In this document: piece after piece, positions 1 through 64,000 of the stretch
Layout of the letters: every line of letters starts with the position of its first letter
How positions within the stretch are numbered: position 1 is the first letter of the stretch
Source: an uncultured Phycisphaerales bacterium
GTDB lineage: Bacteria > Planctomycetota > Phycisphaerae > Sedimentisphaerales > Anaerohalosphaeraceae
Assembly: GCA_937868095.1 (NCBI GenBank)
Contig: CALMLO010000014.1
Coordinates: 1-64,000, forward strand
Direction of reading: 5' to 3'
DNA: 64,000 nucleotides
Made by a program: the position numbers and the translations under genes
The notes under the pieces: model-generated
The model's input: the letters and a program-made list of their open reading frames with translations, nothing else
The model's database searches: none
Told to the model about the DNA's origin: nothing

Positions 1-1536
1 GGACAGAAGAGACCTCTTCGCCCGGCCGGATGGCTGGATTCATTTCGAATCAATGCAGGCAATTTCTGCCATACGGAAACGCTTGCCTGCGGCGACCGCC
101 TCTGGCGGCTGTACTGTCAGCCGAAGGCCAATCACAAAGCCGGATTTTTCCTTCAGATTCCCTGGATAATTTTGTCGGCAGGGCTGTTTCTGTCATCTCT
201 GCTGACGCTCTACCTGCGCGATTTGCAAAGACGAAACCTCCAGACCAGCCGGCTGATTTCCCAGCGAACCGCGGAACTGGAAGTGCAAAAGCAGAAAGCC
301 GAGCACCTGGCCTGGCAGGCCGAGCAGGCCAGTCGCGCCAAAAGTTCTTTTCTGGCCAACATGAGCCATGAAATCCGCACGCCGATGAATGCGATTCTCG
401 GCTTTGCAGAATTGCTCTGTGAAACCCCGCTGGAAACTTCCCAGCGGCATTTCCTTCAGCTGATTGTGGACAGCGGCAGGAGTCTGCTGGCGTTGATTAA
501 CGATATTCTTGATTTTTCAAAGATAGAGTCCGGCAAACTGACGGTGGAGAAGATTCCCTGTGCCTTGGCGGACCTGCTCGTTGGGATGAGGGCGATGATG
601 GAGCCGGCCGCCCTGAACAAACATCTCGATTTTCAGATTCTGCCGGAAGGCCGCCTGCCCGCGGAGATTCTGGCCGACCCCCTTCGGCTGCGCCAGTGTT
701 TAATTAACCTGATTGGCAATGCCGTCAAATTTACAAATCAGGGGCATATTTATTTACGCGTTTCGGTTCAAACAGACGGCCCGGAGCCGCTGGTCTGTTT
801 TGCTGTCGAAGATACCGGCATCGGCATCCCTCCCGACCGCCTGGACAGGATATTCGAACCCTTTGTCCAGTCGGAAGAGAGTACCACCCGCCAATATGGA
901 GGCACGGGCCTGGGGCTGACCATTACCCGTCGGCTGTGTGAATTAATGGGCGGCGATCTGAGCGTTCAAAGCCGGCCCGGCGAAGGGTCTGTCTTTACAC
1001 TGCGAATCCCCGCCGGTGTGAACTTGAATACAGCCGGCGCCTTCGACCAGACCCTTTTCCAGAAAGGTGCTCTGAACCTCAAGCCGGCTGAATCCGAACA
1101 GATTCGTTTCTGGGGGCATGTGCTCGTAGCCGAAGACGCCCCCGCCAGCCAGATTCTGATTCGCAAACTGCTCGAAAAGTACGGTCTGGAAGTAACGATT
1201 GCCGCCGACGGCCGGCAGGCGGTTCAGCAGGTCCTCAGCCGCTCGTACGACTTGATTTTGATGGACATGCACATGCCCGAAATGAACGGCTATGATGCAA
1301 CCCGCCTGCTGCGGGAGCAGGGCTGCGTCATCCCCATTATTGCACTGACGGCCAGTGCAATGAAGAGCGACGAGGCCAAATGCCTTCAGGCCGGCTGCGA
1401 CGCCTATTTAACAAAACCAATCCAGCGGGCCGAACTGGTCAAAATACTCAAGCAGTACCTGCTCTTTGAGCAGATTTCAGCCGAGGCGGAGCCGTCGATG
1501 CAGGCCGGCATCGCCCAGGAAGAGCCGTCCGCCTGA
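1..1536 (+). CDS. CHASE-type hybrid sensor histidine kinase/response regulator, 5' end missing
   Basis: The reading frame is open from base 1, so the gene starts before the window and 511 residues are visible. The first residues (HTETLACGDRLW) resemble the end of an extracellular CHASE-type sensor domain. A membrane helix follows (IPWIILSAGLFLSSLLTLYL), then a short coiled linker and a HisKA domain with the H-box SHEIRTPMNAIL, whose His is the expected phosphorylation site. An HATPase domain has the N-box (NLIGNAVKFTN) and the G-boxes DTGIGI and GGTGLGLTI. A C-terminal receiver domain carries LILMDMHMPEMNG, whose Asp is the phosphoacceptor, and the conserved Lys in YLTKPI. It should autophosphorylate in response to an external ligand and pass phosphate to its own receiver. 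The ligand and output are unknown, and no DNA-binding partner follows, since the next gene is convergent. Confidence 0.93.
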   Translation, partial: GQKRPLRPAGWLDSFRINAGNFCHTETLACGDRLWRLYCQPKANHKAGFFLQIPWIILSAGLFLSSLLTLYLRDLQRRNLQTSRLISQRTAELEVQKQKAEHLAWQAEQASRAKSSFLANMSHEIRTPMNAILGFAELLCETPLETSQRHFLQLIVDSGRSLLALINDILDFSKIESGKLTVEKIPCALADLLVGMRAMMEPAALNKHLDFQILPEGRLPAEILADPLRLRQCLINLIGNAVKFTNQGHIYLRVSVQTDGPEPLVCFAVEDTGIGIPPDRLDRIFEPFVQSEESTTRQYGGTGLGLTITRRLCELMGGDLSVQSRPGEGSVFTLRIPAGVNLNTAGAFDQTLFQKGALNLKPAESEQIRFWGHVLVAEDAPASQILIRKLLEKYGLEVTIAADGRQAVQQVLSRSYDLILMDMHMPEMNGYDATRLLREQGCVIPIIALTASAMKSDEAKCLQAGCDAYLTKPIQRAELVKILKQYLLFEQISAEAEPSMQAGIAQEEPSA

Positions 1537-1563
1537 AAACACACGCCGGCCTGCCGCCGCGCT

Positions 1564-4476
1564 TCAGCGCACCTTCAGTTTAACCGCTGCGTCTTTCAGC
1601 CCATCCGATACAGCACGAATCCGAACGGTTCCGCGCTGTCCTTCAACTGTGCGGACAATCAGCATGGCCTTGCCGTAAAAGAGCTTGCGGTAATCGGCCT
1701 GGAACGGTTCGAACGACATCGGGTTGCCGTTGCCGACGCCGGCGATTTCAGCCGGCCCTTCTATCTGAAAGCGGACGAGATTATCCGCCAGCGGACAGAC
1801 GGTTCCGTGTTCATCAAGGGCCTCGACAAGCAGATAAGCCAAATCTTCACCGCCGGCCTCCAGCTGCGTCCGGTCCGGCGTCAGCCGAAGCCGAGCCGGC
1901 GCCCCCGCCGTCCGCATGACGGCCTGGCCGATGACGTTGCCGTCCTTATAGGCGACGGCCTTCAGTTCGCCCGGTTCATAAACAACGTCATTCCACCGAA
2001 GACGATAGCGGTAGGTTGGAGCATAATAATCCGACTCAACCGGCTCCGCATAGATGCCGAACTCCCGTACACTGGCCCAGCAGTTGCTCTTCAGGTCGGT
2101 AAAGACAATGCGAAAATAGCGGGCGGTGGTTTCCGCATCGTAAAATCGCTCGCGTCCGCCGCTCCGCCGCGACCGCTCGTCGGCCGATTCGGAAACCAGC
2201 GTCGTCCACTGCTGAGCATCATTGGAAACGCGGATTTCATAGCCGTAGTTTTTCGCATCGTTTTCAAATTCAACGCGGAGGAAGCGAACGGTCTGCGGAC
2301 TGCCCAGGTCAACCTGAAGCCACTGGTTAACACTCCCATCGGCAGCACACCAGCGGGTTTCGCTTTGGCCGTCAAAGGCATGGGCTGCTGTATTGGCCTT
2401 TTGCCATTCTTCGCTGCTGGCAGCCGCGGCTTTGCCGTCGGCCAGATTGGCGGGCTTGGGAGGGATTTGCCCTTTCGTCCGCCGGCCGAGCGATTTCCCG
2501 TTGAGGAAAAGTTCAGCGCTGTCGCCGTTCGTATAGACAAACACCGGCACATTTTTGCCGATGCGCTCCGGCCAGTTCCAATGGGGCAGAATGTGCACCG
2601 TCACCGCCTCCGGCCGCCAGTAACTGCGGTAAAGATAGTAACGGTCTTTGGGAATGCCGCACAAATCCACAATTCCAAAATAGGAACTGCGGGCCTGGGC
2701 ATCGAACGGCGTCGGCTCGCCCAGATAATCAAAGCCCGTCCAGACCATTTCTCCGGCAACAAACCGGTCCTGCTCCATCAGGGCAAATTCGCGATCGGCG
2801 ATATCAGACCACGGCGCCGCATTCAGGTCATAAGAACTCACCTGCAGGGCGGCGGAATAGTCTGTTTTGGACTTCGGCAGCGGCAGCTCATAAAAGCCGC
2901 GCGTGCTCAGGGCCGACGCCGATTCGCTGTACACAATGGGTTTGTGAGGATATCGCTGGCGGAACAGTTCATACCGGCGGGCATAATTCCAGCCGGCCAG
3001 GTCCAGCGCATCCAGAATCGGCTCATTGGCCGTCTGCGGAATATGACAGGCCATCCCGACCGGCCGTGTGGCATCATATTGAAGAACAAAGTCCCGCATA
3101 AACCGCACGCGCTCAGGCGATTTGCCTTCGGGGTCATGCGGCTGATTGCTGATTTCGTTGCCGATTGACCAGACCACAATAGACGGATGGTTGCGGTCGC
3201 GCATCACAAAGTTCCGAATCTGCTTATGGCCGTATTCCTCCAGCGGCGGCTGACCGTTGATGCGTCCGGCCTTGTCGTCCCATTTATCAAAGCACTCATC
3301 CCACACGACAAACCCCATCCGGTCGCACAACTCAAGCAGTTCCGGCGCCGGCGGGTTGTGGCTGGTGCGGATGGCATTGACGCCCATCTCTTTCATAATT
3401 TGCAGCTGGCGTTCCATTGCCCGACGATAAAAAGCCGCCCCCAGCGGGCCGTGGTCATGATGCAGATTCACTCCATATATCTGCACCCGCCGGCCGTTCA
3501 GGTAAAAGCCGTCGTCAGCGGTAAACTGAAATGTTCGAATGCCGAAAGAAACACCCTCTTCGTCAGTCAAGTCGTTGGAAGAGCGCACCTGGACGCAGGC
3601 CGTGTACAGAACCGGGCTTTCAATATCCCAGCGGAGCGGCCGGCGGACCTCCAGCGTAGTCTCAAACGGCTCCGTCCCGCCTGCCGGCACAACCACCATT
3701 TTGTCCGCTTGGGCAGCAGCAGTACCGCATGGATGAAGAACCAGCGCCTTCACATCCACCAAAGCATCTTTGTCCAGATGATTTTCAAGAACGGTCTGAA
3801 TTTTTACCAGCGCCCTCTCATCGGTTACCTCCGGCGTAGTAATATAGGTTGCCCAGTGGCCGAGATGAACGGGCTGGCAGATAGTCATTGTTACTTTGCG
3901 GTAAATGCCGGCGCCGGGATACCAGCGGGTACCCTGATGGCGGGTGTCGACGATGACAACAATGCGGTTTTCCCGCCCGAACTGAACATACGGTGTGGCA
4001 TCCACCCGAAACGACATATAGCCATAGTCCCACTGGCCGGCCAGTTGGCCGTTGATATACACCTTCGGAAAGGCCATCACCCCGTCAAAATCCAGATAAA
4101 TCTGCTTGCCTTCGGCTTCGGCGGGCAGCGTAAACCGCTTGCTGTAGCAGCCGACGCCCTTCCACGGCAGTTTGCCTGCATAGCCGTGCTCTTCCGGATT
4201 GAAAGGCCCGGCGATGGCCCAGTCATGCGGCAGCCGAACGGCCTGCCAGGAAGAATCATCAAAATCCGCCAGGTTCTCTGCCGCCAGCGGCCCCTTTTGA
4301 AATCGCCAGCCGCTATTGAATCCCATCACAATCCTGCCGTTTTCCTTTGCCATCGTTTTCTCGCAGCAAGCGGCAGCGCCGAGCTGACGGTCAGCGGGGG
4401 ACCCGCTGGGCCGGCTGCACGAGCTCGCCAGACAAATCGGTACCGAAAGAAGAAAAAGTTTGATGAATGAGTTCAT
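1564..4476 (-). CDS. GH2 family glycoside hydrolase (beta-galactosidase-like) lipoprotein with F5/8C domain
   Basis: This 970-residue protein starts with a signal peptide ending in LASSC, a plausible lipobox with Cys20. It should therefore be a lipid-anchored exported enzyme. The GH2 order is present: sugar-binding jelly roll (about 55-200), immunoglobulin-like domain (about 205-315) and TIM barrel (about 320-620). The acid/base Glu441 lies in WSIGNEIS and the probable nucleophile Glu518 in VYSESAS. A discoidin/F5-8C-like carbohydrate-binding domain occupies roughly 690-815 (AFDGQSETRWCA, WLQVDLGS). It is inserted before a C-terminal domain of the DUF4982/GH2C type. The family includes beta-galactosidases and related exo-glycosidases, so the exact substrate cannot be read from sequence. 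It is convergent with the sensor kinase gene (27 bp between stops) and appears monocistronic. Confidence 0.93.
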   Translation of the reverse strand: MNSFIKLFLLSVPICLASSCSRPSGSPADRQLGAAACCEKTMAKENGRIVMGFNSGWRFQKGPLAAENLADFDDSSWQAVRLPHDWAIAGPFNPEEHGYAGKLPWKGVGCYSKRFTLPAEAEGKQIYLDFDGVMAFPKVYINGQLAGQWDYGYMSFRVDATPYVQFGRENRIVVIVDTRHQGTRWYPGAGIYRKVTMTICQPVHLGHWATYITTPEVTDERALVKIQTVLENHLDKDALVDVKALVLHPCGTAAAQADKMVVVPAGGTEPFETTLEVRRPLRWDIESPVLYTACVQVRSSNDLTDEEGVSFGIRTFQFTADDGFYLNGRRVQIYGVNLHHDHGPLGAAFYRRAMERQLQIMKEMGVNAIRTSHNPPAPELLELCDRMGFVVWDECFDKWDDKAGRINGQPPLEEYGHKQIRNFVMRDRNHPSIVVWSIGNEISNQPHDPEGKSPERVRFMRDFVLQYDATRPVGMACHIPQTANEPILDALDLAGWNYARRYELFRQRYPHKPIVYSESASALSTRGFYELPLPKSKTDYSAALQVSSYDLNAAPWSDIADREFALMEQDRFVAGEMVWTGFDYLGEPTPFDAQARSSYFGIVDLCGIPKDRYYLYRSYWRPEAVTVHILPHWNWPERIGKNVPVFVYTNGDSAELFLNGKSLGRRTKGQIPPKPANLADGKAAAASSEEWQKANTAAHAFDGQSETRWCAADGSVNQWLQVDLGSPQTVRFLRVEFENDAKNYGYEIRVSNDAQQWTTLVSESADERSRRSGGRERFYDAETTARYFRIVFTDLKSNCWASVREFGIYAEPVESDYYAPTYRYRLRWNDVVYEPGELKAVAYKDGNVIGQAVMRTAGAPARLRLTPDRTQLEAGGEDLAYLLVEALDEHGTVCPLADNLVRFQIEGPAEIAGVGNGNPMSFEPFQADYRKLFYGKAMLIVRTVEGQRGTVRIRAVSDGLKDAAVKLKVR

Positions 4477-4628
4477 TGGCTTCTCCTTGCACTTGGATGA
4501 AATCTGAATTTGGGCACTTTCCCAATGGTCGCCTCGTATCCGTCAAGCCGGCTGTTCCTTAGTTTATTTGTTCCCAATATACGGAAAACTCAGCCCAAGG
4601 CAAGAATTATCCCCTCAAAATCTGCCCC

Positions 4629-4657
4629 TTGCGGCAAAGGGATTTTCCGGCTACAAT
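4629..4657 (+). promoter_or_regulatory. Sigma70-type promoter of the transglutaminase-like gene
   Basis: TTGCGG (4629-4634) and TACAAT (4652-4657) are separated by exactly 17 bp and lie about 130 bp upstream of the start codon at 4787. The rest of the 310-bp gap between the divergent genes (4477-4786) shows no gene that I can recognise. Confidence 0.5.
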
Positions 4658-4786
4658 AAATGCTTCTTTCATCGGGAGTGATGGTGCCGATAGAAAGGAA
4701 AACATGCCGTTCCTCTTGCTCAGGCGGCGGATTTCTGCAAAACTTCGGCTCTGCCGCCGGCTGTCCTGTTTTGTGAAAGGAAACCG

Positions 4787-6505
4787 ATGAATCAGAAAGA
4801 CTTGGAATTATACAGTTCAGCCCTGACACTGTCCGATATGGAATGCTTTGTCTATCCGGACCTGATGTTCTCCCTTGTGCTGGCCAACCTGATGAGTCCG
4901 CTGATTTGGCGCTGGCGGCAGGAAGATTGCTTTCTTAAACTTGAAGGCAAAAACCCATGGCGCCGCCTGATGCGGCTGCGCCAGTATGTGATGGATGAGT
5001 TTGAGTTCAATCTCGACCTGACCACCTGGGGCCTGACCCGCAAAGACGTGGAACTCAATCGCTTCAAAGATGTTATCTCGCCGGAAGATATCGCCCGCTC
5101 CAACGCCCTCTTTGGCTATACCGGCGACCGCTATTATTTCGATGTGAACATCCGCCGTCATTTCGGCCTGGATCAGTATGACGGCGATGTGATTCCCTAT
5201 TGGAAAACCGAAACCGTCGAGGCCATGGCCGCCTTTCGGCGCAAAGAGGGCTACCAGACCGGAGCCGGCGAGTGCGTTTCTCTCTCCGCTCTCTATGCCG
5301 CCGCCGCCTTTATCGTTTGCGATATCCCCCTGGAGGACATCTTTCTGATTCTCACCCCTCTTCACTCCCAGAACTTTATTGATATTCAGGACGGCGTGAT
5401 TACCAACAACCGCCGGCTGCTCACCAAAAGCATGTGGTTTAACGGCACGGAAATTTCCAAAAAGGCCCAGCGGGCACTCCGCAATGAACAGGTAACCGTG
5501 GTAACTCACGCAACGGGCTCTATCCATTGCTTTTACGAAAGGGCCACCATTGACCCGGCTCAATATCAGCGGCTGGACCGGCTGCTGCGGCAGTATCTGG
5601 ATGCGCCGCTCACCCAGCTCAATTTTGCCAATTTTCTGCGCTCCGAGCGCGACTATCAAAAATATTTTCAGTTCTGCCGGCATCGGCGGGGCGAGCGGAT
5701 GTTTGTCAAGTCCGAAGTCCTTTTCGGCTATGAACACGGCAGCCCCTATCGAATCCTCGACCCGACATTCGATAAACTTCTGGAGGAAGTTGAAGAAGAG
5801 GACTTCAGCCCCTATCCCATCGAGGGCCGCCTGTGCTGCGAACAACTCGGCCGTTTTCTCGAAATCGAAAAAATCGACATCAAAAATCCGACCGACCGCG
5901 CCAAACTGGCCCGGTTTCTGTCTCCTCTTGTGCCCGATGCCGAAGAACTCGTCAGACGGCTGGTTGAGTTTCTTCATATCGACCCCCGTCTGCCCTCGCC
6001 GGACAAAAAATATGAATCCGTCGTACCCATTCAACTCCAGACCGACTGGTCCCGAGAGCAGGTCATGGACTATCTCGAATCCATCCGTTCGCAGAATCTG
6101 GTTGCCGATCTGGCCTTTTATGCCTATCGCGATATGACCCGCTGCCGCTGGGAGCCGTTTCTCAAGGCGGCGATGGAACGCTCACCGGTCTCCATCGAGC
6201 AGTCCGCCGGCCTCTCCGACCAGCAGGTGTATCAGAATCTTTGTCAGATGGACAGCGAGTCCATCTATGAAGGGCCTCGGCTGGCCCAGCCCGATGAGGT
6301 GGCCAACTTCAAAACGGGAGACGGCATCGAAAAGGCCTTTTATCTGGCCAATGTCTTGCGCAGCCGCCATCCCGACCTGTCGATGACCGTCGATATTGAT
6401 GAAAAGTCGGTCCATCTTCAGGCCGACCGGGATTATCCGTTCGAATCGGCCAAAGGCCTTCGCAAGAAAATCCTCTTGGCCCCCAATCATTATCAGGCGG
6501 ATTAG
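4787..6505 (+). CDS. Unknown 572-aa protein with a transglutaminase-like Cys-His-Asp core
   Basis: I do not recognise this protein by name. It has no signal peptide and no clear membrane segment. Residues about 158-210 read GAGECVSLSALYAAA, then IPLEDIFLI and LTPLHSQNFIDIQDG. A Cys at a helix start, a His in a strand about 30 residues later and a following Asp is the arrangement of the transglutaminase/cysteine-protease-like core. The candidate triad is Cys163, His193 and Asp199 or Asp202. The flanking N-terminal 150 and C-terminal 350 residues are unfamiliar; the C-terminal half is helical and charged. The start is the ATG after AAAGGAAACCG, which contains a plausible ribosome-binding site. 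It may be co-translated with the small ORF 6 bp downstream. The function is unknown and the core assignment is an inference. Confidence 0.85.
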   Translation: MNQKDLELYSSALTLSDMECFVYPDLMFSLVLANLMSPLIWRWRQEDCFLKLEGKNPWRRLMRLRQYVMDEFEFNLDLTTWGLTRKDVELNRFKDVISPEDIARSNALFGYTGDRYYFDVNIRRHFGLDQYDGDVIPYWKTETVEAMAAFRRKEGYQTGAGECVSLSALYAAAAFIVCDIPLEDIFLILTPLHSQNFIDIQDGVITNNRRLLTKSMWFNGTEISKKAQRALRNEQVTVVTHATGSIHCFYERATIDPAQYQRLDRLLRQYLDAPLTQLNFANFLRSERDYQKYFQFCRHRRGERMFVKSEVLFGYEHGSPYRILDPTFDKLLEEVEEEDFSPYPIEGRLCCEQLGRFLEIEKIDIKNPTDRAKLARFLSPLVPDAEELVRRLVEFLHIDPRLPSPDKKYESVVPIQLQTDWSREQVMDYLESIRSQNLVADLAFYAYRDMTRCRWEPFLKAAMERSPVSIEQSAGLSDQQVYQNLCQMDSESIYEGPRLAQPDEVANFKTGDGIEKAFYLANVLRSRHPDLSMTVDIDEKSVHLQADRDYPFESAKGLRKKILLAPNHYQAD

Positions 6506-6511
6506 CCCTCT

Positions 6512-6691
6512 ATGAAAAAGCATTTCGGCCTGTCGGCGGCAGCATTTTCCTGTTTGGGTTTTTTGGCCTGCTGGACAGTGGCGCCGCTGTATATCAAGGT
6601 GCTCAGCGGCAGGGGGCCGGGGCGGAAATCGCCCCTGCCTCCCGCCGGAAGATTTACTCCTGAATCAGTCGGTAGGTATCCGCGGCAATAG
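6512..6691 (+). CDS. Possible small membrane or exported protein (59 aa)
   Basis: An ATG lies 6 bp after the stop of the 572-residue gene and opens a 59-codon frame. It begins MKKHFGLSAAAFSCLGFLAC, which looks like a signal or anchor sequence, followed by a short hydrophobic segment and a Pro/Gly/Arg-rich tail. Its 3' end overlaps the 3' end of the convergent acetate kinase gene by 38 bp. A GC-rich inverted repeat (GGGGCG, 5-nt loop, CGCCCC, 6619-6635) lies inside it and could instead be a transcription-end structure for the convergent pair, although no T-run follows on either strand. The protein call is tentative. Confidence 0.35.
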   Translation: MKKHFGLSAAAFSCLGFLACWTVAPLYIKVLSGRGPGRKSPLPPAGRFTPESVGRYPRQ

Positions 6692-7847
6692 CCGCCTCTT
6701 CATTGGTGGGGATGACATAAACAGCCGCCCGCGAACGTTCAGAGCTGATCAGCCGTTCTCTCGGTTTGTTCGCCTCGTTGCGTGCAGCATCAATCTCAAT
6801 GCCCAGATGCGGCAGGTCGGCGACAATCTGCCGGCGAATCATAGCATTATTTTCCCCGATGCCGCCGGTGAAAATCACACCATCCAGCGTTCCTAAGACG
6901 GCGGTGTAAGCCCCGATATACTTTTTAATGCGGTAGCAGAAAATGTCGATAGCCAGCTGTGCCCGCTGGTGTCCTTGCCGGGCATGCTCAATCAGATTCC
7001 GCATATCATTGGAAATGCCCGAAATACCCAAAAGCCCGCTTTTCTTATTGAACATATCATTAAGCTGCTCGAGCGAATACCCCTTGTCCGCCAGATAAAA
7101 CACAATAGCCGGGTCAATGTCGCCGCAGCGAGTCCCCATAACCACCCCTTCCAGCGGCGTCATTCCCATCGACGTATCAACGCTTTTTCCATTCTTGACC
7201 GCCGTAATCGAACAGCCGTTGCCGAGATGGCATGTAATCAGGTTGACATCATATTTGTCGCGGCCCATCAGTTCTGCCGCCCGACGCGCCACATACCGAT
7301 GGCTGGTGCCGTGAAAACCGTATCGCCGCACCCGATACGTCTCGTAGATTTCATACGGCAGCCCGTACAGATAGGCCGTTTGAGGAATCGAAGAATGAAA
7401 AGCCGTATCAAAACAGGCCGCCTGAAGCGCATGCGGCAGCGCCTTTTGAGCAGCGCGGATCCCCGTCAGATTCGGCGGATTATGAAGCGGCGCCAAATCG
7501 GCAAACCGTTCGACGGATTTCAGCACCGCATCATCAATTTTCACCGAGCCGGTAAATTCTTCACCGCCGTGAACCACCCGATGGCCGACTGCTTTAATCT
7601 CACGGATATCTTTGACGGCTCCTATCCGGGCATCAGTCAAAACCTGCAGAATCACCGACATGGCCTGCTGGTGATCGTGCGCTTCAACCTTTCGCTGCAG
7701 CGACTGTTCGCCCGCCGTATAACTCAAAGCCGCCTCACTCTCCCCAATTCGCTCGACCATTCCCTTGGCCGCAACACGAACCTCCGGCATTTCAAACAAC
7801 TGAAACTTGATGGATGAACTTCCGGCGTTAATCACTAAGATTTTCAT
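6654..7847 (-). CDS. ackA: Acetate kinase
   Basis: AckA interconverts acetyl phosphate plus ADP and acetate plus ATP, so in a fermenter it gives substrate-level ATP with acetate as product. The 397-residue protein has the N-terminal phosphate-binding motif VINAGSSSIKFQL, the conserved VHGGEEF, FHGTSHRYV and HLGNGCSI segments, and the C-terminal FTGGIGENN, typical of the ASKHA-fold acetate kinases. The start at 7847 (MKILVINAG) was chosen over an in-frame ATG 17 codons upstream because the family begins here and a GGGGAT element precedes it. No phosphotransacetylase gene is adjacent. The 3' end overlaps a possible small ORF on the other strand. Confidence 0.97.
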   Translation of the reverse strand: MKILVINAGSSSIKFQLFEMPEVRVAAKGMVERIGESEAALSYTAGEQSLQRKVEAHDHQQAMSVILQVLTDARIGAVKDIREIKAVGHRVVHGGEEFTGSVKIDDAVLKSVERFADLAPLHNPPNLTGIRAAQKALPHALQAACFDTAFHSSIPQTAYLYGLPYEIYETYRVRRYGFHGTSHRYVARRAAELMGRDKYDVNLITCHLGNGCSITAVKNGKSVDTSMGMTPLEGVVMGTRCGDIDPAIVFYLADKGYSLEQLNDMFNKKSGLLGISGISNDMRNLIEHARQGHQRAQLAIDIFCYRIKKYIGAYTAVLGTLDGVIFTGGIGENNAMIRRQIVADLPHLGIEIDAARNEANKPRERLISSERSRAAVYVIPTNEEAAIAADTYRLIQE

Positions 7848-7870
7848 CGCATTATCCCCAAAAATGTTTT

Positions 7871-7914
7871 CCAACAGAAATGTTGGATTATACCGCACGG
7901 GAAAACCAGGTCAA
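7871..7914 (-). promoter_or_regulatory. ackA promoter with an overlapping palindrome
   Basis: On the minus strand TTGACC (7914-7909) and TATAAT (7892-7887) are 16 bp apart, 40 bp upstream of the ackA start. Directly downstream of the -10 box, at the likely transcription start, is the perfect inverted repeat CCAACA-N4-TGTTGG (7871-7886). It could be a repressor operator or a 5'-end stem-loop of the mRNA. Confidence 0.6.
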
Positions 7915-7985
7915 TCAAGAAAAAAAAGAGAAATGTTCTCCTGAACTGTCGTGCTCATTTTGCCGTAATAAAATCATGGCAATAG

Positions 7986-9110
7986 ATGTTTTTTATGGAT
8001 AATCGCCCTATAAAACCGCATAATCGCTGTACGATGAAACTTGGCAATCGAATCATCATGACCATAGCGGGTCTTTTGCTCGCGGGAGCAGCCCTTTTAA
8101 AATTTCACGAAGCCCTGACCGTTTATATCCCCTCCTGGCGCGAGCACGGCATTTGGGAATCGTATGAATTTTTCCTTTTTCAGATTCCGCTGGAGTTTGC
8201 CCTGGGAGTCTGGATTTTGTCAGGGGTTTTCCGCAAGGCATCCTGGCTGGCGGCCGCAGCGGCCTTCTTTGCCTTCAGCATCATCACCCTCATAAAGGGA
8301 ATGCTCGGCGTCCAGTCGTGCGGCTGCTTCGGACGCATTCACGTAGACCCTTGGTACACGTTATTTTTTATCGATATTCCGATATTTTTGCTCTTGTTGA
8401 TTTTCCCTCCCAAAGGCGAAAAACTTCTGCCGCCCCCCTGGCCTCATCCCTTCCATGCCTTGGCGGCGGCCATTCCAGCCATCGGCTTTATGGCCGTGGC
8501 GGCCCCAATTCTGGTTGCATTTCGTCCCGAATTTAAAAAGCCCGAGTCCTGGACGCCTGTCCAGCACCTCAGCCCTGACTTTGTTTCTAAAACCAATAAC
8601 CAGACGACACCTGCCCAGCCCTCTCCCATCGCCCCGACCCCTGACCAGACCTCCCCACCTGCCCAGATTGAAGAGCAAGATAATACAACCTCGCAGCCGG
8701 AGCAGGCAAACTCCTCTGACGAAACGCCCGCCGTTCCCCAATGGCCCTGGCTTCAATACATTGACATTGCAGACCAGTTGAAAACCGGCCTCGCCGTTAT
8801 TCTGATGTATCACCACGATTGCCCGACTTGTGCTCAAATGATTCCTCTTTACGATGAGTACGCCCGACAAATGCTCCAGCAGGAAGACCAGCCGTTCCAA
8901 ATTGCCTTTGTAGCAATTCCTCCCTATCACGAAGGCCCCGTGCCGCCGGATACCCCCTGCCTTCAGGGCCGACTGAGCGACAAAGAAAAATGGGCGATTA
9001 TGAGTCCCTATGTAGTGGCCCTTCTGGACGGCGGCTTCCTGAAGGATTGGCCGCAAGGCACAGCTCCCATGCCCCAGAATATCCTCGACGAAATCTTCGA
9101 CCACCAGTAA
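7986..9110 (+). CDS. MauE/DoxX-like membrane protein fused to a CxxC thioredoxin-like domain
   Basis: The N-terminal 145 residues contain four hydrophobic segments and the motif SCGCFG (Cys112, Cys114), characteristic of the MauE/DoxX-like redox membrane family. A fifth hydrophobic stretch (about 157-178) precedes a Pro/Gln/Thr-rich linker (about 190-250). The final domain has ILMYHHDCPTCAQM, with Cys279 and Cys282 forming a CPTC pair in a thioredoxin-like context. In related systems MauE-type proteins pass electrons across the membrane to thioredoxin-like partners, so one polypeptide may carry both modules. No substrate oxidoreductase is adjacent. The start is uncertain: ATGs at 7986, 7995 and 8034 are all in frame, none with a strong ribosome-binding site, and the last begins just before the first helix. 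Confidence 0.8.
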   Translation: MFFMDNRPIKPHNRCTMKLGNRIIMTIAGLLLAGAALLKFHEALTVYIPSWREHGIWESYEFFLFQIPLEFALGVWILSGVFRKASWLAAAAAFFAFSIITLIKGMLGVQSCGCFGRIHVDPWYTLFFIDIPIFLLLLIFPPKGEKLLPPPWPHPFHALAAAIPAIGFMAVAAPILVAFRPEFKKPESWTPVQHLSPDFVSKTNNQTTPAQPSPIAPTPDQTSPPAQIEEQDNTTSQPEQANSSDETPAVPQWPWLQYIDIADQLKTGLAVILMYHHDCPTCAQMIPLYDEYARQMLQQEDQPFQIAFVAIPPYHEGPVPPDTPCLQGRLSDKEKWAIMSPYVVALLDGGFLKDWPQGTAPMPQNILDEIFDHQ

Positions 9111-9127
9111 TTCTTGCCCTGCCTCAA

Positions 9128-9156
9128 TTGACAAGCCCTTTGCTCTGTTGTATAGT
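9128..9156 (+). promoter_or_regulatory. Strong sigma70-type promoter of recJ
   Basis: A perfect TTGACA (9128-9133) and TATAGT (9151-9156) are separated by 17 bp, ending about 40 bp before the recJ start. Confidence 0.75.
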
Positions 9157-9197
9157 TTGCCTAATTACCGTAAATTGTCAGAGAAAGGATGCACTCA

Positions 9198-10937
9198 ATG
9201 AGTCAGGCAAGGATGCAGCGGAAAATCTGGGAGATTCGTCCCCGTTCTGCCCATTCCAAATCCCTCGCCGGACAATTGAAAATCACTCCCCTCTTTGCGC
9301 AAATCCTTTTAAACCGTCAGATTTCAGACCCGAAGACCGCCCGCTCTTTTCTTTCGCCCAAATTAACAGATTTAATTGACCCCGCCCGCCTGCCCGGAAT
9401 GCAGGAGGCCGTGGAGCGCATTCGCCGCGCCGTGAAAAACAAAGAACAGATTGCTATTTACGGCGACTATGACGTGGACGGCATCAGCAGCGTGGCCATT
9501 CTCTGGCACCTGTTTCGAATGCTCGGCCTGAAAGCCGACTACTACATTCCTCACCGCGTTGACGAGGGCTATGGCTTGAACCCCGAGGCCGTCCATCAGT
9601 TGGCCGAAGCAGGCACAAATCTGCTGATTACCGTCGATTGCGGCATCGGTGCCCTGGAGGAAATCGCCCTGGCCCGCCGCCTCGGCATGGATGTGATTAT
9701 TACCGACCATCACCGGCCAGGCCCTCAGCTGCCCGATGCTTCCGCCGTCGTTCATCCTCTGCTGGATACCGACTACCCCAACCCATCGGCGGCAGGGGCA
9801 ATGGTGGCCTTCAAACTCGCCTGGGCACTGGCCGAGTCTTTCCGAAACGGCGGCAAAACCCCCCCGGACCTTCGCCAGTATCTTCTGAATGCTACCACGC
9901 TGGCCGGACTGGGCACCATTGCCGATGTAGTGGAACTGCGCGGCGAAAACCGCGTGATTGCCGGCTACGGCCTCAAAGCCCTCGAAGAATCCAGTCTGTG
10001 CGGCATTCGGGCGCTCGTTGAGGCCGCAGAACTTGCCGGCAGGGGACTGGAAAGCTACGATATCGCCTTTACGCTCGCTCCCATGCTCAATGCCGCCGGA
10101 CGAATGGGCCATGCACGCCTGGCCGTCGAACTGCTCACAACGGAGAATGCCTATCGCGCGGCCCAGATTGCCCGCTATCTCAAGGAACAGAATAAACTCC
10201 GCCAGAAATGCCAGCGGGATATTTTTAAACAAGTCCGCCAGCGTATTCTGGAGGCCGGTTTCAACCATCCCGACCGCCGCACCATCGTATTAGCCGGCGA
10301 GAATTGGCATCCGGGCGTGATTGGAATTGTTGCCTCCCGCGTTATCGAGGAATTCGGCAAGCCGGCCATTTTAATCAATCTCGAAAACGGGCTCGGCCAA
10401 GGGTCAGGCCGCTCCATAGAGGGCTTCAATCTCCACGACGCCCTTTGCGCATGCAGAGAACATCTGCTTCGTTTTGGCGGCCATGAACTGGCGGCCGGCC
10501 TGCGCATCCAGTCTGACCGAGTAGCCGTCTTTGCCCAGGCCTTCGAGGACTATGCACGACGCTGCAATTCGGATTCTGTAACGCCGGCAGCCCTCTCCAT
10601 TGATGCAGAGGCCACCATTCGGGAGTTTTCAGAACAATTGATGCGGGAACTGGCCTGGCTGGAGCCATTCGGACAGGGCAATCCGCCGCCGCTTTTTGCC
10701 ACGCGAGGGGTTCGGCTGATTGCTCCCCCGCGGCGGTGCGGTGCCAAAAACGACCACCTCCAGATTTCTATTCAGGATAATACCGGAGCCGTCCGGTGCA
10801 TCGGCTTTGGAATGGGACCGCTCGAAAAGAAACTCCTCGAGGCGGACTGCTTCCACGTCGCTTACAAGCCCCAGTACAATACCTGGAACGGCTCGACCAA
10901 TCTCCAGTTTGTCCTCGAAGACATCCAGTTCGATTAA
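9198..10937 (+). CDS. recJ: Single-stranded-DNA-specific exonuclease RecJ
   Basis: RecJ degrades single-stranded DNA 5' to 3' in recombinational repair and mismatch repair. The DHH phosphoesterase motifs are visible: YGDYDVDGISS, ITVDCGIGA and the signature TDHHRP. The DHHA1 region has AAGRMGHARLA, GSGRSIEGFNL and FGGHELAAGL. An OB-fold-like C-terminal part follows (ARGVRLIAPP and LQISIQDNTG). The length of 579 residues is normal. I place the start at 9198 (MSQARMQ) because GAGAAAGG lies 9 nt upstream. An ATG at 9189 is in frame but sits directly against that ribosome-binding site. The gene appears monocistronic. Confidence 0.95.
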   Translation: MSQARMQRKIWEIRPRSAHSKSLAGQLKITPLFAQILLNRQISDPKTARSFLSPKLTDLIDPARLPGMQEAVERIRRAVKNKEQIAIYGDYDVDGISSVAILWHLFRMLGLKADYYIPHRVDEGYGLNPEAVHQLAEAGTNLLITVDCGIGALEEIALARRLGMDVIITDHHRPGPQLPDASAVVHPLLDTDYPNPSAAGAMVAFKLAWALAESFRNGGKTPPDLRQYLLNATTLAGLGTIADVVELRGENRVIAGYGLKALEESSLCGIRALVEAAELAGRGLESYDIAFTLAPMLNAAGRMGHARLAVELLTTENAYRAAQIARYLKEQNKLRQKCQRDIFKQVRQRILEAGFNHPDRRTIVLAGENWHPGVIGIVASRVIEEFGKPAILINLENGLGQGSGRSIEGFNLHDALCACREHLLRFGGHELAAGLRIQSDRVAVFAQAFEDYARRCNSDSVTPAALSIDAEATIREFSEQLMRELAWLEPFGQGNPPPLFATRGVRLIAPPRRCGAKNDHLQISIQDNTGAVRCIGFGMGPLEKKLLEADCFHVAYKPQYNTWNGSTNLQFVLEDIQFD

Positions 10938-11191
10938 GCCGCCCGGTCTCCTCGTTCCAAATTTATAATCGCACCAGAACCGCTCTGTATTATAAAGGGT
11001 GCCTCTGTGAGGAAGCCATCTTTCAATTTTTGAAATTCGGGCGGAAGAGCAAACCCCTTTCATTGGCTATTCCTGCCGCCGTCAGTTCAACCTCTAAAGT
11101 GTCTAAAAAGTGTCTAAAAATTGATATTGAGAGTTAAGACAGCAATGGCTTGTTTTTACGCAAGCCGTTGTCAGGAAATGCTTTAGAGAAA

Positions 11192-11266
11192 TCGGGGAGA
11201 CAGGATTTGAACCTGCGACCTCTGCGTCCCGAACGCAGCGCTCTAGCCAAGCTGAGCTACTCCCCG
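11192..11266 (-). tRNA. tRNA-Pro (anticodon CGG)
   Basis: On the minus strand the acceptor arms CGGGGAG and CTCCCCG pair over 7 bp. The anticodon stem CTGCG/CGCAG encloses the loop TTCGGGA, giving anticodon CGG. The T arm GCAGG-TTCAAAT-CCTGT is canonical. CCA is not encoded. A perfect minus-strand TATAAT lies at 11316-11321, about 50 bp upstream of the 5' end, with a poor -35. Bases 10938-11191, between recJ and this tRNA, contain no gene that I can recognise. Confidence 0.96.
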
Positions 11267-11367
11267 CAAAATCAGGCGGACATTCGACGTCCTGCCGAGC
11301 ACAACCATTTATCTCATTATATCACAAAGAACACAGAAAAACCATCGTTTTCCAAAGGTGCTGCGGG

Positions 11368-11928
11368 CTATTCCTTAACGCGGGTAACATATTCCCCCGT
11401 ACGAGTATCGACCCGAACCAGTTCCCCGACCTTGACAAAAGGCGGCACCTGAATGACCAGACCGGTTTCGAGCGCGGCCGGCTTGTATTGGTTGGTTGCC
11501 GTGGCCCCCTTGATTTCCGGAGCGGTATCCACCACTCTCAGGTCCACCGTATTGGGCAGCTGGACAATAACCGGCTTGCCGTTATACATATTGATGAGAA
11601 TCGGCGTATTGGGCTTGCAGTATTTGGGCCCTTCCCCGAAGGCATCATCATCGAGGGTAATCTGGTCATAGTTCTCCAAATCCATGAAGACATGCTCATG
11701 GCCGGTCGAATAGAGATATTCAAAATTGCGTTTCTCAAGAAAGGCCTCTTCGAGAACCTCTTCGGCCCGAATCCGGATATCGCGGATGCCGCCGTCCGTC
11801 AGATTTTTCAACTTCGTCTGATAGACAGCCCCTCCCTTGCCCAGCTTGACGTGCTGATAATCCACAATCACATACAGGACCCCATCAATCTTGATGGTCT
11901 GGCCCTTCTTCATTTCCGAAGCTTTCAT
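11368..11928 (-). CDS. efp: Translation elongation factor P
   Basis: EF-P rescues ribosomes stalled at polyproline. The 186-residue protein begins MKASEMKKGQTIKIDG and has the three-barrel EF-P architecture. The N-terminal KOW-like domain carries the loop KLGKGGAVYQTKLKNL with the conserved tip Lys that is post-translationally modified in many bacteria. The central domain has MDLENYDQITL and the C-terminal OB domain has TATNQYKPAALETGL and VRVDTRTGEYV, close to the family consensus. It lies downstream of addA on the same strand and about 100 bp upstream of tRNA-Pro. No modification enzyme is present in the window. Confidence 0.97.
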   Translation of the reverse strand: MKASEMKKGQTIKIDGVLYVIVDYQHVKLGKGGAVYQTKLKNLTDGGIRDIRIRAEEVLEEAFLEKRNFEYLYSTGHEHVFMDLENYDQITLDDDAFGEGPKYCKPNTPILINMYNGKPVIVQLPNTVDLRVVDTAPEIKGATATNQYKPAALETGLVIQVPPFVKVGELVRVDTRTGEYVTRVKE

Positions 11929-12022
11929 AGATTTCTCCGCCGCTTAAAGAGGCCTTGTCCTTACTTTTGTACGGTATTGCTTCTGACAAAGAGAGGCAGT
12001 ATGGCAAGGCCTTATGGAAAAG

Positions 12023-15000
12023 TCAAGAGGGCAAGTCGATCGGAAACGATTTTGATGGTTTTAGAAAATACAGACACGCCTGCTCGACGGGCTGGCCGAG
12101 TATCTTTTCAACGGCAAGGGCATAGTATCGGATTTGCGGGACATAGCGGGCTGCCCGCTCGGCAATTTCTTCCTCAGACACAGCGTCAGTCTTAAAATCG
12201 AGCAGGATAAGCCGCTCTTTTGTATGAATAAGAAGGTCAACAATGCCCTGAATAATGATTTTTTCATCGGAAGATGCAATTCCTGCCTGTTGAGCGGAAA
12301 CAGAAACGGTGAACGGCCATTCGCGATGAACATTGTCTGGATATTGCAGGACCAGCCGTCCTAATTCGCTTTCAAAAAACCGCAAAATCGCATCAAAATC
12401 GGCCTGTCTGGCGGCTTGCGGGCTGATTGAGCCGTCTGAAACCAGCATTTCAGCCAAAGATTCAAGTGTTTTTCGGTCTGGTTTTTGTTTCAGGTCAATC
12501 CGGGCCAAAAGCAAATGGGTGGCAGCCCCGATTTGGGCAGCGGAGACGGAAGGTTTACGCCCAACTTTATCCAGAATTGCCCTGGGCTGGCAATGTAAAC
12601 TTTCCTCCGTGTCAATAAAAGCAAATTCATCAATCGCCCGCACCGCCTGGCTGACGGAAAGTTTGGCGGGAAGACGGGCGGCCTCTTCAAAGGGATAGAC
12701 CCACTGGAGTCTCTGCCGGCAGGTATCAATGACGGGCTGATACTGCCGGACAATATCGGGTGTGAGAGATGGCACAGCGGGGGTCTGCCTGCGTTGGCCG
12801 GCCTCTTCAATAACCCGGCTGCATTCCTGAAGCCGCCCGCTGTCCACACACTCCACGGTAAAAAACGTCGGTCCGGCGGCCGGCCCATCAAGGAAAACTT
12901 CCCTCATTGGCGGCTCTTCGCCCAGCCCGTAAAGAAGCCAGTCGATCGGCTGGTTGACATTCAGCAGTTTCCACGAAGGCAAGGTACGTCCGGCCGACAA
13001 ACTGCACTCCCGGACAATGCGGCTGCAGTGAGAACGGCCGCGACTGGCCGTTACGACCAGTTTTTCCCGGGCGCGGGTAAGGGCCACATAAAGAATCCGC
13101 ATCTCTTCTTCGAGCGCGGTCTTGCGTTTGCGTTCGCGGAGCACCTGCCAGGGGAGGGTGGGAAACCGAATCTGCCGCTGCGGGTCAACAGCCCGCAACC
13201 CCAGCGTATCCTCATCGGCCAGACACAACTGATCCAAATCCTGAAGATTCCAGTGCGTATTCAGTTCCGCCAGAACCACAACAGGAAACTCCAGCCCCTT
13301 GCTTCGGTGCACGCTGAAAAGCCGGACGGCGTTTTCAGAGGCGCTGTCGGGCTGGGCCGGAGCCCAATCCTGCTCCTCCTGGCCCATTTTTTCGAGAAAC
13401 TCAACAAAGCGTGCCAGCGAGACGGCCTGCGGGCCGGTGCTGAAATGTTCAAACTGAACCGCCCGCTGATGAAGTTTAAGCAGGTTGGCTCTCCGCTGGC
13501 GCCCGTTGGGCAGAGCGGAAACAAAAGCCAGATACCCTGTCTGGTCAAGAATGGCACCAAGAACATCGGACAGAGAGCCCAGCCGGATAGCCCTTCGCCA
13601 TTGCGTCAGCTGCTCAAGGGCCTGTCGAACCTTAGCCGCCAGCGGGTCATCTGTCCGGCGGGCGGCCGCAAGCAGCGCCTCATAGAAGGAAGCCGGCTTC
13701 GGCTCGGCGGCGTCGGCCGGCAGGCGAATGCGGGCCAACTGAGAATCAGTAAAAGAAAATAAGGCGCTGCGAAGCACGGCAGCCAGTTCAATATCACGGA
13801 TGGGATTGTCGAGTACCTTAAGCAAAGCAAGAAGGTCGGCGATTTCGGTGGCGGCAAAATAACCGCTGGCGGTCTGGGAGACGACGGGCACGCCGGCCAG
13901 CCGAAGAATCTCGGCATAGATGTTGGCCCGATACACCACAGAACGCATCAGAATGACAATATCACGATACTGAACATCACGCCGGCAGCCGGCTTCCTTG
14001 TCAAAAATCTGAAATTCGGCCTTGCCGGTATCCGCACCCACCATCCGGCGGAGCCGCTGAGCAATCCACAGGGCCTGCCGCTGAATAGGACTAAGGGTTT
14101 CAGCCGGCGGCAAGGCCGATTCGCCGAAGTCCGCCTGCTGTTCGGAGGTTTCCTCGTTCTGGTCGTCTTCAGCCGTCTCGTCGGATTCTTCATCCAGCAG
14201 GACCAATTCCACAGGCAGCGGCTCCTCTTTGGCCAAGGCGGCCGCATCCGACCGGCCGCATACAAGTTCGGCACGGCGGTCATAATCCATCGAAGCCGTC
14301 TGACAGGTCATAATCCGCCGGAAGACTGTATTGGCAAAGGTAAGGATTTCAGGACGCGAGCGGAAGTTGACGCCCAGGTCCAGCCGCTGCGCCGTAAGAG
14401 GGTCTTGCGGCTCTTCCTGCGCCGCGCTAAGGGCCTCCAGAAACAGTTCAGGCCGGCTGCGGCGGAAGGCATAAATGCTCTGCTTGACATCGCCGACGGC
14501 AAACACATTGTCAGGCCGGCGAATGGCATCAAGAATGCACTTCTGAACGGCGTTAATATCCTGAAACTCATCCACAAAGATATAATCAAACCGCTGGCGA
14601 AGTTTCTCGGCAATCTGGGGCTGCTCCAGCAGCAGTGAAACAGTCATCTGCTCAAGGTCTGAAAAATCCAGCGCCCCGATGCGCCGCTTCATACGGCCAT
14701 AGTTGTCTTCAAACCGCTTCAGCAGCGCAAGCACCGTGCGCATCTGAAGCTGAACCGATTCGCCTTCCAGTTGAACAGAGACAGGATTGAGAGCCGCCAG
14801 ATTCAGAAGGTCTTGCCAATCGCTCTTGACCTCCTTAAGAGGTTGTTTGACGAAATCTGCTGTTTGTTCGTCGAGGTCTTTGGGGCGGTTGGGAAACCGC
14901 TTAAGTTCCAGCGACTGAAGCTGCTGGTAAAGCGTTTGCCAATCCTGCCGATGGGCTGTCTGTTCAAGGCGCTCAGCCGTTTCCTGATAGGCATCAAAGG

Positions 15001-15748
15001 TTTGCGCCAGCCAGCCGCCAAGGCCGAGGGAGTCGTGAAGAAGCCGTGCATAGTCAATTTTTTGGCGGGCCTGCCGGAGAATTTCACAGACCCTCTGAAG
15101 CTGCTCCCGGCGGAGGCGGTGCCAATCGGCCGACGGCGGCCCCTGCGCACAAAACTCCTCCATACGCTCGAAAAACCGCTGCGGCTGAGGAATACTTTCA
15201 AGAAAACCTGCCAGTGCAAGAATCTGCCGCGAAAATCCTTTCGCCCCATACAAAGACTGGCCGGTCAGCAGGATTGAAATGCCCTGAGCCAAAACCGGCT
15301 CCGACCAGGCCTCTTCAAGCGTCTGCACAACGGCATCAGATTTCAGCAGCTCCTGCTGGTCAGGATCAACAATGGCAAAGTTGGCGTCGAGATTGAGCAG
15401 ATAAAAATGTTCCGCCAGAAGACGTTTGCAGAAGGCGTGAAACGTGCTGATCCAGGCGGCATCAAGCAGAAGAAGCTGCCGGCGAAGATGAGAGGACGGA
15501 CTGCGGCGATAACTCTGACGCAGCGTGGAGGCGATTCGACTGTGCATTTCTTCGGCGGCCGCATCGGTATAGGTCAGAACCAGCAGCCGGTCCACATCCG
15601 TCTGCTGGGGCGGCTCACACAGACGCGCCAGGCAGCGCTGAGCCAGCACAGCGGTCTTGCCGGTGCCGGCGGAGGCACTGACCAGCACATCCCGTCCAAC
15701 AACATGGATGGCCTTCTCCTGCGCCTCTGTCCATCGAATCGCATCCAT
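12023..15748 (-). CDS. addA: ATP-dependent helicase/nuclease subunit A (AddA)
   Basis: AddA is the UvrD-like motor and nuclease subunit of AddAB, which resects double-strand breaks for recombination. The 1241-residue protein has Walker A in SASAGTGKTAVLAQR near residue 25, motif II in FVDEFQDINAVQ and further SF1 motifs GDVKQSIYAFRRS and NFRSRPEIL. Motifs VRLFSVHRSKGLEFP and ILYVALTRAREKLVV follow. A RecB-like nuclease domain at the C terminus carries GIVDLLIHTKERLILLDFKTD with the catalytic Asp/Lys. The start codon overlaps the addB stop (TGATG), so translation is probably coupled. Use of AddAB instead of RecBCD is common outside the gammaproteobacteria. Confidence 0.95.
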   Translation of the reverse strand: MDAIRWTEAQEKAIHVVGRDVLVSASAGTGKTAVLAQRCLARLCEPPQQTDVDRLLVLTYTDAAAEEMHSRIASTLRQSYRRSPSSHLRRQLLLLDAAWISTFHAFCKRLLAEHFYLLNLDANFAIVDPDQQELLKSDAVVQTLEEAWSEPVLAQGISILLTGQSLYGAKGFSRQILALAGFLESIPQPQRFFERMEEFCAQGPPSADWHRLRREQLQRVCEILRQARQKIDYARLLHDSLGLGGWLAQTFDAYQETAERLEQTAHRQDWQTLYQQLQSLELKRFPNRPKDLDEQTADFVKQPLKEVKSDWQDLLNLAALNPVSVQLEGESVQLQMRTVLALLKRFEDNYGRMKRRIGALDFSDLEQMTVSLLLEQPQIAEKLRQRFDYIFVDEFQDINAVQKCILDAIRRPDNVFAVGDVKQSIYAFRRSRPELFLEALSAAQEEPQDPLTAQRLDLGVNFRSRPEILTFANTVFRRIMTCQTASMDYDRRAELVCGRSDAAALAKEEPLPVELVLLDEESDETAEDDQNEETSEQQADFGESALPPAETLSPIQRQALWIAQRLRRMVGADTGKAEFQIFDKEAGCRRDVQYRDIVILMRSVVYRANIYAEILRLAGVPVVSQTASGYFAATEIADLLALLKVLDNPIRDIELAAVLRSALFSFTDSQLARIRLPADAAEPKPASFYEALLAAARRTDDPLAAKVRQALEQLTQWRRAIRLGSLSDVLGAILDQTGYLAFVSALPNGRQRRANLLKLHQRAVQFEHFSTGPQAVSLARFVEFLEKMGQEEQDWAPAQPDSASENAVRLFSVHRSKGLEFPVVVLAELNTHWNLQDLDQLCLADEDTLGLRAVDPQRQIRFPTLPWQVLRERKRKTALEEEMRILYVALTRAREKLVVTASRGRSHCSRIVRECSLSAGRTLPSWKLLNVNQPIDWLLYGLGEEPPMREVFLDGPAAGPTFFTVECVDSGRLQECSRVIEEAGQRRQTPAVPSLTPDIVRQYQPVIDTCRQRLQWVYPFEEAARLPAKLSVSQAVRAIDEFAFIDTEESLHCQPRAILDKVGRKPSVSAAQIGAATHLLLARIDLKQKPDRKTLESLAEMLVSDGSISPQAARQADFDAILRFFESELGRLVLQYPDNVHREWPFTVSVSAQQAGIASSDEKIIIQGIVDLLIHTKERLILLDFKTDAVSEEEIAERAARYVPQIRYYALAVEKILGQPVEQACLYFLKPSKSFPIDLPS

Positions 15749-18700
15749 CAGGGCTGCCCTTCCTCGAGTTTTTCAAGCACGTCTGTTTTCTTCAGAGAAG
15801 GAAGAAACCGATAGGAATTGATTTCCCAATCGAACTTGCAGACAGGCCGATAGTCGCAATAGGAACACGCGCTTGTGCGCCCCAGACGATAGGGGGCAAT
15901 CTCAATGCGGCCTTCAAACAGCTGCCCGGCCAGATTCTGCAGAATGCTTTGGGTAGCCGACAGAAACCGCTCAAACTGCTCAGGAGTCAGGATGCCGCTT
16001 TGTGAAACCCGCGTGAGCTGGCCCTCTTTATTAAACGAGAAATTGTAATAGCCGCTTTTCTGAGCGGGGTCAATCAGCAGCCGGGCGAATCGTTCATCCA
16101 GAAAGCCCTTGGCCTTGAAGGGGAATTGTCCGGGTTTATCCAGCTCAGAAAGTTCCTTGAACTTGATGGAACTTTGAATAGGGATATAAAAGGCCCCTGC
16201 CGGATGCACGAGCGTTTGGCCGGCGAGCGTCTGCCCCCGAAGAGCCAGCAGATAGACAGGCATCTGAATATCCAGACCGTAAAACCACGGACCCCACTGA
16301 AAGTCGCGGGAGGAGGTTTTGTAATCGAAGACAACCGCCGCCGTCCCCTCCGGCGTCTGTGCAGAATCCACACGGTCGATAACACCGCGGAGGCGGACAG
16401 CGGCGCCGCCGGCCGGTGAAATCAGCAGAGGCGGCAGACCGTTGGTGCCGAAATTGACTTCCGTCTGGAGAGGCCGAAAACTGCCGGCGGCAAGCATTTC
16501 GCGCAGCCCTGCCGCCAGCCGCACAAGCTGCTCACAGGCCGTCTGCAGCAGAAAACGATTGTGGGCGGAATGACGCTGAAAACTCTGGAGAAATTCACTG
16601 CGGGCAATCTCCCCGGCACTCACCTCCCGCACCATCTTCTCCAGCTGCATCGGCGGAACCTCCGCCCAATCCAGACCCTGTCGGGAAACGGTTTTGAAAA
16701 GTTCATTAAGAACAGCATGATAAAACAAGCCCAAATCGAGGGGCTCCAGGTGAACCAGACGGCGTTTTTTCAGCCGCAGCAGATAGGATGCAAAATGCCG
16801 ATACGGACAGGCCGCCAAACTCTCCAGCCGGCTGATGGAAGTCGATAAAGAGCCGCCATACACCTGCCGCACAAGAGACTCCTCCAACTGGGCCTGGTTG
16901 CGGTATTCGAGCGCCTCCCGGACGGTCTGGGCGGCCGGACTGTCAAGACCTTCAAGCAAAGCCCCCGCGGCCGTACGGCTGGAGGACTCAGCCGTGCTGT
17001 CCCGTCCGAGCGTCTGACACAAATACAAGGCCCATTCCGCGCAGGTCTGAATTTCCTCCGGCGACTGCGGCTCGGCGGCGGGCTTGAGCGTCTGGAGGTC
17101 TGAAAAGAGCTGACGGAGTTTTTCCAGGCCTCCCCACGGCTGGATGGGATTGCCCTTTTCGTCGGCCAGCGGACGCGTCAGATAAACCTGCCGCTGAGCC
17201 CTCGTGAGGGCAATATAACTCAGATAGCATCGCCGCAAAAGTTGGCGGTCCAGCGGCTCGGCAAAATCCGCATCCAGCGATTCGAGAACCGCACGGTCAT
17301 CACGGCTGAAAAACCCCTCCGATTCGAGCGGAGCAGGAAACTGCTTCTGCGTGGCACCCAGCAGAAACACCACCTGAATTTCCGGATGGCGGCTTCGCTC
17401 AATCTGCCCGATGAGCACCTGGTCCAGGGTAGGCGGAATCAGTTTGACGGTAAGGGTGCTCAGCGCAGACTGAAGAAGCTGCTGATAGACCGCGGCGGGA
17501 TGCCTGCGATTTTGATAGACGATGCACAGTTCATCAAAAACCTGAACCAGTTTCTGCCACATCTGCCGATGGCCGAAACGCTGGTCGGAAGGGTCGTCCT
17601 CTGCCCACAGTGCCAGCGTTCGTCGCACCTGAAGCGTTTCAAGAAACTCCCACAGGGCCTTGACAAACTCTTCAGGGGCAAGCAGCCCCTCCTCCTCGAT
17701 GCGCAGATTTCGCCGCAGAGCAAGGAGCGGAGCGGCGGCCTGCCGGCGGATGGAGTCAATCTCTCCCTCTGGAAAACCTTCCTGCGGGTCGGCAAATTTC
17801 CATGGCTGCTCACTGAGCCAGTCAGCACCTTCAATGCCGCAGGCCCGACAATAATTATCAAGCAAATCGGCCTGAAAATCGGTCAGCCCCAGCAATCCGG
17901 TCTTCAGAAAGGCCATCATATCCGGCAGCCGAAAATGAAAACACACAGCCCGCAACGCACTGTCCAGCAGTTCGGCGGCCGGATGCGTTCGAAGCGGCCG
18001 GGGCTGGTCAAGAAAATACGGGATTTCCAGTCGTCCAAAGGCCCAGGTTAAAAGATGCTGATAAGAAGCCATCTCCGGCACCACCACGGCAATCTGACGG
18101 TAACGAAGATTCTCCTGACGGACAAGTTGGCGAATCCGCCGGGCCGTCCAGAGGCACTCGCTGCGGACATCAGGCAAAGCCGCCAGGACAATCGCCCCTC
18201 CGCATGAAAAGGAAGCCGGCGCAAACTCCTCAGGGAAATAACGTTCGAGTGTTTTCAGGGCCGGCGTCTGACGCCACCGATAAGGTTTGTCAAGGATGAT
18301 GGGCTGAGCCGGCGGAAGATTGGCCTGCTCAATCCGCTCCCGAAGCCGAAGGTACGTCCGCCGGGTTGGGGCAAAGATGCTCCACGACTCCGACGGCTCA
18401 TCCTCAAGAATGGACGGCTCCAGACACAGGGCAATATGCGACTGGGAGCAGACCTTGAGCAGCTCAAGCAAAACCGCCTCTTCGTGTGCTGTAAAACCGG
18501 AAAAGCCGTCCACCCATAAACAGGCATTTTTGAGAAAATCGGCCTGGGCGATTCGGCTGCAAAGACGGCTGAAGAGATGCTCAGCGTCATAAAAGTCCTG
18601 ATTTTGTCCGAGGAACTGCTGGTAGGCCTCCAGCAGAACCGCCAGGTCGCCCAATTTAAGCGCCGTGCGGCCGGCCGGGTCTCGTTCAGCCAGAAGACGG

Positions 18701-19119
18701 GCCATCTCGGCCAGCTGAGTCGGCGTTGCCTGGGCCCGATAGAGTTGAGCCAGAACATCGGCCATCTGCGCCGCGGAACCGGCCGCCTCGTCCGTCGAGT
18801 TCAACAATTTCAACTGCGGCTGACAATCGGCCATCAGCCGCTGAACAATCATCTGCCGACCGACACGGCTAAGTTCCCAGCGCCCGCCGGCCGGCTCCAG
18901 CCAGTAGCCGAGCCGCTGAAACGAAAGAATCCGAAGCCGATGGTACCCTTCGATTCCCGACAGCGACAGCACCGCCTGCTCCATCTGATAGGTTGCCTGT
19001 TCAGGAACCAGCAAAATCAGGGGCTGCCGGCTATCCTCGCGCAGCGCCTGGGCGGCGGCCTCAATGCAAAGCCGGGTTTTTCCTGTGCCTGCCCGTCCAA
19101 GAATAAACTGTACTGCCAT
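15748..19119 (-). CDS. addB: ATP-dependent nuclease subunit B (AddB)
   Basis: AddB is the second helicase-like nuclease subunit of AddAB. The 1123-residue protein begins MAVQFILGRAGTGKTRLCIE with an intact Walker A. Four Cys that match the iron-sulfur cluster of AddB proteins are visible: one in LAACPYRHFASYLL and three in CSYCDYRPVCKF. Between them is a RecB-type nuclease with GVIDRVD and VVFDYKTSS. The start was set at 19119 because the upstream in-frame extension of 79 codons runs into the divergent glycosyltransferase gene and lacks homology-like content. Its stop overlaps the addA start by one base. The two genes form an operon. Confidence 0.94.
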   Translation of the reverse strand: MAVQFILGRAGTGKTRLCIEAAAQALREDSRQPLILLVPEQATYQMEQAVLSLSGIEGYHRLRILSFQRLGYWLEPAGGRWELSRVGRQMIVQRLMADCQPQLKLLNSTDEAAGSAAQMADVLAQLYRAQATPTQLAEMARLLAERDPAGRTALKLGDLAVLLEAYQQFLGQNQDFYDAEHLFSRLCSRIAQADFLKNACLWVDGFSGFTAHEEAVLLELLKVCSQSHIALCLEPSILEDEPSESWSIFAPTRRTYLRLRERIEQANLPPAQPIILDKPYRWRQTPALKTLERYFPEEFAPASFSCGGAIVLAALPDVRSECLWTARRIRQLVRQENLRYRQIAVVVPEMASYQHLLTWAFGRLEIPYFLDQPRPLRTHPAAELLDSALRAVCFHFRLPDMMAFLKTGLLGLTDFQADLLDNYCRACGIEGADWLSEQPWKFADPQEGFPEGEIDSIRRQAAAPLLALRRNLRIEEEGLLAPEEFVKALWEFLETLQVRRTLALWAEDDPSDQRFGHRQMWQKLVQVFDELCIVYQNRRHPAAVYQQLLQSALSTLTVKLIPPTLDQVLIGQIERSRHPEIQVVFLLGATQKQFPAPLESEGFFSRDDRAVLESLDADFAEPLDRQLLRRCYLSYIALTRAQRQVYLTRPLADEKGNPIQPWGGLEKLRQLFSDLQTLKPAAEPQSPEEIQTCAEWALYLCQTLGRDSTAESSSRTAAGALLEGLDSPAAQTVREALEYRNQAQLEESLVRQVYGGSLSTSISRLESLAACPYRHFASYLLRLKKRRLVHLEPLDLGLFYHAVLNELFKTVSRQGLDWAEVPPMQLEKMVREVSAGEIARSEFLQSFQRHSAHNRFLLQTACEQLVRLAAGLREMLAAGSFRPLQTEVNFGTNGLPPLLISPAGGAAVRLRGVIDRVDSAQTPEGTAAVVFDYKTSSRDFQWGPWFYGLDIQMPVYLLALRGQTLAGQTLVHPAGAFYIPIQSSIKFKELSELDKPGQFPFKAKGFLDERFARLLIDPAQKSGYYNFSFNKEGQLTRVSQSGILTPEQFERFLSATQSILQNLAGQLFEGRIEIAPYRLGRTSACSYCDYRPVCKFDWEINSYRFLPSLKKTDVLEKLEEGQP

Positions 19120-19225
19120 GAAAAGCCCTCTTCTGCCGATGGTTGTACCAAACAAAACGGCTTTTTTCAATGGAAACCTCCCCCACAAAATAAGCCGCCG
19201 CCATTCAGCCGTTTCCAGAGAGGTT

Positions 19226-19254
19226 TTGCCAACGGGGTTTTTCTTTTGTAAAAT
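19226..19254 (+). promoter_or_regulatory. Promoter of the family 9 glycosyltransferase gene
   Basis: TTGCCA (19226-19231) and TAAAAT (19249-19254) are 17 bp apart. The predicted transcription start near 19261 is only about 6 nt before the annotated ATG, so the mRNA may be nearly leaderless or translation may begin later. Confidence 0.5.
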
Positions 19255-19266
19255 ACGGCCTGAACA

Positions 19267-20376
19267 ATGCCAGGCACCATTAACAATCTGCTTACTGAAG
19301 ACTGGACAGGGCGCCTTCTGATAATCAAGCCCTCCTCCCTGGGGGATATTGTGCATGCACTGCCGGTGTTGTCGGCGCTGCGCCGCCGCTGTCCGAAGGC
19401 CTCACTCGACTGGGTGGTGCGGACGGAACTGGCGGGACTGTTTGAGTGCATCGAGGGCGTCAACCGGCTGCTGCTGTTCAACCGGAAGACAATGGGCCGC
19501 TGGTATCAGCCGGCGGCTTATCAGGCATTGGGGGCTTTTCTCAGGCAGCTGAGGCAGGGCCGATATGACCTTGTGCTGGACCTGCAGGGACTGCTGCGTT
19601 CGGCGCTGTTCGGTGTTGCCAGCGGCTGTCGACTGCGGGCAGGACTGAAAGAGGCCCGCGAAGGAGCAACGCTCTTTTATACCCACATTGCCCCCACCCC
19701 TTCCTCGGCGCACATCCTCGACTTGTATCAGGAACTGCTGGGGCTCCTGGGGGTGCCGTTGGAGCCGGTAGAATACGGACTGCATTCAACCCCGCAGGCA
19801 CGGGAGACCGCCGCCGCCCTCTTGGCCAAAGAAGGCCTCCAGCCCCGGCACTTTGCGGTGCTGGCAGTCGGCTCAGCCCACCAGCGCAAGTGCTGGCCGC
19901 CGGAGCGATTTGCTCAAGTGGCCGCATTTCTGCATCGCCGGGCCGGACTTCCGGTCGTCATCGCCGGCTCGGCCAAAGAGCAGGCCGTCGGCGAGCAAAT
20001 CCGCAAGGCCGCGGAGGTACCCATCGCCCTGCTGACCGGCCGCACAACCCTGCCGCAGCTGGTTGCCCTGCTCGAACAGGCAGCCCTTGTTGTCGGCAAT
20101 GACAGCGGCCCTACCCATATTGCCGCAGCCCTGAACACCCCTACCGTGATGATTTTCGGTCCGACCAACCCCGCCCGGCTGTTTCCCCGTCAGCGTTCGG
20201 CTGCCATTGCAGCAGTCAATCCATTCGGAAGAGGCCGAAGCATTGACAATCCGGAGCCGATGTACCGGATGGAAAACATCTCCGTGGAACAAGTCCTTGA
20301 AGCGATAAACTCCCTTCCGGCCGTCTCAGAAGGCCTTGAACAGAATCTCAACCGTTCCTCAAAGAAGGATTCCTGA
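19267..20376 (+). CDS. Glycosyltransferase family 9 (ADP-heptose:LPS heptosyltransferase-like)
   Basis: GT9 enzymes transfer heptose from ADP-heptose onto the lipopolysaccharide core at the inner face of the cytoplasmic membrane. This 369-residue GT-B protein has the typical N-terminal IIKPSSLGDIVHALPVLSAL, the mid-protein VLDLQGLLRSA and the C-terminal donor-binding VVGNDSGPTHIAAAL followed by IFGPTNPARLFP. The N terminus carries about 16 residues before the segment where the family usually starts. It is divergent from addB with a 147-bp gap. No other LPS genes are nearby, so WaaC- or WaaF-type specificity cannot be assigned. Confidence 0.88.
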   Translation: MPGTINNLLTEDWTGRLLIIKPSSLGDIVHALPVLSALRRRCPKASLDWVVRTELAGLFECIEGVNRLLLFNRKTMGRWYQPAAYQALGAFLRQLRQGRYDLVLDLQGLLRSALFGVASGCRLRAGLKEAREGATLFYTHIAPTPSSAHILDLYQELLGLLGVPLEPVEYGLHSTPQARETAAALLAKEGLQPRHFAVLAVGSAHQRKCWPPERFAQVAAFLHRRAGLPVVIAGSAKEQAVGEQIRKAAEVPIALLTGRTTLPQLVALLEQAALVVGNDSGPTHIAAALNTPTVMIFGPTNPARLFPRQRSAAIAAVNPFGRGRSIDNPEPMYRMENISVEQVLEAINSLPAVSEGLEQNLNRSSKKDS

Positions 20377-20408
20377 CAGAGCCGCACCGAAGCCCGCCGC
20401 AGAAGCGC

Positions 20409-22961
20409 TCAATTGCCCGCCTGTGCAGGCAGCCCTCGAGACGGCGGTTCCGCCCCAAGCAGGTTTTTCACAAAGAAATCCATTCGCTTTCGCCTGGCAT
20501 AGGGATGTTCGCCGGCGCCATGGTCGGAACCCGGCACGACCAAAAGTTCAAAATCCTTATCGGCTTTAATCAGAGCATTGACGACCTGCATCGTAGAGGC
20601 CGGATCGACATTGCGGTCCAGTTCGCCGACGGTCAGCAGAAGTTTGCCCTGAAGTTTGTGTGCATTGGTAACATTCGATTGTTCTTCGTAATGCGGCCCG
20701 ACAGGCCAGCCCATCCACAATTCATTCCACCAGATTTTGTCCATTCGATTGTCATGACAGCCGCAGTCGGCCGCGGCGGCCTTGTAAAACTCTCCATAGG
20801 CCAGCAGCGCCCGCAAGGCACTTTGCCCGCCGGCGGAGCCGCCGTAGATGCCCACCCGCGTCAAGTCCAGCCACGGATACTTCTCGCCGGCCGCCTTCAG
20901 CCATGCAATGCGGTCTGGAAAACCGCTGTCGCCCAGATTCTTCCAGCAGACATCGTGAAAGGCCTTCGAGCGATACGAAGTCCCCATCCCGTCAATTTGA
21001 ACCACCACAAACCCCAACTCGGCCAACTGACGCTGATGGGTTTGCCGGCCGAATGCCTTCGGCACAAATGCCCCCTGCGGCCCCGCATAAATCTCCTCCA
21101 GCACCGGATACTTCTCTTTCGGATCAAAATCAGACGGGCGAATCAGAATGCCGTAAATGGCTGTTTGGCCGTCGCGTCCCTTGGCGGTAAAACGTTCGGG
21201 CGGCTGCCAGCCGGTCGCCAGCAGGGCCGACCAGTCGGCCTTTTCGAGCAGACAAATCAATCGACCGTCGCCGCTGCTTCGCAGTTCCGTAACCGGCGGC
21301 AAATCAACCCGCGAATACCGGTCGAGGAAAAAACGCCGGTTAGGCGAAAACTCAACTTCATGCGTGCCGTCGCCTTCCGTAAGAATGGTAAAACCGCTGC
21401 CGTCAAAATTGACCCGGCAGAGATGAAGATAGTAGGGGTCCTGCCGCGGATAAACGCCGCCGGCTTCAAACCAAATCTGACGCTGCTTGTCATCAACCTG
21501 AAGAACTTGGCGGACAGGCCAGCTGCCCGTCGTGATTTGGTTTTTGAGCCGGCCTTCGGCGGCATCATACAAATAGAGATGATTCCAGCCGTCCTGTTCG
21601 GACATCCAGATGAGTTCGCCGGTCTCATCCAAGTAAGCCAGAAAATACTTGCCGGCATAATCAATAAAAGTCGGGCTGGTTTCTTCAATGAGGGTCTGCA
21701 CGCTGCCGTCCTGAACCTGCACGGCCAGCACCCGCAGCAGCTGATGTCCCCGCTGGTTGTAAACAAACAGAAACCGCTTGGAATCGGCCTGCCAGTGAAA
21801 ATCCGTCAAACTCCACGGGTTGGCAAACAGTGCATCGGAAATCGGAATCTGCTTTCGCGCCTCTACATCAAACAGGCAGGGGGTATCGCGGTCGATTTCG
21901 TCGCCGGGCTTAGGATAGGTAATGGTGTGAAGTTTGGGCTGAAGTTGATCGGCGGGAGACGATTCCACCAGGTACACTTGCCGGTCAAGTCCTTTGCGGG
22001 TGCGAATCACAGCCAGATAACGGCTGTCGGGAGACCAGAAAACCTGCCGGCTGTAAAAATGCTCCGCCGTGCCGTCTTCCGTCAGCGGCTGCTCCTGTCC
22101 GCTTTCTGTTGCCTGAAGAAAAAGATTATAACGGCGAATCACAGCCCGATAGGCGCCATTCGGCGAGACAACGCCCTCCTGTCGAGGCCGCCGCCGCGAA
22201 GGTATCAGCGGCTGGCGGAACAGGGAATCCGTAATCTCCGCAATAGCATTGTCTTCCGCTGCCGTAAAAGCAGCCAGCGGCGTTTCGTTGGGGTCGGCTG
22301 CCACCCACACATGCCCGACAAAGGTATGCTGCCGATGCTGCCGGCCGCCCTCCAGCACCGCATACTGATGACGCCGCCCGGCCGTATCTATCCAGTAAAT
22401 CACCACCGTTCGCCCTGTCCGGTTGAAAAAGGTAATCGAAGTGTCCTCCTGGCTGTTCCGGCTGGGACGAATCTCGGCCTGCGGAGGCAGCGCCTCCTCA
22501 AGGCCCTCTTCCAGCGGGCCTTCCTCGAGGGTATAGGTGCTCAACTGACAGCGCCAGGTTTTTCCAAAGGCGGAAAAAGCAAGGGTGCTGTCATCATCAC
22601 TCAGTTTGATTTGTCCGAAAGGCAGACGCTCCGGGTCCACCTGCCGGCCGGCTGCCTGGGCGAGTACTTCGGCAAGCCGCGCGTGTTCGAAGGCCTCCCG
22701 TCGATACCCGCGAACAGCATGTACACGAATAAACTCCTTGCGGCCGTCGGCCAGGTCGATGCGGTACCAGAACTGGCTGCCGCCGTCAAACCAGTGAGGA
22801 CGGACGTTCTGCCGATAGACTTTTCCATCCGTCCATTGCTCAACCGTCAGTGCCCGCTGATATTTTTCCTCCATCGTCGCTGCTCCTGCCTGCTGGATAC
22901 ACATCATCCCTGCACTGAAAAGACACAGCCGCCACTTGAAAATTGCTGACATAGAAATCAC
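20409..22961 (-). CDS. Exported S9 family serine peptidase (dipeptidyl peptidase IV-like)
   Basis: The 850-residue protein has a signal peptide (WRLCLFSAGMMCIQQAGAA) and should act outside the cytoplasm. An N-terminal beta-propeller, related to the DPP IV N-domain, contains repeated phrases such as FWSPDSRYLAVIRTRK, FHWQADSKRFLFVYNQ and VEFSPNRRFFLDRYS. The C-terminal alpha/beta-hydrolase has GIYGGSAGGQSALRAL, with the nucleophile near Ser709, the Asp in VGELDRNVDPAST and the His in GSDHGAGEHPYA. Family members cleave short peptides, often after Pro or Ala. Specificity here is unknown. It lies 26 bp downstream of ileS on the same strand and may be co-transcribed with it. Confidence 0.93.
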   Translation of the reverse strand: MISMSAIFKWRLCLFSAGMMCIQQAGAATMEEKYQRALTVEQWTDGKVYRQNVRPHWFDGGSQFWYRIDLADGRKEFIRVHAVRGYRREAFEHARLAEVLAQAAGRQVDPERLPFGQIKLSDDDSTLAFSAFGKTWRCQLSTYTLEEGPLEEGLEEALPPQAEIRPSRNSQEDTSITFFNRTGRTVVIYWIDTAGRRHQYAVLEGGRQHRQHTFVGHVWVAADPNETPLAAFTAAEDNAIAEITDSLFRQPLIPSRRRPRQEGVVSPNGAYRAVIRRYNLFLQATESGQEQPLTEDGTAEHFYSRQVFWSPDSRYLAVIRTRKGLDRQVYLVESSPADQLQPKLHTITYPKPGDEIDRDTPCLFDVEARKQIPISDALFANPWSLTDFHWQADSKRFLFVYNQRGHQLLRVLAVQVQDGSVQTLIEETSPTFIDYAGKYFLAYLDETGELIWMSEQDGWNHLYLYDAAEGRLKNQITTGSWPVRQVLQVDDKQRQIWFEAGGVYPRQDPYYLHLCRVNFDGSGFTILTEGDGTHEVEFSPNRRFFLDRYSRVDLPPVTELRSSGDGRLICLLEKADWSALLATGWQPPERFTAKGRDGQTAIYGILIRPSDFDPKEKYPVLEEIYAGPQGAFVPKAFGRQTHQRQLAELGFVVVQIDGMGTSYRSKAFHDVCWKNLGDSGFPDRIAWLKAAGEKYPWLDLTRVGIYGGSAGGQSALRALLAYGEFYKAAAADCGCHDNRMDKIWWNELWMGWPVGPHYEEQSNVTNAHKLQGKLLLTVGELDRNVDPASTMQVVNALIKADKDFELLVVPGSDHGAGEHPYARRKRMDFFVKNLLGAEPPSRGLPAQAGN

Positions 22962-22987
22962 CTCATTTCAGATTTGCCGAAAACAAC

Positions 22988-25840
22988 TCATTGCCTCAAG
23001 GCGCCAACCACCTTGGCACAGCGGCTGCACAAGTCGGGAAAGTGAGGGTCTTCTCCAACGCTGGGCCAGAAGTTCCAGCACCGCTGACACTTCGGATAAG
23101 GGCTTTTATCAGCCGTGATTTTACGAACGGGGCCTTTGTCGAGGGTAACGCCGCTGACAATACACAACGCAGCAAAGGTGGAGACCCCTAATTCCTCAAG
23201 CAAAGCAAACAGCGACTCATCCTCGAGGGTAATCTGCACCCACGCCTCCTGATTGGAGCCGATAATCTGCTCTTTGCGGAGCGGTTCGAGTACACGAAGA
23301 ACCTCGTCACGCAAGGCCATAATCTTCTCCCATCGCTCTTCGTCGGCCTCATAGGGAATCGACGGGTCGGCCTGGGGCAGATGGGCCAGATGAACACTGT
23401 CCACCGGCTCGGATTTATACCGGATGGCAGCCCATGCCTCTTCAGCCGTATGAACCAGAACCGGAGCCAGCAGGCGCACCAGCGCATCAAGAATGGCATA
23501 CATAACAGTTTGACCGCTGCGGCGGTTGGGACTGTCGGCCGCCTCGCAGTACATCCGATCCTTGAGCACATCCATATAAATGCTGCTCATCTCAACCACG
23601 CAGAAATTATAAATCAGCGAAAAAACGCGATGAAAAGCAAAATCTTCATAGGCCTGCCGAACCTGAACAATCAATTTCTGAAGGGCCTCCATAGCCCACT
23701 GGTCCAGCGGCAAAAGCCGGCTGTACGGCAAACGCATAGAGTCGGGGACAAAATCATCCAGATTGCCCAGCAGGTAGCGGAGCGTATTCCGGATTTTGCG
23801 ATAGGCCTCCTGCAGCCGTCCGATGAGTTCATCGCTGCAGCGCATATCCTCCTGATAATTGACGCTGGCCACCCACAACCGGAGAATATCGGCACCGTAT
23901 TTTTCAATTTCTTCCAGAGCGCTGACATAATTGCCGGCAGACTTGGACTGCTTCATCCCCTTTTCGTCAACCGTAAAGCCGTGGGTAAGCACCGTCTGAA
24001 ACGGCGGCCGGCCGATAGCCCCCAGCGCCGGCAGCAGAGACAATTGAAACCACCCCCGGTGCTGATCAGAACCTTCGAGATACAAATCAACCGGCACGGG
24101 CCAGCCGGCTTTGACCGCAACACTGTGCCAGCTGCAGCCGGACTCAAACCATACATCAAAAATGTTCTCTTCCTTCTGCAGGTCATCCCAGCAGAAGCCC
24201 GCCGGCAGCGGAAAATCCTCACCCAGAATCTCTCGGGGCGAATCCGTAAACCAGCTGTCCGAACCCTTCCGGCCGATATGGCGGGCCGCCGCCAGCACCG
24301 ATTCGCGGGTAAGCAGAACCTGCCCGGCACTGTTGGTAAAGACCGGAATAGGAAGCCCCCACGCACGCTGTCGGCTGATGCACCAGTCGGGACGGCTTTC
24401 GAGCATGCCTCGAATCCGCTTTTCACCCCAGGCGGGAATCCAGCGGACCTGTCCAATCTGGGCAAGAGCCATTTCACGAAGGGTTTGGCCGAACGCCGCC
24501 GCCGGACGATCCACACCGATAAACCACTGTTCGGTAGCCCGGAAAATCACAGGCATCTTGCTGCGCCAGCAGTGAGGATAACTGTGGACAATCTTGCCTT
24601 CATGCACCAGCAGGCCGATTTTTCGCAGATGCTCGTTGACCTCGGCATCCACGTGTAAAACATTTTTGCCCCGCAGCCAGGACGGCACGGACTCATCATA
24701 ACAGCCGTCATCTTTGACCGGAGAATAGATAGCCAGATTATGGCGGATTCCCGCCTCATAGTCTTCCTGCCCATGACCGGGCGCAATATGGACAATCCCT
24801 GTGCCGTCCTCCGTCGTTACAAAGGTTTCGTTGATGGCAAACCACGCCTCCCGGTCCGTGGGATTTTTATCCAGAAACGGATGCCGATAGCGCAGCCCTG
24901 CAAACTCCTTCCCCAGCCGCGGAGCACTGACCCGATAGCGGCCGGCCGTCAGACCCGCCGCCGCCGCAACCGCCTCCAGACGCTCTTTGCAGACAATCGA
25001 AGCCCATTTCCGCCCGTCCTTCTCGTAAGACAGGCAGACATACTCAAGATTCGGATGCAGCGCCGCCGCCAGATTGGCGGCCAGCGTCCACGGAGTCGTC
25101 GTCCAAATCATAAAGCAGACGGTGCTGTCTTCATCCGCCAGACCCATTTGGCGCACGCGGGCGGCCGAAGAGTCCTCCAGCGGAAAATTGACATAAATAC
25201 TCGGCGAGGCAATATCCTGATATTCCAGTTCCGCTTCCGCCAGAGCCGTCTGGCATCCAACAGACCAGTGAATCGGCTTGCGCTGCTTGAAGACCAGACC
25301 ATTGCTTACCAGTTCGGCAAAAACTTCAAGAATGCCCTGCTCATACGACGGCGCAAGCGTCAGATAAGGGTTGGCAAAATCCCCGAACACCCCAAGAGAC
25401 TGAAACTGTTTGGTTTGCAGTTTGACATACTTGAGGGCGTATTTATGGCACTGCCGGCGGATTTCGAGTTTGGACATCGTGCGGGCGGCCTCGCCCAGTT
25501 CGGCCATCACCTTCACTTCAATAGGAAGACCATGGCAATCCCACCCGGGCACATAGGGACAGCAAAAACCGCACATCGTTTTATACTTGATGACAAAATC
25601 CTTAAGGACTTTGTTAATCACATGCCCCATATGAATATCGCCGTTGGCATACGGCGGGCCGTCATGAAGAACATACAGCGGCGCATTTTGCCGGCCCTGA
25701 AGGATTTTGCCGTAAATATTCTCCTTTTCCCACGCCTTGCGCTGCAGCGGCTCACGCTGAGTAAGATTGGCCTTCATCGCAAAACTGGTTTGCGGCAGAT
25801 TCAGCGTGTCTCGATAACCTTTTTTCTCAGTATCTGACAT
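22988..25840 (-). CDS. ileS: Isoleucyl-tRNA synthetase
   Basis: IleS charges tRNA-Ile and edits mischarged Val. The 950-residue class I enzyme has the HIGH-type motif in PYANGDIHMGHVINK, the KMSKS-type loop as KGMKQSKSAGN and an editing domain with the WTTTPWTLAANLA segment. It ends in the bacterial zinc-binding Cys pairs CQRCWNF and CSRCAKV. The N terminus (YRDTLNLPQTSFAMKANL) matches bacterial IleS. It may be regulated by the Ile leader peptide and terminator located 190-360 bp upstream on the same strand. A TTGACA-containing promoter candidate closer to the gene could bypass this control. The downstream neighbour is an exported peptidase. Confidence 0.97.
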   Translation of the reverse strand: MSDTEKKGYRDTLNLPQTSFAMKANLTQREPLQRKAWEKENIYGKILQGRQNAPLYVLHDGPPYANGDIHMGHVINKVLKDFVIKYKTMCGFCCPYVPGWDCHGLPIEVKVMAELGEAARTMSKLEIRRQCHKYALKYVKLQTKQFQSLGVFGDFANPYLTLAPSYEQGILEVFAELVSNGLVFKQRKPIHWSVGCQTALAEAELEYQDIASPSIYVNFPLEDSSAARVRQMGLADEDSTVCFMIWTTTPWTLAANLAAALHPNLEYVCLSYEKDGRKWASIVCKERLEAVAAAAGLTAGRYRVSAPRLGKEFAGLRYRHPFLDKNPTDREAWFAINETFVTTEDGTGIVHIAPGHGQEDYEAGIRHNLAIYSPVKDDGCYDESVPSWLRGKNVLHVDAEVNEHLRKIGLLVHEGKIVHSYPHCWRSKMPVIFRATEQWFIGVDRPAAAFGQTLREMALAQIGQVRWIPAWGEKRIRGMLESRPDWCISRQRAWGLPIPVFTNSAGQVLLTRESVLAAARHIGRKGSDSWFTDSPREILGEDFPLPAGFCWDDLQKEENIFDVWFESGCSWHSVAVKAGWPVPVDLYLEGSDQHRGWFQLSLLPALGAIGRPPFQTVLTHGFTVDEKGMKQSKSAGNYVSALEEIEKYGADILRLWVASVNYQEDMRCSDELIGRLQEAYRKIRNTLRYLLGNLDDFVPDSMRLPYSRLLPLDQWAMEALQKLIVQVRQAYEDFAFHRVFSLIYNFCVVEMSSIYMDVLKDRMYCEAADSPNRRSGQTVMYAILDALVRLLAPVLVHTAEEAWAAIRYKSEPVDSVHLAHLPQADPSIPYEADEERWEKIMALRDEVLRVLEPLRKEQIIGSNQEAWVQITLEDESLFALLEELGVSTFAALCIVSGVTLDKGPVRKITADKSPYPKCQRCWNFWPSVGEDPHFPDLCSRCAKVVGALRQ

Positions 25841-25877
25841 AATTAATCCTTAGTCTTTCCAGAACAGTAAAAGCAAT

Positions 25878-25905
25878 AGGGTACGTTTTTTTCCGGTATT
25901 GTCAA
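25878..25905 (-). promoter_or_regulatory. Possible second, attenuator-independent promoter of ileS
   Basis: On the minus strand a perfect TTGACA (25905-25900) is followed after 16 bp by a poor -10 (TACCCT, 25883-25878), about 40 bp before the ileS start. The -10 matches the consensus at only half of the positions. If active, it would bypass the upstream terminator. Confidence 0.35.
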
Positions 25906-26027
25906 GAACGGCGATTGCAGCCCGTAACAAGACCCGAAAGCACTCCCAACCACCATCTTTCATCGCATTGCCGTTTTCCTGCTGTCCTGACTGTCCATAT
26001 AGTTGAGTTTTCCCTTGAACTTTCTGC

Positions 26028-26071
26028 AAAAAAGAAAGGCCTTTCAGAACTCGCTGCTCTGAAAGGCCTTT
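26028..26071 (-). terminator. Rho-independent terminator (attenuator) in the ileS leader
   Basis: On the minus strand the arms AAAGGCCTTTCAGA (26071-26058) and TCTGAAAGGCCTTT (26048-26035) pair perfectly over 14 bp around a 9-nt loop. They are followed by C and six T's. The structure lies 24 nt after the stop codon of the Ile-rich leader peptide and about 190 nt before the ileS start. The 5' arm can alternatively pair, over the 9 bases TTTCAGAGC (26064-26056), with GCTCTGAAA (26101-26093), which overlaps the leader stop codon. That gives an antiterminator. No other annotated gene reads into this terminator. Confidence 0.85.
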
Positions 26072-26094
26072 GAGGGCTTATTTTGTCTCCTTTT

Positions 26095-26196
26095 TCAGAG
26101 CGGCAAGGGGCTCCCGCTAATGATGATAATTATAATGCCGGCACGCAGAACAGCCGCCGCTGCCGAGCCGAACACCAAATTCCATCCCGTTTTCAT
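26095..26196 (-). CDS. Isoleucine-rich leader peptide upstream of ileS (33 aa)
   Basis: A purine-rich ribosome-binding sequence (AAGGGAAGGG) precedes an ATG at 26196 that opens a 33-codon frame ending in TGA at 26095. The peptide starts MKTGWNLVFG and contains six Ile codons in a row (ATT ATA ATT ATC ATC ATT, 26136-26119), followed by SGSPLPL. Runs of the cognate amino acid in a short ORF just before a terminator are the hallmark of ribosome-mediated attenuation, as established for amino-acid operons and pheST in enterobacteria. Here the run matches the downstream gene, isoleucyl-tRNA synthetase. A weak protector hairpin AGCGG/CCGCT (26118-26114 with 26103-26099) sits directly after the Ile codons. 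The regulatory role is inferred, but each element is visible in the sequence. Confidence 0.8.
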   Translation of the reverse strand: MKTGWNLVFGSAAAAVLRAGIIIIIISGSPLPL

Positions 26197-26241
26197 CGGG
26201 TTTTCCCTTCCCTTCACACGAATTACCTCATTGAACTTGTC

Positions 26242-26272
26242 TATATATCGTATTTTAAACAGGAAAAATCAA
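26242..26272 (-). promoter_or_regulatory. Probable promoter of the ileS leader transcript
   Basis: On the minus strand TTGATT (26272-26267) is followed by TATATA (26247-26242) with a 19-bp spacer, or by GATATA with a 17-bp spacer. Transcription would begin near 26235, about 40 nt before the leader ATG. The 633-bp gap between ileS and the oxidoreductase gene (25841-26473) is otherwise occupied by the leader elements. Confidence 0.45.
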
Positions 26273-26473
26273 GAAAAATACCCGAAACACCGAAAAACCC
26301 TCTCCTCATCACCCGCCTGCCGGCCAACCGGCCGAAAGGAATCCGAAACCCTTCCGCCCTTTCTTTTTCCAATCAGAAGGTTGAAGAAAAACCAATCTTT
26401 CGGTATAACCGCCGATGCTGAAAATCTGAAAACCGGAACCGGCAGAACCCTTTTTTCTCGAGGAGGTATCCGC

Positions 26474-27889
26474 ATGAAACGAAGAGACTTTTTGGCGGCC
26501 GCAGGCGTTGCCGCCGCCGCCGCCCTCACCCGTCCGACTTCCTTATTGGGTATCCCCGCAGTACCCACCCCCCGCAAAAGGCGAATCGCCCTGGTTGGCA
26601 CAGGCGTACGAGGCATTTCCCTCTGGGGCAAATCCCTCGTCGAAAAACACAGCGATGTGCTCGAATTTGTCGGCCTGTGCGACATCAACCCAGGCCGCGT
26701 CGCCTATGCCCAGCAGTACATCGGCGCGGACTGCCCGACATTTACCGATTTCGAACAAATGGTGGACAAGACCAGGCCCGACACCGTCATTGTAACCACT
26801 GTGGACGGCACACACCATCAGTTCATTATCAAGGGACTCCAAATGGGCACGGAGGTCATCACGGAAAAGCCGATGACCATCGACGAAGATAAATGCCGGC
26901 ACATCCTTCGTGCCGAAAAACAAAGCCGCCGAAAGGTTCACGTAGGATTCAACTACCGCTACAGCAGCCACTTCACGAAAATCAAAGAACTGCTGGCCGC
27001 CCAGCCGCTGGGCAAGGTAACCTCCGTGGACTTTCACTGGTATCTGAATACAGACCACGGCGCCTCCTATTTCCGGCGTTGGCACGGCCTGCGCAAATGC
27101 AGCGGCACCCTGCTTCTGCACAAAGCCACCCATCATTTTGACCTGCTGAATTGGTGGATTGATTCAGACCCCGTCGAGGTGCACGCCTTCGGAGCCCTCG
27201 AACATTACGGGCACAACCATCCCTTCCGCCACACGCATTGCCGGCCATGTCCCTACAAGGAAAAATGCAAATTCTACTGGGACATCACCAAAGACAAGCA
27301 CCTGATGAAACTTTATGTAGCCAACGAACACTATGACGGCTATCTGCGCGATGCGTGCCTGTGGCGGAATGAAATCGACATTTTCGACAAAATGGCGGTG
27401 CAAATTAAATATGCCAACAATGTTCAGGTGAGCTATTCGCTGACCACCTATTCCCCCTTCGAGGGCTGGCAGATTGCGTTTAACGGCTTTGAAGGTCGGC
27501 TGGACAGCTGGGACGGCCTCCCCTGGGAAAAGGGTCTCCAGATGGTGGACCAGTCGGCCCTCCACGCCCTCGAAATGAAGCAGGACCTCGAAGAAGACAA
27601 AAGCCGCTTCAATTCGATTATGATTTCGCACAACTTCGGCTCAACCGAACAAATCAAAGTGCCCAAAATATACGGCGGACACGGCGGCGGCGATGCACGC
27701 CTGCGCGAGCGCCTTTTTGCCGCCCCCGACGCGCCCGATCCGCTCGGCCACGCCGCCGGAACCCGCGACGGAGCCATGTCCATTCTGATCGGCATCGCAG
27801 CCCGCAAAAGCATTGACACCGGCAAGCCGGTGAAAATCAAGGACTTAACAGACCTCGTGCCCCAGGCCAAACGCCTCCAGACCGTCTGA
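26474..27889 (+). CDS. Tat-exported Gfo/Idh/MocA family oxidoreductase
   Basis: The 471-residue protein begins with a twin-arginine signal (MKRRDFLAAAGVAAAAALTR), so it is probably exported folded with bound NAD(P). The Rossmann fold starts at RRIALVGTGVRGISLWGKS. The family Lys motif is present as ITEKPMTIDEDKCRHI, followed by HVGFNYRYSSHF and the C-terminal substrate-binding domain (HKATHHFDLLNWW). A Cys cluster (HCRPCPYKEKC) is an unusual addition. Exported members in planctomycetes and Bacteroidetes act on sugars and glycosides, and the substrate here is unknown. The start is fixed by AGGAGG 7 nt upstream of ATG 26474; longer in-frame extensions overlap the ileS leader on the other strand. 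Confidence 0.92.
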   Translation: MKRRDFLAAAGVAAAAALTRPTSLLGIPAVPTPRKRRIALVGTGVRGISLWGKSLVEKHSDVLEFVGLCDINPGRVAYAQQYIGADCPTFTDFEQMVDKTRPDTVIVTTVDGTHHQFIIKGLQMGTEVITEKPMTIDEDKCRHILRAEKQSRRKVHVGFNYRYSSHFTKIKELLAAQPLGKVTSVDFHWYLNTDHGASYFRRWHGLRKCSGTLLLHKATHHFDLLNWWIDSDPVEVHAFGALEHYGHNHPFRHTHCRPCPYKEKCKFYWDITKDKHLMKLYVANEHYDGYLRDACLWRNEIDIFDKMAVQIKYANNVQVSYSLTTYSPFEGWQIAFNGFEGRLDSWDGLPWEKGLQMVDQSALHALEMKQDLEEDKSRFNSIMISHNFGSTEQIKVPKIYGGHGGGDARLRERLFAAPDAPDPLGHAAGTRDGAMSILIGIAARKSIDTGKPVKIKDLTDLVPQAKRLQTV

Positions 27890-27900
27890 AACACCACGGA

Positions 27901-27957
27901 AAAACCCGGCTCCTGTTGGATTGCCAGCTCAACAGGCGCCGGTTTTTCTTTTTTTAT
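27901..27957 (+). terminator. Rho-independent terminator after the oxidoreductase gene
   Basis: The arms CCTGTTG and CAACAGG, extended by CCGGC/GCCGG, form a hairpin followed by TTTTTCTTTTTTT, 12 bp after the stop codon. Confidence 0.88.
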
Positions 27958-28063
27958 AAAAATTTTAAAAATTTATAAAAATTTGGCCCTGCTCAGGCCA
28001 TTACTTTAAAGAGGAACCTTTTTAGTTCAACGAAACCGGATAATCTATGGCAGGAATCCGAAT

Positions 28064-28900
28064 ATGAAAACAAAATCCGCACCAAAACCCGCCTTTACCT
28101 TAATCGAACTGCTCGTCGTGATTGCCATCATCGGCCTGCTGCTCTCCATTATCCTGCCGGCCCTGCGCATGGCCAAACTCCAGGCCCAGGGTGCAGTCTG
28201 CCTGACGAATGTCAATGGCCTCGCAAAGGCCTGGACGGTCTATGCTGGCGAAAACAGAAACCGAGTCGTCGGCCCCATGGTCGGCTCAAGCCAGGACCCT
28301 TACTACTGCTGGGTCAATGCCCCCCAGCGGTTGGACGGCACAGTCGTTTCCGCCGAAAACTCCCTCGCCGAAGATGAGATCCGCGGCATTGAAAAGGGAC
28401 TGCTCTATCCCTATGCGGAAAGCAGCCAAATCTTCCACTGCCCCTCCGATAAACGCTATCTGCACCCCCCGTCAGCCGTCGCAGGAACGGGCGTAGGCGG
28501 CTATCGCAGCTATTCCCTGGTAGCCGGCACAGGCCCCTCCCCTCTCTCCGAAATCCAATGGCAGGGATACTACCCCCATCTGACAACCACAGCCATCCGA
28601 GCGCCGGGCAATAAATACATCTTTGTGGAAGAAGTGGACGGCCGCGGACTCAATGTCAACTCGTGGGTAATCAAGCCCCAGACGCCGACAACCTGGGTGG
28701 ACCCCATTTCAATCGCCCACGGAGGCCACAGCATTTTGGGATTTGCCGACGGCCACGGCGAAAAACACCGCTGGCTGGACTCCTCGACCATCAAAATGGC
28801 CAAAGAACAGCGAACCAACTTCAGCGACATTCCTGCCGGCGAAGGAGCCGACTTGGCCTATATGATTCGCAATTTCCCCTTCGAGCGGTTTTATCCCTAA
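28064..28900 (+). CDS. Prepilin-like protein with N-terminal methylation motif and H-x9-DG tail
   Basis: The 278-residue protein has a type IV prepilin leader (KPAFTLIELLVVIAIIGLL) with cleavage expected before Phe and a Glu at position +5 of the mature protein. It ends with HGGHSILGFADGHGEKH, a form of the H-x9-DG motif seen in the large families of prepilin-like proteins of planctomycetes (DUF1559-like). Such proteins are processed by a prepilin peptidase and exposed at the membrane or cell surface; their precise roles are not established. AGGAA lies 8 nt upstream of the ATG. Its stop codon overlaps that of the convergent lipoprotein gene. Confidence 0.88.
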   Translation: MKTKSAPKPAFTLIELLVVIAIIGLLLSIILPALRMAKLQAQGAVCLTNVNGLAKAWTVYAGENRNRVVGPMVGSSQDPYYCWVNAPQRLDGTVVSAENSLAEDEIRGIEKGLLYPYAESSQIFHCPSDKRYLHPPSAVAGTGVGGYRSYSLVAGTGPSPLSEIQWQGYYPHLTTTAIRAPGNKYIFVEEVDGRGLNVNSWVIKPQTPTTWVDPISIAHGGHSILGFADGHGEKHRWLDSSTIKMAKEQRTNFSDIPAGEGADLAYMIRNFPFERFYP

Positions 28901-29472
28901 CGCTCTGAAGGCGGCTGATAGGGCTTCAGGGCGGCCGGCTCGCCAAAGACACGCTCCACCATCTCCGGCTGTTCAAGAAAGGCCTGCAATTGCAGCGTGG
29001 ACGCCGTAAGCACCAGCCGGTCTTCCACCATTTCATGCTTGAGAAGCCCCGGCTTTTCCGAGAGCAGTTTCTCCATCGCATCCGGCATCATCGCGGACAA
29101 AACCAGATTCGGTTCGCTCGCCTCAACAAGATAAAACGTATGCACCGGCAGAAGGTGATATTCCCACCACCCGCCGGCTTCAAGCGGCTGCCGTTTGGGG
29201 TAAAGGTCAAGAAAGCGATTGTCTCCGATTTGAACCAGATGGGCCAGCAGATAACTCCGCTTCTGATCGTTTTCAACAATCACCAGGTCATAGGAATTTG
29301 TGTTTTCATGCCGGGTGAAGCACCACATCTCGTTCTTTTCCGTCTGCCAGCAGCCGCCAAGTTTGGGGTCAAAAACCACCGTCTCCTCGGTGTATAACGG
29401 ATAGAGTGAAGGAACACATCCAATCCCTGCCGCCATTAGCAGTATCAGGCCCAACCATCTCTGCCTTGCCAT
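28897..29472 (-). CDS. Hypothetical lipoprotein (191 aa)
   Basis: The N terminus WLGLILLMAAGIGC is a lipoprotein signal with the lipobox AGIGC. The mature part begins VPSLYPLYTEETVVFDP, followed by a small beta-rich domain with LGGCWQTEKNEMW and QIGDNRFLDLYP. I know no function for it. It resembles other small planctomycete lipoproteins with the YPLYTE start. A promoter candidate lies at 29511-29540. The 3' end overlaps the stop of the convergent prepilin-like gene. Confidence 0.8.
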   Translation of the reverse strand: MARQRWLGLILLMAAGIGCVPSLYPLYTEETVVFDPKLGGCWQTEKNEMWCFTRHENTNSYDLVIVENDQKRSYLLAHLVQIGDNRFLDLYPKRQPLEAGGWWEYHLLPVHTFYLVEASEPNLVLSAMMPDAMEKLLSEKPGLLKHEMVEDRLVLTASTLQLQAFLEQPEMVERVFGEPAALKPYQPPSER

Positions 29473-29510
29473 GTTTTATTCTCCTTTTTTCGCTCGTGTA
29501 TCGACTTCTT

Positions 29511-29540
29511 ATTGTAGCGGTTTCGAAGAACCAAAAGCAA
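29511..29540 (-). promoter_or_regulatory. Promoter of the 191-aa lipoprotein gene
   Basis: On the minus strand TTGCTT (29540-29535) and TACAAT (29516-29511) are 18 bp apart, about 40 bp upstream of the ATG at 29472. Confidence 0.45.
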
Positions 29541-29611
29541 GAACCTTTCCTTCTGAAAAATGGTTTACTGAAAAAAGAAAATGTCCCTCCCCCTCAGATA
29601 CTTTTCTCCGT

Positions 29612-29917
29612 TTACCGTTCAATAATAGCGGTTTCAAATTTGGCGTACCGCAGTTTGGGCATTTTCAACTCAACCTCGCCAGAGGTAGTGTGAAAGCGGC
29701 GTTTGTAATGGCCGGCCCGACCGTTGGCCCGCTGATCCGTCCGCTCATACCGCCGGGCATTGCACAGCTGATCCGCCTCGGCGTCCAGCATCTCATTGAG
29801 CGTCTCTTCCACTGTGGAACGCACCAGCTTGCCAAGGTGCGCCTGAATCTGAGATTCATTGATTTTGATCGCATCGCTCAAGTTCTTGTCCGATTGTGCC
29901 GAAGTACTGTTCTGCAT
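29612..29917 (-). pseudogene. IS256-family transposase, N-terminal remnant
   Basis: The frame contains MLDAEADQLCNARRYERTDQ, then RAGHYKRRF and TTSGEVELKMPKLRYAKFET. These are the well-known N-terminal segments of IS256/Mutator-type transposases. It stops after IIER, where an intact transposase of about 400 residues would continue into the catalytic DDE domain, so only about 101 codons remain. I place the start at ATG 29917 (MQNSTSAQSD), preceded by AAAGGA. A minus-strand TATAAT lies near 30016. I could not identify terminal inverted repeats with confidence. The copy is inactive. Confidence 0.8.
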
Positions 29918-30227
29918 CACTGTGTCCTTTCTTTGATTGTCAAGGTTCATATTCACACAATTTTCCCATCGACCAAAGAAAGGACTCTTTTTATCAACTT
30001 TTCAAAGTGCGAAACTTATTATACGTTCTCCAATCCTGAAACGCAGGGCCGAATTAAAGACAAGAACAATCGAAAACAGAAAGGTGTTTAATTCAACGAT
30101 TCCCGAAACCGTGAGCCAAAACCGTCAACGAAAATAGACCTTATTTTTGTCCCATTTGGGCTGAAGACGTACATCTGTGACAATCGGAGGTTTATTTTTG
30201 ACCACGATGTGATGTCCACATTCCTAC

Positions 30228-30662
30228 TTAGCAATTGTTCATTATCTGTGTAATAGCAGTATGAATAATTTCTGGTTTCTTCGTATATAATCGTATCCAA
30301 GCGTTAGATGACCTGTACCATAGTTTGGAGGAATTTTCAAACTTAACTTCTAAATATGGCCCCCAAATCCAGCTTTTTCCTAAATGGATTCCTTGAATAA
30401 AGTCACTATTTCTTCTTTTTTCAGTATTATCCTTAAACCATAAACTAAGTTCTTGAGTAAGCAATCGGAAATTATGGCTAACTAACATGATTCGTTTGTT
30501 GGTAACATACACGCCAGTTTCGAATATAAAAGGTATCCAAAGACCAATTCGATAGTTTGGCCAGGCTTTTCCTGATGCCATCCATATGCTTTTTTTGAAT
30601 AAGTACACCTGTTCATTAGGACAAAATAATGGCAACAAGTTTAAACTAAATCGTATACTCAT
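30228..30662 (-). CDS. AT-rich hypothetical protein with a PH/GRAM-like domain (144 aa)
   Basis: AAGGAG lies 7 nt before the ATG at 30662, so this is a credible gene. The protein has EQVYLFKKSIWMA and then GVYVTNKRIMLVSHNFRLL, a pattern seen in bacterial GRAM/PH-like domains (a strand pair, 'lyvTnkRi', then a membrane-facing loop). It ends in WIRLYTKKPEIIHTAITQ, a likely C-terminal helix. The region is much more AT-rich than its surroundings and lies between two IS256 transposase remnants, which suggests transfer. Bases 29918-30227 and 30663-30740 hold no other gene that I can support. The function is unknown and the domain assignment is moderate. Confidence 0.65.
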   Translation of the reverse strand: MSIRFSLNLLPLFCPNEQVYLFKKSIWMASGKAWPNYRIGLWIPFIFETGVYVTNKRIMLVSHNFRLLTQELSLWFKDNTEKRRNSDFIQGIHLGKSWIWGPYLEVKFENSSKLWYRSSNAWIRLYTKKPEIIHTAITQIMNNC

Positions 30663-30740
30663 AATGAGTCTCCTTACAAGTTACAAAATGATTATGTCCC
30701 AGCCGTAGTTGAAGGTTCATAGCGGCTCCATTGTTTTAGC

Positions 30741-30950
30741 CTATCCGACCCTTCGTTTTTCTGCAAGGGTCTGTTCGTTCTCCAATTCATCCAGATACGA
30801 TTTCAGCATCCAGATCTGTTTATACCCGTCGATCTTCTGGAAGTGTTTCTCGGTCTCCAGGAAGGCGGCCGTCGCCCACCGTAAAGCCATCCGGCTATGC
30901 TGACTGCACGATGTCTTCGATCCATTTTGACGGCTAAGATTCCCGGCCAT
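30741..30950 (-). pseudogene. IS256-family transposase, C-terminal remnant
   Basis: The frame includes SRMALRWATAAFLETEKHF and QKIDGYKQIWMLKSYLDEL, the typical C-terminal helices of IS256-type transposases. The upstream catalytic region is missing, with a stop a few codons before the visible start. It is on the same strand as the N-terminal remnant at 29612-29917 but lies 5' of it, so the two cannot be halves of one copy in its original order. The gap 30951-31334 holds no gene that I recognise. Confidence 0.7.
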
Positions 30951-31334
30951 ATCGCACCCCTATTCAGTTCGTGCGGGAGATTCGGGGAAAACAGGAAAAC
31001 GCGGGACGGTCATCTGTTTTTTATCCTCCTTAAATCAAATTACAGCATCTCTCGCCTCAGACCCGGAAATTCGGTGCACCTCCAAAGGTTGGCAAAACTC
31101 CTTATTTGTTCCCTTCTATTTTTCGATGTCTTTTCCAAAGCAGCCGTTTCGCCGCTATTATACCCCCCCCAACCCCCTCCGGCAGGCTGTTCCCCCAATT
31201 TTTCGTTTAATTTTTCACCCAAAACCCCAAACCCGACCCGCTTCCTCGACTATTCCCCTTTTCACTCTTCATTCTTTCCAAAACTGCGGCTCCGCCTGCA
31301 CGCAAAAAAAGTTTGATAATCACCAAACATTTCC

Positions 31335-31362
31335 TTGATTTCAAAATCATTTATGGTATAAT
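31335..31362 (+). promoter_or_regulatory. Promoter in front of the C-rich repeat tract
   Basis: TTGATT (31335-31340) and a perfect TATAAT (31357-31362) are 16 bp apart. The predicted start near 31369 falls at or just before an ATG at 31372, so any mRNA would be leaderless, or the product is a non-coding RNA. Confidence 0.5.
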
Positions 31363-31371
31363 ACCTCCTGA

Positions 31372-32049
31372 ATGACAAAGGAGCAGACATTCGGCCCAAA
31401 GGAGCCGCAAGGTATAGGAATTAAAGGAATTAAAATGGGCAGCAGAAGGAGCACAACCCGACAACCCTCATCCGCCCCAATCCCCCTCTATTTGCCCCAT
31501 TGTTTCCGGCTTTTCCCCTCCACTTCCTCTCCATTGCCCCCTCTCAACCCTTCCCAACCGGCCCCCCAATCCGTCTCTCCATTGAATTATCAGCAATTGC
31601 CCCTCAATCCTTTCCAACTGGTTCAAAAATCTGTGCCTCAATTAGATTCTCAGCAATTGTCCCCAAACCCCCTCAGCAGCCCTTTTCAACTGGCTCAAAA
31701 ATGCGCGCCGACGTCTCCGCAGGTCCAAAATCCGGCTTTAAAATGCGCGCGGCCGTTTTTAAGTGGCTTTAAAATGCGCGCCGCCTGCACGCCGCGGTGC
31801 GCAAATTTCCCCAAAAACCCCATTTTCAGCCCAAAAACCCAGAAAACAGCAATTTTTGACAACACCTCCCGCCAAACACCCTTGGAAAACCCAGCCCCCC
31901 ACGATGTACCAGCCCCAAAACCCCCAACTCCCCTTATTCCACTTCTTTCAGGAGACAACGACGATTCATCCGCCCCTGAATCACCTGCCCCTGAATCACC
32001 CGTCCCCGCCCCATCCCCTTGCTCAAATCACTCGCGTCGGCTAAACTAA
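31372..32049 (+). repeat. C-rich, imperfectly repeated low-complexity tract with a 225-codon open frame
   Basis: The frame opens with MTKEQTFGPKEPQGIGIKG, but from about codon 30 it is dominated by Pro, Ser, Gln and Asn, and it may not be translated. Imperfect repeats are visible: three units of about 20 residues (PLNPSQPAPQSVSP, QLPLNPFQLVQKSVPQ and PLSSPFQLAQKCAP). In DNA, CTCAAAAATGCGCGCC is followed by two copies of GGCTTTAAAATGCGCGC. Another short repeat, CCCCTGAATCAC, occurs near 31975. Strong C over G skew runs across some 600 bp of the plus strand. I do not recognise the sequence. It separates the IS remnants from the restriction-modification genes and could be a degraded element or a structured RNA. 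Confidence 0.45.
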
Positions 32050-32124
32050 ACCCCATGGAAATCGTCATGAACCTTCAGTCGCGGATAGGATATAAGTTGG
32101 TGTTGAACCAAAGGACTTACTTTT

Positions 32125-33030
32125 ATGACTGTGCTGTGTGAAATAAAGAGTGCCAGGCCGTTTCTGAAATGGGCAGGCGGGAAAGGACAGCTGCTTGATG
32201 AGATTGGTGTACGGCTGCCTGCGGAATTGAGATACGGCAAGATAAAAACATACGTAGAGCCGTTTGTCGGCGGCGGAGCGGTATTTTTTCATATTGCTCA
32301 GCGGTATGACGGCATAGAACGATTCGTCCTGAATGATGTAAATGAAGACCTGATTCACTGCTACAAAATTGTTCAAACCTGTGTGGAGGGTCTTATCGAA
32401 ATATTAAAGGAGTATCAGAAAAAATACCTTGGCTTATCTGAAGAGGAGCGAAAAAACTTTTACCTCAAAATCCGCAAAGAATTTAACAAGGAAAAGGCGT
32501 CGGGATTTTCAGAAAAAACCGCTGCCCAGTTAATTCTCCTTAATCGCACCTGCTTCAACGGTCTTTATCGGGTTAATCGAAAAGGGTTGTTTAACGTTCC
32601 TTTCGGGCGATATAAAAATCCGGCTATTTGCCAGGAGGAAAATCTTCGAGCGGTTTCATCGATTTTGAAAAGGGCCGCTCTTTTGTGCGGAGACTTTGAA
32701 AATTGCTTAAAATACATCGATCAGAACACCTTTGTTTATCTGGATCCGCCGTATCGGCCCATCAGCAAGACAGCCGGTTTTACGTCTTATGCCAAAGACG
32801 ATTTTTCCGAAAATGATCAGATTCGATTGGTTGAGTTTTGCAGGCAGATTCACAAAAGAGGTGCGAAATTCCTCTTAAGCAATTCTGACCCCAAAAACGA
32901 GAATCCCCAAGACCATTTTTTTGATGATTGGTATTCAGATTTTGTTATCGAGCGTGTAAAAGCTGCCCGTGCAATCAACTGCAAGGGTAACAAAAGGGGA
33001 CAGATCAGCGAAATCATTATAACGAATTAG
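32125..33030 (+). CDS. Dam/M.DpnII-type DNA adenine-N6 methyltransferase
   Basis: The 301-residue protein is a D12-class (alpha-type) adenine methyltransferase. It has PFLKWAGGKGQLLDEI, the AdoMet-binding YVEPFVGGGAVFF, the catalytic FVYLDPPYRP (DPPY) and LLSNSDPKN. Relatives such as Dam and M.DpnII methylate adenine in GATC, and M1 of the DpnII system has this type. It is the first gene of a three-gene cluster with a MutH-like nuclease 7 bp downstream and a second methyltransferase after that. AAAGGA precedes the ATG. Its base composition is AT-richer than the chromosome, consistent with acquisition. GATC is the likely target but is inferred from the family. Confidence 0.92.
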   Translation: MTVLCEIKSARPFLKWAGGKGQLLDEIGVRLPAELRYGKIKTYVEPFVGGGAVFFHIAQRYDGIERFVLNDVNEDLIHCYKIVQTCVEGLIEILKEYQKKYLGLSEEERKNFYLKIRKEFNKEKASGFSEKTAAQLILLNRTCFNGLYRVNRKGLFNVPFGRYKNPAICQEENLRAVSSILKRAALLCGDFENCLKYIDQNTFVYLDPPYRPISKTAGFTSYAKDDFSENDQIRLVEFCRQIHKRGAKFLLSNSDPKNENPQDHFFDDWYSDFVIERVKAARAINCKGNKRGQISEIIITN

Positions 33031-33037
33031 GTTGTCT

Positions 33038-33676
33038 ATGGAAAGAGAAGAAGCAATTAGGCGTCTTCAGCAAATTGTAGGGAAAGATCTCCGGCAGTTG
33101 GCTGACCAATATGGAATAACTGTTTTCAAAGAAGGAAAGAAAAACAAGGGTTGGGTGGGTCATACACTTGAACGCTATCTTGGTTTGCCTTTAAATTCTG
33201 CACAATCGCCTAATTTTGGTTCCTGGGAGCTTAAGACGGTTGCGCTGAAATACAACAGCAAGGGCCGGCTCGCAATTAAAGAAACAATGGCTCTTACTAT
33301 GATAGACCCCGTTAATGTGGCCAATACACCCTTTGCACAGAGCCATTTGCTTGCTAAACTTAAAAAGGCAATCATTGTGGGGAGGATCTGGGTTTCGAAA
33401 GATGAGCCCTCGTCCATCATCCGCTGCGTAAAAACGTTTGATCTTACAAATCCGGAGCTCTTTCGAGTAATAGAAAATGACTACAAGATGATCAGAGAAA
33501 ATATATGCGAAAAGAATATTAGCCTTCAAGGTTTATCAGGAAGAATGGGGGTTCTTATCCAGCCAAGAACGAAAGGTCCGGGACACGGAAGCACTTCTCG
33601 TGCCTTTTATGCACGAAAAGAGTTTTTGAAAAGATACGTTTTTCAAGAATTATTTATTAACACAGAAACACAATGA
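33038..33676 (+). CDS. MutH/Sau3AI-like restriction endonuclease
   Basis: The 212-residue protein aligns by eye along its whole length with MutH. It has NKGWVGHTLERYLG (MutH KGWIG..LE..LG), FGSWELKTVALK (MutH GVELKTIPV), SHLLAKLKKAI (MutH SHVRHKLKRVL) and a C-terminal RAFYARKEFLKRYVF. The catalytic Glu45, Glu64 and Lys66 are visible, but the position of the metal-binding Asp holds Asn59 (SPNFGSWELK) with two residues fewer in the loop. In this context it is probably the GATC-cleaving partner of the Dam-like methylase, not a mismatch-repair MutH. I start at ATG 33038; a TTG at 33032 is also in frame. The 3' end overlaps the next methyltransferase gene by four bases. Confidence 0.82.
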   Translation: MEREEAIRRLQQIVGKDLRQLADQYGITVFKEGKKNKGWVGHTLERYLGLPLNSAQSPNFGSWELKTVALKYNSKGRLAIKETMALTMIDPVNVANTPFAQSHLLAKLKKAIIVGRIWVSKDEPSSIIRCVKTFDLTNPELFRVIENDYKMIRENICEKNISLQGLSGRMGVLIQPRTKGPGHGSTSRAFYARKEFLKRYVFQELFINTETQ

Positions 33677-34461
33677 GTGACGAAAACAGCCCTTTGGAAA
33701 GCACTACTGTCTGGTCGTTTCCGGTTCGGGGTTTATGGGCGACGCATACGAACAATTATCGCGGCAATTTTGCTCCGCAGGTTGCCCGCAATATTATTCA
33801 GATGTATTCAGAGCCGGGGGAGGTGGTGCTGGACCCGATGGCCGGCGGTGGTACGACGCTGATCGAGTGTCGTCTGCTGGGCCGCCGCTATATCGGCTGC
33901 GACATCAATCCAGCAGCAGTATCGCTTTGCGAAAAGGCCGTCGATTTTCCGCTTCAGCGTCCCGACGCCGGCGGTCAGATTGTCTGTGCTGATGTGTGTG
34001 ATTTGTCGTTTCTGGCTGACCGTTCTGTAGATTTGGTTCTTACGCATCCGCCGTATCTGAACCTGATTCGTTATTCTCACGGGCGGATTGCGGGGGATTT
34101 GTCTAACATCAGCAGTGTGGATAAGTTCTGTCGGACGATGGAGCAGGCGGCGGCCGAATTGTTTCGTGTGCTCAAAGATGGACACTTCTGTGCCATTCTC
34201 ATCGGTGATACACGGCGCGGACGCCATTTTGTTCCGCTGGCCTATCGCGTGATGGAACGGTTTCTGAAAGCCGGTTTTGTTCTGAAGGAAGACATCATCA
34301 AACTCCAGCACAACTGCACCTGTACGGGGCAGTGGGTTACGGCTGCCCGCCGAAACCGCTTTTATTTAATTATGCATGAACACTTGTTTGTCTTTCGCAA
34401 GCCCGCTGTCGGCGAAGACCTCCGCCGTCTGAAAGATTCCTGCGGTTCCCGCAATCCTTAG
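33673..34461 (+). CDS. Second DNA methyltransferase of the restriction cluster (N4/N6, beta class)
   Basis: The 262-residue protein has the motif order of DpnA-like and other N4-cytosine/N6-adenine methylases, except that the AdoMet site comes first. VVLDPMAGGGTTLIECRLLG gives the AdoMet-binding motif and LVLTHPPYLNLIRYS the catalytic (T/S)xPPY motif. It starts with an ATGA overlap on the nuclease stop codon, so the three genes are one translationally coupled operon. DpnII-type systems often carry two adenine methylases, one acting on single-stranded DNA, and this is a candidate for that role. Its GC content is closer to the chromosome than that of the two upstream genes, which suggests a composite origin. 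The target base is not determined. Confidence 0.85.
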   Translation: MSDENSPLESTTVWSFPVRGLWATHTNNYRGNFAPQVARNIIQMYSEPGEVVLDPMAGGGTTLIECRLLGRRYIGCDINPAAVSLCEKAVDFPLQRPDAGGQIVCADVCDLSFLADRSVDLVLTHPPYLNLIRYSHGRIAGDLSNISSVDKFCRTMEQAAAELFRVLKDGHFCAILIGDTRRGRHFVPLAYRVMERFLKAGFVLKEDIIKLQHNCTCTGQWVTAARRNRFYLIMHEHLFVFRKPAVGEDLRRLKDSCGSRNP

Positions 34462-34575
34462 GGCTGTTTCATTTCAGGTTCCAGCTTGCCGATGGTCTGA
34501 TGGCCTCGGCGGTCGGCGGCTTTTCAGTTTGTGTTTTCTGGATTTTGGGACCTTTTGGGGTTATTGTAGCCGACT

Positions 34576-36396
34576 ATGAAAACGGATTATGATGTTATTG
34601 TTGTTGGCGGCGGACATGCCGGAGCCGAGGCCGCCTGGGCTGCCAGCCGAATGGGTGCCCGCACCCTGCTGGTGACCCTCCGCCGCGATACCATTGCCAA
34701 GATGAGCTGCAATCCCGCCATCGGGGGTATCGGCAAGGGGCAGCTGGTCCGTGAGATCGACGCCCTCGGCGGTCTGATGGCCCGTGCCGCCGATGCGGCC
34801 GGCATTCAGTTCCGCATCCTGAACCGCTCCAAAGGTCCGGCCGTTCAAAGCCCCCGCGCCCAGACCGACAAGTACGCCTACAAGGATTGGATTCGCCAGG
34901 CCCTGGAGGCCGCTGACAATCTTGACATCTATGAAGGAATGGCCGCCGAAGTTCTTCTTCGTCATGGGCGCACAGCCGGCATCAGCTGTACCGACGGCCG
35001 CCGCTTCAATGCCCCGGCGGTCATTCTTACCACCGGCACATTTCTTCGCGGCGTTCTTCACTGCGGGCCGGAGCAGCGGCCCGGCGGTCGGCTTGACGAG
35101 CCGGCCAGCAATGAGCTGTCGGACTGCCTGAAGCGGCTGGGGCTGACCGTGCGCCAGCTGAAGACCGGCACTCCGGTTCGACTGGCTGCCGACACTGTGG
35201 ACCTGGACAAACTCGAAGTCCAGCCCGGCGACCAGCCGCCGGTGCCTTTTTCCTTTCTGACGGAGGCCCTTCCCCAGACGCAGGTTCCCTGCTGGATTAC
35301 CTATACCAACCCAGCGATTCACCAACTTCTGCGGGATAACCTGCATCGCGCTCCCCTTTATACCGGTCAGATTGAATCTGTCGGCCCCCGCTACTGCCCG
35401 AGCATCGAAACTAAAATTGTCCGTTTTGCCGACAAAACCCGCCATCAGGTTTTTCTGGAGCCGGAGGACCGGGCCGTTACTACCATTTACTGCAACGGCA
35501 TCAGTACCTCTGTGCCCAAGGATGTGCAGGAGGCGATGCTTCGCCTGATGGCCGGCACCGAAAAGGCCCGCATTGTCCATTATGCTTATGCCATCGAATA
35601 TGATTATTGCCCCGCTGTGCAATTGAAAATCAATCTCGAATCGCGGCTGATTCCAGGGTTGTTTATGGCCGGCCAGATTAACGGCACCACCGGCTATGAA
35701 GAGGCCGGCGCGCTGGGGCTGATGGCCGGCATCAATGCCGTGCTTTCCATTCGAGCAGAGGAACCCTTTGTGCTCGGACGCGACCAGGCCTATATCGGCG
35801 TGATGATTGATGACCTGCTCACGCGGGAAATGGACGAACCGTATCGGATGTTTACTTCGCGGGCGGAATATCGTCTGACCCTTCGAGCCGACAACGCGGA
35901 TGCACGCCTGACGCCGCTGGGATACAAACTCGGCACAGTGGACGAAAGCCGCTGGCAGGCGTACTTGGCCAAACAGCGGCAAATCGAGGAGTTGACGGCT
36001 TATCTGCGTTCCGTTCGGCTGGCCGGCAAGACCCTCTGGGAGTGCATTCAGCAGCCCCAGCATCCGCTGGCTGAAGACCTTTCTTCCGATGAGCAGGTCC
36101 GGCAGAGGGGGCTGCCGGCACAGGTTCTTCAGGCCGTCGCCACGGCGGCCAAATATGAAGGGTATCTGGCCCGCCAGCAGCGGCAGATTGGCAGGTTCCG
36201 GCATCTTGAAAACATCCGCCTGCCGGAGGGGCTGGATTATTTCCAAATTCCTCATCTGCGGTTTGAGGCGAGGGAGAAACTGTCTGCCTTTCGTCCATTT
36301 ACGCTGGGGCAGGCCTCCCGCGTCGGGGGGATTACGCCTGCTGATGTCGATGTGCTGGCTATCTATCTTCGAAAATCGTCAGGCGGCGAGAAATGA
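34576..36396 (+). CDS. mnmG: tRNA uridine-5-carboxymethylaminomethyl(34) synthesis enzyme MnmG
   Basis: MnmG, with MnmE, uses FAD and methylene-tetrahydrofolate to modify U34 in tRNAs reading two-codon boxes. The 606-residue protein begins with the FAD-binding DVIVVGGGHAGAEAAWAASR and has the invariant MSCNPAIGGIGKGQLVREID. It also contains LTTGTFLRGVLHCGP, the Cys-containing PRYCPSIETKIVRFAD and NGTTGYEEAGALGLMAG. The C-terminal MnmE-binding helical part ends in RVGGITPADVDVLAIYL. Length and motifs are complete. No mnmE is in the window. Presence near rnpA and parB, though separated by 19-27 kb, fits an origin-proximal location. No strong ribosome-binding site is visible. Confidence 0.97.
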   Translation: MKTDYDVIVVGGGHAGAEAAWAASRMGARTLLVTLRRDTIAKMSCNPAIGGIGKGQLVREIDALGGLMARAADAAGIQFRILNRSKGPAVQSPRAQTDKYAYKDWIRQALEAADNLDIYEGMAAEVLLRHGRTAGISCTDGRRFNAPAVILTTGTFLRGVLHCGPEQRPGGRLDEPASNELSDCLKRLGLTVRQLKTGTPVRLAADTVDLDKLEVQPGDQPPVPFSFLTEALPQTQVPCWITYTNPAIHQLLRDNLHRAPLYTGQIESVGPRYCPSIETKIVRFADKTRHQVFLEPEDRAVTTIYCNGISTSVPKDVQEAMLRLMAGTEKARIVHYAYAIEYDYCPAVQLKINLESRLIPGLFMAGQINGTTGYEEAGALGLMAGINAVLSIRAEEPFVLGRDQAYIGVMIDDLLTREMDEPYRMFTSRAEYRLTLRADNADARLTPLGYKLGTVDESRWQAYLAKQRQIEELTAYLRSVRLAGKTLWECIQQPQHPLAEDLSSDEQVRQRGLPAQVLQAVATAAKYEGYLARQQRQIGRFRHLENIRLPEGLDYFQIPHLRFEAREKLSAFRPFTLGQASRVGGITPADVDVLAIYLRKSSGGEK

Positions 36397-36458
36397 AGAT
36401 AAAGGGTGTACCGCCAGCCGGTTTTCACAGAAAATCACGCAAAAATCCGCTAAGGCAC

Positions 36459-36487
36459 TTGCATTTTTGGCTTCAGCTGGGTATGCT
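36459..36487 (+). promoter_or_regulatory. Promoter of tRNA-Phe
   Basis: TTGCAT (36459-36464) and TATGCT (36482-36487) are 17 bp apart, with the tRNA beginning 32 bp after the -10. Confidence 0.5.
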
Positions 36488-36518
36488 CACAATTTCTGGG
36501 CATTTTCGGATGCCGGAA

Positions 36519-36591
<73 letters not shown>

Positions 36592-36829
36592 ATTCTCTTA
36601 ACTCCCTATGAAATAGCACCTTAGGGAGATTCTATCTGCCCTCTGCCCCCATTATACTCCAATACCCACGTTTTGCCTTGCCAAGGGAAAAGCAGCGGCC
36701 GAAAGGGAATATGAAATGAGTGAGGGGAAAAGGATTTTTATGAGCCGGATAGGAGGAAAAACACAGTGGCCTTTGCCTATCTCCTGAACAAAACAGCGAT
36801 AATAAACACGATACGCTTTTGCTGTGCCC

Positions 36830-36858
36830 TTGTAATTGCCCTGCGGATTTGGTATAAT
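36830..36858 (+). promoter_or_regulatory. Promoter of the short transcript at 36865-36977
   Basis: TTGTAA (36830-36835) and a perfect TATAAT (36853-36858) are 17 bp apart. The interval 36592-36829, between tRNA-Phe and this promoter, contains no gene that I recognise. Confidence 0.65.
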
Positions 36859-36864
36859 TATCCA

Positions 36865-36977
36865 GTAAAATTAGGTAAAAATTAGGAATGGGGTGATGGG
36901 TAAAAGAAGGCAAATCAGGTTGAGATGATGCGCACCCGCCGGTCTGTAGAAAGGGTACAGACAGCGGGTTTTTTGTT
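36865..36977 (+). ncRNA. Candidate small RNA or attenuated leader (about 110 nt)
   Basis: A good promoter and a strong terminator lie only about 110 nt apart, which defines a short transcript. The terminator ends about 40 nt before the GLUG-protein gene, with no room for another complete promoter, so this may be the regulated leader of that gene. The 5' part has A-rich direct repeats (GTAAAATTAGG, GTAAAAATTAGG). Two tiny overlapping frames are Arg-rich: MGKRRQIRLR (36896-36928) and a frame from 36925 beginning MMRTRRSVER. I match it to no known riboswitch class. Confidence 0.5.
36934..36977 (+). terminator. Rho-independent terminator of the short transcript
   Basis: The stem ACCCGC/GCGGGT (36934-36939 with 36964-36969), continued after a small bulge by GTCTGTA/TACAGAC (36942-36948 with 36956-36962), is followed by TTTTTGTT. 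Confidence 0.85.
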
Positions 36978-37015
36978 GGAATGAATATCTCGTTTTTACT
37001 GTTGGGAGGTGTGCG

Positions 37016-38422
37016 ATGAGCGTTTCTTTTAATCAATCTATTTTTGCCGGTATTTTATGTCTTGGAGTATCGATTGGTTTCTCCGCACAAGCGGCCTCCT
37101 ATGGCGGCGGCAGCGGAACAGCAGAAAATCCATACCAGATCCGGACGCCGGAACAGATGAACACAATCGGCGTTAATCCGGCTGACTGGGGAAAGCATTT
37201 TGTCCTGATGAACAATCTTGATATGTCCGCTTATACGGGGACCCAGTACAAGATTATTGGCGAAGTATCCGCCCCATTTACAGGTGTATTCGATGGAAAT
37301 GGGCACGTCATAGCCAATTTGACTATTGCCGAAGCGCCTCAAAACTATGCTGGGCTTTTCGGCTATGTGGGTTTTGAGGGACAGGTCAAACATTTGGGTA
37401 TTGAAAACGTGAATATCACGGGAACAGCAATTGTTGGCGGTCTGGCAGGAGGGAACGAAGGTGCCCTCACATCCTGCTATGTTACCGGCTCTGTCAGCAG
37501 TTCCAGCTCCGTCGGCGGCTTGGTAGGAGAGAATGATTACGAGGGTGTCATCATGTCCTGCTGGGCTGATGTTTCTGTCAGTGGCTTCGGCTCTTCTTAT
37601 TATAATAATGTTGGCGGCCTGGCAGGATGGAATGGCGGCATTATTATATCCTCTTACGCGACGGGCACTGTCAGCGGTTCCGGCTGCGTCGGCGGTTTGG
37701 TGGGAGCCAATGGCAATTATGAGTACTTCTACTTTGGTGACGAGGACTATGGTGCCGTCATCTTATTTTGTTACGCCGCCGGCTCTGTTGAGGGTTCAGG
37801 CACTGCCGGCGGTCTGGCAGGAAGCAATAATGCCGACAGCATCATCGCCTCTTCCTACGCTCTCGGCTCTGTCGATGGTTCTGAGTATGTCGGGGGTCTG
37901 GCAGGAGGAAATAACTCTGGAAGCGTCATCATTTCCTGTTATGCGGCCGGCCCTGTCAGCGGTTCCGACTACGTCGGCGGCCTGGTGGGCTGGGATAAGG
38001 CCTCCTGGGCGGGCAGTCTGGCAGGATGGTATAATACCCCTGTTATCTTCTCCTTCTGGGATATTGAGACCAGCGGCTTAACAGCCAGTGCCGGCGGAAT
38101 AGGCAGAACTACAGCCGGCATGCAAACCCTTTCCACCTTTACTCAGGCCGGATGGGATTTTGCCGGCGAAAGCTCTAACGGCACGGAGGAAATCTGGCGG
38201 ATGTGTCAGGATGGAATTGACTATCCAAGATTATCTTGGGAATTTGCTCCCGCCGGAGATTTCGCTTGTCCAGATGGAGTAGGCCTCGAAGATTTATTCC
38301 AGTTGGCGATGGACTGGCTGACAACGGGAACTCCTTTGGCAGATTCTAATTTTGACGGAATAGTCGATCTCCAAGATATGACTGCAATGAGTGTAAACTG
38401 GGTAAAAATGGCCTATGAATAA
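37016..38422 (+). CDS. Secreted GLUG-repeat protein with dockerin-like C terminus
   Basis: The 468-residue protein has a signal peptide (AGILCLGVSIGFSAQA) and a common Phycisphaerae start, YGGGSGTAENPYQIRTPEQM, followed by a beta-helix-like region. At least seven GLUG-type motifs are visible, for example VGGLAGGNEG, VGGLVGEND, VGGLAGWNGG, VGGLVGANG, AGGLAGSNN, VGGLAGGNN and VGGLVGW. The last 50 residues contain ADSNFDGIVDLQDMTAMSVN, a calcium-loop pattern of dockerin-type repeats. It is probably an exported or surface adhesin-like or polysaccharide-associated protein; its function is unknown. GGGAGGT lies 6 nt before the ATG. The preceding terminator may control it. Confidence 0.88.
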   Translation: MSVSFNQSIFAGILCLGVSIGFSAQAASYGGGSGTAENPYQIRTPEQMNTIGVNPADWGKHFVLMNNLDMSAYTGTQYKIIGEVSAPFTGVFDGNGHVIANLTIAEAPQNYAGLFGYVGFEGQVKHLGIENVNITGTAIVGGLAGGNEGALTSCYVTGSVSSSSSVGGLVGENDYEGVIMSCWADVSVSGFGSSYYNNVGGLAGWNGGIIISSYATGTVSGSGCVGGLVGANGNYEYFYFGDEDYGAVILFCYAAGSVEGSGTAGGLAGSNNADSIIASSYALGSVDGSEYVGGLAGGNNSGSVIISCYAAGPVSGSDYVGGLVGWDKASWAGSLAGWYNTPVIFSFWDIETSGLTASAGGIGRTTAGMQTLSTFTQAGWDFAGESSNGTEEIWRMCQDGIDYPRLSWEFAPAGDFACPDGVGLEDLFQLAMDWLTTGTPLADSNFDGIVDLQDMTAMSVNWVKMAYE

Positions 38423-38596
38423 TACTCTGTCTGGATAATCATCCCCACCAGACAGATGTGACCGGTAGGAATTTAGATAACCCCTTAGGAGAGGGAGCCG
38501 GCATACCCCTGTTGCGGTGTCTGTGGCGAATCTATGAACATTGCTCACCTGAAAGCACTCAGCTGTAAATCGTCACAGATGGTGCATCTTCTGGAG

Positions 38597-38625
38597 TTGC
38601 AAAAATCTCCGGGCGGCGGTATATT
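38597..38625 (+). promoter_or_regulatory. leuB promoter
   Basis: TTGCAA (38597-38602) and TATATT (38620-38625) are 17 bp apart. The predicted leader from about 38632 to the leuB start is about 145 nt long. Bases 38423-38596 show no gene that I recognise. Confidence 0.65.
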
Positions 38626-38777
38626 ACCCTCGAATATTGAACGGGTTGCCTGTATGGCTGAATGACGCCCAAGTTGGCCGAGGTTTGGCTGGTCTATTCA
38701 GATCAGAGGGCGTTTTTGAGAACGAAATTCAGCCGATACAGCAGGATAACCGAAGAACCAGGAAAGGATTGGATTGG

Positions 38778-39863
38778 ATGAAGACGTATAAAATTGCAGT
38801 GATCGGGGGAGATGGAACAGGGCCTGAAGTAATCGCTGAAGCGGTCAAAGTGATGGATGTCGCCGCCGCCAAATTCGGGTTCAAAACCGACAAAACCTGT
38901 TTTGATTTCGGCGGCGAGCGCTACAAGCGAACCGGTGAAACCCTTCCGGACAGTGCCATCGAAGAACTGCGGAAATTTGACGCCATCCTGCTGGGAGCTA
39001 TCGGCCATCCCGATGTGCCGCCGGGCATTCTTGAAAAGGGTATTCTGCTTAAACTTCGCTTTGCCCTCGACCAATACATTAACCTGCGTCCAGTCCGCCT
39101 TTTTCCGGGTGTCGAATGCCCCATTAAAGGCAAAGGCCCCAAAGAAATTGACTATGTTGTCGTGCGGGAAAACACCGGCGACGCCTATACGGGCACCGGC
39201 GGCATTACGATGAAAGGCACACCGCATGAGGTAGCGATTCAAACCGCCGTTTACAACCGTTTTCAGGTGGACCGCTGCCTTCGCTATACCTTCGAATACG
39301 CCCGCAAGTACGGCAAAAAAGCCCGCGGCGTCGGCTCTGAAAACACCGTCGCTCTGGTCGGCAAAACCAACGTTCTCACCTATCTTTATGACCTTTGGGA
39401 ACGGGCTTTTCATGAAATGGGCCGAAAGGATTACCCGGATATCCGCCGGGACTACTATCATGTCGATGCCTGCTGCATGTGGATGATCAAGAATCCCGAG
39501 TGGTTTGATGTCTTGGTTACCGGCAATATGTTCGGCGATATTATCACGGACCTCGGCGCGATTACCCAGGGCGGAATGGGCATTGCTGCCGGCGGCAATA
39601 TCAATCCGGAGGGGGTTTCGATGTTTGAACCCATCGGCGGTTCGGCTCCCAAGTACACCGGACAGGGTGTTATCAATCCCCTGGCCGCCATCTGTGCTAT
39701 GCAGATGATGCTGCAAACGCTCGGCGAGGAAAAGGCCGCTCAAAAGGTCGAAGAGGCGGTCAAATACGTCACCGCCAACAAACTCAAATCCCTGGCCGCA
39801 GGGAAAATGGGATACTCCACCTCTCAGGTCGGAGACCTTGTTGCCGCCAAAGTGGCAGAATAA
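38778..39863 (+). CDS. leuB: 3-isopropylmalate dehydrogenase-like enzyme
   Basis: The enzyme oxidatively decarboxylates 3-isopropylmalate with NAD in leucine synthesis. The 361-residue protein has KIAVIGGDGTGPEV, the substrate-binding YINLRPVRLFPG and YVVVRENTGDAYTG. The metal-binding DVLVTGNMFGDIITDLG and the family signature region FEPIGGSAPKYTGQ are also present. The YINLRPVRL segment favours isopropylmalate over isocitrate, although tartrate-dehydrogenase-like relatives share it. I start at ATG 38778 because GGAAAGG lies upstream and the family begins at MKTYKIAVIGG. The in-frame upstream extension of 47 codons is probably leader. No leuACD is adjacent. A terminator follows. Confidence 0.9.
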   Translation: MKTYKIAVIGGDGTGPEVIAEAVKVMDVAAAKFGFKTDKTCFDFGGERYKRTGETLPDSAIEELRKFDAILLGAIGHPDVPPGILEKGILLKLRFALDQYINLRPVRLFPGVECPIKGKGPKEIDYVVVRENTGDAYTGTGGITMKGTPHEVAIQTAVYNRFQVDRCLRYTFEYARKYGKKARGVGSENTVALVGKTNVLTYLYDLWERAFHEMGRKDYPDIRRDYYHVDACCMWMIKNPEWFDVLVTGNMFGDIITDLGAITQGGMGIAAGGNINPEGVSMFEPIGGSAPKYTGQGVINPLAAICAMQMMLQTLGEEKAAQKVEEAVKYVTANKLKSLAAGKMGYSTSQVGDLVAAKVAE

Positions 39864-39871
39864 AAAACAAG

Positions 39872-39906
39872 CGGGCAGTTCACGGGGGACTGCCCGTCTC
39901 TTTTAC
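39872..39906 (+). terminator. Terminator after leuB
   Basis: CGGGCAGT (39872-39879) and ACTGCCCG (39889-39896) form an 8-bp stem followed by TCTCTTTT. Confidence 0.8.
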
Positions 39907-39934
39907 AACCCATGCTCGGAAAGGAGACTGGAAT

Positions 39935-42349
39935 ATGGGCACGTTTCGTTTGAATTGTCTGCTTGTCGGAGTGATGTTCTCTTTCATGGCAATCCCTCTT
40001 TTTGCCGCTGCTCCGACACAAAATCTTCTTCAAAACCCCTCTTTCGAAAGCGGCACGCCGAACAATCCGGAGCACTGGATACGGTCCGTCTGGTCCGGTC
40101 ATGCCGAAGTCCTCACTGTGAAAGAAGGCCGCCACGGCACCATGTGTGCCAAAATCATTCATAAGGAAGGGGCCGACTCGGCCTGGTCGCAGACGGTTTC
40201 GATTCAGAAATGGGGGCGCTACCGCTTGTCCGGCTGGGTCAAAACCGAAAATGTCGCTGCAACGACGGGGCGCGGCGCCCTGCTGAACATCCACGGGCTG
40301 GAGGGCGCCGAGACCAAGGCCCTGACCGGCACCAACGACTGGACACGTCTGCAATGTGAATTTGACATTGCCGGCATCAACCAGCTGATGGTCAACTGTC
40401 TCTTCGGCGGCTGGGGGCAGGCCTCAGGAACCGTCTGGTTCGATGATATTTCCCTCGAACTGATTCAGGAAAAGAAGCCGGGTTCGGAAACGATTGCCGC
40501 GACCATCCAAATCGACGCCGCCCAGCCGTCCGAGCCCATTTCAAAATACATCTATGGGCAGTTTATCGAACATCTCGGACGCTGCATCTACGGCGGCATC
40601 TGGGCGGAAATGCTCGAAGACCGAAAGTTCTATTTTGCTGTGCCTGCCTCCCGCGACATCTGGCGGATGACACGTGAGCAGGCCCGTGTTCTGGCCGATT
40701 CTCCGTGGAAAGTCATCGGCTCGCCGGAGGCGGTCTCAATGACGACGGATTCGCCTCTGTCCGGCAGGCACTGCCCGCGCATCTCGCTTTCGAGCGGACA
40801 GGCCGGCATTTTTCAGGAAGAACTGGCCCTGCTGCGGGGCAAAGACTATACGGGACGGGTGGTTCTTCGCGGCAGCGGCTCTGCGGTGCCCATCCAGGTC
40901 CGGCTCGTCTGGGGCGAAGGCCCGCAAGGGGCTCAGACCGTGACAATTTCTTCCCTGACGGAATCCTTTACGGCCTATCCGCTGACATTTCGGGCCGGAG
41001 CCGACACGGAAAATGGCCGGCTGGAGATTGTCGGCACCGGCAAGGGCACGTTTGATATTGGTGCGGTCTCGCTGATGCCTGCCGACAATGTCAAGGGCTT
41101 TCGCAAGGACACTCTCGAACTGCTCCGCCAACTCAACAGCCCTGTGTACCGCTGGCCCGGCGGCAACTTTGTAAGCGGCTATGATTGGCGGGACGGGCTG
41201 GGCGAGCGCGACCGGCGTCCCACACGAACCAACCCCGCCTGGACAGGCATTGAAACCAACGATGTCGGCATTGATGAGTTTGTCGAACTGTGCCGGCTGA
41301 TCAATGCGGAGCCGATGATTGCCGTCAATACCGGTTTCGGCGATGCCTACTCGGCCGCTGCCGAGGTTGAATACTGCAACGGCTCTGCCGAAACGCTCAA
41401 CGGCAAATGGCGGGCCGCAAACGGCCATCCCGAACCCTACGGCGTCAAATGGTGGTGCGTCGGCAACGAGATGTTCGGACGCTGGCAGCTGGGCTATATG
41501 GACATCGGCCATTATGTGCTCAAGCACAATTGGGTCGTGGAGAAGATGCGGCAGGTGGACCCGACTATCAAAACTATTGCGGTCGGCGATGTCGGCAACT
41601 GGTCTGAGCAGATGCTCCGCCATTGTGCGGATTATATGGACCTCATCAGCGAGCATTTTTACTGCCAGACGAGGCCCGACCTGACCGCTCACGTCCGCCA
41701 GATTCCCGATGCCATCCGCGGGAAATGCCAGGCCCACCGCCGCTACCGCAGCGAAATCCCCTCGCTGCAGGGCAAGGACATCCGCATTGCGATGGATGAA
41801 TGGAACTATTGGTACGGCCCGCACGTCTTCGGCGAACTGGGGACCCGCTACTTTATGAAAGACGCGCTCGGCATCGCGGCCGGACTCCACGAGTATTTCC
41901 GCAGTACGGACATCTGCTTTATGGCCAACTATGCCCAGACGGTGAACGTCATCGGCTGCATCAAGACTACGAAGACCGCGGCCGGCTTCGATGCCACCGC
42001 CTATCCGCTGATGCTTTACCGCAAGGAGTTTGGAACGATTCCGCTGAAGGTCTCCGGGTGGGATGAAAAATTGGATGTTTCCGCGGCCCTGACCGAAGAC
42101 ACCCGAACCCTGACGATCGGCTTTGTCAATGCGACATTCGACAGTTATCAGGTCAAGGTGGACATCCAGTCCCTGAAGGCCTCCGGCAAGGCGCAGGGCT
42201 GGGTGATTGCTCACGAAGACCCGTTGGCCTTCAACGAGCCGGGCCAGCCGCCTGTAATCGACATCCAGACGCTGCCTGCGGCGGACTGGACAGGCAATGT
42301 TACCCTAAAGCCGATAAGCATCACCCTTTACAAAATACCGGTTCGCTGA
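39935..42349 (+). CDS. Exported GH51 alpha-L-arabinofuranosidase with N-terminal CBM4-like domain
   Basis: The 804-residue protein has a signal peptide (GVMFSFMAIPLFAAA) and a carbohydrate-binding module of the CBM4/9 type (NLLQNPSFESGTPNNPEHW) over about residues 28-180. The GH51 catalytic region starts near SKYIYGQFIEHLGRCIYGGI, with a second jelly-roll segment in between, and contains SPVYRWPGGNFVSGYDWRDG. The acid/base Glu is in WCVGNEMFGRW and the nucleophile Glu in IAMDEWNYWYGP. A C-terminal beta-sandwich ends in PISITLYKIPVR. It should release arabinose from arabinan or arabinoxylan outside the cytoplasm. AAAGGAG precedes the ATG, and terminators flank the gene on both sides, so it is a single-gene unit. 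Confidence 0.94.
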   Translation: MGTFRLNCLLVGVMFSFMAIPLFAAAPTQNLLQNPSFESGTPNNPEHWIRSVWSGHAEVLTVKEGRHGTMCAKIIHKEGADSAWSQTVSIQKWGRYRLSGWVKTENVAATTGRGALLNIHGLEGAETKALTGTNDWTRLQCEFDIAGINQLMVNCLFGGWGQASGTVWFDDISLELIQEKKPGSETIAATIQIDAAQPSEPISKYIYGQFIEHLGRCIYGGIWAEMLEDRKFYFAVPASRDIWRMTREQARVLADSPWKVIGSPEAVSMTTDSPLSGRHCPRISLSSGQAGIFQEELALLRGKDYTGRVVLRGSGSAVPIQVRLVWGEGPQGAQTVTISSLTESFTAYPLTFRAGADTENGRLEIVGTGKGTFDIGAVSLMPADNVKGFRKDTLELLRQLNSPVYRWPGGNFVSGYDWRDGLGERDRRPTRTNPAWTGIETNDVGIDEFVELCRLINAEPMIAVNTGFGDAYSAAAEVEYCNGSAETLNGKWRAANGHPEPYGVKWWCVGNEMFGRWQLGYMDIGHYVLKHNWVVEKMRQVDPTIKTIAVGDVGNWSEQMLRHCADYMDLISEHFYCQTRPDLTAHVRQIPDAIRGKCQAHRRYRSEIPSLQGKDIRIAMDEWNYWYGPHVFGELGTRYFMKDALGIAAGLHEYFRSTDICFMANYAQTVNVIGCIKTTKTAAGFDATAYPLMLYRKEFGTIPLKVSGWDEKLDVSAALTEDTRTLTIGFVNATFDSYQVKVDIQSLKASGKAQGWVIAHEDPLAFNEPGQPPVIDIQTLPAADWTGNVTLKPISITLYKIPVR

Positions 42350-42377
42350 TTCTGCCGGAGCAAATCTGGATTGAAAG

Positions 42378-42414
42378 CGCCGGGGAGGCCATTGCTGCCC
42401 CGGCGTTTTTCTTT
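42378..42414 (+). terminator. Terminator after the GH51 gene
   Basis: CGCCGGGG (42378-42385) and CCCCGGCG (42398-42405) form a perfect 8-bp stem followed by TTTTTCTTT. The rest of the gap up to 42661 shows nothing that I can identify firmly. Confidence 0.88.
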
Positions 42415-42661
42415 ATCCTTACAAGGCCGCAGTGATCATCCTGCCGAGCCGAAGACGCGGATGTGCTCGGCGTTGCAGAGGCGGGCGATACGGAGGATAG
42501 GCCCTCTTTTTTGTCGTATATCTGAAAGCGTTACCATATCCTGCATATTATCGGATTGTCTGGAGGATTCCCGTTATCTGTTTCTGATTTCCCCTTAACC
42601 GCGGCCCTGAGGCGGCCGATAAAAAAGGGGACATAGGGTCTATCGGAAGACAAGTTTCATC

Positions 42662-43060
42662 ATGGAAAATTGTAAATACGGCACAAAATCCGGCTTGGCC
42701 GGCGGGCGAGGGTTCTCGATGGTGGAACTGCTGATTGTGGTTGCGATCATCGGCATCCTGGCCGCCATCGTCATCCCCGAGTTTCAAAGCCACTCTCAGC
42801 AGGCCAAAGAAGCCGTCGCCAAAGAAAACCTCCGCATACTCCGGGAGTATCTCAGACTCCGGATGGGAGAAGGTCAAGACATCACGTTAAGCAGTATCCC
42901 TAAAAATCCCTTTAATAATCTGAATACGATGCGGAGCATAACTGACGAATGGCCCGGTCCCACCGGAGAATACGGATGGCATTACAGACTTTCGGATCAG
43001 GAAGTAAAACTTGACTGGCCCGGTCTGGATTCTGCCGGCAAGCCGTATTATGACTACTGA
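42662..43060 (+). CDS. Type II secretion/type IV pilin-like pseudopilin (GspG-like)
   Basis: The 132-residue protein has a prepilin leader (GRGFSMVELLIVVAIIGILA) with Gly-Phe at the cleavage site and Glu at +5. A long N-terminal helix continues through AIVIPEFQSHSQQAKEAVAK. The globular part is short and ends in GKPYYDY, a C-terminal form seen in planctomycete pseudopilins. It would be processed by a prepilin peptidase and assembled in a pilus-like structure. No secretion genes are adjacent; a GspF-like gene lies 13 kb away. It is convergent with the PEP-CTERM gene. Confidence 0.88.
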   Translation: MENCKYGTKSGLAGGRGFSMVELLIVVAIIGILAAIVIPEFQSHSQQAKEAVAKENLRILREYLRLRMGEGQDITLSSIPKNPFNNLNTMRSITDEWPGPTGEYGWHYRLSDQEVKLDWPGLDSAGKPYYDY

Positions 43061-43083
43061 TTGTCTTTGGAGCGGTGCGGGGC

Positions 43084-43596
43084 TTATTTGCGGCGAAGGA
43101 GCAGTCCGCCCAAGGCCAGCAGCGCCATCGCTGACGGTTCCGGGATTATCGTGATGAAACTGGTCATACTTCCTGCAGAGCCGGAGCCGCCCTTGGGCTC
43201 ATACAATTCGATCACACCAGCCCGTTCCACCTGCAAGACCACGGAAACGCCTACACTGCCGGCCGGCAGCGGATTTACAGACACCGTGTTAATGAAGGTG
43301 CCGTATTTGCCGTCCATAGATACTTGATAAGGCACACCGTTGATATTATTGCCGACGACCGTGCCAATCTTGGGCGCGCAAATCAGCGTTCCGGCGTTGC
43401 TTACAAGCAGCCAGTAGCTGCCATCTAAAAAAGCGAATGGTTTTGTGTTAAGAATATCGAAGTGGATTTCGTCTCCCCGTGCGGCGGTGATTTCCTGCCC
43501 ATCCAACGACAGGGTCAGCAGGCCGGCGCTTGCCGCCGATGCTGCTGCGAGAACCAGAACCAATACCGCCCATTTCTTCATTGTCAATTTTTTCAT
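43084..43596 (-). CDS. PEP-CTERM sorting-domain protein (170 aa)
   Basis: An N-terminal signal peptide (KWAVLVLVLAAASAASA) is followed by a small beta-rich domain and the C-terminal signal IIPEPSAMALLALGGLLLRRK. That gives the PEP motif, one hydrophobic helix and a basic tail, the substrate signature of exosortase/PEP-CTERM systems. The exosortase is not in this window. The start at 43596 has AAGGAG 5 nt upstream; a GTG two codons earlier is also in frame. The tail resembles that of the PEP-CTERM protein at 44698-45237, while the mature domains differ. The function is unknown. Confidence 0.9.
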   Translation of the reverse strand: MKKLTMKKWAVLVLVLAAASAASAGLLTLSLDGQEITAARGDEIHFDILNTKPFAFLDGSYWLLVSNAGTLICAPKIGTVVGNNINGVPYQVSMDGKYGTFINTVSVNPLPAGSVGVSVVLQVERAGVIELYEPKGGSGSAGSMTSFITIIPEPSAMALLALGGLLLRRK

Positions 43597-43785
43597 CCTC
43601 ACTCCTTTCCTTTATTTGAACAACTGCTTGTCCTGTACATTGCCCCCCCTGCTGATTTCAGACCGACCGGCGTTGGAGCATTGCTGCACTGTTAACAACG
43701 GCAATACTCCAATTTCGGCAGATTGTCAAGAAAAATTAAGTGCAGGCGGGCACGCCGGGCCTGAAAACCGCCGGACAGCCGGCAG

Positions 43786-43872
43786 CGCGGGCGGGACAGC
43801 GGAGCTGCCGGAAAGTCGGCGGCGGGGGCGGGGCAGCGGAGCGGCTGGAAAGTCGGCGGCGGGGGCGGGGCT
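43786..43872. repeat. GC-rich 37-bp direct repeat
   Basis: About two copies of a G-rich unit of period 37 bp contain GAAAGTCGGCGGCGGGGGCG, starting at 43811 and 43848, with a partial third unit upstream. It fills part of the gap between the PEP-CTERM gene and the 3' end of the next lipoprotein gene (43597-43908). No gene is seen in that gap. Confidence 0.75.
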
Positions 43873-43908
43873 TACGGCCAGCCTGAGACGGGTTTTTTGG
43901 AGGGGGGC

Positions 43909-44532
43909 TTAGGGTTTGCCGGCGGGCAGGGGGACTTTTTTGAATGTTATCTCCCCTTGGTCCTCATCGCCCGGGTGGGAGGGCAGTTTGTAATCCAGAT
44001 ACTTCTGGTCGCTTGTTGAGGCAATGTATTCAGGAAAACTAATCCACTGCACTGTCCAGGTCTGCTGACCCTTTGCCGGCGGCTGTCCGATAAACAGATC
44101 GCGGCTGGAGCCGCGGACAACATCGCCGGCTCCCAAATGATAGACAAACTCTTCAATATTGATTTCGATGGTTACCAGATTGGCGGCGGCGTCATACTGG
44201 GTGTACCATGGCCCGGGCTTGACGGCGGCAAAGCCGTCGTTGATGAGAGGGAATGCGGCTGTCCGGCCGGCCTGTATGTCGGCCCGTCCGATGGTATGGC
44301 GGATTTTGGAGACGGTTCCGTCCTTTTCGATGCGGAGAATCCAGCCGTGTTCTTCGTTCTCCCAGACGCCGGCTAAGGAGGCGGGGAACTTTGCGGCTCC
44401 GATCAGAATGACCCGGCTGGTGGGCTGCGAATCATCACCGGGGGAAGAGGGGGCGGCGGCGTTCTGCACGCTGCGATGACAGCCGGCCAGCAGGAAACAA
44501 GCAGCAAAAGCCAACAGCACAGTCCGCTTCAT
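43909..44532 (-). CDS. Hypothetical lipoprotein (207 aa)
   Basis: The N terminus KRTVLLAFAACFLLAGC is a clear lipoprotein signal with the lipobox LAGC. The mature protein has a Ser/Pro linker and then a domain with LAGVWENEEHGWILRIEKDG, the strand pattern of small lipocalin-like or 'lipoprotein of unknown function' folds. It ends with GEITFKKVPLPAGKP. I do not recognise the family. The start at 44532 is set by GGAGT 5 nt upstream; a 24-codon in-frame extension is rejected. It is downstream of the PEP-CTERM gene at 44698, from which it is separated by a terminator. Confidence 0.8.
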   Translation of the reverse strand: MKRTVLLAFAACFLLAGCHRSVQNAAAPSSPGDDSQPTSRVILIGAAKFPASLAGVWENEEHGWILRIEKDGTVSKIRHTIGRADIQAGRTAAFPLINDGFAAVKPGPWYTQYDAAANLVTIEINIEEFVYHLGAGDVVRGSSRDLFIGQPPAKGQQTWTVQWISFPEYIASTSDQKYLDYKLPSHPGDEDQGEITFKKVPLPAGKP

Positions 44533-44607
44533 CGGCGACTCCTTAGCATAGGATTTCGGTTTTGTTTTGCGGAGTATGATAACAAGGCGGCGGCGGCGGT
44601 TCAAACA

Positions 44608-44642
44608 AAAAAAGCCCTCTCTTTATCAGAGAGGGCTTTTTC
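44608..44642 (-). terminator. Bidirectional-type terminator after the PEP-CTERM gene
   Basis: AAAGCCCTCTC (44611-44621) and GAGAGGGCTTT (44629-44639) form an 11-bp stem with A/T runs on both sides. It lies 3' of the minus-strand gene at 44698-45237. Confidence 0.88.
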
Positions 44643-44697
44643 GTGTGTTCACAACGCGTTCGTTAAACGCTTCTGGTTCTTGTGTCAACCCTTCGGC

Positions 44698-45237
44698 TTA
44701 TTTGCGGCGAAGGAACAGACCGCCCAGACCCAGCAGAAGCATCGTTGCCGGCTCCGGTACAACATAAGCAGTGGCAAGAATCTCCATCGTGTCAAAATCG
44801 GCTACATCAATCCGCCCTATAAGTTGCGAGGGGTCTGCAGGGCGCTCTGCTTTATAGGTAACCCCTTCGACATTGAACCGAGCGGTCCAATAAGGACCTG
44901 GCTGGAGAAAACCTTTCTGTGACGAAGCGATAGTAATTGAGTACGCCGCTACCTCACTGAAATCATCTATGCCTAAATCCGAACCGGGGACATTTCCAAT
45001 TGTATCATCAAACCTATTGAGGTCACCAAACTGATGATACTCATAGGTCCAAGGTATGCCCGCTGGTGAAACGAAAACCATCACAGGTGTCGCTAAACCA
45101 TCCAGAGATAGGAGCGTAATCCCGTTGACCGGATCAATCTGAAAGTCCACTTGCTGCCCCTTGCTTAGCGTAAAACCTGCACTCGCCATTGAGCCGAATC
45201 CAAGAACCAGAATCAACGTTAGCAACTTCTTCATCAT
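44698..45237 (-). CDS. PEP-CTERM sorting-domain protein (179 aa)
   Basis: A signal peptide (KKLLTLILVLGFGSMASA) is followed by a mature domain starting FTLSKGQQVDFQIDPVNGI. The C terminus VVPEPATMLLLGLGGLFLRRK is a textbook PEP-CTERM signal. The protein is probably cleaved and anchored or released by an exosortase encoded elsewhere. The start at 45237 follows AAGGAG by 7-8 nt; an 11-codon upstream extension is unlikely. The tail shares GGLFLRRK with the neighbouring PEP-CTERM protein (GGLLLRRK), but the mature domains are not obviously similar. Confidence 0.92.
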   Translation of the reverse strand: MMKKLLTLILVLGFGSMASAGFTLSKGQQVDFQIDPVNGITLLSLDGLATPVMVFVSPAGIPWTYEYHQFGDLNRFDDTIGNVPGSDLGIDDFSEVAAYSITIASSQKGFLQPGPYWTARFNVEGVTYKAERPADPSQLIGRIDVADFDTMEILATAYVVPEPATMLLLGLGGLFLRRK

Positions 45238-45310
45238 CGACGTTCTCCTTACAATTGTTCGAACAATCATTTAACTTCCCGCGTGTGAAGTGTGTGTCGT
45301 TTTTATGCAA

Positions 45311-46276
45311 TTAGGGCGTTACAAAGAAATTGTAATTGGGCCCTGCGCAGTCGCCGATACCGGGTCCCTTCGGCGGCTCTTTGACATCATAGTTGGCCAG
45401 TAGGATATTCAAATCTCCTGTATAGACTCTCCTATAACCGGCGAGAGCATTACCTTCCTTTGTCCGGTCGAAATCAGCACAAATACCATTCGGTATGGTG
45501 GCAATCCCAGGTCCTTTCGGGGGCTCTTTGATATCATAGGCACTCAACAGGATATTCAAATCCCCCGTATAGACTTTTCTATAGCCAGCAAGAGCGTTAC
45601 CTTCCTTTAACCCATCTGCGTCACCCTTGCAGTTGGCCGCATAGCACCAGCAGGCGGGCTTGCCGAAGGCAACCCAATCCGCATAGAACGGCGCGGTGCT
45701 GCTGACGCATTCGGTCGACGGGGCTGCGATGGCTCCGCAGTCATCGGCATCGACGGTGCCGAGGTTGTCGCCGACGATTCCGCCGCGGAGGGCATCGGCT
45801 TCGACGCAGACCTGGGCGCTGCCGCTGAAATTGCTCAGGTTAATCTTGGCCAGTACGCCGCCGGCTGTTACCCCACCCTGGCTGCCGGAGTTGTCGAGGG
45901 CACCCAGACTGATGGAGAATGTGGTCGCAGGCAGTACCGCCAGCACGCCGGCTGCATCCGGATCGGCCAGGGCATGGGCACCGGTCCCGGGCAGGTCTGT
46001 CTCATCACCCAGCGTGCCGAGGAAACCGGTATTGCTGTAGTAATAATCAATGTAGGCATTGAACGCAGGCATGACATCCGTCACGTCCGCAATGGCAGCC
46101 AGTTCGGCACCGGTGATGGTGACCTTCAGGGCCAGTCCGCGCACCACGGCATCGCCGCTGATTGCCAGGTTTAGTTGGGCAACGCCATCGCCTGCGTCAT
46201 CGACGGTCACGGCCACATCGGCCAGTGCCGGCATAGCGAGGGCAATCGCCAGCAAAATCGGGAGTACTTTTCGCAT
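45311..46276 (-). CDS. Secreted protein with cohesin-like N-domain and two dockerin-type repeats
   Basis: The 321-residue protein starts with a signal peptide (RKVLPILLAIALAMPALA). The N-terminal part (VAVTVDDAGDGVAQLNLAIS, later VTAGGVLAKINLSNF) resembles the beta-sandwich of cohesin-like or surface-layer domains. After a Cys-rich linker (CWCYAANCKG) come two nearly identical 41-residue repeats, each with KEGNALAGYR, VYTGDLNILL and KEPPKGPGI (codons 45503-45625 and 45356-45478). Such Asp-rich repeats with 'GDLNILL' are a known planctomycete dockerin-type form. The start at 46276 follows AAGGAAGG by 8 nt. It may mediate assembly of extracellular enzymes; no partner is proven. Confidence 0.85.
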   Translation of the reverse strand: MRKVLPILLAIALAMPALADVAVTVDDAGDGVAQLNLAISGDAVVRGLALKVTITGAELAAIADVTDVMPAFNAYIDYYYSNTGFLGTLGDETDLPGTGAHALADPDAAGVLAVLPATTFSISLGALDNSGSQGGVTAGGVLAKINLSNFSGSAQVCVEADALRGGIVGDNLGTVDADDCGAIAAPSTECVSSTAPFYADWVAFGKPACWCYAANCKGDADGLKEGNALAGYRKVYTGDLNILLSAYDIKEPPKGPGIATIPNGICADFDRTKEGNALAGYRRVYTGDLNILLANYDVKEPPKGPGIGDCAGPNYNFFVTP

Positions 46277-46467
46277 TGCTGCACCTTCCTTTCTCTTTTT
46301 CTTTTCCCTATTCATCACCCTTAAAGGCCACGCGCCTCAAAGGTTCTCTCTCTTGCACTGAAACTTTCTTCCCCCAGATAAACGGAATGATGAAAACATG
46401 CGGTCTTTCATCACCCTTCCTCACCTGCATATAACCATTCCACTTAAGAACCTCATTATCAACGCTG

Positions 46468-46496
46468 ATAGTACAAAAAAATCAATTTCAGGTCAA
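46468..46496 (-). promoter_or_regulatory. Promoter of the dockerin-repeat protein gene
   Basis: On the minus strand TTGACC (46496-46491) and TACTAT (46473-46468) are 17 bp apart. The leader to the ATG would be about 185 nt. The 441-bp gap 46277-46717 contains this and, on the plus strand, a perfect TATAAT (46670-46675) that probably serves rodA. Confidence 0.6.
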
Positions 46497-46717
46497 GAGA
46501 AAATTTTCAGAAAAGCAAAAAATTCCCATAAGTGCCCTTTTTTCAATATTGGGAAACAGGGTTGTTTGGGGATTGGCAATATTCTTAATTTGGGGAAGGC
46601 GAGGGATTTTCAGGCGGGTTCTGCGATTTCGGACAAAAAGATTCCTTTTCCGCCCCCCGCTTAGGACGATATAATAAGAAACTCGAACCAAAGCATTAAA
46701 AAACCGATAGAGTACTC

Positions 46718-48079
46718 GTGCACGGCAATATTTTTACAGGTCGGCTTGTTTTTACGCGGCTTTTTCTGTTTGCGGCGGCCTTTCTGCTGACGGCTGTCGG
46801 CGTTGCCGTCATTTATTCCGTCGGCCACCCCGCCCCTCTGGAGCCGCAGGGTGCCTCGGTCGTTGCTGAAAGCGAACAAAACAGAGATACTCTATCCGAA
46901 AGTTCCAGCGAAGAGCCCCCCACTCCGGCAAAACAGCCGAATAAGTTTGCTTCTCTCTGGAAGAAGCAGGTCCTTTATGTCCTGATTGGACTGGCGGGGA
47001 TGCTTGCCGTTACGCTGATCGGCTATCAGCGGCTGGGGCCGATTTCCTACGGGCTGTATGCGGCGGTGCTGGTGATGCTGGCTGTGCTGCTGCTGGATAT
47101 GGTGGTGGATATTCCCTTTGTGCCCTACCGCGAGGGGCGCGCGCGGCGATGGATTGAGATTTCGTTCGGCTCGACAACTCTTCTGCAGATTCAGCCGTCG
47201 GAGTTTTGCAAGATTGCCTATATTCTCGCGCTGGCCTATTATCTTCGGTATCGGAAGAATTATCGGCGGCTGCTTGGGCTGATCGGGCCTTTTGCGATTA
47301 CGTTTCTGGCGATGTTTTTAATCCTGCTGGAGCCGGACCTGGGGACGGTAATCCTGATGATGCCTATCCTGTTTGCGATGCTTTTTGCGGCCGGGGCCAA
47401 GGGCTGGCATCTGTTGCTGATTATCGGACTGGCGGTGCTTACAAGCCCCCTTCTGTGGATGTCGATGCGGGACTATCAGCGGATGCGGATTTCGAGTCTG
47501 GTGCTGCAAAACCAGAAAATCCGGACAATGGCCCGCCATCACCCGACGCTGGCGCGGATTCTTGTGGGCCGGCCGGAGCGGCTGTACAACTGGAAAGAAG
47601 GCGGCGGCTATCAACTTTTGCAGGCCAAACAGGCCATCGCCGCCGGGGGGGTTACCGGCTACGGGTTTGCGAGAGGGCCTTATGTGCAGGATGACTTTTT
47701 CTTTCTGCCTGATAAGCATAACGATTTTATCTTTGCGGTGGTTGCGCACCAGTTCGGGCTGGCGGGGTGTGCGGCGGTGATTCTGCTGTACGGGGTCATC
47801 ATTGCGGCGGGGATGGAGATTGCCTGGCGCAACACCGACCCCTTCGGGCGGCTGGTGGCCGTGGGGATTACGACGATGTTTGCGGTGCAGGTGTTTTTCA
47901 ATATAGCGATGGCCGTCGGGCTGATGCCTATTACGGGGCTGACGCTTCCGTTTATCAGTTACGGCGGCTCGAGTCTGCTGACGAGTTTTATCGGGCTGGG
48001 GCTGCTCAACAGTATCGGGCAGGATCGGCCCTTCTCCGTGGCCCGCAAGCCCTTTGAGTTTCTGCCGGAGGAACCGTAA
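46718..48079 (+). CDS. rodA: SEDS-family peptidoglycan polymerase RodA/FtsW-like
   Basis: SEDS proteins polymerise lipid II into glycan strands in the cytoplasmic membrane, for elongation (RodA) or division (FtsW). The 453-residue protein has about ten membrane segments and the signatures LQIQPSEFCKIAYILALAYYL, LLEPDLGTVILMM and RPERLYNWKEGGGYQLLQAKQ. It also has PDKHNDFIFAVVAHQFGLAG and GLTLPFISYGGSSLL. The catalytic Asp candidate is in LEPDLGT. The cytosolic insertion after the first helix (about residues 40-80, rich in Ser, Glu and Pro) is unusual. The start is a GTG at 46718. No mreB or PBP2 gene is adjacent, and RodA versus FtsW rests on overall resemblance. Confidence 0.9.
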   Translation: MHGNIFTGRLVFTRLFLFAAAFLLTAVGVAVIYSVGHPAPLEPQGASVVAESEQNRDTLSESSSEEPPTPAKQPNKFASLWKKQVLYVLIGLAGMLAVTLIGYQRLGPISYGLYAAVLVMLAVLLLDMVVDIPFVPYREGRARRWIEISFGSTTLLQIQPSEFCKIAYILALAYYLRYRKNYRRLLGLIGPFAITFLAMFLILLEPDLGTVILMMPILFAMLFAAGAKGWHLLLIIGLAVLTSPLLWMSMRDYQRMRISSLVLQNQKIRTMARHHPTLARILVGRPERLYNWKEGGGYQLLQAKQAIAAGGVTGYGFARGPYVQDDFFFLPDKHNDFIFAVVAHQFGLAGCAAVILLYGVIIAAGMEIAWRNTDPFGRLVAVGITTMFAVQVFFNIAMAVGLMPITGLTLPFISYGGSSLLTSFIGLGLLNSIGQDRPFSVARKPFEFLPEEP

Positions 48080-48088
48080 GGGGCCGGC

Positions 48089-49348
48089 TCAGCGGCCGCC
48101 GAATACCGGCCGGATATGCCGCTCGAGCAGATTGGCCGTAACGTGGGGGGCGATTTGGTCTTCAAACTGCTCGAGGGCGTCGGTAAACCGCCTGCCCATT
48201 TGTGCGGCCGCCTTGTAGCCGACGTGCAGCAATTGGCGGAAATGGGGGTTGTAGCGGGGACAGGCCGGGTCGTGTCGGAGGGCGGCGGCAAACTGCGGAC
48301 CGTCCCATCGGTTTACTTCGTCGATGGGGGGCAGTTTGGCCGGGTCAATATCAATCACCGTCGCATAGGGAGCACAAAACTCCTGGCGATTTTCGAAGGC
48401 CTTGGCATAGACTTCTTTGGCGATTTGCAGGCCAGGGCCGCCTGCTTCGGCAAGGCCGATGAGTTCCTCCAGCCAGGTGGTGCCGGCTGTTTTGAGGTGA
48501 AGCCCCGCGCCGAAACGGCGGATGGCCCTGCGGATTGGAGGATAAATGGAAAACTTGTCGCTGCCGGAATGCACCGAGAGTTTCAGATTGGCCGGCAAGC
48601 CGAACTCCTTGATGGCAAAGGCAATTACCGCCAAATCTTCATTAAATTCCTTCTCAAACTGCTCCAGATTTCCGACGTAATCTACCCCTTTGTTGAATCG
48701 GCCGGTGAATTTGGGGGCGATGGTCTGGGCGGGGATGCCCTCGCGGGCGACAGCCGCCAGAATCAGCAGCAGTTCTACAGGGGTTTGCGGCTGGTCGGTT
48801 TCATCCATCGACACTTCGGTGATAAATTGTCCTTCGCCTTTTCGGGAAACCAGATAGCGGTATATCTCGCCCGCCTTCTGCACGGCCAGGAGGTATTTGG
48901 CGGCGGCGGCCTGAAGGGTTTTTTCACTGATGACGATGGGCCGTTCGATGCCGGCAATCTTCAGCGTGCCGAGAAAATCACGGCAGGAGCGGATAAAGGC
49001 CTCGGCGGCGTCCGGGGATGCCGGGCGGCCGATTTCTTCGGCGACGTCCAGCGTGAAAAAATCGCTGCATGCGATAAAGGGTTCGACATTTTTGAAATTG
49101 ATATGGTCGGCATCCACATAATAACCGGCGGTCCAGCGCAGAGCTGCAACGGCCTCGTCCGCCTCGGTGCGGACGTCCGAGGGTTTGGTGCCGATGATGG
49201 AATGCTCGCGAAATGATTTGTTCCAGACCGGTACGACCTCTATTCCTTCGGCGCGGGCCTGAAGCATTGCCTGAAGCTGGGCGCGGCCCTGATGCCCGAA
49301 CCGGTCTCCGATGCCCATGGAATAACTTTCCAGTGTTTTTGCCTTCAT
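48089..49348 (-). CDS. uxaE: Tagaturonate epimerase family protein (UxaE-like)
   Basis: The family epimerises tagaturonate and fructuronate, linking galacturonate (pectin) to the glucuronate branch. The 419-residue protein contains TIAPKFTGRFNKGVDYVGN, LKLSVHSGSDKFSIYPPI and LHLKTAGTTWLEELIGLAEA. It ends with NLLERHIRPVFGG; these are the segments I associate with UxaE. Conserved His, Asp and Lys residues in the SVHSGSDKFS block are likely metal or substrate ligands. It is slightly shorter than the Thermotoga enzyme. It stands alone between rodA (convergent, 9 bp between stops) and a small membrane protein. Function is family-based and not proven. Confidence 0.82.
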   Translation of the reverse strand: MKAKTLESYSMGIGDRFGHQGRAQLQAMLQARAEGIEVVPVWNKSFREHSIIGTKPSDVRTEADEAVAALRWTAGYYVDADHINFKNVEPFIACSDFFTLDVAEEIGRPASPDAAEAFIRSCRDFLGTLKIAGIERPIVISEKTLQAAAAKYLLAVQKAGEIYRYLVSRKGEGQFITEVSMDETDQPQTPVELLLILAAVAREGIPAQTIAPKFTGRFNKGVDYVGNLEQFEKEFNEDLAVIAFAIKEFGLPANLKLSVHSGSDKFSIYPPIRRAIRRFGAGLHLKTAGTTWLEELIGLAEAGGPGLQIAKEVYAKAFENRQEFCAPYATVIDIDPAKLPPIDEVNRWDGPQFAAALRHDPACPRYNPHFRQLLHVGYKAAAQMGRRFTDALEQFEDQIAPHVTANLLERHIRPVFGGR

Positions 49349-49462
49349 TGCCGCTCTCCTGCGTGTTTGCAGATCTGTGATTGTACTATTTTTTCAAGAC
49401 GGCAATGATTGTGGAGGAAAAAGAATCGTCTGGCAAGGGTTTATTTCCTGCCGAGGGAAAAA

Positions 49463-49741
49463 TTACTCGAAGAAATCAGGATAATGAATCTCGACGTTCT
49501 CGCGATAGTCGTCGGAGGGGGGCTTGATTTTGCGGGTGAGCCAGTAGATGCGGACGGCATAGATGATGGCCGAAAAACCGGCCATAAAAAACACGGCCGC
49601 CGCCAGAAAGGCAAACAAATCCTTCAGAATAAACACCAGCAGGCCGAATCCAATCAGCAGAAGACCGACCAGCAAGGCGCCGGCAGCCATTGCCCGTCCG
49701 GTATCACGAAGCGGATCGGCAGAAAAGAAAAAGCGAATCAT
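49463..49741 (-). CDS. Small two-helix membrane protein (92 aa)
   Basis: The protein has two hydrophobic segments (MAAGALLVGLLLIGFGLLVF and LFAFLAAAVFFMAGFSAIIY) with polar ends; the C terminus reads YRENVEIHYPDFFE. I do not recognise the family. It lies 51 bp downstream of groEL on the same strand but beyond the groEL terminator, so it is probably expressed at low level by read-through or by its own promoter. Confidence 0.75.
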   Translation of the reverse strand: MIRFFFSADPLRDTGRAMAAGALLVGLLLIGFGLLVFILKDLFAFLAAAVFFMAGFSAIIYAVRIYWLTRKIKPPSDDYRENVEIHYPDFFE

Positions 49742-49761
49742 TTTTTTCCCCTTCCTGAAAA

Positions 49762-49785
49762 AAAACGGGCCCCTGTGCGGGGCCC
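49762..49785 (-). terminator. Terminator of the groESL operon
   Basis: On the minus strand GGGCCCC (49785-49779) and GGGGCCC (49773-49767) form a 7-bp stem with a 5-nt loop, followed by a T-run, just after the groEL stop. Confidence 0.88.
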
Positions 49786-49792
49786 ATTTGGT

Positions 49793-51415
49793 TTAGTACA
49801 TTCCGCCGCCGTGCGGCATTGCAGGCGTTTCCTTCTTTTCAGGAATCTCGCTGACAACTGCATCGGTCATCAGCAGGAGCGAGGCAATCGAAGCGCCGTT
49901 CTGCAGAGCCGTACGCTCGACCTTGGTCGGCACGATGACGCCGAACTTAATCATATCGCCGTATTCCTTGCGAATGGCGTCGTAGCCGAAGTTTTTGTCT
50001 TTGGACTCAAGCACTTTCTGCGCGACAATCGAGCCGTCCAGCCCCGCATTGATGGCAATCTGCTTGATGGGAGCGACCACCGCCCGACGGACGATATCGA
50101 CACCGATGGACTCATCGCCGACACATTCGATTTTTGAGAGTGCATGCAGGCACTTCAGCATCGAGACGCCTCCGCCCGGCAGAATCCCTTCTTCCACCGC
50201 GGCCCGGCAGGCATGCAGGGCATCTTCTACGCGGGCCTTCTTTTCCTTCATCTCGGCCTCGGTTGCCGCGCCTACATTAATCTGGGCGACACCGCCGGCC
50301 AGTTTGGCCAGCCGTTCCTGCAATTTTTCGATATCGTACTCGCTGGTGGAGTCCTCTATTTCTTTCTTAATCTGCTCAATCCGCGCTTTGATATCCTCGG
50401 TCTTGCCGGCCCCTTCCACAATGGTGGTGGTGTCCTTGTCTATGGTGACTCGTTTGGCCTGACCAAGCTGGCTGAGCGATACATTCTCCAGTTGAATCCC
50501 TAAATCCTCGAACAGGGCCGTTGCACCGGTCAGGATGGCAATATCCTGCAGCATGGCCTTGCGGCGATCGCCGAAGCCGGGGGCCTTCACTGCACAGACC
50601 TGCAGCACACCGCGAAGTTTGTTGACCACCAGCGTAGCGAGGGCTTCGCCTTCGACATCTTCGGCAATAATCAGCAGCGGACGGCCCTGCTTGGCTACTT
50701 TTTCAAGAATCGGCACCAGTGATTTGACGGCGCTGATTTTCTTTTCATGAATCAGAATATAGGGCTTCTCGAGGACGCAGGTCCGCTCTTCGGGATTGGT
50801 GATAAAGTGCGGGCTCAGATAGCCCTTGTCAAACTGCATTCCTTCGAGCAGCTCGACGGTTGTTTCGAGCGACTGGCCTTCCTCTACGGTAATCACGCCG
50901 TCCTTGCCGACTTTTTCCATTGCTTCGGCCAGGGTCTTGCCGATTTGGGCATCATGGTTGGCCGAGCAGGTCGCCACTTGTTCAATCTGCTTGCCGGTCT
51001 CAACAGGAATGGACATTTTGCGGAGTTCTTCAATCAGGGCATCGACTGCTTTGTCAATGCCGCGTTTGACCTGCATGGGGTTGGCACCGGCCGTGATGTT
51101 TTTGAGTCCTTCTTCGAAAATGGCTTCTGCCAAAATGGTGGCTGTGGTGGTTCCATCGCCTGCCACACTGGAGGTTTTGGAAGCCGCCTCTTTGACCATT
51201 TGGGCACCGAGGTTTTCATACGGGTCTTCCAGCTCGATTTCCTTGGCGACTGTTACGCCGTCTTTGGTTACGGTCGGCGTCCCGAACGATTTTTCGAGTA
51301 TTACATTGCGGCCGCACGGGCCCAGCGTAATCTTAACAGCACGAGCCAGCTTCCGAATCCCCTCTCGGATAGCCGCACGCGCTTCTGCATCATATGCTAT
51401 TTTTTTGGCTGCCAT
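49793..51415 (-). CDS. groEL: Chaperonin GroEL
   Basis: GroEL forms the tetradecameric folding chamber. The 540-residue protein begins [20 protein letters not shown] and carries the ATP-binding [36 protein letters not shown] and [19 protein letters not shown]. The equatorial segment [21 protein letters not shown] is present. It ends in PHGGGMY, a shortened form of the usual Gly-Met tail with a terminal Tyr. It lies 42 bp downstream of groES and forms the groESL operon with it. Only one groEL is in this window; planctomycetes often have several. Confidence 0.98.
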
Positions 51416-51457
51416 AAGTTCCTTTCTCCTGTGTCTTTTGTGTTCTCCATTGCTCGC

Positions 51458-51748
51458 TTACGGTTCGATGATGGCCATAATATCCGACTCGTCCAGAATC
51501 AGATATTCTTTGCCGTCAATTTTGATTTCAGTGCCGGCATAGCTGTTAAAGAGTACTTCCTGCCCTTTCTTGACCGACATTTCCGCTCGCGTGCCGTCAT
51601 CCAAAAGTTTGCCTTCTCCGACGGCAATCACCTTGCCTCTTCTTGGTTTTTCCTTGGCCGTATCGGGCAGCACAATACCGCCGGCTGTCTTGTTTTCTGC
51701 TTCCACTCGCTGAATAAGTACTTTGTCCGCTAAGGGCCGAATCTTCAT
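51458..51748 (-). CDS. groES: Co-chaperonin GroES
   Basis: GroES is the heptameric lid of GroEL. The 96-residue protein has KIRPLADKVLIQRVEAEN, the mobile loop around KTAGGIVLPDTAKEKPRRGKV and the C-terminal YLILDESDIMAII. It is complete and of normal length. GAGTC before the ATG serves as ribosome-binding site. I looked for the CIRCE operator of HrcA upstream and did not see it. The 401-bp gap to pckG (51749-52149) is AT-rich and must contain both divergent promoters, of which only a weak pckG -10 (CATAAT, 52086-52091) is suggested. Confidence 0.97.
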   Translation of the reverse strand: MKIRPLADKVLIQRVEAENKTAGGIVLPDTAKEKPRRGKVIAVGEGKLLDDGTRAEMSVKKGQEVLFNSYAGTEIKIDGKEYLILDESDIMAIIEP

Positions 51749-52149
51749 AGCCGTCGACTCCTTTTTCTCAAAAAATTTCTTTTCTCTATTTTAACGCCAC
51801 AAGGTCTCTTCCAAGAAACCCATTTACGAAGGGAGCATTTGAGCAAAAAATGTACCAAATACAAGAAAGATATTCTGAAAAATCTCCATCTCTTTTTAAT
51901 AAAGTAAGTTATAAATCAATTTTCAGCGGGTTTGTTCCCTGACAAAATTACAGGCCCGACCTTTTGTTCACCGAAAAAATCCTGCCACCCTGACAGGCAA
52001 ATCATATAAGGAACATACTCTATCTGAAAAGGCAAATTTATTTCTAAAAATAACATTGGGTTTTTTGATTGACTTCGAAGAATGGCATAATTAAACTCTT
52101 GCCGTTTTTTGTGTGTATATTGAAAACTTCATCGAGAGGCAGAAAAAAA

Positions 52150-54027
52150 ATGACACCCATCACTGCAATTGTCAGGGAAAAACTGGATTCCGCAAGCCGT
52201 CGGCTGCTCGAGGAAATCCGCAATCCAGCCCTCTATGCTTTTATTGAAGAGGCGGTCAGTCTCACCGAACCGGACAAAATCCGCGTTTTCAGTGACAGTT
52301 CCAAAGACATTGCCAAGATTCGCCAGATGGCTCTCAACGGAGGCGGTGAACATCCTCTCAAAATGGAAGGTCACACCTATCACTTTGACGGTCCGAATGA
52401 CCAGGGACGAGATCCCTTCAGCACCCGTTACCTTTTGCCCAAAGATATGGACCTTGGTGCGAGCTTGAACTCAATTGACCGCACCGAAGGGCTCGACGAG
52501 GTAAAGGGCTTTCTGAAGGGCTCGATGAGAGGCAAGACGATGCTCATTTGCTTCTGGTGCCTTGGCCCGCTTCATTCTGATTTTTCTATCCCTTGTGTTC
52601 AGATTACGGATTCTCCTTATGTAGCCCACAGCGAAAGCATTCTGTGCCGTCCGGGCTGTGAGCTGTTCAAAAAACTTCCTGAGGATGCTGATTTCTTCCG
52701 TTTTCTCCATTCGGAGGGTGAAACCGATGAAAACGGCTGCAGTATTCACTGGCAGAAACGGAGGGTATATATCGACTTAATCGAAAATACCGTCTATTCT
52801 GTCAATACTCAGTATGCCGGCAACACGGTGGGGATGAAAAAATTGGCTCTTCGGCTGGCGATTCAGAAAGCCAGCAGAGAGGGCTGGCTGGCCGAGCATA
52901 TGTTCATTATGGGTGTCAAGGGTCCCCAGCGCCGAACCACTTACTTTGTCGGCGCATTCCCTTCGGCCTGTGGGAAAACTTCGACGGCGATGCTCCCCGG
53001 ACAAACAATTATTGGCGACGATATTGCCTATTTCCGCAAACGCAAGGGCAAGATGTATTGTGCCAATGTGGAACAGGGTATCTTCGGGATTATTTGCGAT
53101 GTCAATCCGGTTGATGACCCCGTGATTTATAAGGCCCTGGTCAGCCCGGGTGAAGTAATCTTTTCCAATGTTTTGGTTGCGGATGGAAAACCGTATTGGG
53201 AAGGCATGGGCTGCGAGCTTCCGGAACGAGGCATTAACTTTCAGGGGGAATGGTACAAAGGCAAAAAGGACGCCGAAGGGAAAGAAATCCCGCCTTCCCA
53301 CAAAAATGCCCGCTATACAATCCGCCTCTCGTCGCTGGATAATCTGGATCCGCAGGCAGAAAACCCGGAGGGGGTCCTGGTCGGCGGGATCATTTACGGC
53401 GGACGCGACAGCAATACTCTCGTTCCCATTGAACAGGCCTTTAACTGGGTCGAAGGGATTATCACCAAAGGTGCCTCTATCGAATCAGAAACCACTGCTG
53501 CGACTATTGGTCAGGCCGGTGTCCCGAAATTTAATATTATGGCCAATCAGGATTTTGTGTCTATTCCTTTAGGCCGGTATATTCAGAATAATTTGGATTT
53601 TGCCAATGGGGTAGAGAATCCACCTCCCATTTTCTCTGTCAACTATTTCTTGCAAGATGAAAATCACCGATTTCTGACCGGCAAGCTTGACAAAATGGTC
53701 TGGCTGCTCTGGGCCGAGCGTCGAGTTCACGGTGAGGTCCAGGCCCTTAAGACCCCCACCGGCTGGATTCCCCGATATGAAGACTTAGCCCCTCTCTTCA
53801 AAGAAAAACTCAACAAAGTTTACACAAAAGAAGCGTATGAAAAGCAGTTTATGGTTCGTGTGGATAAACTCATTGAGAAATTTGACCGGGTTGAAGAAAT
53901 CTACCGCCAGAAAGTGCCGGATACACCGCAGATTGTTTATGCTACTTTTAAGGACGTCCAGCAGCGTCTCCAAGAGGCCCGACGTCAGTACGGTTCGTTT
54001 ATAAGTCCCTTCAAACTGACGTCATAG
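52150..54027 (+). CDS. pckG: GTP-dependent phosphoenolpyruvate carboxykinase
   Basis: PckG interconverts oxaloacetate plus GTP with PEP, GDP and CO2, for gluconeogenesis or, in some fermenters, CO2 fixation toward succinate. The 625-residue protein has the GTP-type kinase-1 loop AFPSACGKTSTAML with the reactive Cys and IIGDDIAYFRKRKGK. It also has NVEQGIFGIICDVNP and PEGVLVGGIIYGGRDSNTLVP. These place it in the GTP-dependent family rather than the ATP one. I start at ATG 52150 (MTPITAIV) with GAGAGG upstream; an in-frame extension of 27 codons is hydrophobic and unlikely. A terminator follows. Confidence 0.96.
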   Translation: MTPITAIVREKLDSASRRLLEEIRNPALYAFIEEAVSLTEPDKIRVFSDSSKDIAKIRQMALNGGGEHPLKMEGHTYHFDGPNDQGRDPFSTRYLLPKDMDLGASLNSIDRTEGLDEVKGFLKGSMRGKTMLICFWCLGPLHSDFSIPCVQITDSPYVAHSESILCRPGCELFKKLPEDADFFRFLHSEGETDENGCSIHWQKRRVYIDLIENTVYSVNTQYAGNTVGMKKLALRLAIQKASREGWLAEHMFIMGVKGPQRRTTYFVGAFPSACGKTSTAMLPGQTIIGDDIAYFRKRKGKMYCANVEQGIFGIICDVNPVDDPVIYKALVSPGEVIFSNVLVADGKPYWEGMGCELPERGINFQGEWYKGKKDAEGKEIPPSHKNARYTIRLSSLDNLDPQAENPEGVLVGGIIYGGRDSNTLVPIEQAFNWVEGIITKGASIESETTAATIGQAGVPKFNIMANQDFVSIPLGRYIQNNLDFANGVENPPPIFSVNYFLQDENHRFLTGKLDKMVWLLWAERRVHGEVQALKTPTGWIPRYEDLAPLFKEKLNKVYTKEAYEKQFMVRVDKLIEKFDRVEEIYRQKVPDTPQIVYATFKDVQQRLQEARRQYGSFISPFKLTS

Positions 54028-54047
54028 AATCCGGATTTGGAAAGTTC

Positions 54048-54078
54048 AAAGCCGCAGAGATTCTGCGGCTTTTTCATT
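54048..54078 (+). terminator. Terminator after pckG
   Basis: AAAGCCGCAGA (54048-54058) and TCTGCGGCTTT (54062-54072) form an 11-bp stem with a 3-nt loop, followed by T's. It lies between the convergent pckG and MCE genes. Confidence 0.9.
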
Positions 54079-54146
54079 TTATTCTGTCTGTGCAGAGCTT
54101 CCTTACGTCCTGATTCAAAAGAACCGGGCTGGATGTTTCGCTGCTG

Positions 54147-55061
54147 CTACCATTTAATACGAAGGCCGCGGTCTCTGGCGTCTGCCGCCCATTTTTTAAT
54201 CTGGTCGAGGGCCAGCTGAAGCTCGAGTGTACTATCCACGAGATTTTCATAAAGCCGGTCATCCTTTATCAGTCGGCCGGCGGTGCCTTGTCCGGCGTTA
54301 ATCTGGGCAAAAACACGTCCAAACTCAGCAAATGCCGTGTCCAAATTGTCCGCAATTCGAACGAGCTGCTCACCACTCACATCAGTAAATTGCTGAAGCG
54401 ATTTTAGAGTCTCTGTTGCCTGAGCAGTGGCCTCGCTGACCGCCGCAAGGGTCTTGCGGATATTGGCCTGGTTGTCTTTATCTCCGATAATCTGGTTCGC
54501 ATTCGTTGCCAGAGCCGTAATCACATCCACCAAATCTTCCAGTTTCTTTTGAACCTCCGGCGGAAAAAATTCGCTGGTCGAACCTGTTGTTCCAGAAAGG
54601 ACCATCTGACTCATCAGATAAACCGAACGCGGATTGTCCGGATATTTGGGAACCAGCGGCTTTTTGGGGTCCCACGTAAACTCGATATAGCTGCTGCCCA
54701 GACCGCGGCGCATCAGTTTTACATCCACATTCCATGGAATATCCCGATATCGCTCCTCAATCAGGCATACTACTCTTATTCGATGACCGAGAGGTTTTCC
54801 ATCCGGGTCTGTTACAAGAAAGGGAGGAGAGACTTTTAAAACCCGCCCAATCTGATAACCGCAGTATTGTACCGGCGTATCGCGTCCAATCCCGGGGGCA
54901 CTCTCGAACTCAATAAGCACTTCATAAGAACGCAGCTTACTGACAGCTATTGGTAAATCGCCGAAAATCATCAGCATCCAGAATAAGGCACACAGCCCCG
55001 CTAACACAAACGTGCCTACAATCATATTTCGGCGACGCTGCTGAGTTGCAAAATCCGTCAT
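54147..55061 (-). CDS. MlaD/MCE-domain protein
   Basis: MCE proteins bind and move lipids or hydrophobic molecules across the envelope, as the periplasmic part of an ABC system. The 304-residue protein has one N-terminal anchor (MIVGTFVLAGLCALFWMLMI), then the MCE domain (SYEVLIEFESAPGIGRDTPV and RVVCLIEERYRDIPWNVDV). A long helical C-terminal part includes NAGQGTAGRLIKDDRLYENL. No MlaE permease or MlaF ATPase is in the window. Its start overlaps the stop of the MerR-like gene by four bases, so the two are coupled. Confidence 0.9.
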   Translation of the reverse strand: MTDFATQQRRRNMIVGTFVLAGLCALFWMLMIFGDLPIAVSKLRSYEVLIEFESAPGIGRDTPVQYCGYQIGRVLKVSPPFLVTDPDGKPLGHRIRVVCLIEERYRDIPWNVDVKLMRRGLGSSYIEFTWDPKKPLVPKYPDNPRSVYLMSQMVLSGTTGSTSEFFPPEVQKKLEDLVDVITALATNANQIIGDKDNQANIRKTLAAVSEATAQATETLKSLQQFTDVSGEQLVRIADNLDTAFAEFGRVFAQINAGQGTAGRLIKDDRLYENLVDSTLELQLALDQIKKWAADARDRGLRIKW

Positions 55062-55318
55062 TTCACAGGTCCTTTCCCCTGGTTCTTTCGTTTTTCCAAA
55101 AACACTTCACGAATATCCCGCAGGGTATATCCGGTCTCATTCATTTTTCGAATCAAACGAATCTTTTCCACCGCCTTTGCATCAAATAGACGTCTGCCGG
55201 TTGCGGTTTGTTCTGTCGGCTCCAGCAAACCCACCATCAAATAATACTGAAGGGTCTGGCGAGATACACCGGCTTTTTCGGCAGCTTGACCGATGGTGAA
55301 CAGCTTATTCTCCATCAT
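55058..55318 (-). CDS. Small MerR-type transcriptional regulator
   Basis: The 86-residue protein is little more than a MerR DNA-binding domain: LFTIGQAAEKAGVSRQTLQY is the helix-turn-helix, LEPTEQTATGRRLFD the wing, and IRLIRKMNETGYTLRDIREV the second helix pair. A basic tail (EKRKNQGKGPVK) replaces a ligand-binding domain. The start is ATG 55318 or 55315, inside the 3' end of rnpA, with AAGG upstream. It overlaps rnpA by 14 bp and the MCE gene by 4 bp. It may regulate this cluster; the target is unknown. Confidence 0.86.
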   Translation of the reverse strand: MMENKLFTIGQAAEKAGVSRQTLQYYLMVGLLEPTEQTATGRRLFDAKAVEKIRLIRKMNETGYTLRDIREVFLEKRKNQGKGPVK

Positions 55319-55715
55319 CCTTGAATGCTGAAACTCCTGAGGATAATATATATACCATATCCAAAAACGCTTTTCTGGCTTCTTCAAAGGTCAGCCGCTC
55401 AATGGAGTTTTGACCTCTTCTTTTTTTCGACATTTTTGGTTTAAAAATTAAAACATAGTCAAAATCCGCGGGAATCTCATACTGGCTCAGGCGAAAAACC
55501 TCTCTCCCCAATCGCTTCAGGCGGTTTCTGTCGTGTGCCTTGCCGCACTGACGACTAACCGATACGCCAAAACGCGGTCTTTTTGCTTCATTGGGGGCCA
55601 TATAAAGCTCCATGATTCCGCGGCGGGCACATAAATGCCTGCCTATTACCCGGCGGAAATCCGCCTGGCTGCGAAGACGCTGCGGTTTTCGAAATAAAAA
55701 ACGTGCCAAAACCAC
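55305..55715 (-). CDS. rnpA: Ribonuclease P protein component
   Basis: RnpA supports the RNase P RNA in maturation of tRNA 5' ends. The 136-residue protein has the typical N-terminal RLRSQADFRRVIGRHLCARR, the strand RPRFGVSVSRQCGKAHDRNR and the RNR signature continuing KRLGREVFR. DYVLIFKP and SIERLTFEEARKAFLDM follow near the C terminus. The start is a GTG at 55715 with GGAAG upstream. The usual partner rpmH is not found upstream. The 3' end overlaps the MerR gene, giving an overlapping rnpA-merR-MCE cluster. Confidence 0.9.
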   Translation of the reverse strand: MVLARFLFRKPQRLRSQADFRRVIGRHLCARRGIMELYMAPNEAKRPRFGVSVSRQCGKAHDRNRLKRLGREVFRLSQYEIPADFDYVLIFKPKMSKKRRGQNSIERLTFEEARKAFLDMVYILSSGVSAFKDDGE

Positions 55716-55813
55716 TTCTTCCGCATCAAGATATTATTGATATTACCGTTTTTCGGCTGGGAAAAAAAGCCATTTGTTCTGAGGCTGCTGACGTCTCTAA
55801 TAATCCAGCGGAT

Positions 55814-56794
55814 TCAAAATCTTGCCGTATATTGATAAAATATTGATAAAAATCCTCTTATCACCAAAAAGGCCAGCACCCCCAGCAGAATCAAATAAGC
55901 TGCTACAGGAAAGCCGCGAGCGAAGGCCTTCATTGTGTTTTCTGCCCGTTCTGCATAAAGATTGCCCAGCCGATAAGCACATTGGTCCAACTCTCCGCTT
56001 TCTTCTCCTACCAGCCAAATCTCCCGAAACTCCGGATCTACTGCAGGGGCAAAGCCGGCACTCATCGTTTCCCCCTTTTTGACATTCAAATAGGCCCCTT
56101 TGAGCCGCTGCTGGACAACCCAATTTCCGCAGTTTCGGGTAGCTTGTTCGGCGGCCTGGACGATTGGTACGCCGGCTCGATACAGCATTGCAAAAGTCCG
56201 GGCGTATCGGCTTAGAGACAGATTGATTACCGCCTTACCCAGCAGGGGAATTGAACACACAAAGGCATCCAGCATTTTTCTGAAAAGTCCCTGGGAAGGG
56301 GTCAGATGCACAAGGGTTCCAATCACAATGGCCGGCACATAGAAAAAAGCCAGAATCCCCGCCGCAGAGTAGAAAAAGTCAGAGATGCTGCCCTCATTCA
56401 TTAGCAAAGCTCTCACCAGCAGCGGAAGCGGAATCACAATGGCCGCTGCGTGAAGGATAACAATGGGCAGAATCATTCCGGACCAGAATGTTTTTTTCAG
56501 TTGCTGAAGGAATTGCCGCCACTGGGCCAGCTGAGCAAAGATTTCGGCTAGTTGTCCTGTCTGTTCACCGGTGCGAACCAGTTCGACCTCGAGCGGCTCA
56601 AAAAAACGTTTTTGTTGAGCCATACTGTCCGCCAGCGAGCGGCCCTGTCGCAGGTCCTGTTCGATGGATTGGACCATCCGCCTCCAGGGGCCGTGAAGCG
56701 TTCGTGCTGCTGTCGGCAAGGCCCGCAAAATCGGCACACCGGCCTCCAGCAGGGTGGACAAACTCTCATAGAAATGAATTTTCGGATCTGCCAC
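55814..56794 (-). CDS. Type II secretion system F-family inner-membrane protein
   Basis: GspF/PilC-type proteins sit in the inner membrane and link the assembly ATPase to the pseudopilus. The 326-residue protein contains the two repeated T2SSF domains: YESLSTLLEAGVPILRALPT with VRTGEQTGQLAEIFAQLA, and YARTFAMLYRAGVPIVQAAE with LVGEESGELDQCAYRL. Three hydrophobic segments lie between and after them, at the expected places. It lacks the N-terminal extension of many GspF. No GspE ATPase is near, although prepilin-like proteins are encoded at 28 and 42.6 kb. It may share a transcript with the EIIA gene upstream. Confidence 0.92.
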   Translation of the reverse strand: MADPKIHFYESLSTLLEAGVPILRALPTAARTLHGPWRRMVQSIEQDLRQGRSLADSMAQQKRFFEPLEVELVRTGEQTGQLAEIFAQLAQWRQFLQQLKKTFWSGMILPIVILHAAAIVIPLPLLVRALLMNEGSISDFFYSAAGILAFFYVPAIVIGTLVHLTPSQGLFRKMLDAFVCSIPLLGKAVINLSLSRYARTFAMLYRAGVPIVQAAEQATRNCGNWVVQQRLKGAYLNVKKGETMSAGFAPAVDPEFREIWLVGEESGELDQCAYRLGNLYAERAENTMKAFARGFPVAAYLILLGVLAFLVIRGFLSIFYQYTARF

Positions 56795-56837
56795 AGGACT
56801 TCCTTTTTAAGCCGGGGTTTTTCTCTGGCGGAATCGA

Positions 56838-57650
56838 CTACGGCTCCAGGGAACCGGCGGCATAAGACAGATTCTGAATGGTCAACATCACTCCGCTGCA
56901 GTTCTGAAGCGGGCCGGTTATCCCTTCAATCCGACGAATGATTTCATTTTCCAAACGCTGCTCGACAGCGGCCGCAATCACTCGACACACCGAGCTGCTC
57001 TCATTGCCGGCAAACTGCGCATACAGCGGAATCTTGGAGAGATATTGTCGGCTGTTCTCGCCGGTAAGCACTGCCAGCGAAGCTGCTTCCATTCCCGAAA
57101 GAGCGCTGAGAATCTGCTCAAAAATACGTTCATCCTGTACAAACACCTGCAGCAGACTTTTTGGGCTGGATACTTCCAGGGGAATCTCGGCTCCTGTGTA
57201 TCGAATGAGCATCTGACGAAGCATCTTAGCATCTTTGGCGGCGACCATCTTTTCAACCCATTTGGGGTTCTGAATTGCCCGTGAAATAGACGAGAGAAGA
57301 CGAATATGCGCATTGGCGTGGTTCTCCGGAGCAATGATAAAGACAATCAGCCGGACCTTCTGCCGATCTGCCGCTTCGAAATCCACTCCATCCGGAACGG
57401 TCACTGCTCCAATCACAAAATCCGAGATTGATTTCAGACGACAGTGCGGGATGGCTACCTGCCCGCCGAAAGCTGTTGTGCCCAGTGTCTCTCGTTCCTG
57501 AAGCGCCTCCAGAATATCTTCTTCCGAGACGTGCCGGCAAATCGGGTTTTTCTTGGCCAGAGAAGCAATTTCGCACAACGCAATGGCCTTATCTTCAAAA
57601 ACCATGCCGGTCTGAATACATTCCGGTTTCAGCAGCTCTGCCAGTTTCAT
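56838..57650 (-). CDS. PTS EIIA type-2 (fructose/nitrogen) domain protein with extra C-terminal domain
   Basis: The first 150 residues form a EIIA-Fru/Ntr domain, with ETLGTTAFGGQVAIPHCRLK carrying the phosphorylatable His69 and VRLIVFIIAPENHANAHIRL. After it come about 110 residues (from about SSPKSLLQVFVQDERIFEQI) that are unlike EIIA. They could be a small ferredoxin-like sensory domain, including LAVLTGENSRQYLSKIPLYA. No EIIB/EIIC genes are adjacent, so it may act as a regulatory phosphoprotein of the PTS-Ntr kind. It is followed on the same strand by the GspF-like gene. Confidence 0.87.
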   Translation of the reverse strand: MKLAELLKPECIQTGMVFEDKAIALCEIASLAKKNPICRHVSEEDILEALQERETLGTTAFGGQVAIPHCRLKSISDFVIGAVTVPDGVDFEAADRQKVRLIVFIIAPENHANAHIRLLSSISRAIQNPKWVEKMVAAKDAKMLRQMLIRYTGAEIPLEVSSPKSLLQVFVQDERIFEQILSALSGMEAASLAVLTGENSRQYLSKIPLYAQFAGNESSSVCRVIAAAVEQRLENEIIRRIEGITGPLQNCSGVMLTIQNLSYAAGSLEP

Positions 57651-57680
57651 TTCTGTTCCCTGCTGTTGACTAAGAGTTTA

Positions 57681-59426
57681 CTAAAACTGGTTCGGCTCAT
57701 TGGTTGTTACCGGTGCGATAGTCGGCTCTTCAAATCCCCGCGCTATAGCCGCTTTGACGGCGTCCTTTTCGGCCTGCAGCAGGCCGCGCAGTTTTTCATC
57801 GGCGTTGGCCTCAAACTGCTCGATTAGTGTCAGGGCCTGACGGGCGGCCTGCTCCCGCTCTTGCGGTGTTCCCTGGGCCTGCTTCCAGGCCGTCAGCTGC
57901 GGTCGAATTGACTCAAAAAACAACTCGCTGTCATAGGGCATCTGCGGCAGATACTGGAGCCCTTTTTCGAGAATCCGCATTGTTTCCGACTGTGCCAGGA
58001 GCGGGCCGAGCTCGGCTGCTTTCTGCATTTGTTCTTTTAGAGCCGCCTCCGTCGTTTCCGCCAGTTCATATCGATCCAGTGAATCAGCCAGTTTCATCTT
58101 GGAATGAAGATTAAGCAGACGGCTGGCCGTTACATTCGCAGCAAACTGTTTTCCGGCTTCACCTCCCAGTGTTCGCTCTTCGGCCAAAGCCCGCCCAAAG
58201 GCTTCATCGGCCTGGTCGAAAGCAGCCATTGCTTTGCTGAGCCATTCGTCTTCTGCCACAGTGAGGACGGCTTCGCGCAAAATCTCTGCGGCATCGGCAT
58301 CCTCGCCGGCTGCCTGAATCAGCTGCTCGATCGACATACTCATCGATAGTTCAAACTGAAGACGGCTGCCGGCCAGCCGACCAGCCAAAGACTGAAGCTG
58401 TCCTTTTCTGTAGAGCACAGCCGGGAGGGTGTTTGGTGAGCGGACCTGCTCATAGGTTTCGAGCACCTTCTCCAGAGTCGCCGAGACCTGCTCATGCTGC
58501 TGCTGATAAGACTGGATATGCCCCCGAAGCGCAGAAACCATCTGACGAAGTGTCGCCATTTCCTGCTGAATCTGTTCGGCCAGCTGCTGGTGAGCAACCC
58601 GCAACTGAGCCAGCTGGGCGGACTGCCGCAGCGCTTCCAGTTTGTTTTGGATATCTTCGACCGCCTGGGCCAATCGCTGCACCCTCGGTTCGAGCAGGGC
58701 AATCTGCCGCTCCAACATGGCAACCTGCGTGACGGCTTCCTGTTTGTCTGAGTAAAAGCCCTTTTTCTGGAGAAGAATCTCGTAGCCGGTCTTCTCTAAC
58801 TCCGCCCGCTTGTCTGGTCCGGCTGTTTTGGCTTTCTGAAAATAGTCCTCCGCCTGCGCCTGCAGCAAAGAGAGCTGCTCATCGGCTGCGGCTGCCTTGG
58901 CTGCCCATTCGTCTCGGCTTGCCTTCAAAGCCGCCAGTTCCTCCTGGGCCGTTGTCAGCTCGCTTCGAAGTCCATGACCAAACGAGCCGCCGCCCTCTAA
59001 GGATTGCTGAAGCTCCTCCATTTCCTTTTCGTTGGATTCAATCAGCTGGGCAACCCTTTGCTGTTCTGCCCTCAGTTTCTCAATCCGATAAATCTGCTCG
59101 GTTATCTGCAGGAGAGAGTTCAGCGCCGGCTGTTTGGCCGCCTCCAGCTGGGCTGCCTGCCGCTGCAGATTGTCCACCTCCAGAGCACCCAGTGTCAGAT
59201 ACGCCGGCTCGCGCACCGTCGGAGTTCCGCTCGTAGAGAGGGCCTGCTCCAGCTGCGTACGGGCTCCTTCCAAATCGCCCTTATAAGTGAGCATGGCTGC
59301 CGCTTCGGAAGTTTTTTGATAAATCTTCTTCTGAGTCTGATGAGCCGGGTCATCGGAACAGCCCAAAATCACCCAAACCGCCGCTGTCAGTGTTGCTGCC
59401 CGAGCCAATTTGACATACTCTTTCAC
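57681..59426 (-). CDS. Large coiled-coil lipoprotein (581 aa)
   Basis: The N terminus KLARAATLTAAVWVILGC is a lipoprotein signal, followed by SDDPAHQTQKKIYQKTSEAA and a TPR-like segment (GDLEGARTQLEQAL). Most of the rest is long heptad-rich coiled coil dominated by Ala, Gln, Glu and Leu (for example QQRVAQLIESNEKEMEELQQ). The C-terminal 150 residues are helical with few aromatic residues. I know no family for it; it may be a structural or scaffold protein of the envelope. The start is the GTG at 59426, which follows GGAG by about 8 nt; an upstream in-frame ATG would add 13 residues before the signal peptide. Confidence 0.82.
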   Translation of the reverse strand: MKEYVKLARAATLTAAVWVILGCSDDPAHQTQKKIYQKTSEAAAMLTYKGDLEGARTQLEQALSTSGTPTVREPAYLTLGALEVDNLQRQAAQLEAAKQPALNSLLQITEQIYRIEKLRAEQQRVAQLIESNEKEMEELQQSLEGGGSFGHGLRSELTTAQEELAALKASRDEWAAKAAAADEQLSLLQAQAEDYFQKAKTAGPDKRAELEKTGYEILLQKKGFYSDKQEAVTQVAMLERQIALLEPRVQRLAQAVEDIQNKLEALRQSAQLAQLRVAHQQLAEQIQQEMATLRQMVSALRGHIQSYQQQHEQVSATLEKVLETYEQVRSPNTLPAVLYRKGQLQSLAGRLAGSRLQFELSMSMSIEQLIQAAGEDADAAEILREAVLTVAEDEWLSKAMAAFDQADEAFGRALAEERTLGGEAGKQFAANVTASRLLNLHSKMKLADSLDRYELAETTEAALKEQMQKAAELGPLLAQSETMRILEKGLQYLPQMPYDSELFFESIRPQLTAWKQAQGTPQEREQAARQALTLIEQFEANADEKLRGLLQAEKDAVKAAIARGFEEPTIAPVTTNEPNQF

Positions 59427-59515
59427 CGTATATCTCCTGAAAAAGCAGAGTAGTTCCCCAACCACCCCATCCTAACGGCCTGCTTTCGCAGGTGTCAAGT
59501 TTATTTGGAGTATTT

Positions 59516-59992
59516 TCATTCCTGTGCCGACGAGGGCCCCTCTTTCTCGTCTTGCTGCAGTGCCGCCAGTTTCTTCTCGAAGGCCTGCCGATGCTGTAAT
59601 TCCTGCCCTGCCAATACGCGAAAGAGCTGCTCGAGTTCCTCCTGCTGGACCAAATCTGCCAGAATTGTGTATAAATGCTCCGCGGAGCGTTCTTTGCGGA
59701 TTGCAAGAACAATCGCCTCCTTCAATGTCACATCGGCCGGCACAGGCATGGCATCCAGATAGCCACTTTCGGCTAGGTCTCGCAGATCCGGCTCACGCAA
59801 GGCATAGGCATAACCCTTCAAAGCGATCAGGCGGTTTTCGTGCTCCTTTTCCTCGCTTGCCAGTTGTCGATAAAAACCCCCGACGGCTGGGTCCTGAACC
59901 TCACCAGCCAGCTTGGTATAAAACTGCTGGGCTGCCTTTTCCTGCAGGATTGCAAAATCCAGCACCTCGTCAAAACTGCGGCATTTTATCAT
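59516..59992 (-). CDS. Ferritin-like/rubrerythrin-type diiron protein
   Basis: The 158-residue protein has four predicted helices with di-iron ligands in the rubrerythrin pattern: ILQEKAAQQFYTKLA, LASEEKEHENRLIAL, IRKERSAEHLYTIL and LAGQELQHRQAFEKKL. It lacks the rubredoxin CxxC domain. Such proteins handle iron or peroxide under anaerobic conditions. The start at 59992 has GGAGGT 7 nt upstream; the 48-codon upstream extension is therefore rejected. It is monocistronic. Confidence 0.88.
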   Translation of the reverse strand: MIKCRSFDEVLDFAILQEKAAQQFYTKLAGEVQDPAVGGFYRQLASEEKEHENRLIALKGYAYALREPDLRDLAESGYLDAMPVPADVTLKEAIVLAIRKERSAEHLYTILADLVQQEELEQLFRVLAGQELQHRQAFEKKLAALQQDEKEGPSSAQE

Positions 59993-60223
59993 TGTTTGGA
60001 CCTCCGCCGAGTCAGCAACCACTGTTTTTCCCGTGCATAGGCCTTCGACGGCCCTTTTTATACCATATTCAGCCGCCCTGCCGCAAGATATCTTCCTTCC
60101 TTTTGTTGAGGGGCTTGCTTTCAGGTTAAAAAACAATTTCTAAATATCCGGGCTGCTGGTACAATAAGTTGTGCAGGTTTTATAAAAACCCCTGAAAAAT
60201 CGAATATTGAAAGAACCTCGGCA

Positions 60224-61720
60224 ATGAGAACCTTCCAGTTTATGTTTCTTGCAGGAAATGTATTCCTTTGGAGTTTTTCACTTTCGGCCCAGACAGAATC
60301 GCCGATTCAGGAAGCTACCTATGAGAAATCGGTCATTCAGTTAACGGTTGTTCAGCAGGAATACGATTATGTAAACCCATGGAAGAAGACTCAGATGAGC
60401 CGCGGCAGCGGTTCCGGGTTTGTCATTGCCGGCAATCGAATCCTCACCAATGCTCATAACGTGAGTAATTACAGATACATAGAAGTTAAAAAGCAGAATA
60501 TTGCCAAGCGGTATCCTGCAAAAGTTGACTTTGTCGGCCACGACTGCGATCTGGCGATTGTATCCGTTTATGATCCTGCTTTTTATAACGACATGGCACC
60601 TCTTGAATTTGGTCCCCTGCCGAAGGTCAATTCCACCGTTCAAACCTGCGGTTTTCCTCTCGGAGGACAGACAGTTTCAGTGACAAAAGGAGTTGTATCT
60701 CGAATTGAAGTAGGCATTTACAGTCATACTCAGGCGGATACCCATCTTCTTGTTCAAACGGATGCAGCCATTAATCCGGGCAACTCCGGCGGGCCGGTCA
60801 TTCAGGACGGCAAAGTCGTCGGGGCAGCATTTCAGGGAATTCAAATGGCTGATAATATTGGATTTATGATTCCGACGCCTGTGATTGAGCATTTTCTTAA
60901 GGACATTGAAGATGGAGTATATCACGGTTTTGGCTCCTTGGGGATTCTGACCTTTGAAGGTCTTCATAATTCCGCACTCAGACAATACTTAAAGGTTCCG
61001 GAAGACCGGCAAGGCGTGGTCATGCTCGATTTGGTCCTGAACAGCACTGGGGCGTCGGTTTTTCAGAGAAATGATGTTCTGACGAAAATCGGCGATTTTG
61101 ATATTGATAATGATGGAATGATCCGAATTTACGGTCTGATGCTTGATATGTCCGAAGCGATTGAGCAAAAGCAGCTCGGTGAAACAATTGAAGTCGTTTT
61201 TTACCGAGATGGCGTCTGCAATCAGGCGTCCATCAAGATTGACCACAATGAACCGGTTCTGACTTTTCGTCGGCTATTTGATATTCAGCCCCGCTATCGA
61301 TGTTTTGCTGGACTGACGTTTGTCACCTTGAACCGCAACTTTCTTGAGTCTTGGGGGCGAAACTGGATTACAGACATCCCCTTCTATCTTCGATACTTGT
61401 TTTATGACGTCCAGAATTTGAATACAAATCCGGCAAGAAAAGAGTATGTAGTGTTGTCGGATATTTTACCGGATGAATTGACGACCTATGTGGGCGGTTT
61501 TGTCCATCAACCTGTGGAGAGCGTTAACGGTCTTCCTATTTTATCCTTGGATGACTTGGATTCTGCTTTTGCGAAGGATGTGGACGGATTTTGGGTAATC
61601 CGGTTTTTGGGAAACCCTACGCCGATGATTATTGATGCGGTCAAAGCGAGACAGAAGCATCTGGAAATACTCGAAAAATACGATGTTCCCATCACCCCCC
61701 TGCCGGAGCAGTCTTTATGA
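60224..61720 (+). CDS. Deg/HtrA-type trypsin-like serine protease with PDZ-like region
   Basis: The 498-residue protein has a signal peptide (FLAGNVFLWSFSLSAQT) and the S1 triad: His78 in ILTNAHNVS, Asp109 in GHDCDLAIVSV and Ser188 in NPGNSGGPVIQDGKVVG. The C-terminal part contains PDZ-like stretches (EDRQGVVMLDLVLN, FQRNDVLTKIGDFDIDNDG). The order and the TCGFPLGG segment resemble the plant and bacterial Deg proteases. It should degrade or process proteins in the periplasm. The 3' end overlaps the start of a related but degenerate gene by four bases (ATGA). AGAACC is only a weak ribosome-binding site. Confidence 0.92.
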   Translation: MRTFQFMFLAGNVFLWSFSLSAQTESPIQEATYEKSVIQLTVVQQEYDYVNPWKKTQMSRGSGSGFVIAGNRILTNAHNVSNYRYIEVKKQNIAKRYPAKVDFVGHDCDLAIVSVYDPAFYNDMAPLEFGPLPKVNSTVQTCGFPLGGQTVSVTKGVVSRIEVGIYSHTQADTHLLVQTDAAINPGNSGGPVIQDGKVVGAAFQGIQMADNIGFMIPTPVIEHFLKDIEDGVYHGFGSLGILTFEGLHNSALRQYLKVPEDRQGVVMLDLVLNSTGASVFQRNDVLTKIGDFDIDNDGMIRIYGLMLDMSEAIEQKQLGETIEVVFYRDGVCNQASIKIDHNEPVLTFRRLFDIQPRYRCFAGLTFVTLNRNFLESWGRNWITDIPFYLRYLFYDVQNLNTNPARKEYVVLSDILPDELTTYVGGFVHQPVESVNGLPILSLDDLDSAFAKDVDGFWVIRFLGNPTPMIIDAVKARQKHLEILEKYDVPITPLPEQSL

Positions 61721-63216
61721 AAAAACCTGCTTTAGTGATTATTGGCCTGTTTTTTATCGGACTATGCGGTTCTTGCCGACATGCGGAAGAAACTTTTCCA
61801 AATACTCACCGTGTGTCGGGAAGTTTCGAGGATTCTTTGGTTTCCATACAGATATCGAGCAGCTGGTTTGACGGTTTGCAGCCGTGGAAACGTTCTCCTT
61901 CCCAAACAAATTTCTGTTGCGGCACCGCTGTCGGCCCTGATGAAATTGTCACCATTGCCGAGCCGTTTGCCTATGCCTCCTTTGTCCAGGTCAAAACTCA
62001 CCGTTCGGCAGAATATATTCCAGCCAGGATAAAGGCGATCGATTATGACCTTAATCTTTGCCTTCTTCAAATCGATAGGCAGCAGCTTGCGGCCCCCCTG
62101 CTTGCTGTTCCTTTTTCAAAGGACTTCGGGAAGGGACTGGAGCTGAACGGCCGCTGGCTGTCTTCGGATGCTTTGGTCAAAACGTCGCGAGGTTTCTTGG
62201 ACAGGGCGGTTGTACGCAGGTGCCCTACTTCTTATCAGAAAATCTTAACTTTTGTATTGACAAGCACTTCCAGACAAACCTCCCGAGGAGAACTTTACAC
62301 GGATTCCAAAGGGAGTGCTCTCGGTATTGCTTTTGACGGCTCCGAGACAGAGGCGGTTTTGCTGCCGGGTGAGACAATTAACCTGTTTTTGACCGAAGCA
62401 CGGCAAGATACAGAATATAAAGGATATGGTACACCTGGATACGAGACCTATGAGATGGTTGATCCTGCTGTTCGCAAGTTCCTTAAAATGCCTGAAGATA
62501 GAAAAGACGGTTGCTTTGTCTCCGTGGTTTACACGAAGGGGACTGGAAGCGAAGTTTTGAAGCCCCAGGATGTGATTTTTGAAATCGACGGCAATCCGAT
62601 TGATGCCTTCGGCCGCTGCAAGCACCCTGTCTATGAAGATATTTCTTATGAATATCTTATCCAGAGACATCGAGTGGGAGAGCCGATCACATTTACGGTT
62701 TTCAGGGAGGGCAAAGAACTCACACTTCAATCGACGGCATCCCGATTCGATTCGGCGGATATGCTGGTGCCCTATCAGGAATACGGCAAACAGCCGAAAT
62801 ATTTCATAACCGGCGGTTATATTTTTCAGAAACTTACGCTTGATTACCTGCGTCTTTGGGGCGAGAACTGGCAGGGAAAGGTGCCCCCTCATCTTTTGAA
62901 TTACTATCGAAATCTGTCAATGAATCCGCCGGAAGGGCGAAAAGAGGTTGTTATCTTGAGTTTTGTTTTGCCGGCTGAAATCAATCTTGGCTATCAAAAC
63001 ATGGGCAGGATCGTTGTAAAGACGTTTAACGGCGTTGAAATCAAGCAGATGTCCGATATCCTTACTGCCCTGAATGCCGCTCCTGAATCCCCCTTCCATG
63101 TTGTCGAGTTTGAGATGAATTACCCGACCGTGGTTATCCCAAAGGAAAATCTTGAACAGACAGACCAGATGATTTTTCAGCTTTACGGCATTCCAAAATC
63201 CTCCAATATCAATTAG
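61717..63216 (+). CDS. Degenerate paralogue of the Deg protease (pseudoprotease lipoprotein)
   Basis: The 499-residue protein is co-linear with the preceding protease. The proteolytic part has lost key residues: the His position reads VTIAEPF (Glu82), the Asp is kept in DYDLNLCLL (Asp111), and the Ser loop reads TSRGELY where the protease has GNSGGPV (Arg190 at the Ser). The PDZ-like part is well conserved (KFLKMPEDRKDGCFVSVVYT). The C-terminal part (TLDYLRLWGENW, EGRKEVVILSFVLP) parallels NFLESWGRNW and ARKEYVVLSDILP. The N terminus ends GLFFIGLCGSC, a lipobox with Cys20. It probably binds peptides or tunes the active partner; that is an inference. Confidence 0.88.
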   Translation: MKKPALVIIGLFFIGLCGSCRHAEETFPNTHRVSGSFEDSLVSIQISSSWFDGLQPWKRSPSQTNFCCGTAVGPDEIVTIAEPFAYASFVQVKTHRSAEYIPARIKAIDYDLNLCLLQIDRQQLAAPLLAVPFSKDFGKGLELNGRWLSSDALVKTSRGFLDRAVVRRCPTSYQKILTFVLTSTSRQTSRGELYTDSKGSALGIAFDGSETEAVLLPGETINLFLTEARQDTEYKGYGTPGYETYEMVDPAVRKFLKMPEDRKDGCFVSVVYTKGTGSEVLKPQDVIFEIDGNPIDAFGRCKHPVYEDISYEYLIQRHRVGEPITFTVFREGKELTLQSTASRFDSADMLVPYQEYGKQPKYFITGGYIFQKLTLDYLRLWGENWQGKVPPHLLNYYRNLSMNPPEGRKEVVILSFVLPAEINLGYQNMGRIVVKTFNGVEIKQMSDILTALNAAPESPFHVVEFEMNYPTVVIPKENLEQTDQMIFQLYGIPKSSNIN

Positions 63217-63243
63217 CAATTAGCAGCAGGGTTTTCTGCAGAA

Positions 63244-63259
63244 TGTTTCACGTGAAACA
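63244..63259. promoter_or_regulatory. parS centromere site 1
   Basis: TGTTTCACGTGAAACA matches the bacterial parS consensus at all 16 positions. ParB nucleates here. Confidence 0.95.
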
Positions 63260-63282
63260 GGAGTGAGGTGGTTTGTAAGTTT

Positions 63283-63298
63283 TGTTTCACGTGAAACA
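63283..63298. promoter_or_regulatory. parS centromere site 2
   Basis: A second perfect TGTTTCACGTGAAACA, 39 bp after the first and 89 bp upstream of parB. The pair may also autoregulate parB. Confidence 0.95.
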
Positions 63299-63386
63299 TT
63301 TTTTTCTGGATTTTTTATCGATTTCTTTTTAGAACTGCCGACACCATTTGTATGGGTTAAGATACTATTTTTATGGAGGAATATTT

Positions 63387-64000
63387 ATGAGTAGCGGGAA
63401 AGCAAAAAAACCGCATTTGGGTAGGGGGCTGGAAGCACTTTTGGGTCCGATAACAGTAGGCCCCAGTGAACAAGAGCAGGTACCAGTCGTCCGAGATGAA
63501 CATAAGTATCCTCGGGACAAGGAGTTAGAGAAATCGAAATCAGAATTGCCCCTGTCTTCGATTCGTCCGAATCCGTATCAGCCCCGTCAATTTTGGGATG
63601 AAAATGAGCTGAAAGAACTGGCGGAGTCGATCCGGCAGAATGGAGTGATTCAGCCGATTCTGGTGCGTCCGGCGGGAGACGGACAATATGAAATCATTGC
63701 CGGGGAAAGACGTTTCAGGGCGGCCCAGATAGCTGGGCTGTCGGCAATACCGGTTCTGATACGTCAGGCAACGGAGGAGCAGATGCTGGAGTTGGCGCTG
63801 GTGGAAAATATTCACCGGGCCGATTTGAATCCGATTGAACGGGCTCAGGCCTACCAGAAGTACATCCAGAGTTTTTCGCTTACCCAGACAGAGGCCGCGC
63901 AGCGTCTGGGCGAAGACCGCTCGGTCATTTCCAATTACCTTCGTTTGCTGGATTTGCCGGCGGATGTGCAGGAGATGCTGAAGGCCGGCCAGCTGAGTAT
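63387..64000 (+). CDS. parB: Chromosome-partitioning protein ParB, 3' end missing
   Basis: ParB loads on parS and slides as a CTP-dependent clamp, marking the origin region for ParA and SMC. About 204 residues are visible. They include LGRGLEALLG near the N terminus, the NPYQPR box, IQPILVRP, the CTP-binding GERRFRAAQIAG and ENIHRADLNPIERAQAY. A helix-turn-helix region follows (LTQTEAAQRLGEDRSVISNY) before the sequence runs off the window. GGAGGA lies 7 nt before the ATG. The usual partner parA is not directly upstream, where a protease pair is found instead. Confidence 0.96.
   Translation, partial: MSSGKAKKPHLGRGLEALLGPITVGPSEQEQVPVVRDEHKYPRDKELEKSKSELPLSSIRPNPYQPRQFWDENELKELAESIRQNGVIQPILVRPAGDGQYEIIAGERRFRAAQIAGLSAIPVLIRQATEEQMLELALVENIHRADLNPIERAQAYQKYIQSFSLTQTEAAQRLGEDRSVISNYLRLLDLPADVQEMLKAGQLS

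What the first reader, a model, noticed from the sequence alone, without database searches (positions are those of the whole stretch)
25840..26272. Isoleucine-codon attenuator upstream of isoleucyl-tRNA synthetase
On the minus strand, reading toward ileS, I see in order: a promoter candidate; a 33-codon ORF with a good ribosome-binding site and six consecutive Ile codons; an AGCGG/CCGCT protector pair; a segment GCTCTGAAA overlapping the leader stop; and a 14-bp terminator followed by six T's. Nine bases of the terminator's 5' arm are perfectly complementary to that stop-codon segment, which gives a mutually exclusive antiterminator. This matches the logic of ribosome-mediated attenuation known for amino-acid operons and pheST: with scarce charged tRNA-Ile the ribosome would stall on the Ile run, the antiterminator forms and ileS is transcribed. 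In Gram-positive bacteria ileS is usually a T-box target, and I know of no described Ile leader-peptide attenuator for ileS in planctomycetes. The mechanism is inferred; the elements are visible.
Basis: partly seen in the sequence, partly recalled or inferred. Interest (0 to 1): 0.93.

Follow-up and report, generated by a model that had tools for sequence, protein, structure and literature searches.

The report
Isoleucine-codon attenuator switch before ileS
Just ahead of the gene for the enzyme that loads isoleucine onto tRNA, this likely planctomycete carries a short reading frame with six isoleucine codons in a row and two mutually exclusive RNA hairpins, a layout shared by dozens of relatives and predicted to let a stalled ribosome switch the gene on when loaded isoleucine-tRNA would run short.

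Summary
In 32 of 116 ileS upstream regions of the order an Ile-rich leader ends 15-26 nt before a terminator. A covariance model finds the element within 5 kb upstream of ileS, same strand, in 57 of 161 genomes. Terminator and, more weakly, antiterminator covary. All 32 keep the alternative 2:3 pairing. Ile occurs 6.75 times per last 20 codons in the leader frame, 0.5 and 0.1 in the others.

Against: the AGCGG/CCGCT protector is not conserved, three closest congeners lack the element, its spread is patchy, the upstream promoter is weak, and a conserved promoter lies between terminator and ileS.

Most likely this is ribosome-mediated attenuation by charged tRNA-Ile. The same chassis carries Phe/Tyr/Trp codons before an aromatic-biosynthesis gene and Thr/Met/Ile/Lys codons before aspartate-semialdehyde dehydrogenase, suggesting one homologous attenuator with swappable sensing codons. 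No experiment was done.

The parts
26244..26272 (-). candidate promoter P1 for the leader RNA (TTGATT-N17-GATATA); weak
   Evidence: sequence. The consensus scan lists none. Many relatives have TTGACA-N17-TANNNN at the matching place, often with RCCGA in the spacer
26204..26214 (-). purine-rich Shine-Dalgarno-like stretch AAGGGAAGGGA before the leader ATG
   Evidence: sequence
26095..26196 (-). 33-codon leader peptide ORF MKTGWNLVFGSAAAAVLRAGIIIIIISGSPLPL
   Evidence: Ile-rich leaders at the same place in relatives
26119..26136 (-). six consecutive Ile codons (ATT ATA ATT ATC ATC ATT), the predicted sensing codons
   Evidence: only ATHx6 in the 3.04 Mb genome, both strands
26114..26118 (-). 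AGCGG, 5' half of the protector pair (segment 1); not conserved
   Evidence: not conserved in relatives
26099..26103 (-). CCGCT, 3' half of the protector pair
   Evidence: not conserved
26093..26101 (-). segment 2, GCTCTGAAA, overlaps the leader stop codon; 5' arm of the antiterminator
   Evidence: 2:3 pairing better than shuffles in 32 of 32; covariation
26056..26064 (-). segment 3, TTTCAGAGC, shared by antiterminator and terminator 5' arm
26035..26071 (-). intrinsic terminator hairpin (segments 3:4)
   Evidence: covariation
26028..26033 (-). U tract of the terminator
25878..25905 (-). promoter P2 downstream of the terminator (TTGACA-N16-TACCCT), would bypass the attenuator
   Evidence: promoter-like sites scoring >= 9 in 101 of 116 ileS upstream regions
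22988..25840 (-). ileS, isoleucyl-tRNA synthetase, 950 aa
   Evidence: TIGR00392 873.7 bits, cut-off 621.4; the next listed matches in this genome have 31% identity or less

Best explanation
The leader upstream of ileS is most likely a ribosome-mediated transcription attenuator in which the translation of six Ile codons is predicted to report how much charged tRNA-Ile the cell has. Inferred steps: RNA polymerase starts upstream of the leader ORF and a ribosome follows. If Ile-tRNA is plentiful, the ribosome reaches the stop codon, which lies inside segment 2, and covers it, so segments 3 and 4 form the terminator and transcription stops near 26028. If Ile-tRNA is scarce, the ribosome stalls on the Ile run, seven residues short of the stop. 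Segment 2 is then free, pairs with segment 3 as soon as that is made, and polymerase reads through into ileS. Shown by sequence: the elements, their positions, their conservation and covariation. Not shown: transcripts, stalling, response. A conserved promoter between terminator and ileS would give a constitutive floor, so the attenuator would add IleRS under shortage.
For: Elements and uniqueness. Conservation: 32 of 116 ileS upstream regions have Ile leader plus terminator with a 15-26 nt gap; of 37 regions with a terminator-like hairpin within 420 nt, 32 have the Ile leader. Model R1: 63 hits with E <= 1e-7 in 161 genomes, 57 of them within 5 kb upstream of ileS on the same strand. The other 6 are compatible with broken contigs: the contig ends 0.04 to 1.4 kb downstream in 6 of 6; four genomes have no IleS match at E <= 1e-100, one has a 3' fragment only, one (G064) has ileS on another contig. 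Segment 2:3 duplex -16.0 to -25.0 kcal/mol, shuffle means -6.5 to -15.2, p <= 0.023 in 32 of 32. Terminator: 92.5% of cells paired, 36 double-change cells, covariation score 0.306, each reached by 0 of 500 shuffles. Antiterminator: 82% paired against 30-47% when slid, covariation score reached by 2 of 500 shuffles. Ile per last 20 codons, frames 0/+1/+2: 6.75/0.53/0.12; ATT, ATC and ATA are mixed (181/64/62), so the residue rather than the DNA string is kept; seven residues follow the last Ile in 24 of 32, four in 6. No Rfam family but two tRNAs in the window. The neighbour upstream is divergent, so the hairpin ends no gene. The same chassis with aromatic codons precedes an aromatic-biosynthesis gene.
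Against: Closest congeners G002-G004 (IleS 84-85%) have no R1 match. On a tree of 49 IleS, 17 carriers need 13 gains or losses, against 14.4 for shuffled labels (113 of 500 as low). The protector is not conserved. P2 may drive most ileS transcription and P1 in the window is weak. Some linked leaders have few Ile: L097/G062 keeps the terminator with 2 Ile and no run, L243/G144 has 2. The 32 were picked for at least 4 Ile in 8 codons and R1 was trained on them, so Ile counts are partly circular; the frame comparison and 20 further linked leaders (mean 4.55, range 2-8) lessen this only in part. Exchanging segment 3 between species weakens pairing only modestly (mean -19.8 native, -17.9 exchanged), and in 6 of 32 the native partner is weaker than the exchanged mean. 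Of the five measures, two do not exceed shuffles (pairs with double change 111 of 500, pair types 245 of 500); double-change cells are reached by 43 and pair types by 54 of 500. In isolation the terminator is more stable than the antiterminator in 26 of 32, so the switch needs co-transcriptional order.
Confidence: 0.87

Rival explanations
1. A decaying attenuator: the leader is a relic in this genome, and ileS is transcribed from P2 alone.
For: P2-like sites in 101 of 116 regions, weak P1 in the window; nearest congeners lack the element; a degenerate leader exists elsewhere (L097).
Against: The window copy has the only six-Ile run of its genome, an intact stop-overlapping segment 2 and a 16-pair terminator; R1 scores it at 2.6e-14, though it is itself one of the 32 training rows.
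Confidence: 0.1
2. The leader senses a nascent-chain or translation-inhibitor stall rather than charged tRNA-Ile, as drug-inducible leaders do; its siblings stand before methyltransferase, GNAT and efflux-type genes.
For: Sibling leaders ending KExxP precede Methyltransf_25, GNAT, MatE or EamA genes in the eight loci scanned, and methyltransferase or GNAT genes lie between leader and ileS in the six distal loci scanned.
Against: Ile runs go with ileS: 35 unlinked siblings have 1.4 Ile per last 20 codons (0-4) against 6.75; synonymous Ile codons are mixed; aromatic and aspartate-family leaders precede matching pathway genes.
Confidence: 0.06
3. A T-box or other tRNA-binding riboswitch controls ileS.
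For: T-boxes control ileS in Firmicutes and some Actinobacteria (PMC2494555, PMC1262725, passages).
Against: No Rfam match in the window except two tRNAs and none in 20 ileS loci of relatives. A 2008 survey lists 0 T-boxes in the one planctomycete genome it held.
Confidence: 0.01
4. The ORF is a small hydrophobic protein gene with its own terminator, unrelated to ileS control.
For: Hydrophobic Ile/Ala stretch; a terminator follows.
Against: By eye, N-terminal parts differ between many relatives while the Ile run, the stop context and its distance to the hairpin are kept; the stop codon lies in an RNA segment that pairs with the terminator arm in 32 of 32.
Confidence: 0.02

Closest known systems
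pheST leader-peptide attenuator of gamma-proteobacteria
   Same: An aminoacyl-tRNA synthetase gene behind a classical attenuator (named as an example in PMC1262725, passage; leader details recalled)
   Different: Phe rather than Ile, other phylum, no sequence relation tested; here no conserved 1:2 protector and a conserved second promoter behind the terminator
Predicted trpS and leuS attenuators of Streptomyces (PMC1262725)
   Same: Classical attenuators predicted upstream of synthetase genes by comparative genomics (passages)
   Different: Trp and Leu codons, Actinobacteria; the same paper reports T-boxes, not leader peptides, at ileS
Ile T-box riboswitches of ileS
   Same: Same gene and same signal, charged tRNA-Ile
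   Different: T-boxes bind tRNA directly and need no translated leader (PMC7583486 abstract start in a listing, and recall); no T-box match here
Branched-chain amino acid operon leaders (ilvB and similar)
   Same: Candidate leader peptides with terminators upstream of ilvB in Actinobacteria (PMC1262725 abstract; E. coli ilv recalled)
   Different: They control biosynthesis operons; this one precedes a synthetase and uses a near-pure Ile run

Membership tests
Ribosome-mediated (leader-peptide) transcription attenuator | Short ORF with a run of the cognate codon upstream of a matching gene | tested here: met
   translation itself not shown
Ribosome-mediated (leader-peptide) transcription attenuator | Intrinsic terminator between leader ORF and structural gene | tested here: met
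   termination itself not shown
Ribosome-mediated (leader-peptide) transcription attenuator | Mutually exclusive antiterminator using the terminator's 5' arm | tested here: met
Ribosome-mediated (leader-peptide) transcription attenuator | Classical 1:2 protector (pause) hairpin | tested here: not met
   a 5-bp pair is present in the window but 1:2 pairing exceeds shuffles in only 1 of 32; 20 of 32 local folds pair 4 or more nt of segment 2 upstream, without an excess in duplex energy. I recall it as a feature of the trp-type layout, not of every attenuator
Ribosome-mediated (leader-peptide) transcription attenuator | Read-through rises when the charged cognate tRNA falls | not testable with these tools
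   needs transcripts and starvation
T-box riboswitch | Match to the T-box covariance model of Rfam | tested here: not met
   no match at the gathering score
Known Rfam amino-acid leader families | Match to a curated leader family | tested here: not met
   only two tRNAs in the window at the gathering score

The most novel reading that the evidence does not exclude
One homologous attenuator chassis, a stop codon set in a CYCTGA/CCCTAA segment that pairs with a GGCCTTTCAGRG-like terminator arm, spread through this planctomycete order and was re-tuned by swapping the sensing codons: Ile for ileS, Phe/Tyr/Trp for the first enzyme of the ADH route to aromatic amino acids, Thr/Met/Ile/Lys for aspartate-semialdehyde dehydrogenase, and KExxP leaders of unknown signal for methyltransferase/GNAT/efflux operons. 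It would be a ribosome-read counterpart of the T-box, with codons as the exchangeable specifier.
Probability: 0.5. Interest if true: 0.82.

Novelty: new variant of a known kind. Interest (0 to 1): 0.68.

Why it matters
Leader-peptide attenuation of amino acid genes is best described in Proteobacteria and Actinobacteria (PMC1262725 and PMC4833913 passages, and recall). Here a comparative case, with covariation, places it in an order of Planctomycetota and on ileS, a gene best known in Firmicutes as a T-box target. The element has no conserved protector, sits behind one promoter and in front of another, and shares its RNA chassis with leaders that carry other codons. If confirmed, it gives a tractable system for how an attenuator changes specificity in evolution, a new RNA family for annotation, and a way to ask what the unexplained KExxP leaders sense.

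Tried and rejected
T-box: no Rfam match in the window or in 20 ileS loci of relatives. Protector hairpin as a conserved element: rejected. Single gain: the tree of 49 IleS needs 13 changes, so the history is patchy and unresolved; the label there undercounts carriers whose element lies beyond 3 kb (G017/L048). Other copies in this genome: R2 gives one strong hit, 6.7e-13; the next are 0.004 (same hairpin, other strand) and 0.006. A weak one inside the window (44602-44677, E 0.05) reads as a terminator downstream of an ORF that ends TAA. Congeners G002-G004: no R1 match; R2 gives only weak hits (best 2.7e-5) on contigs other than that of ileS. Outside the order: in 392 genomes drawn from the phylum, 8 match at E <= 0.01; the three with E < 1e-6 are of the window's family, one weak one is of its order, and the four from elsewhere have E 5e-4 to 7e-3, three of them covering only the terminator part (that search used stricter filters that lose weak matches). 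One R1 hit 9.7 kb upstream of ileS (G010) was dropped from the linked count: its leader has no Ile and it precedes a methyltransferase gene.

Counts with limits: of the 58 linked leaders I read 55 (32, 20); those of G088, G131 and G132 were not read. In one search two of 15 unlinked siblings (L234, L235) were read at a wrong stop, so I use the recount.

Literature: the searches (open-licence PMC only; two searches listed 20 of 138 and 20 of 23 papers) showed me no report of an Ile leader-peptide attenuator at ileS. Lopatovskaya et al. 2010, a survey of attenuation at amino acid and aminoacyl-tRNA operons cited in PMC4833913, is not held, so prior mention cannot be excluded. Papers: PMC1262725, PMC2494555 and PMC4833913, passages seen; all others search listing only.
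Full report
Observation. Reading the minus strand of the window: a 33-codon ORF (26196-26095) with six Ile codons at 26136-26119; a segment GCTCTGAAA (26101-26093) over its stop codon; a terminator at 26071-26035 with six T (26033-26028); then 187 nt to the ileS start at 25840. The ORF at 22988-25840 is IleRS (TIGR00392, 873.7 bits, cut-off 621.4). The gene on the other side is divergent. Its plus-strand frame is open from 26120, but a family model aligns from residue 3 of a start near 26471, so the hairpin most likely ends no other gene. ATHx6 occurs once in the 3.04 Mb genome, here. The 9-nt complement between segment 2 and the terminator arm is found in 38 of 20000 shuffles. The folded antiterminator has 9 + 5 pairs (-20.6 kcal/mol) and the terminator -25.2.

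Survey. IleS was searched in 59 genomes of relatives and in 161 of the order (131 with E <= 1e-100). I held 116 ileS upstream regions, one per genome. A hairpin scan found 37 with a terminator-like element within 420 nt. In 32 of the 37 an ORF with at least 4 Ile in 8 codons ends 15-26 nt before the hairpin. Of the five others, one (L097) is a clear relative whose leader has lost the Ile run, and four are short 9-11 bp hairpins. By eye the leaders differ in their N-terminal parts but share the Ile run, a CYCTGA-like stop context and the hairpin.

Covariance model. A model (R1) from the 32 finds 88 of 161 genomes with a match at E <= 0.01. Fifty-eight hits in 57 genomes lie within 5 kb upstream of ileS on the same strand, 35 of them within 420 nt. 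In the six distal loci whose intervening ORFs I scanned, methyltransferase and/or GNAT acetyltransferase genes lie between. One congener of the window, G001, has the element 2.45 kb upstream, ahead of two GNAT genes and a methyltransferase gene. G102 has two leaders in tandem. Of 63 hits with E <= 1e-7, 57 are linked to ileS; the other six lie 0.04 to 1.4 kb from a contig end in the reading direction, in genomes whose ileS 5' end was not listed or lies on another contig. In a phylum sample of 392 genomes, matches with E < 1e-6 occur only in the window's family. The R1-negative genomes include the three nearest congeners.

Structure. On the alignment of 32 (A1) the terminator has 92.5% of cells paired, 36 cells with changes on both sides and a covariation score of 0.306, none reached by any of 500 shuffles; the number of pairs with double changes (111 of 500 shuffles as high) and of pair types (245 of 500) are not exceptional. 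The antiterminator has 82% paired against 30-47% when slid and a covariation score reached by 2 of 500 shuffles; double-change cells are reached by 43 and pair types by 54 of 500. This support is real but weaker, and the shuffles ignore relatedness. Duplex energies of segment 2 with segment 3 beat shuffles in 32 of 32, p <= 0.023. Exchanging partners between species lowers the mean only from -19.8 to -17.9 kcal/mol, and 6 of 32 native pairs are weaker than the exchanged mean. The protector pair of the window is not a conserved feature: the mean 1:2 energy (-6.3) equals the shuffled mean (-6.4) and 1 of 32 reaches p <= 0.05. The conserved device is thus segments 2, 3 and 4 with the stop codon inside segment 2.

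Codons. In the leader frame the last 20 codons hold 6.75 Ile on average (4-10), against 0.53 and 0.12 in the other frames; 20 further linked leaders hold 4.55 (2-8); 35 unlinked siblings hold 1.4 (0-4). The selection rule and the model both favour Ile, so the between-frame contrast is the fairer control. Third positions vary (ATT 181, ATC 64, ATA 62). Seven residues follow the last Ile in 24 of 32, four in 6, five and eight in one each. That would leave segment 2 outside a ribosome stalled on the run (inference).

Promoters. A TTGACA-N17-TANNNT-like site just before ileS is found in carriers and non-carriers (best score >= 9 in 101 of 116; mean 10.2 against 8.0 for shuffles). A second promoter, often TTGACA-N3-RCCGA, precedes the leader in many carriers (mean best score 9.7 against 8.6 for shuffles) but is weak in the window. 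So the likely picture is a constitutive downstream promoter plus an attenuated upstream one (inference).

History. On a tree of 49 IleS, 17 carriers need 13 changes (shuffled mean 14.4; 113 of 500 shuffles as low). Repeated loss, transfer, or both would fit; this was not resolved.

Siblings. A second model (R2) without the Ile columns gives 106 hits with E <= 1e-6 in 87 of 161 genomes, 58 of them ileS-linked. Of the 48 others, six are the contig-end cases above, 35 were read in detail and seven were not read. Of the 35 (14 of which were in the R2 training set), 33 keep the 2:3 pairing at shuffle p <= 0.05. Their leaders carry other codons. Two aromatic ones (FYFGYWFWFYY; FYFWFYF) precede 2-amino-3,7-dideoxy-D-threo-hept-6-ulosonate synthase (TIGR01949 above cut-off). 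One with Thr, Met, Ile and Lys precedes aspartate-semialdehyde dehydrogenase (TIGR00978 above cut-off). These three were not in the R2 training set. Twenty of the 35 end KExxP; in the eight of these whose downstream proteins I scanned, methyltransferase, GNAT, MatE or EamA genes follow. What they sense is unknown. The match between codons and pathway in three unlinked cases supports reading the Ile run as the sensor for ileS, though it was noticed after the fact and not counted against a null.

Comparison. Attenuation of synthetase genes is known or predicted (pheST; trpS and leuS in Streptomyces: PMC1262725, passages), and ileS is a T-box target elsewhere (PMC2494555, passages). I saw no report of an Ile leader attenuator at ileS in the open-licence library; one relevant survey was not held. 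The taxonomy is inferred from record titles of near relatives (Planctomycetota, Phycisphaerae, Sedimentisphaerales).

Verdict. The finding holds, with two corrections (no conserved protector; a bypass promoter). The logic is classical; the gene, lineage and modular chassis are new as far as searched: new variant of a known kind.

Noticed in passing
L323 (G089 C1:1827897-1827982); L333 (G139 C147:1544-1626): Same attenuator chassis with Phe/Tyr/Trp-rich leaders (..NGVFYFGYWFWFYYEPTKP..GVGLFYFWFYFSGRSAP) before ADH synthase of the alternative aromatic pathway.
   Followed up: partly
L336 (G079 C190:7961-8037): Chassis with a Thr/Met/Ile/Lys-bearing leader before aspartate-semialdehyde dehydrogenase.
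   Followed up: partly
L225-L227, L230, L232-L237, L319, L322, L324, L325, L327, L329-L332, L335: Sibling leaders ending KExxP (20 of 35 read); methyltransferase, GNAT, MatE or EamA genes follow in the eight scanned; signal unknown, perhaps translation stress.
   Followed up: partly
L229 (G008 C103:3513-3637), L246 (G010 C1:1287891): Leaders with GMGMG-type Met-rich stretches before a methyltransferase gene.
   Followed up: no
L242 (G102 C171:6388-7530): Two attenuators in tandem ahead of ileS, each followed by an ORF of about 255 aa; the first is a methyltransferase, the second was not scanned.
   Followed up: no
upstream of leaders in many carriers, e.g. L110, L139, L163: P1 spacer carries a recurrent RCCGA a few bases after TTGACA, absent from the window; could be an operator or promoter element.
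   Followed up: no
L228 (G080 C11:163345-163465): Phe-rich leader RTFAFIFSF before a 161-aa ORF with no Pfam or NCBIfam match.
   Followed up: no
L337 (G055 C182:11048-11133): Chassis followed, after a first 139-aa ORF, by an ABC-F-like protein (ribo_prot_ABC_F 213 bits, below the cut-off of 380).
   Followed up: no
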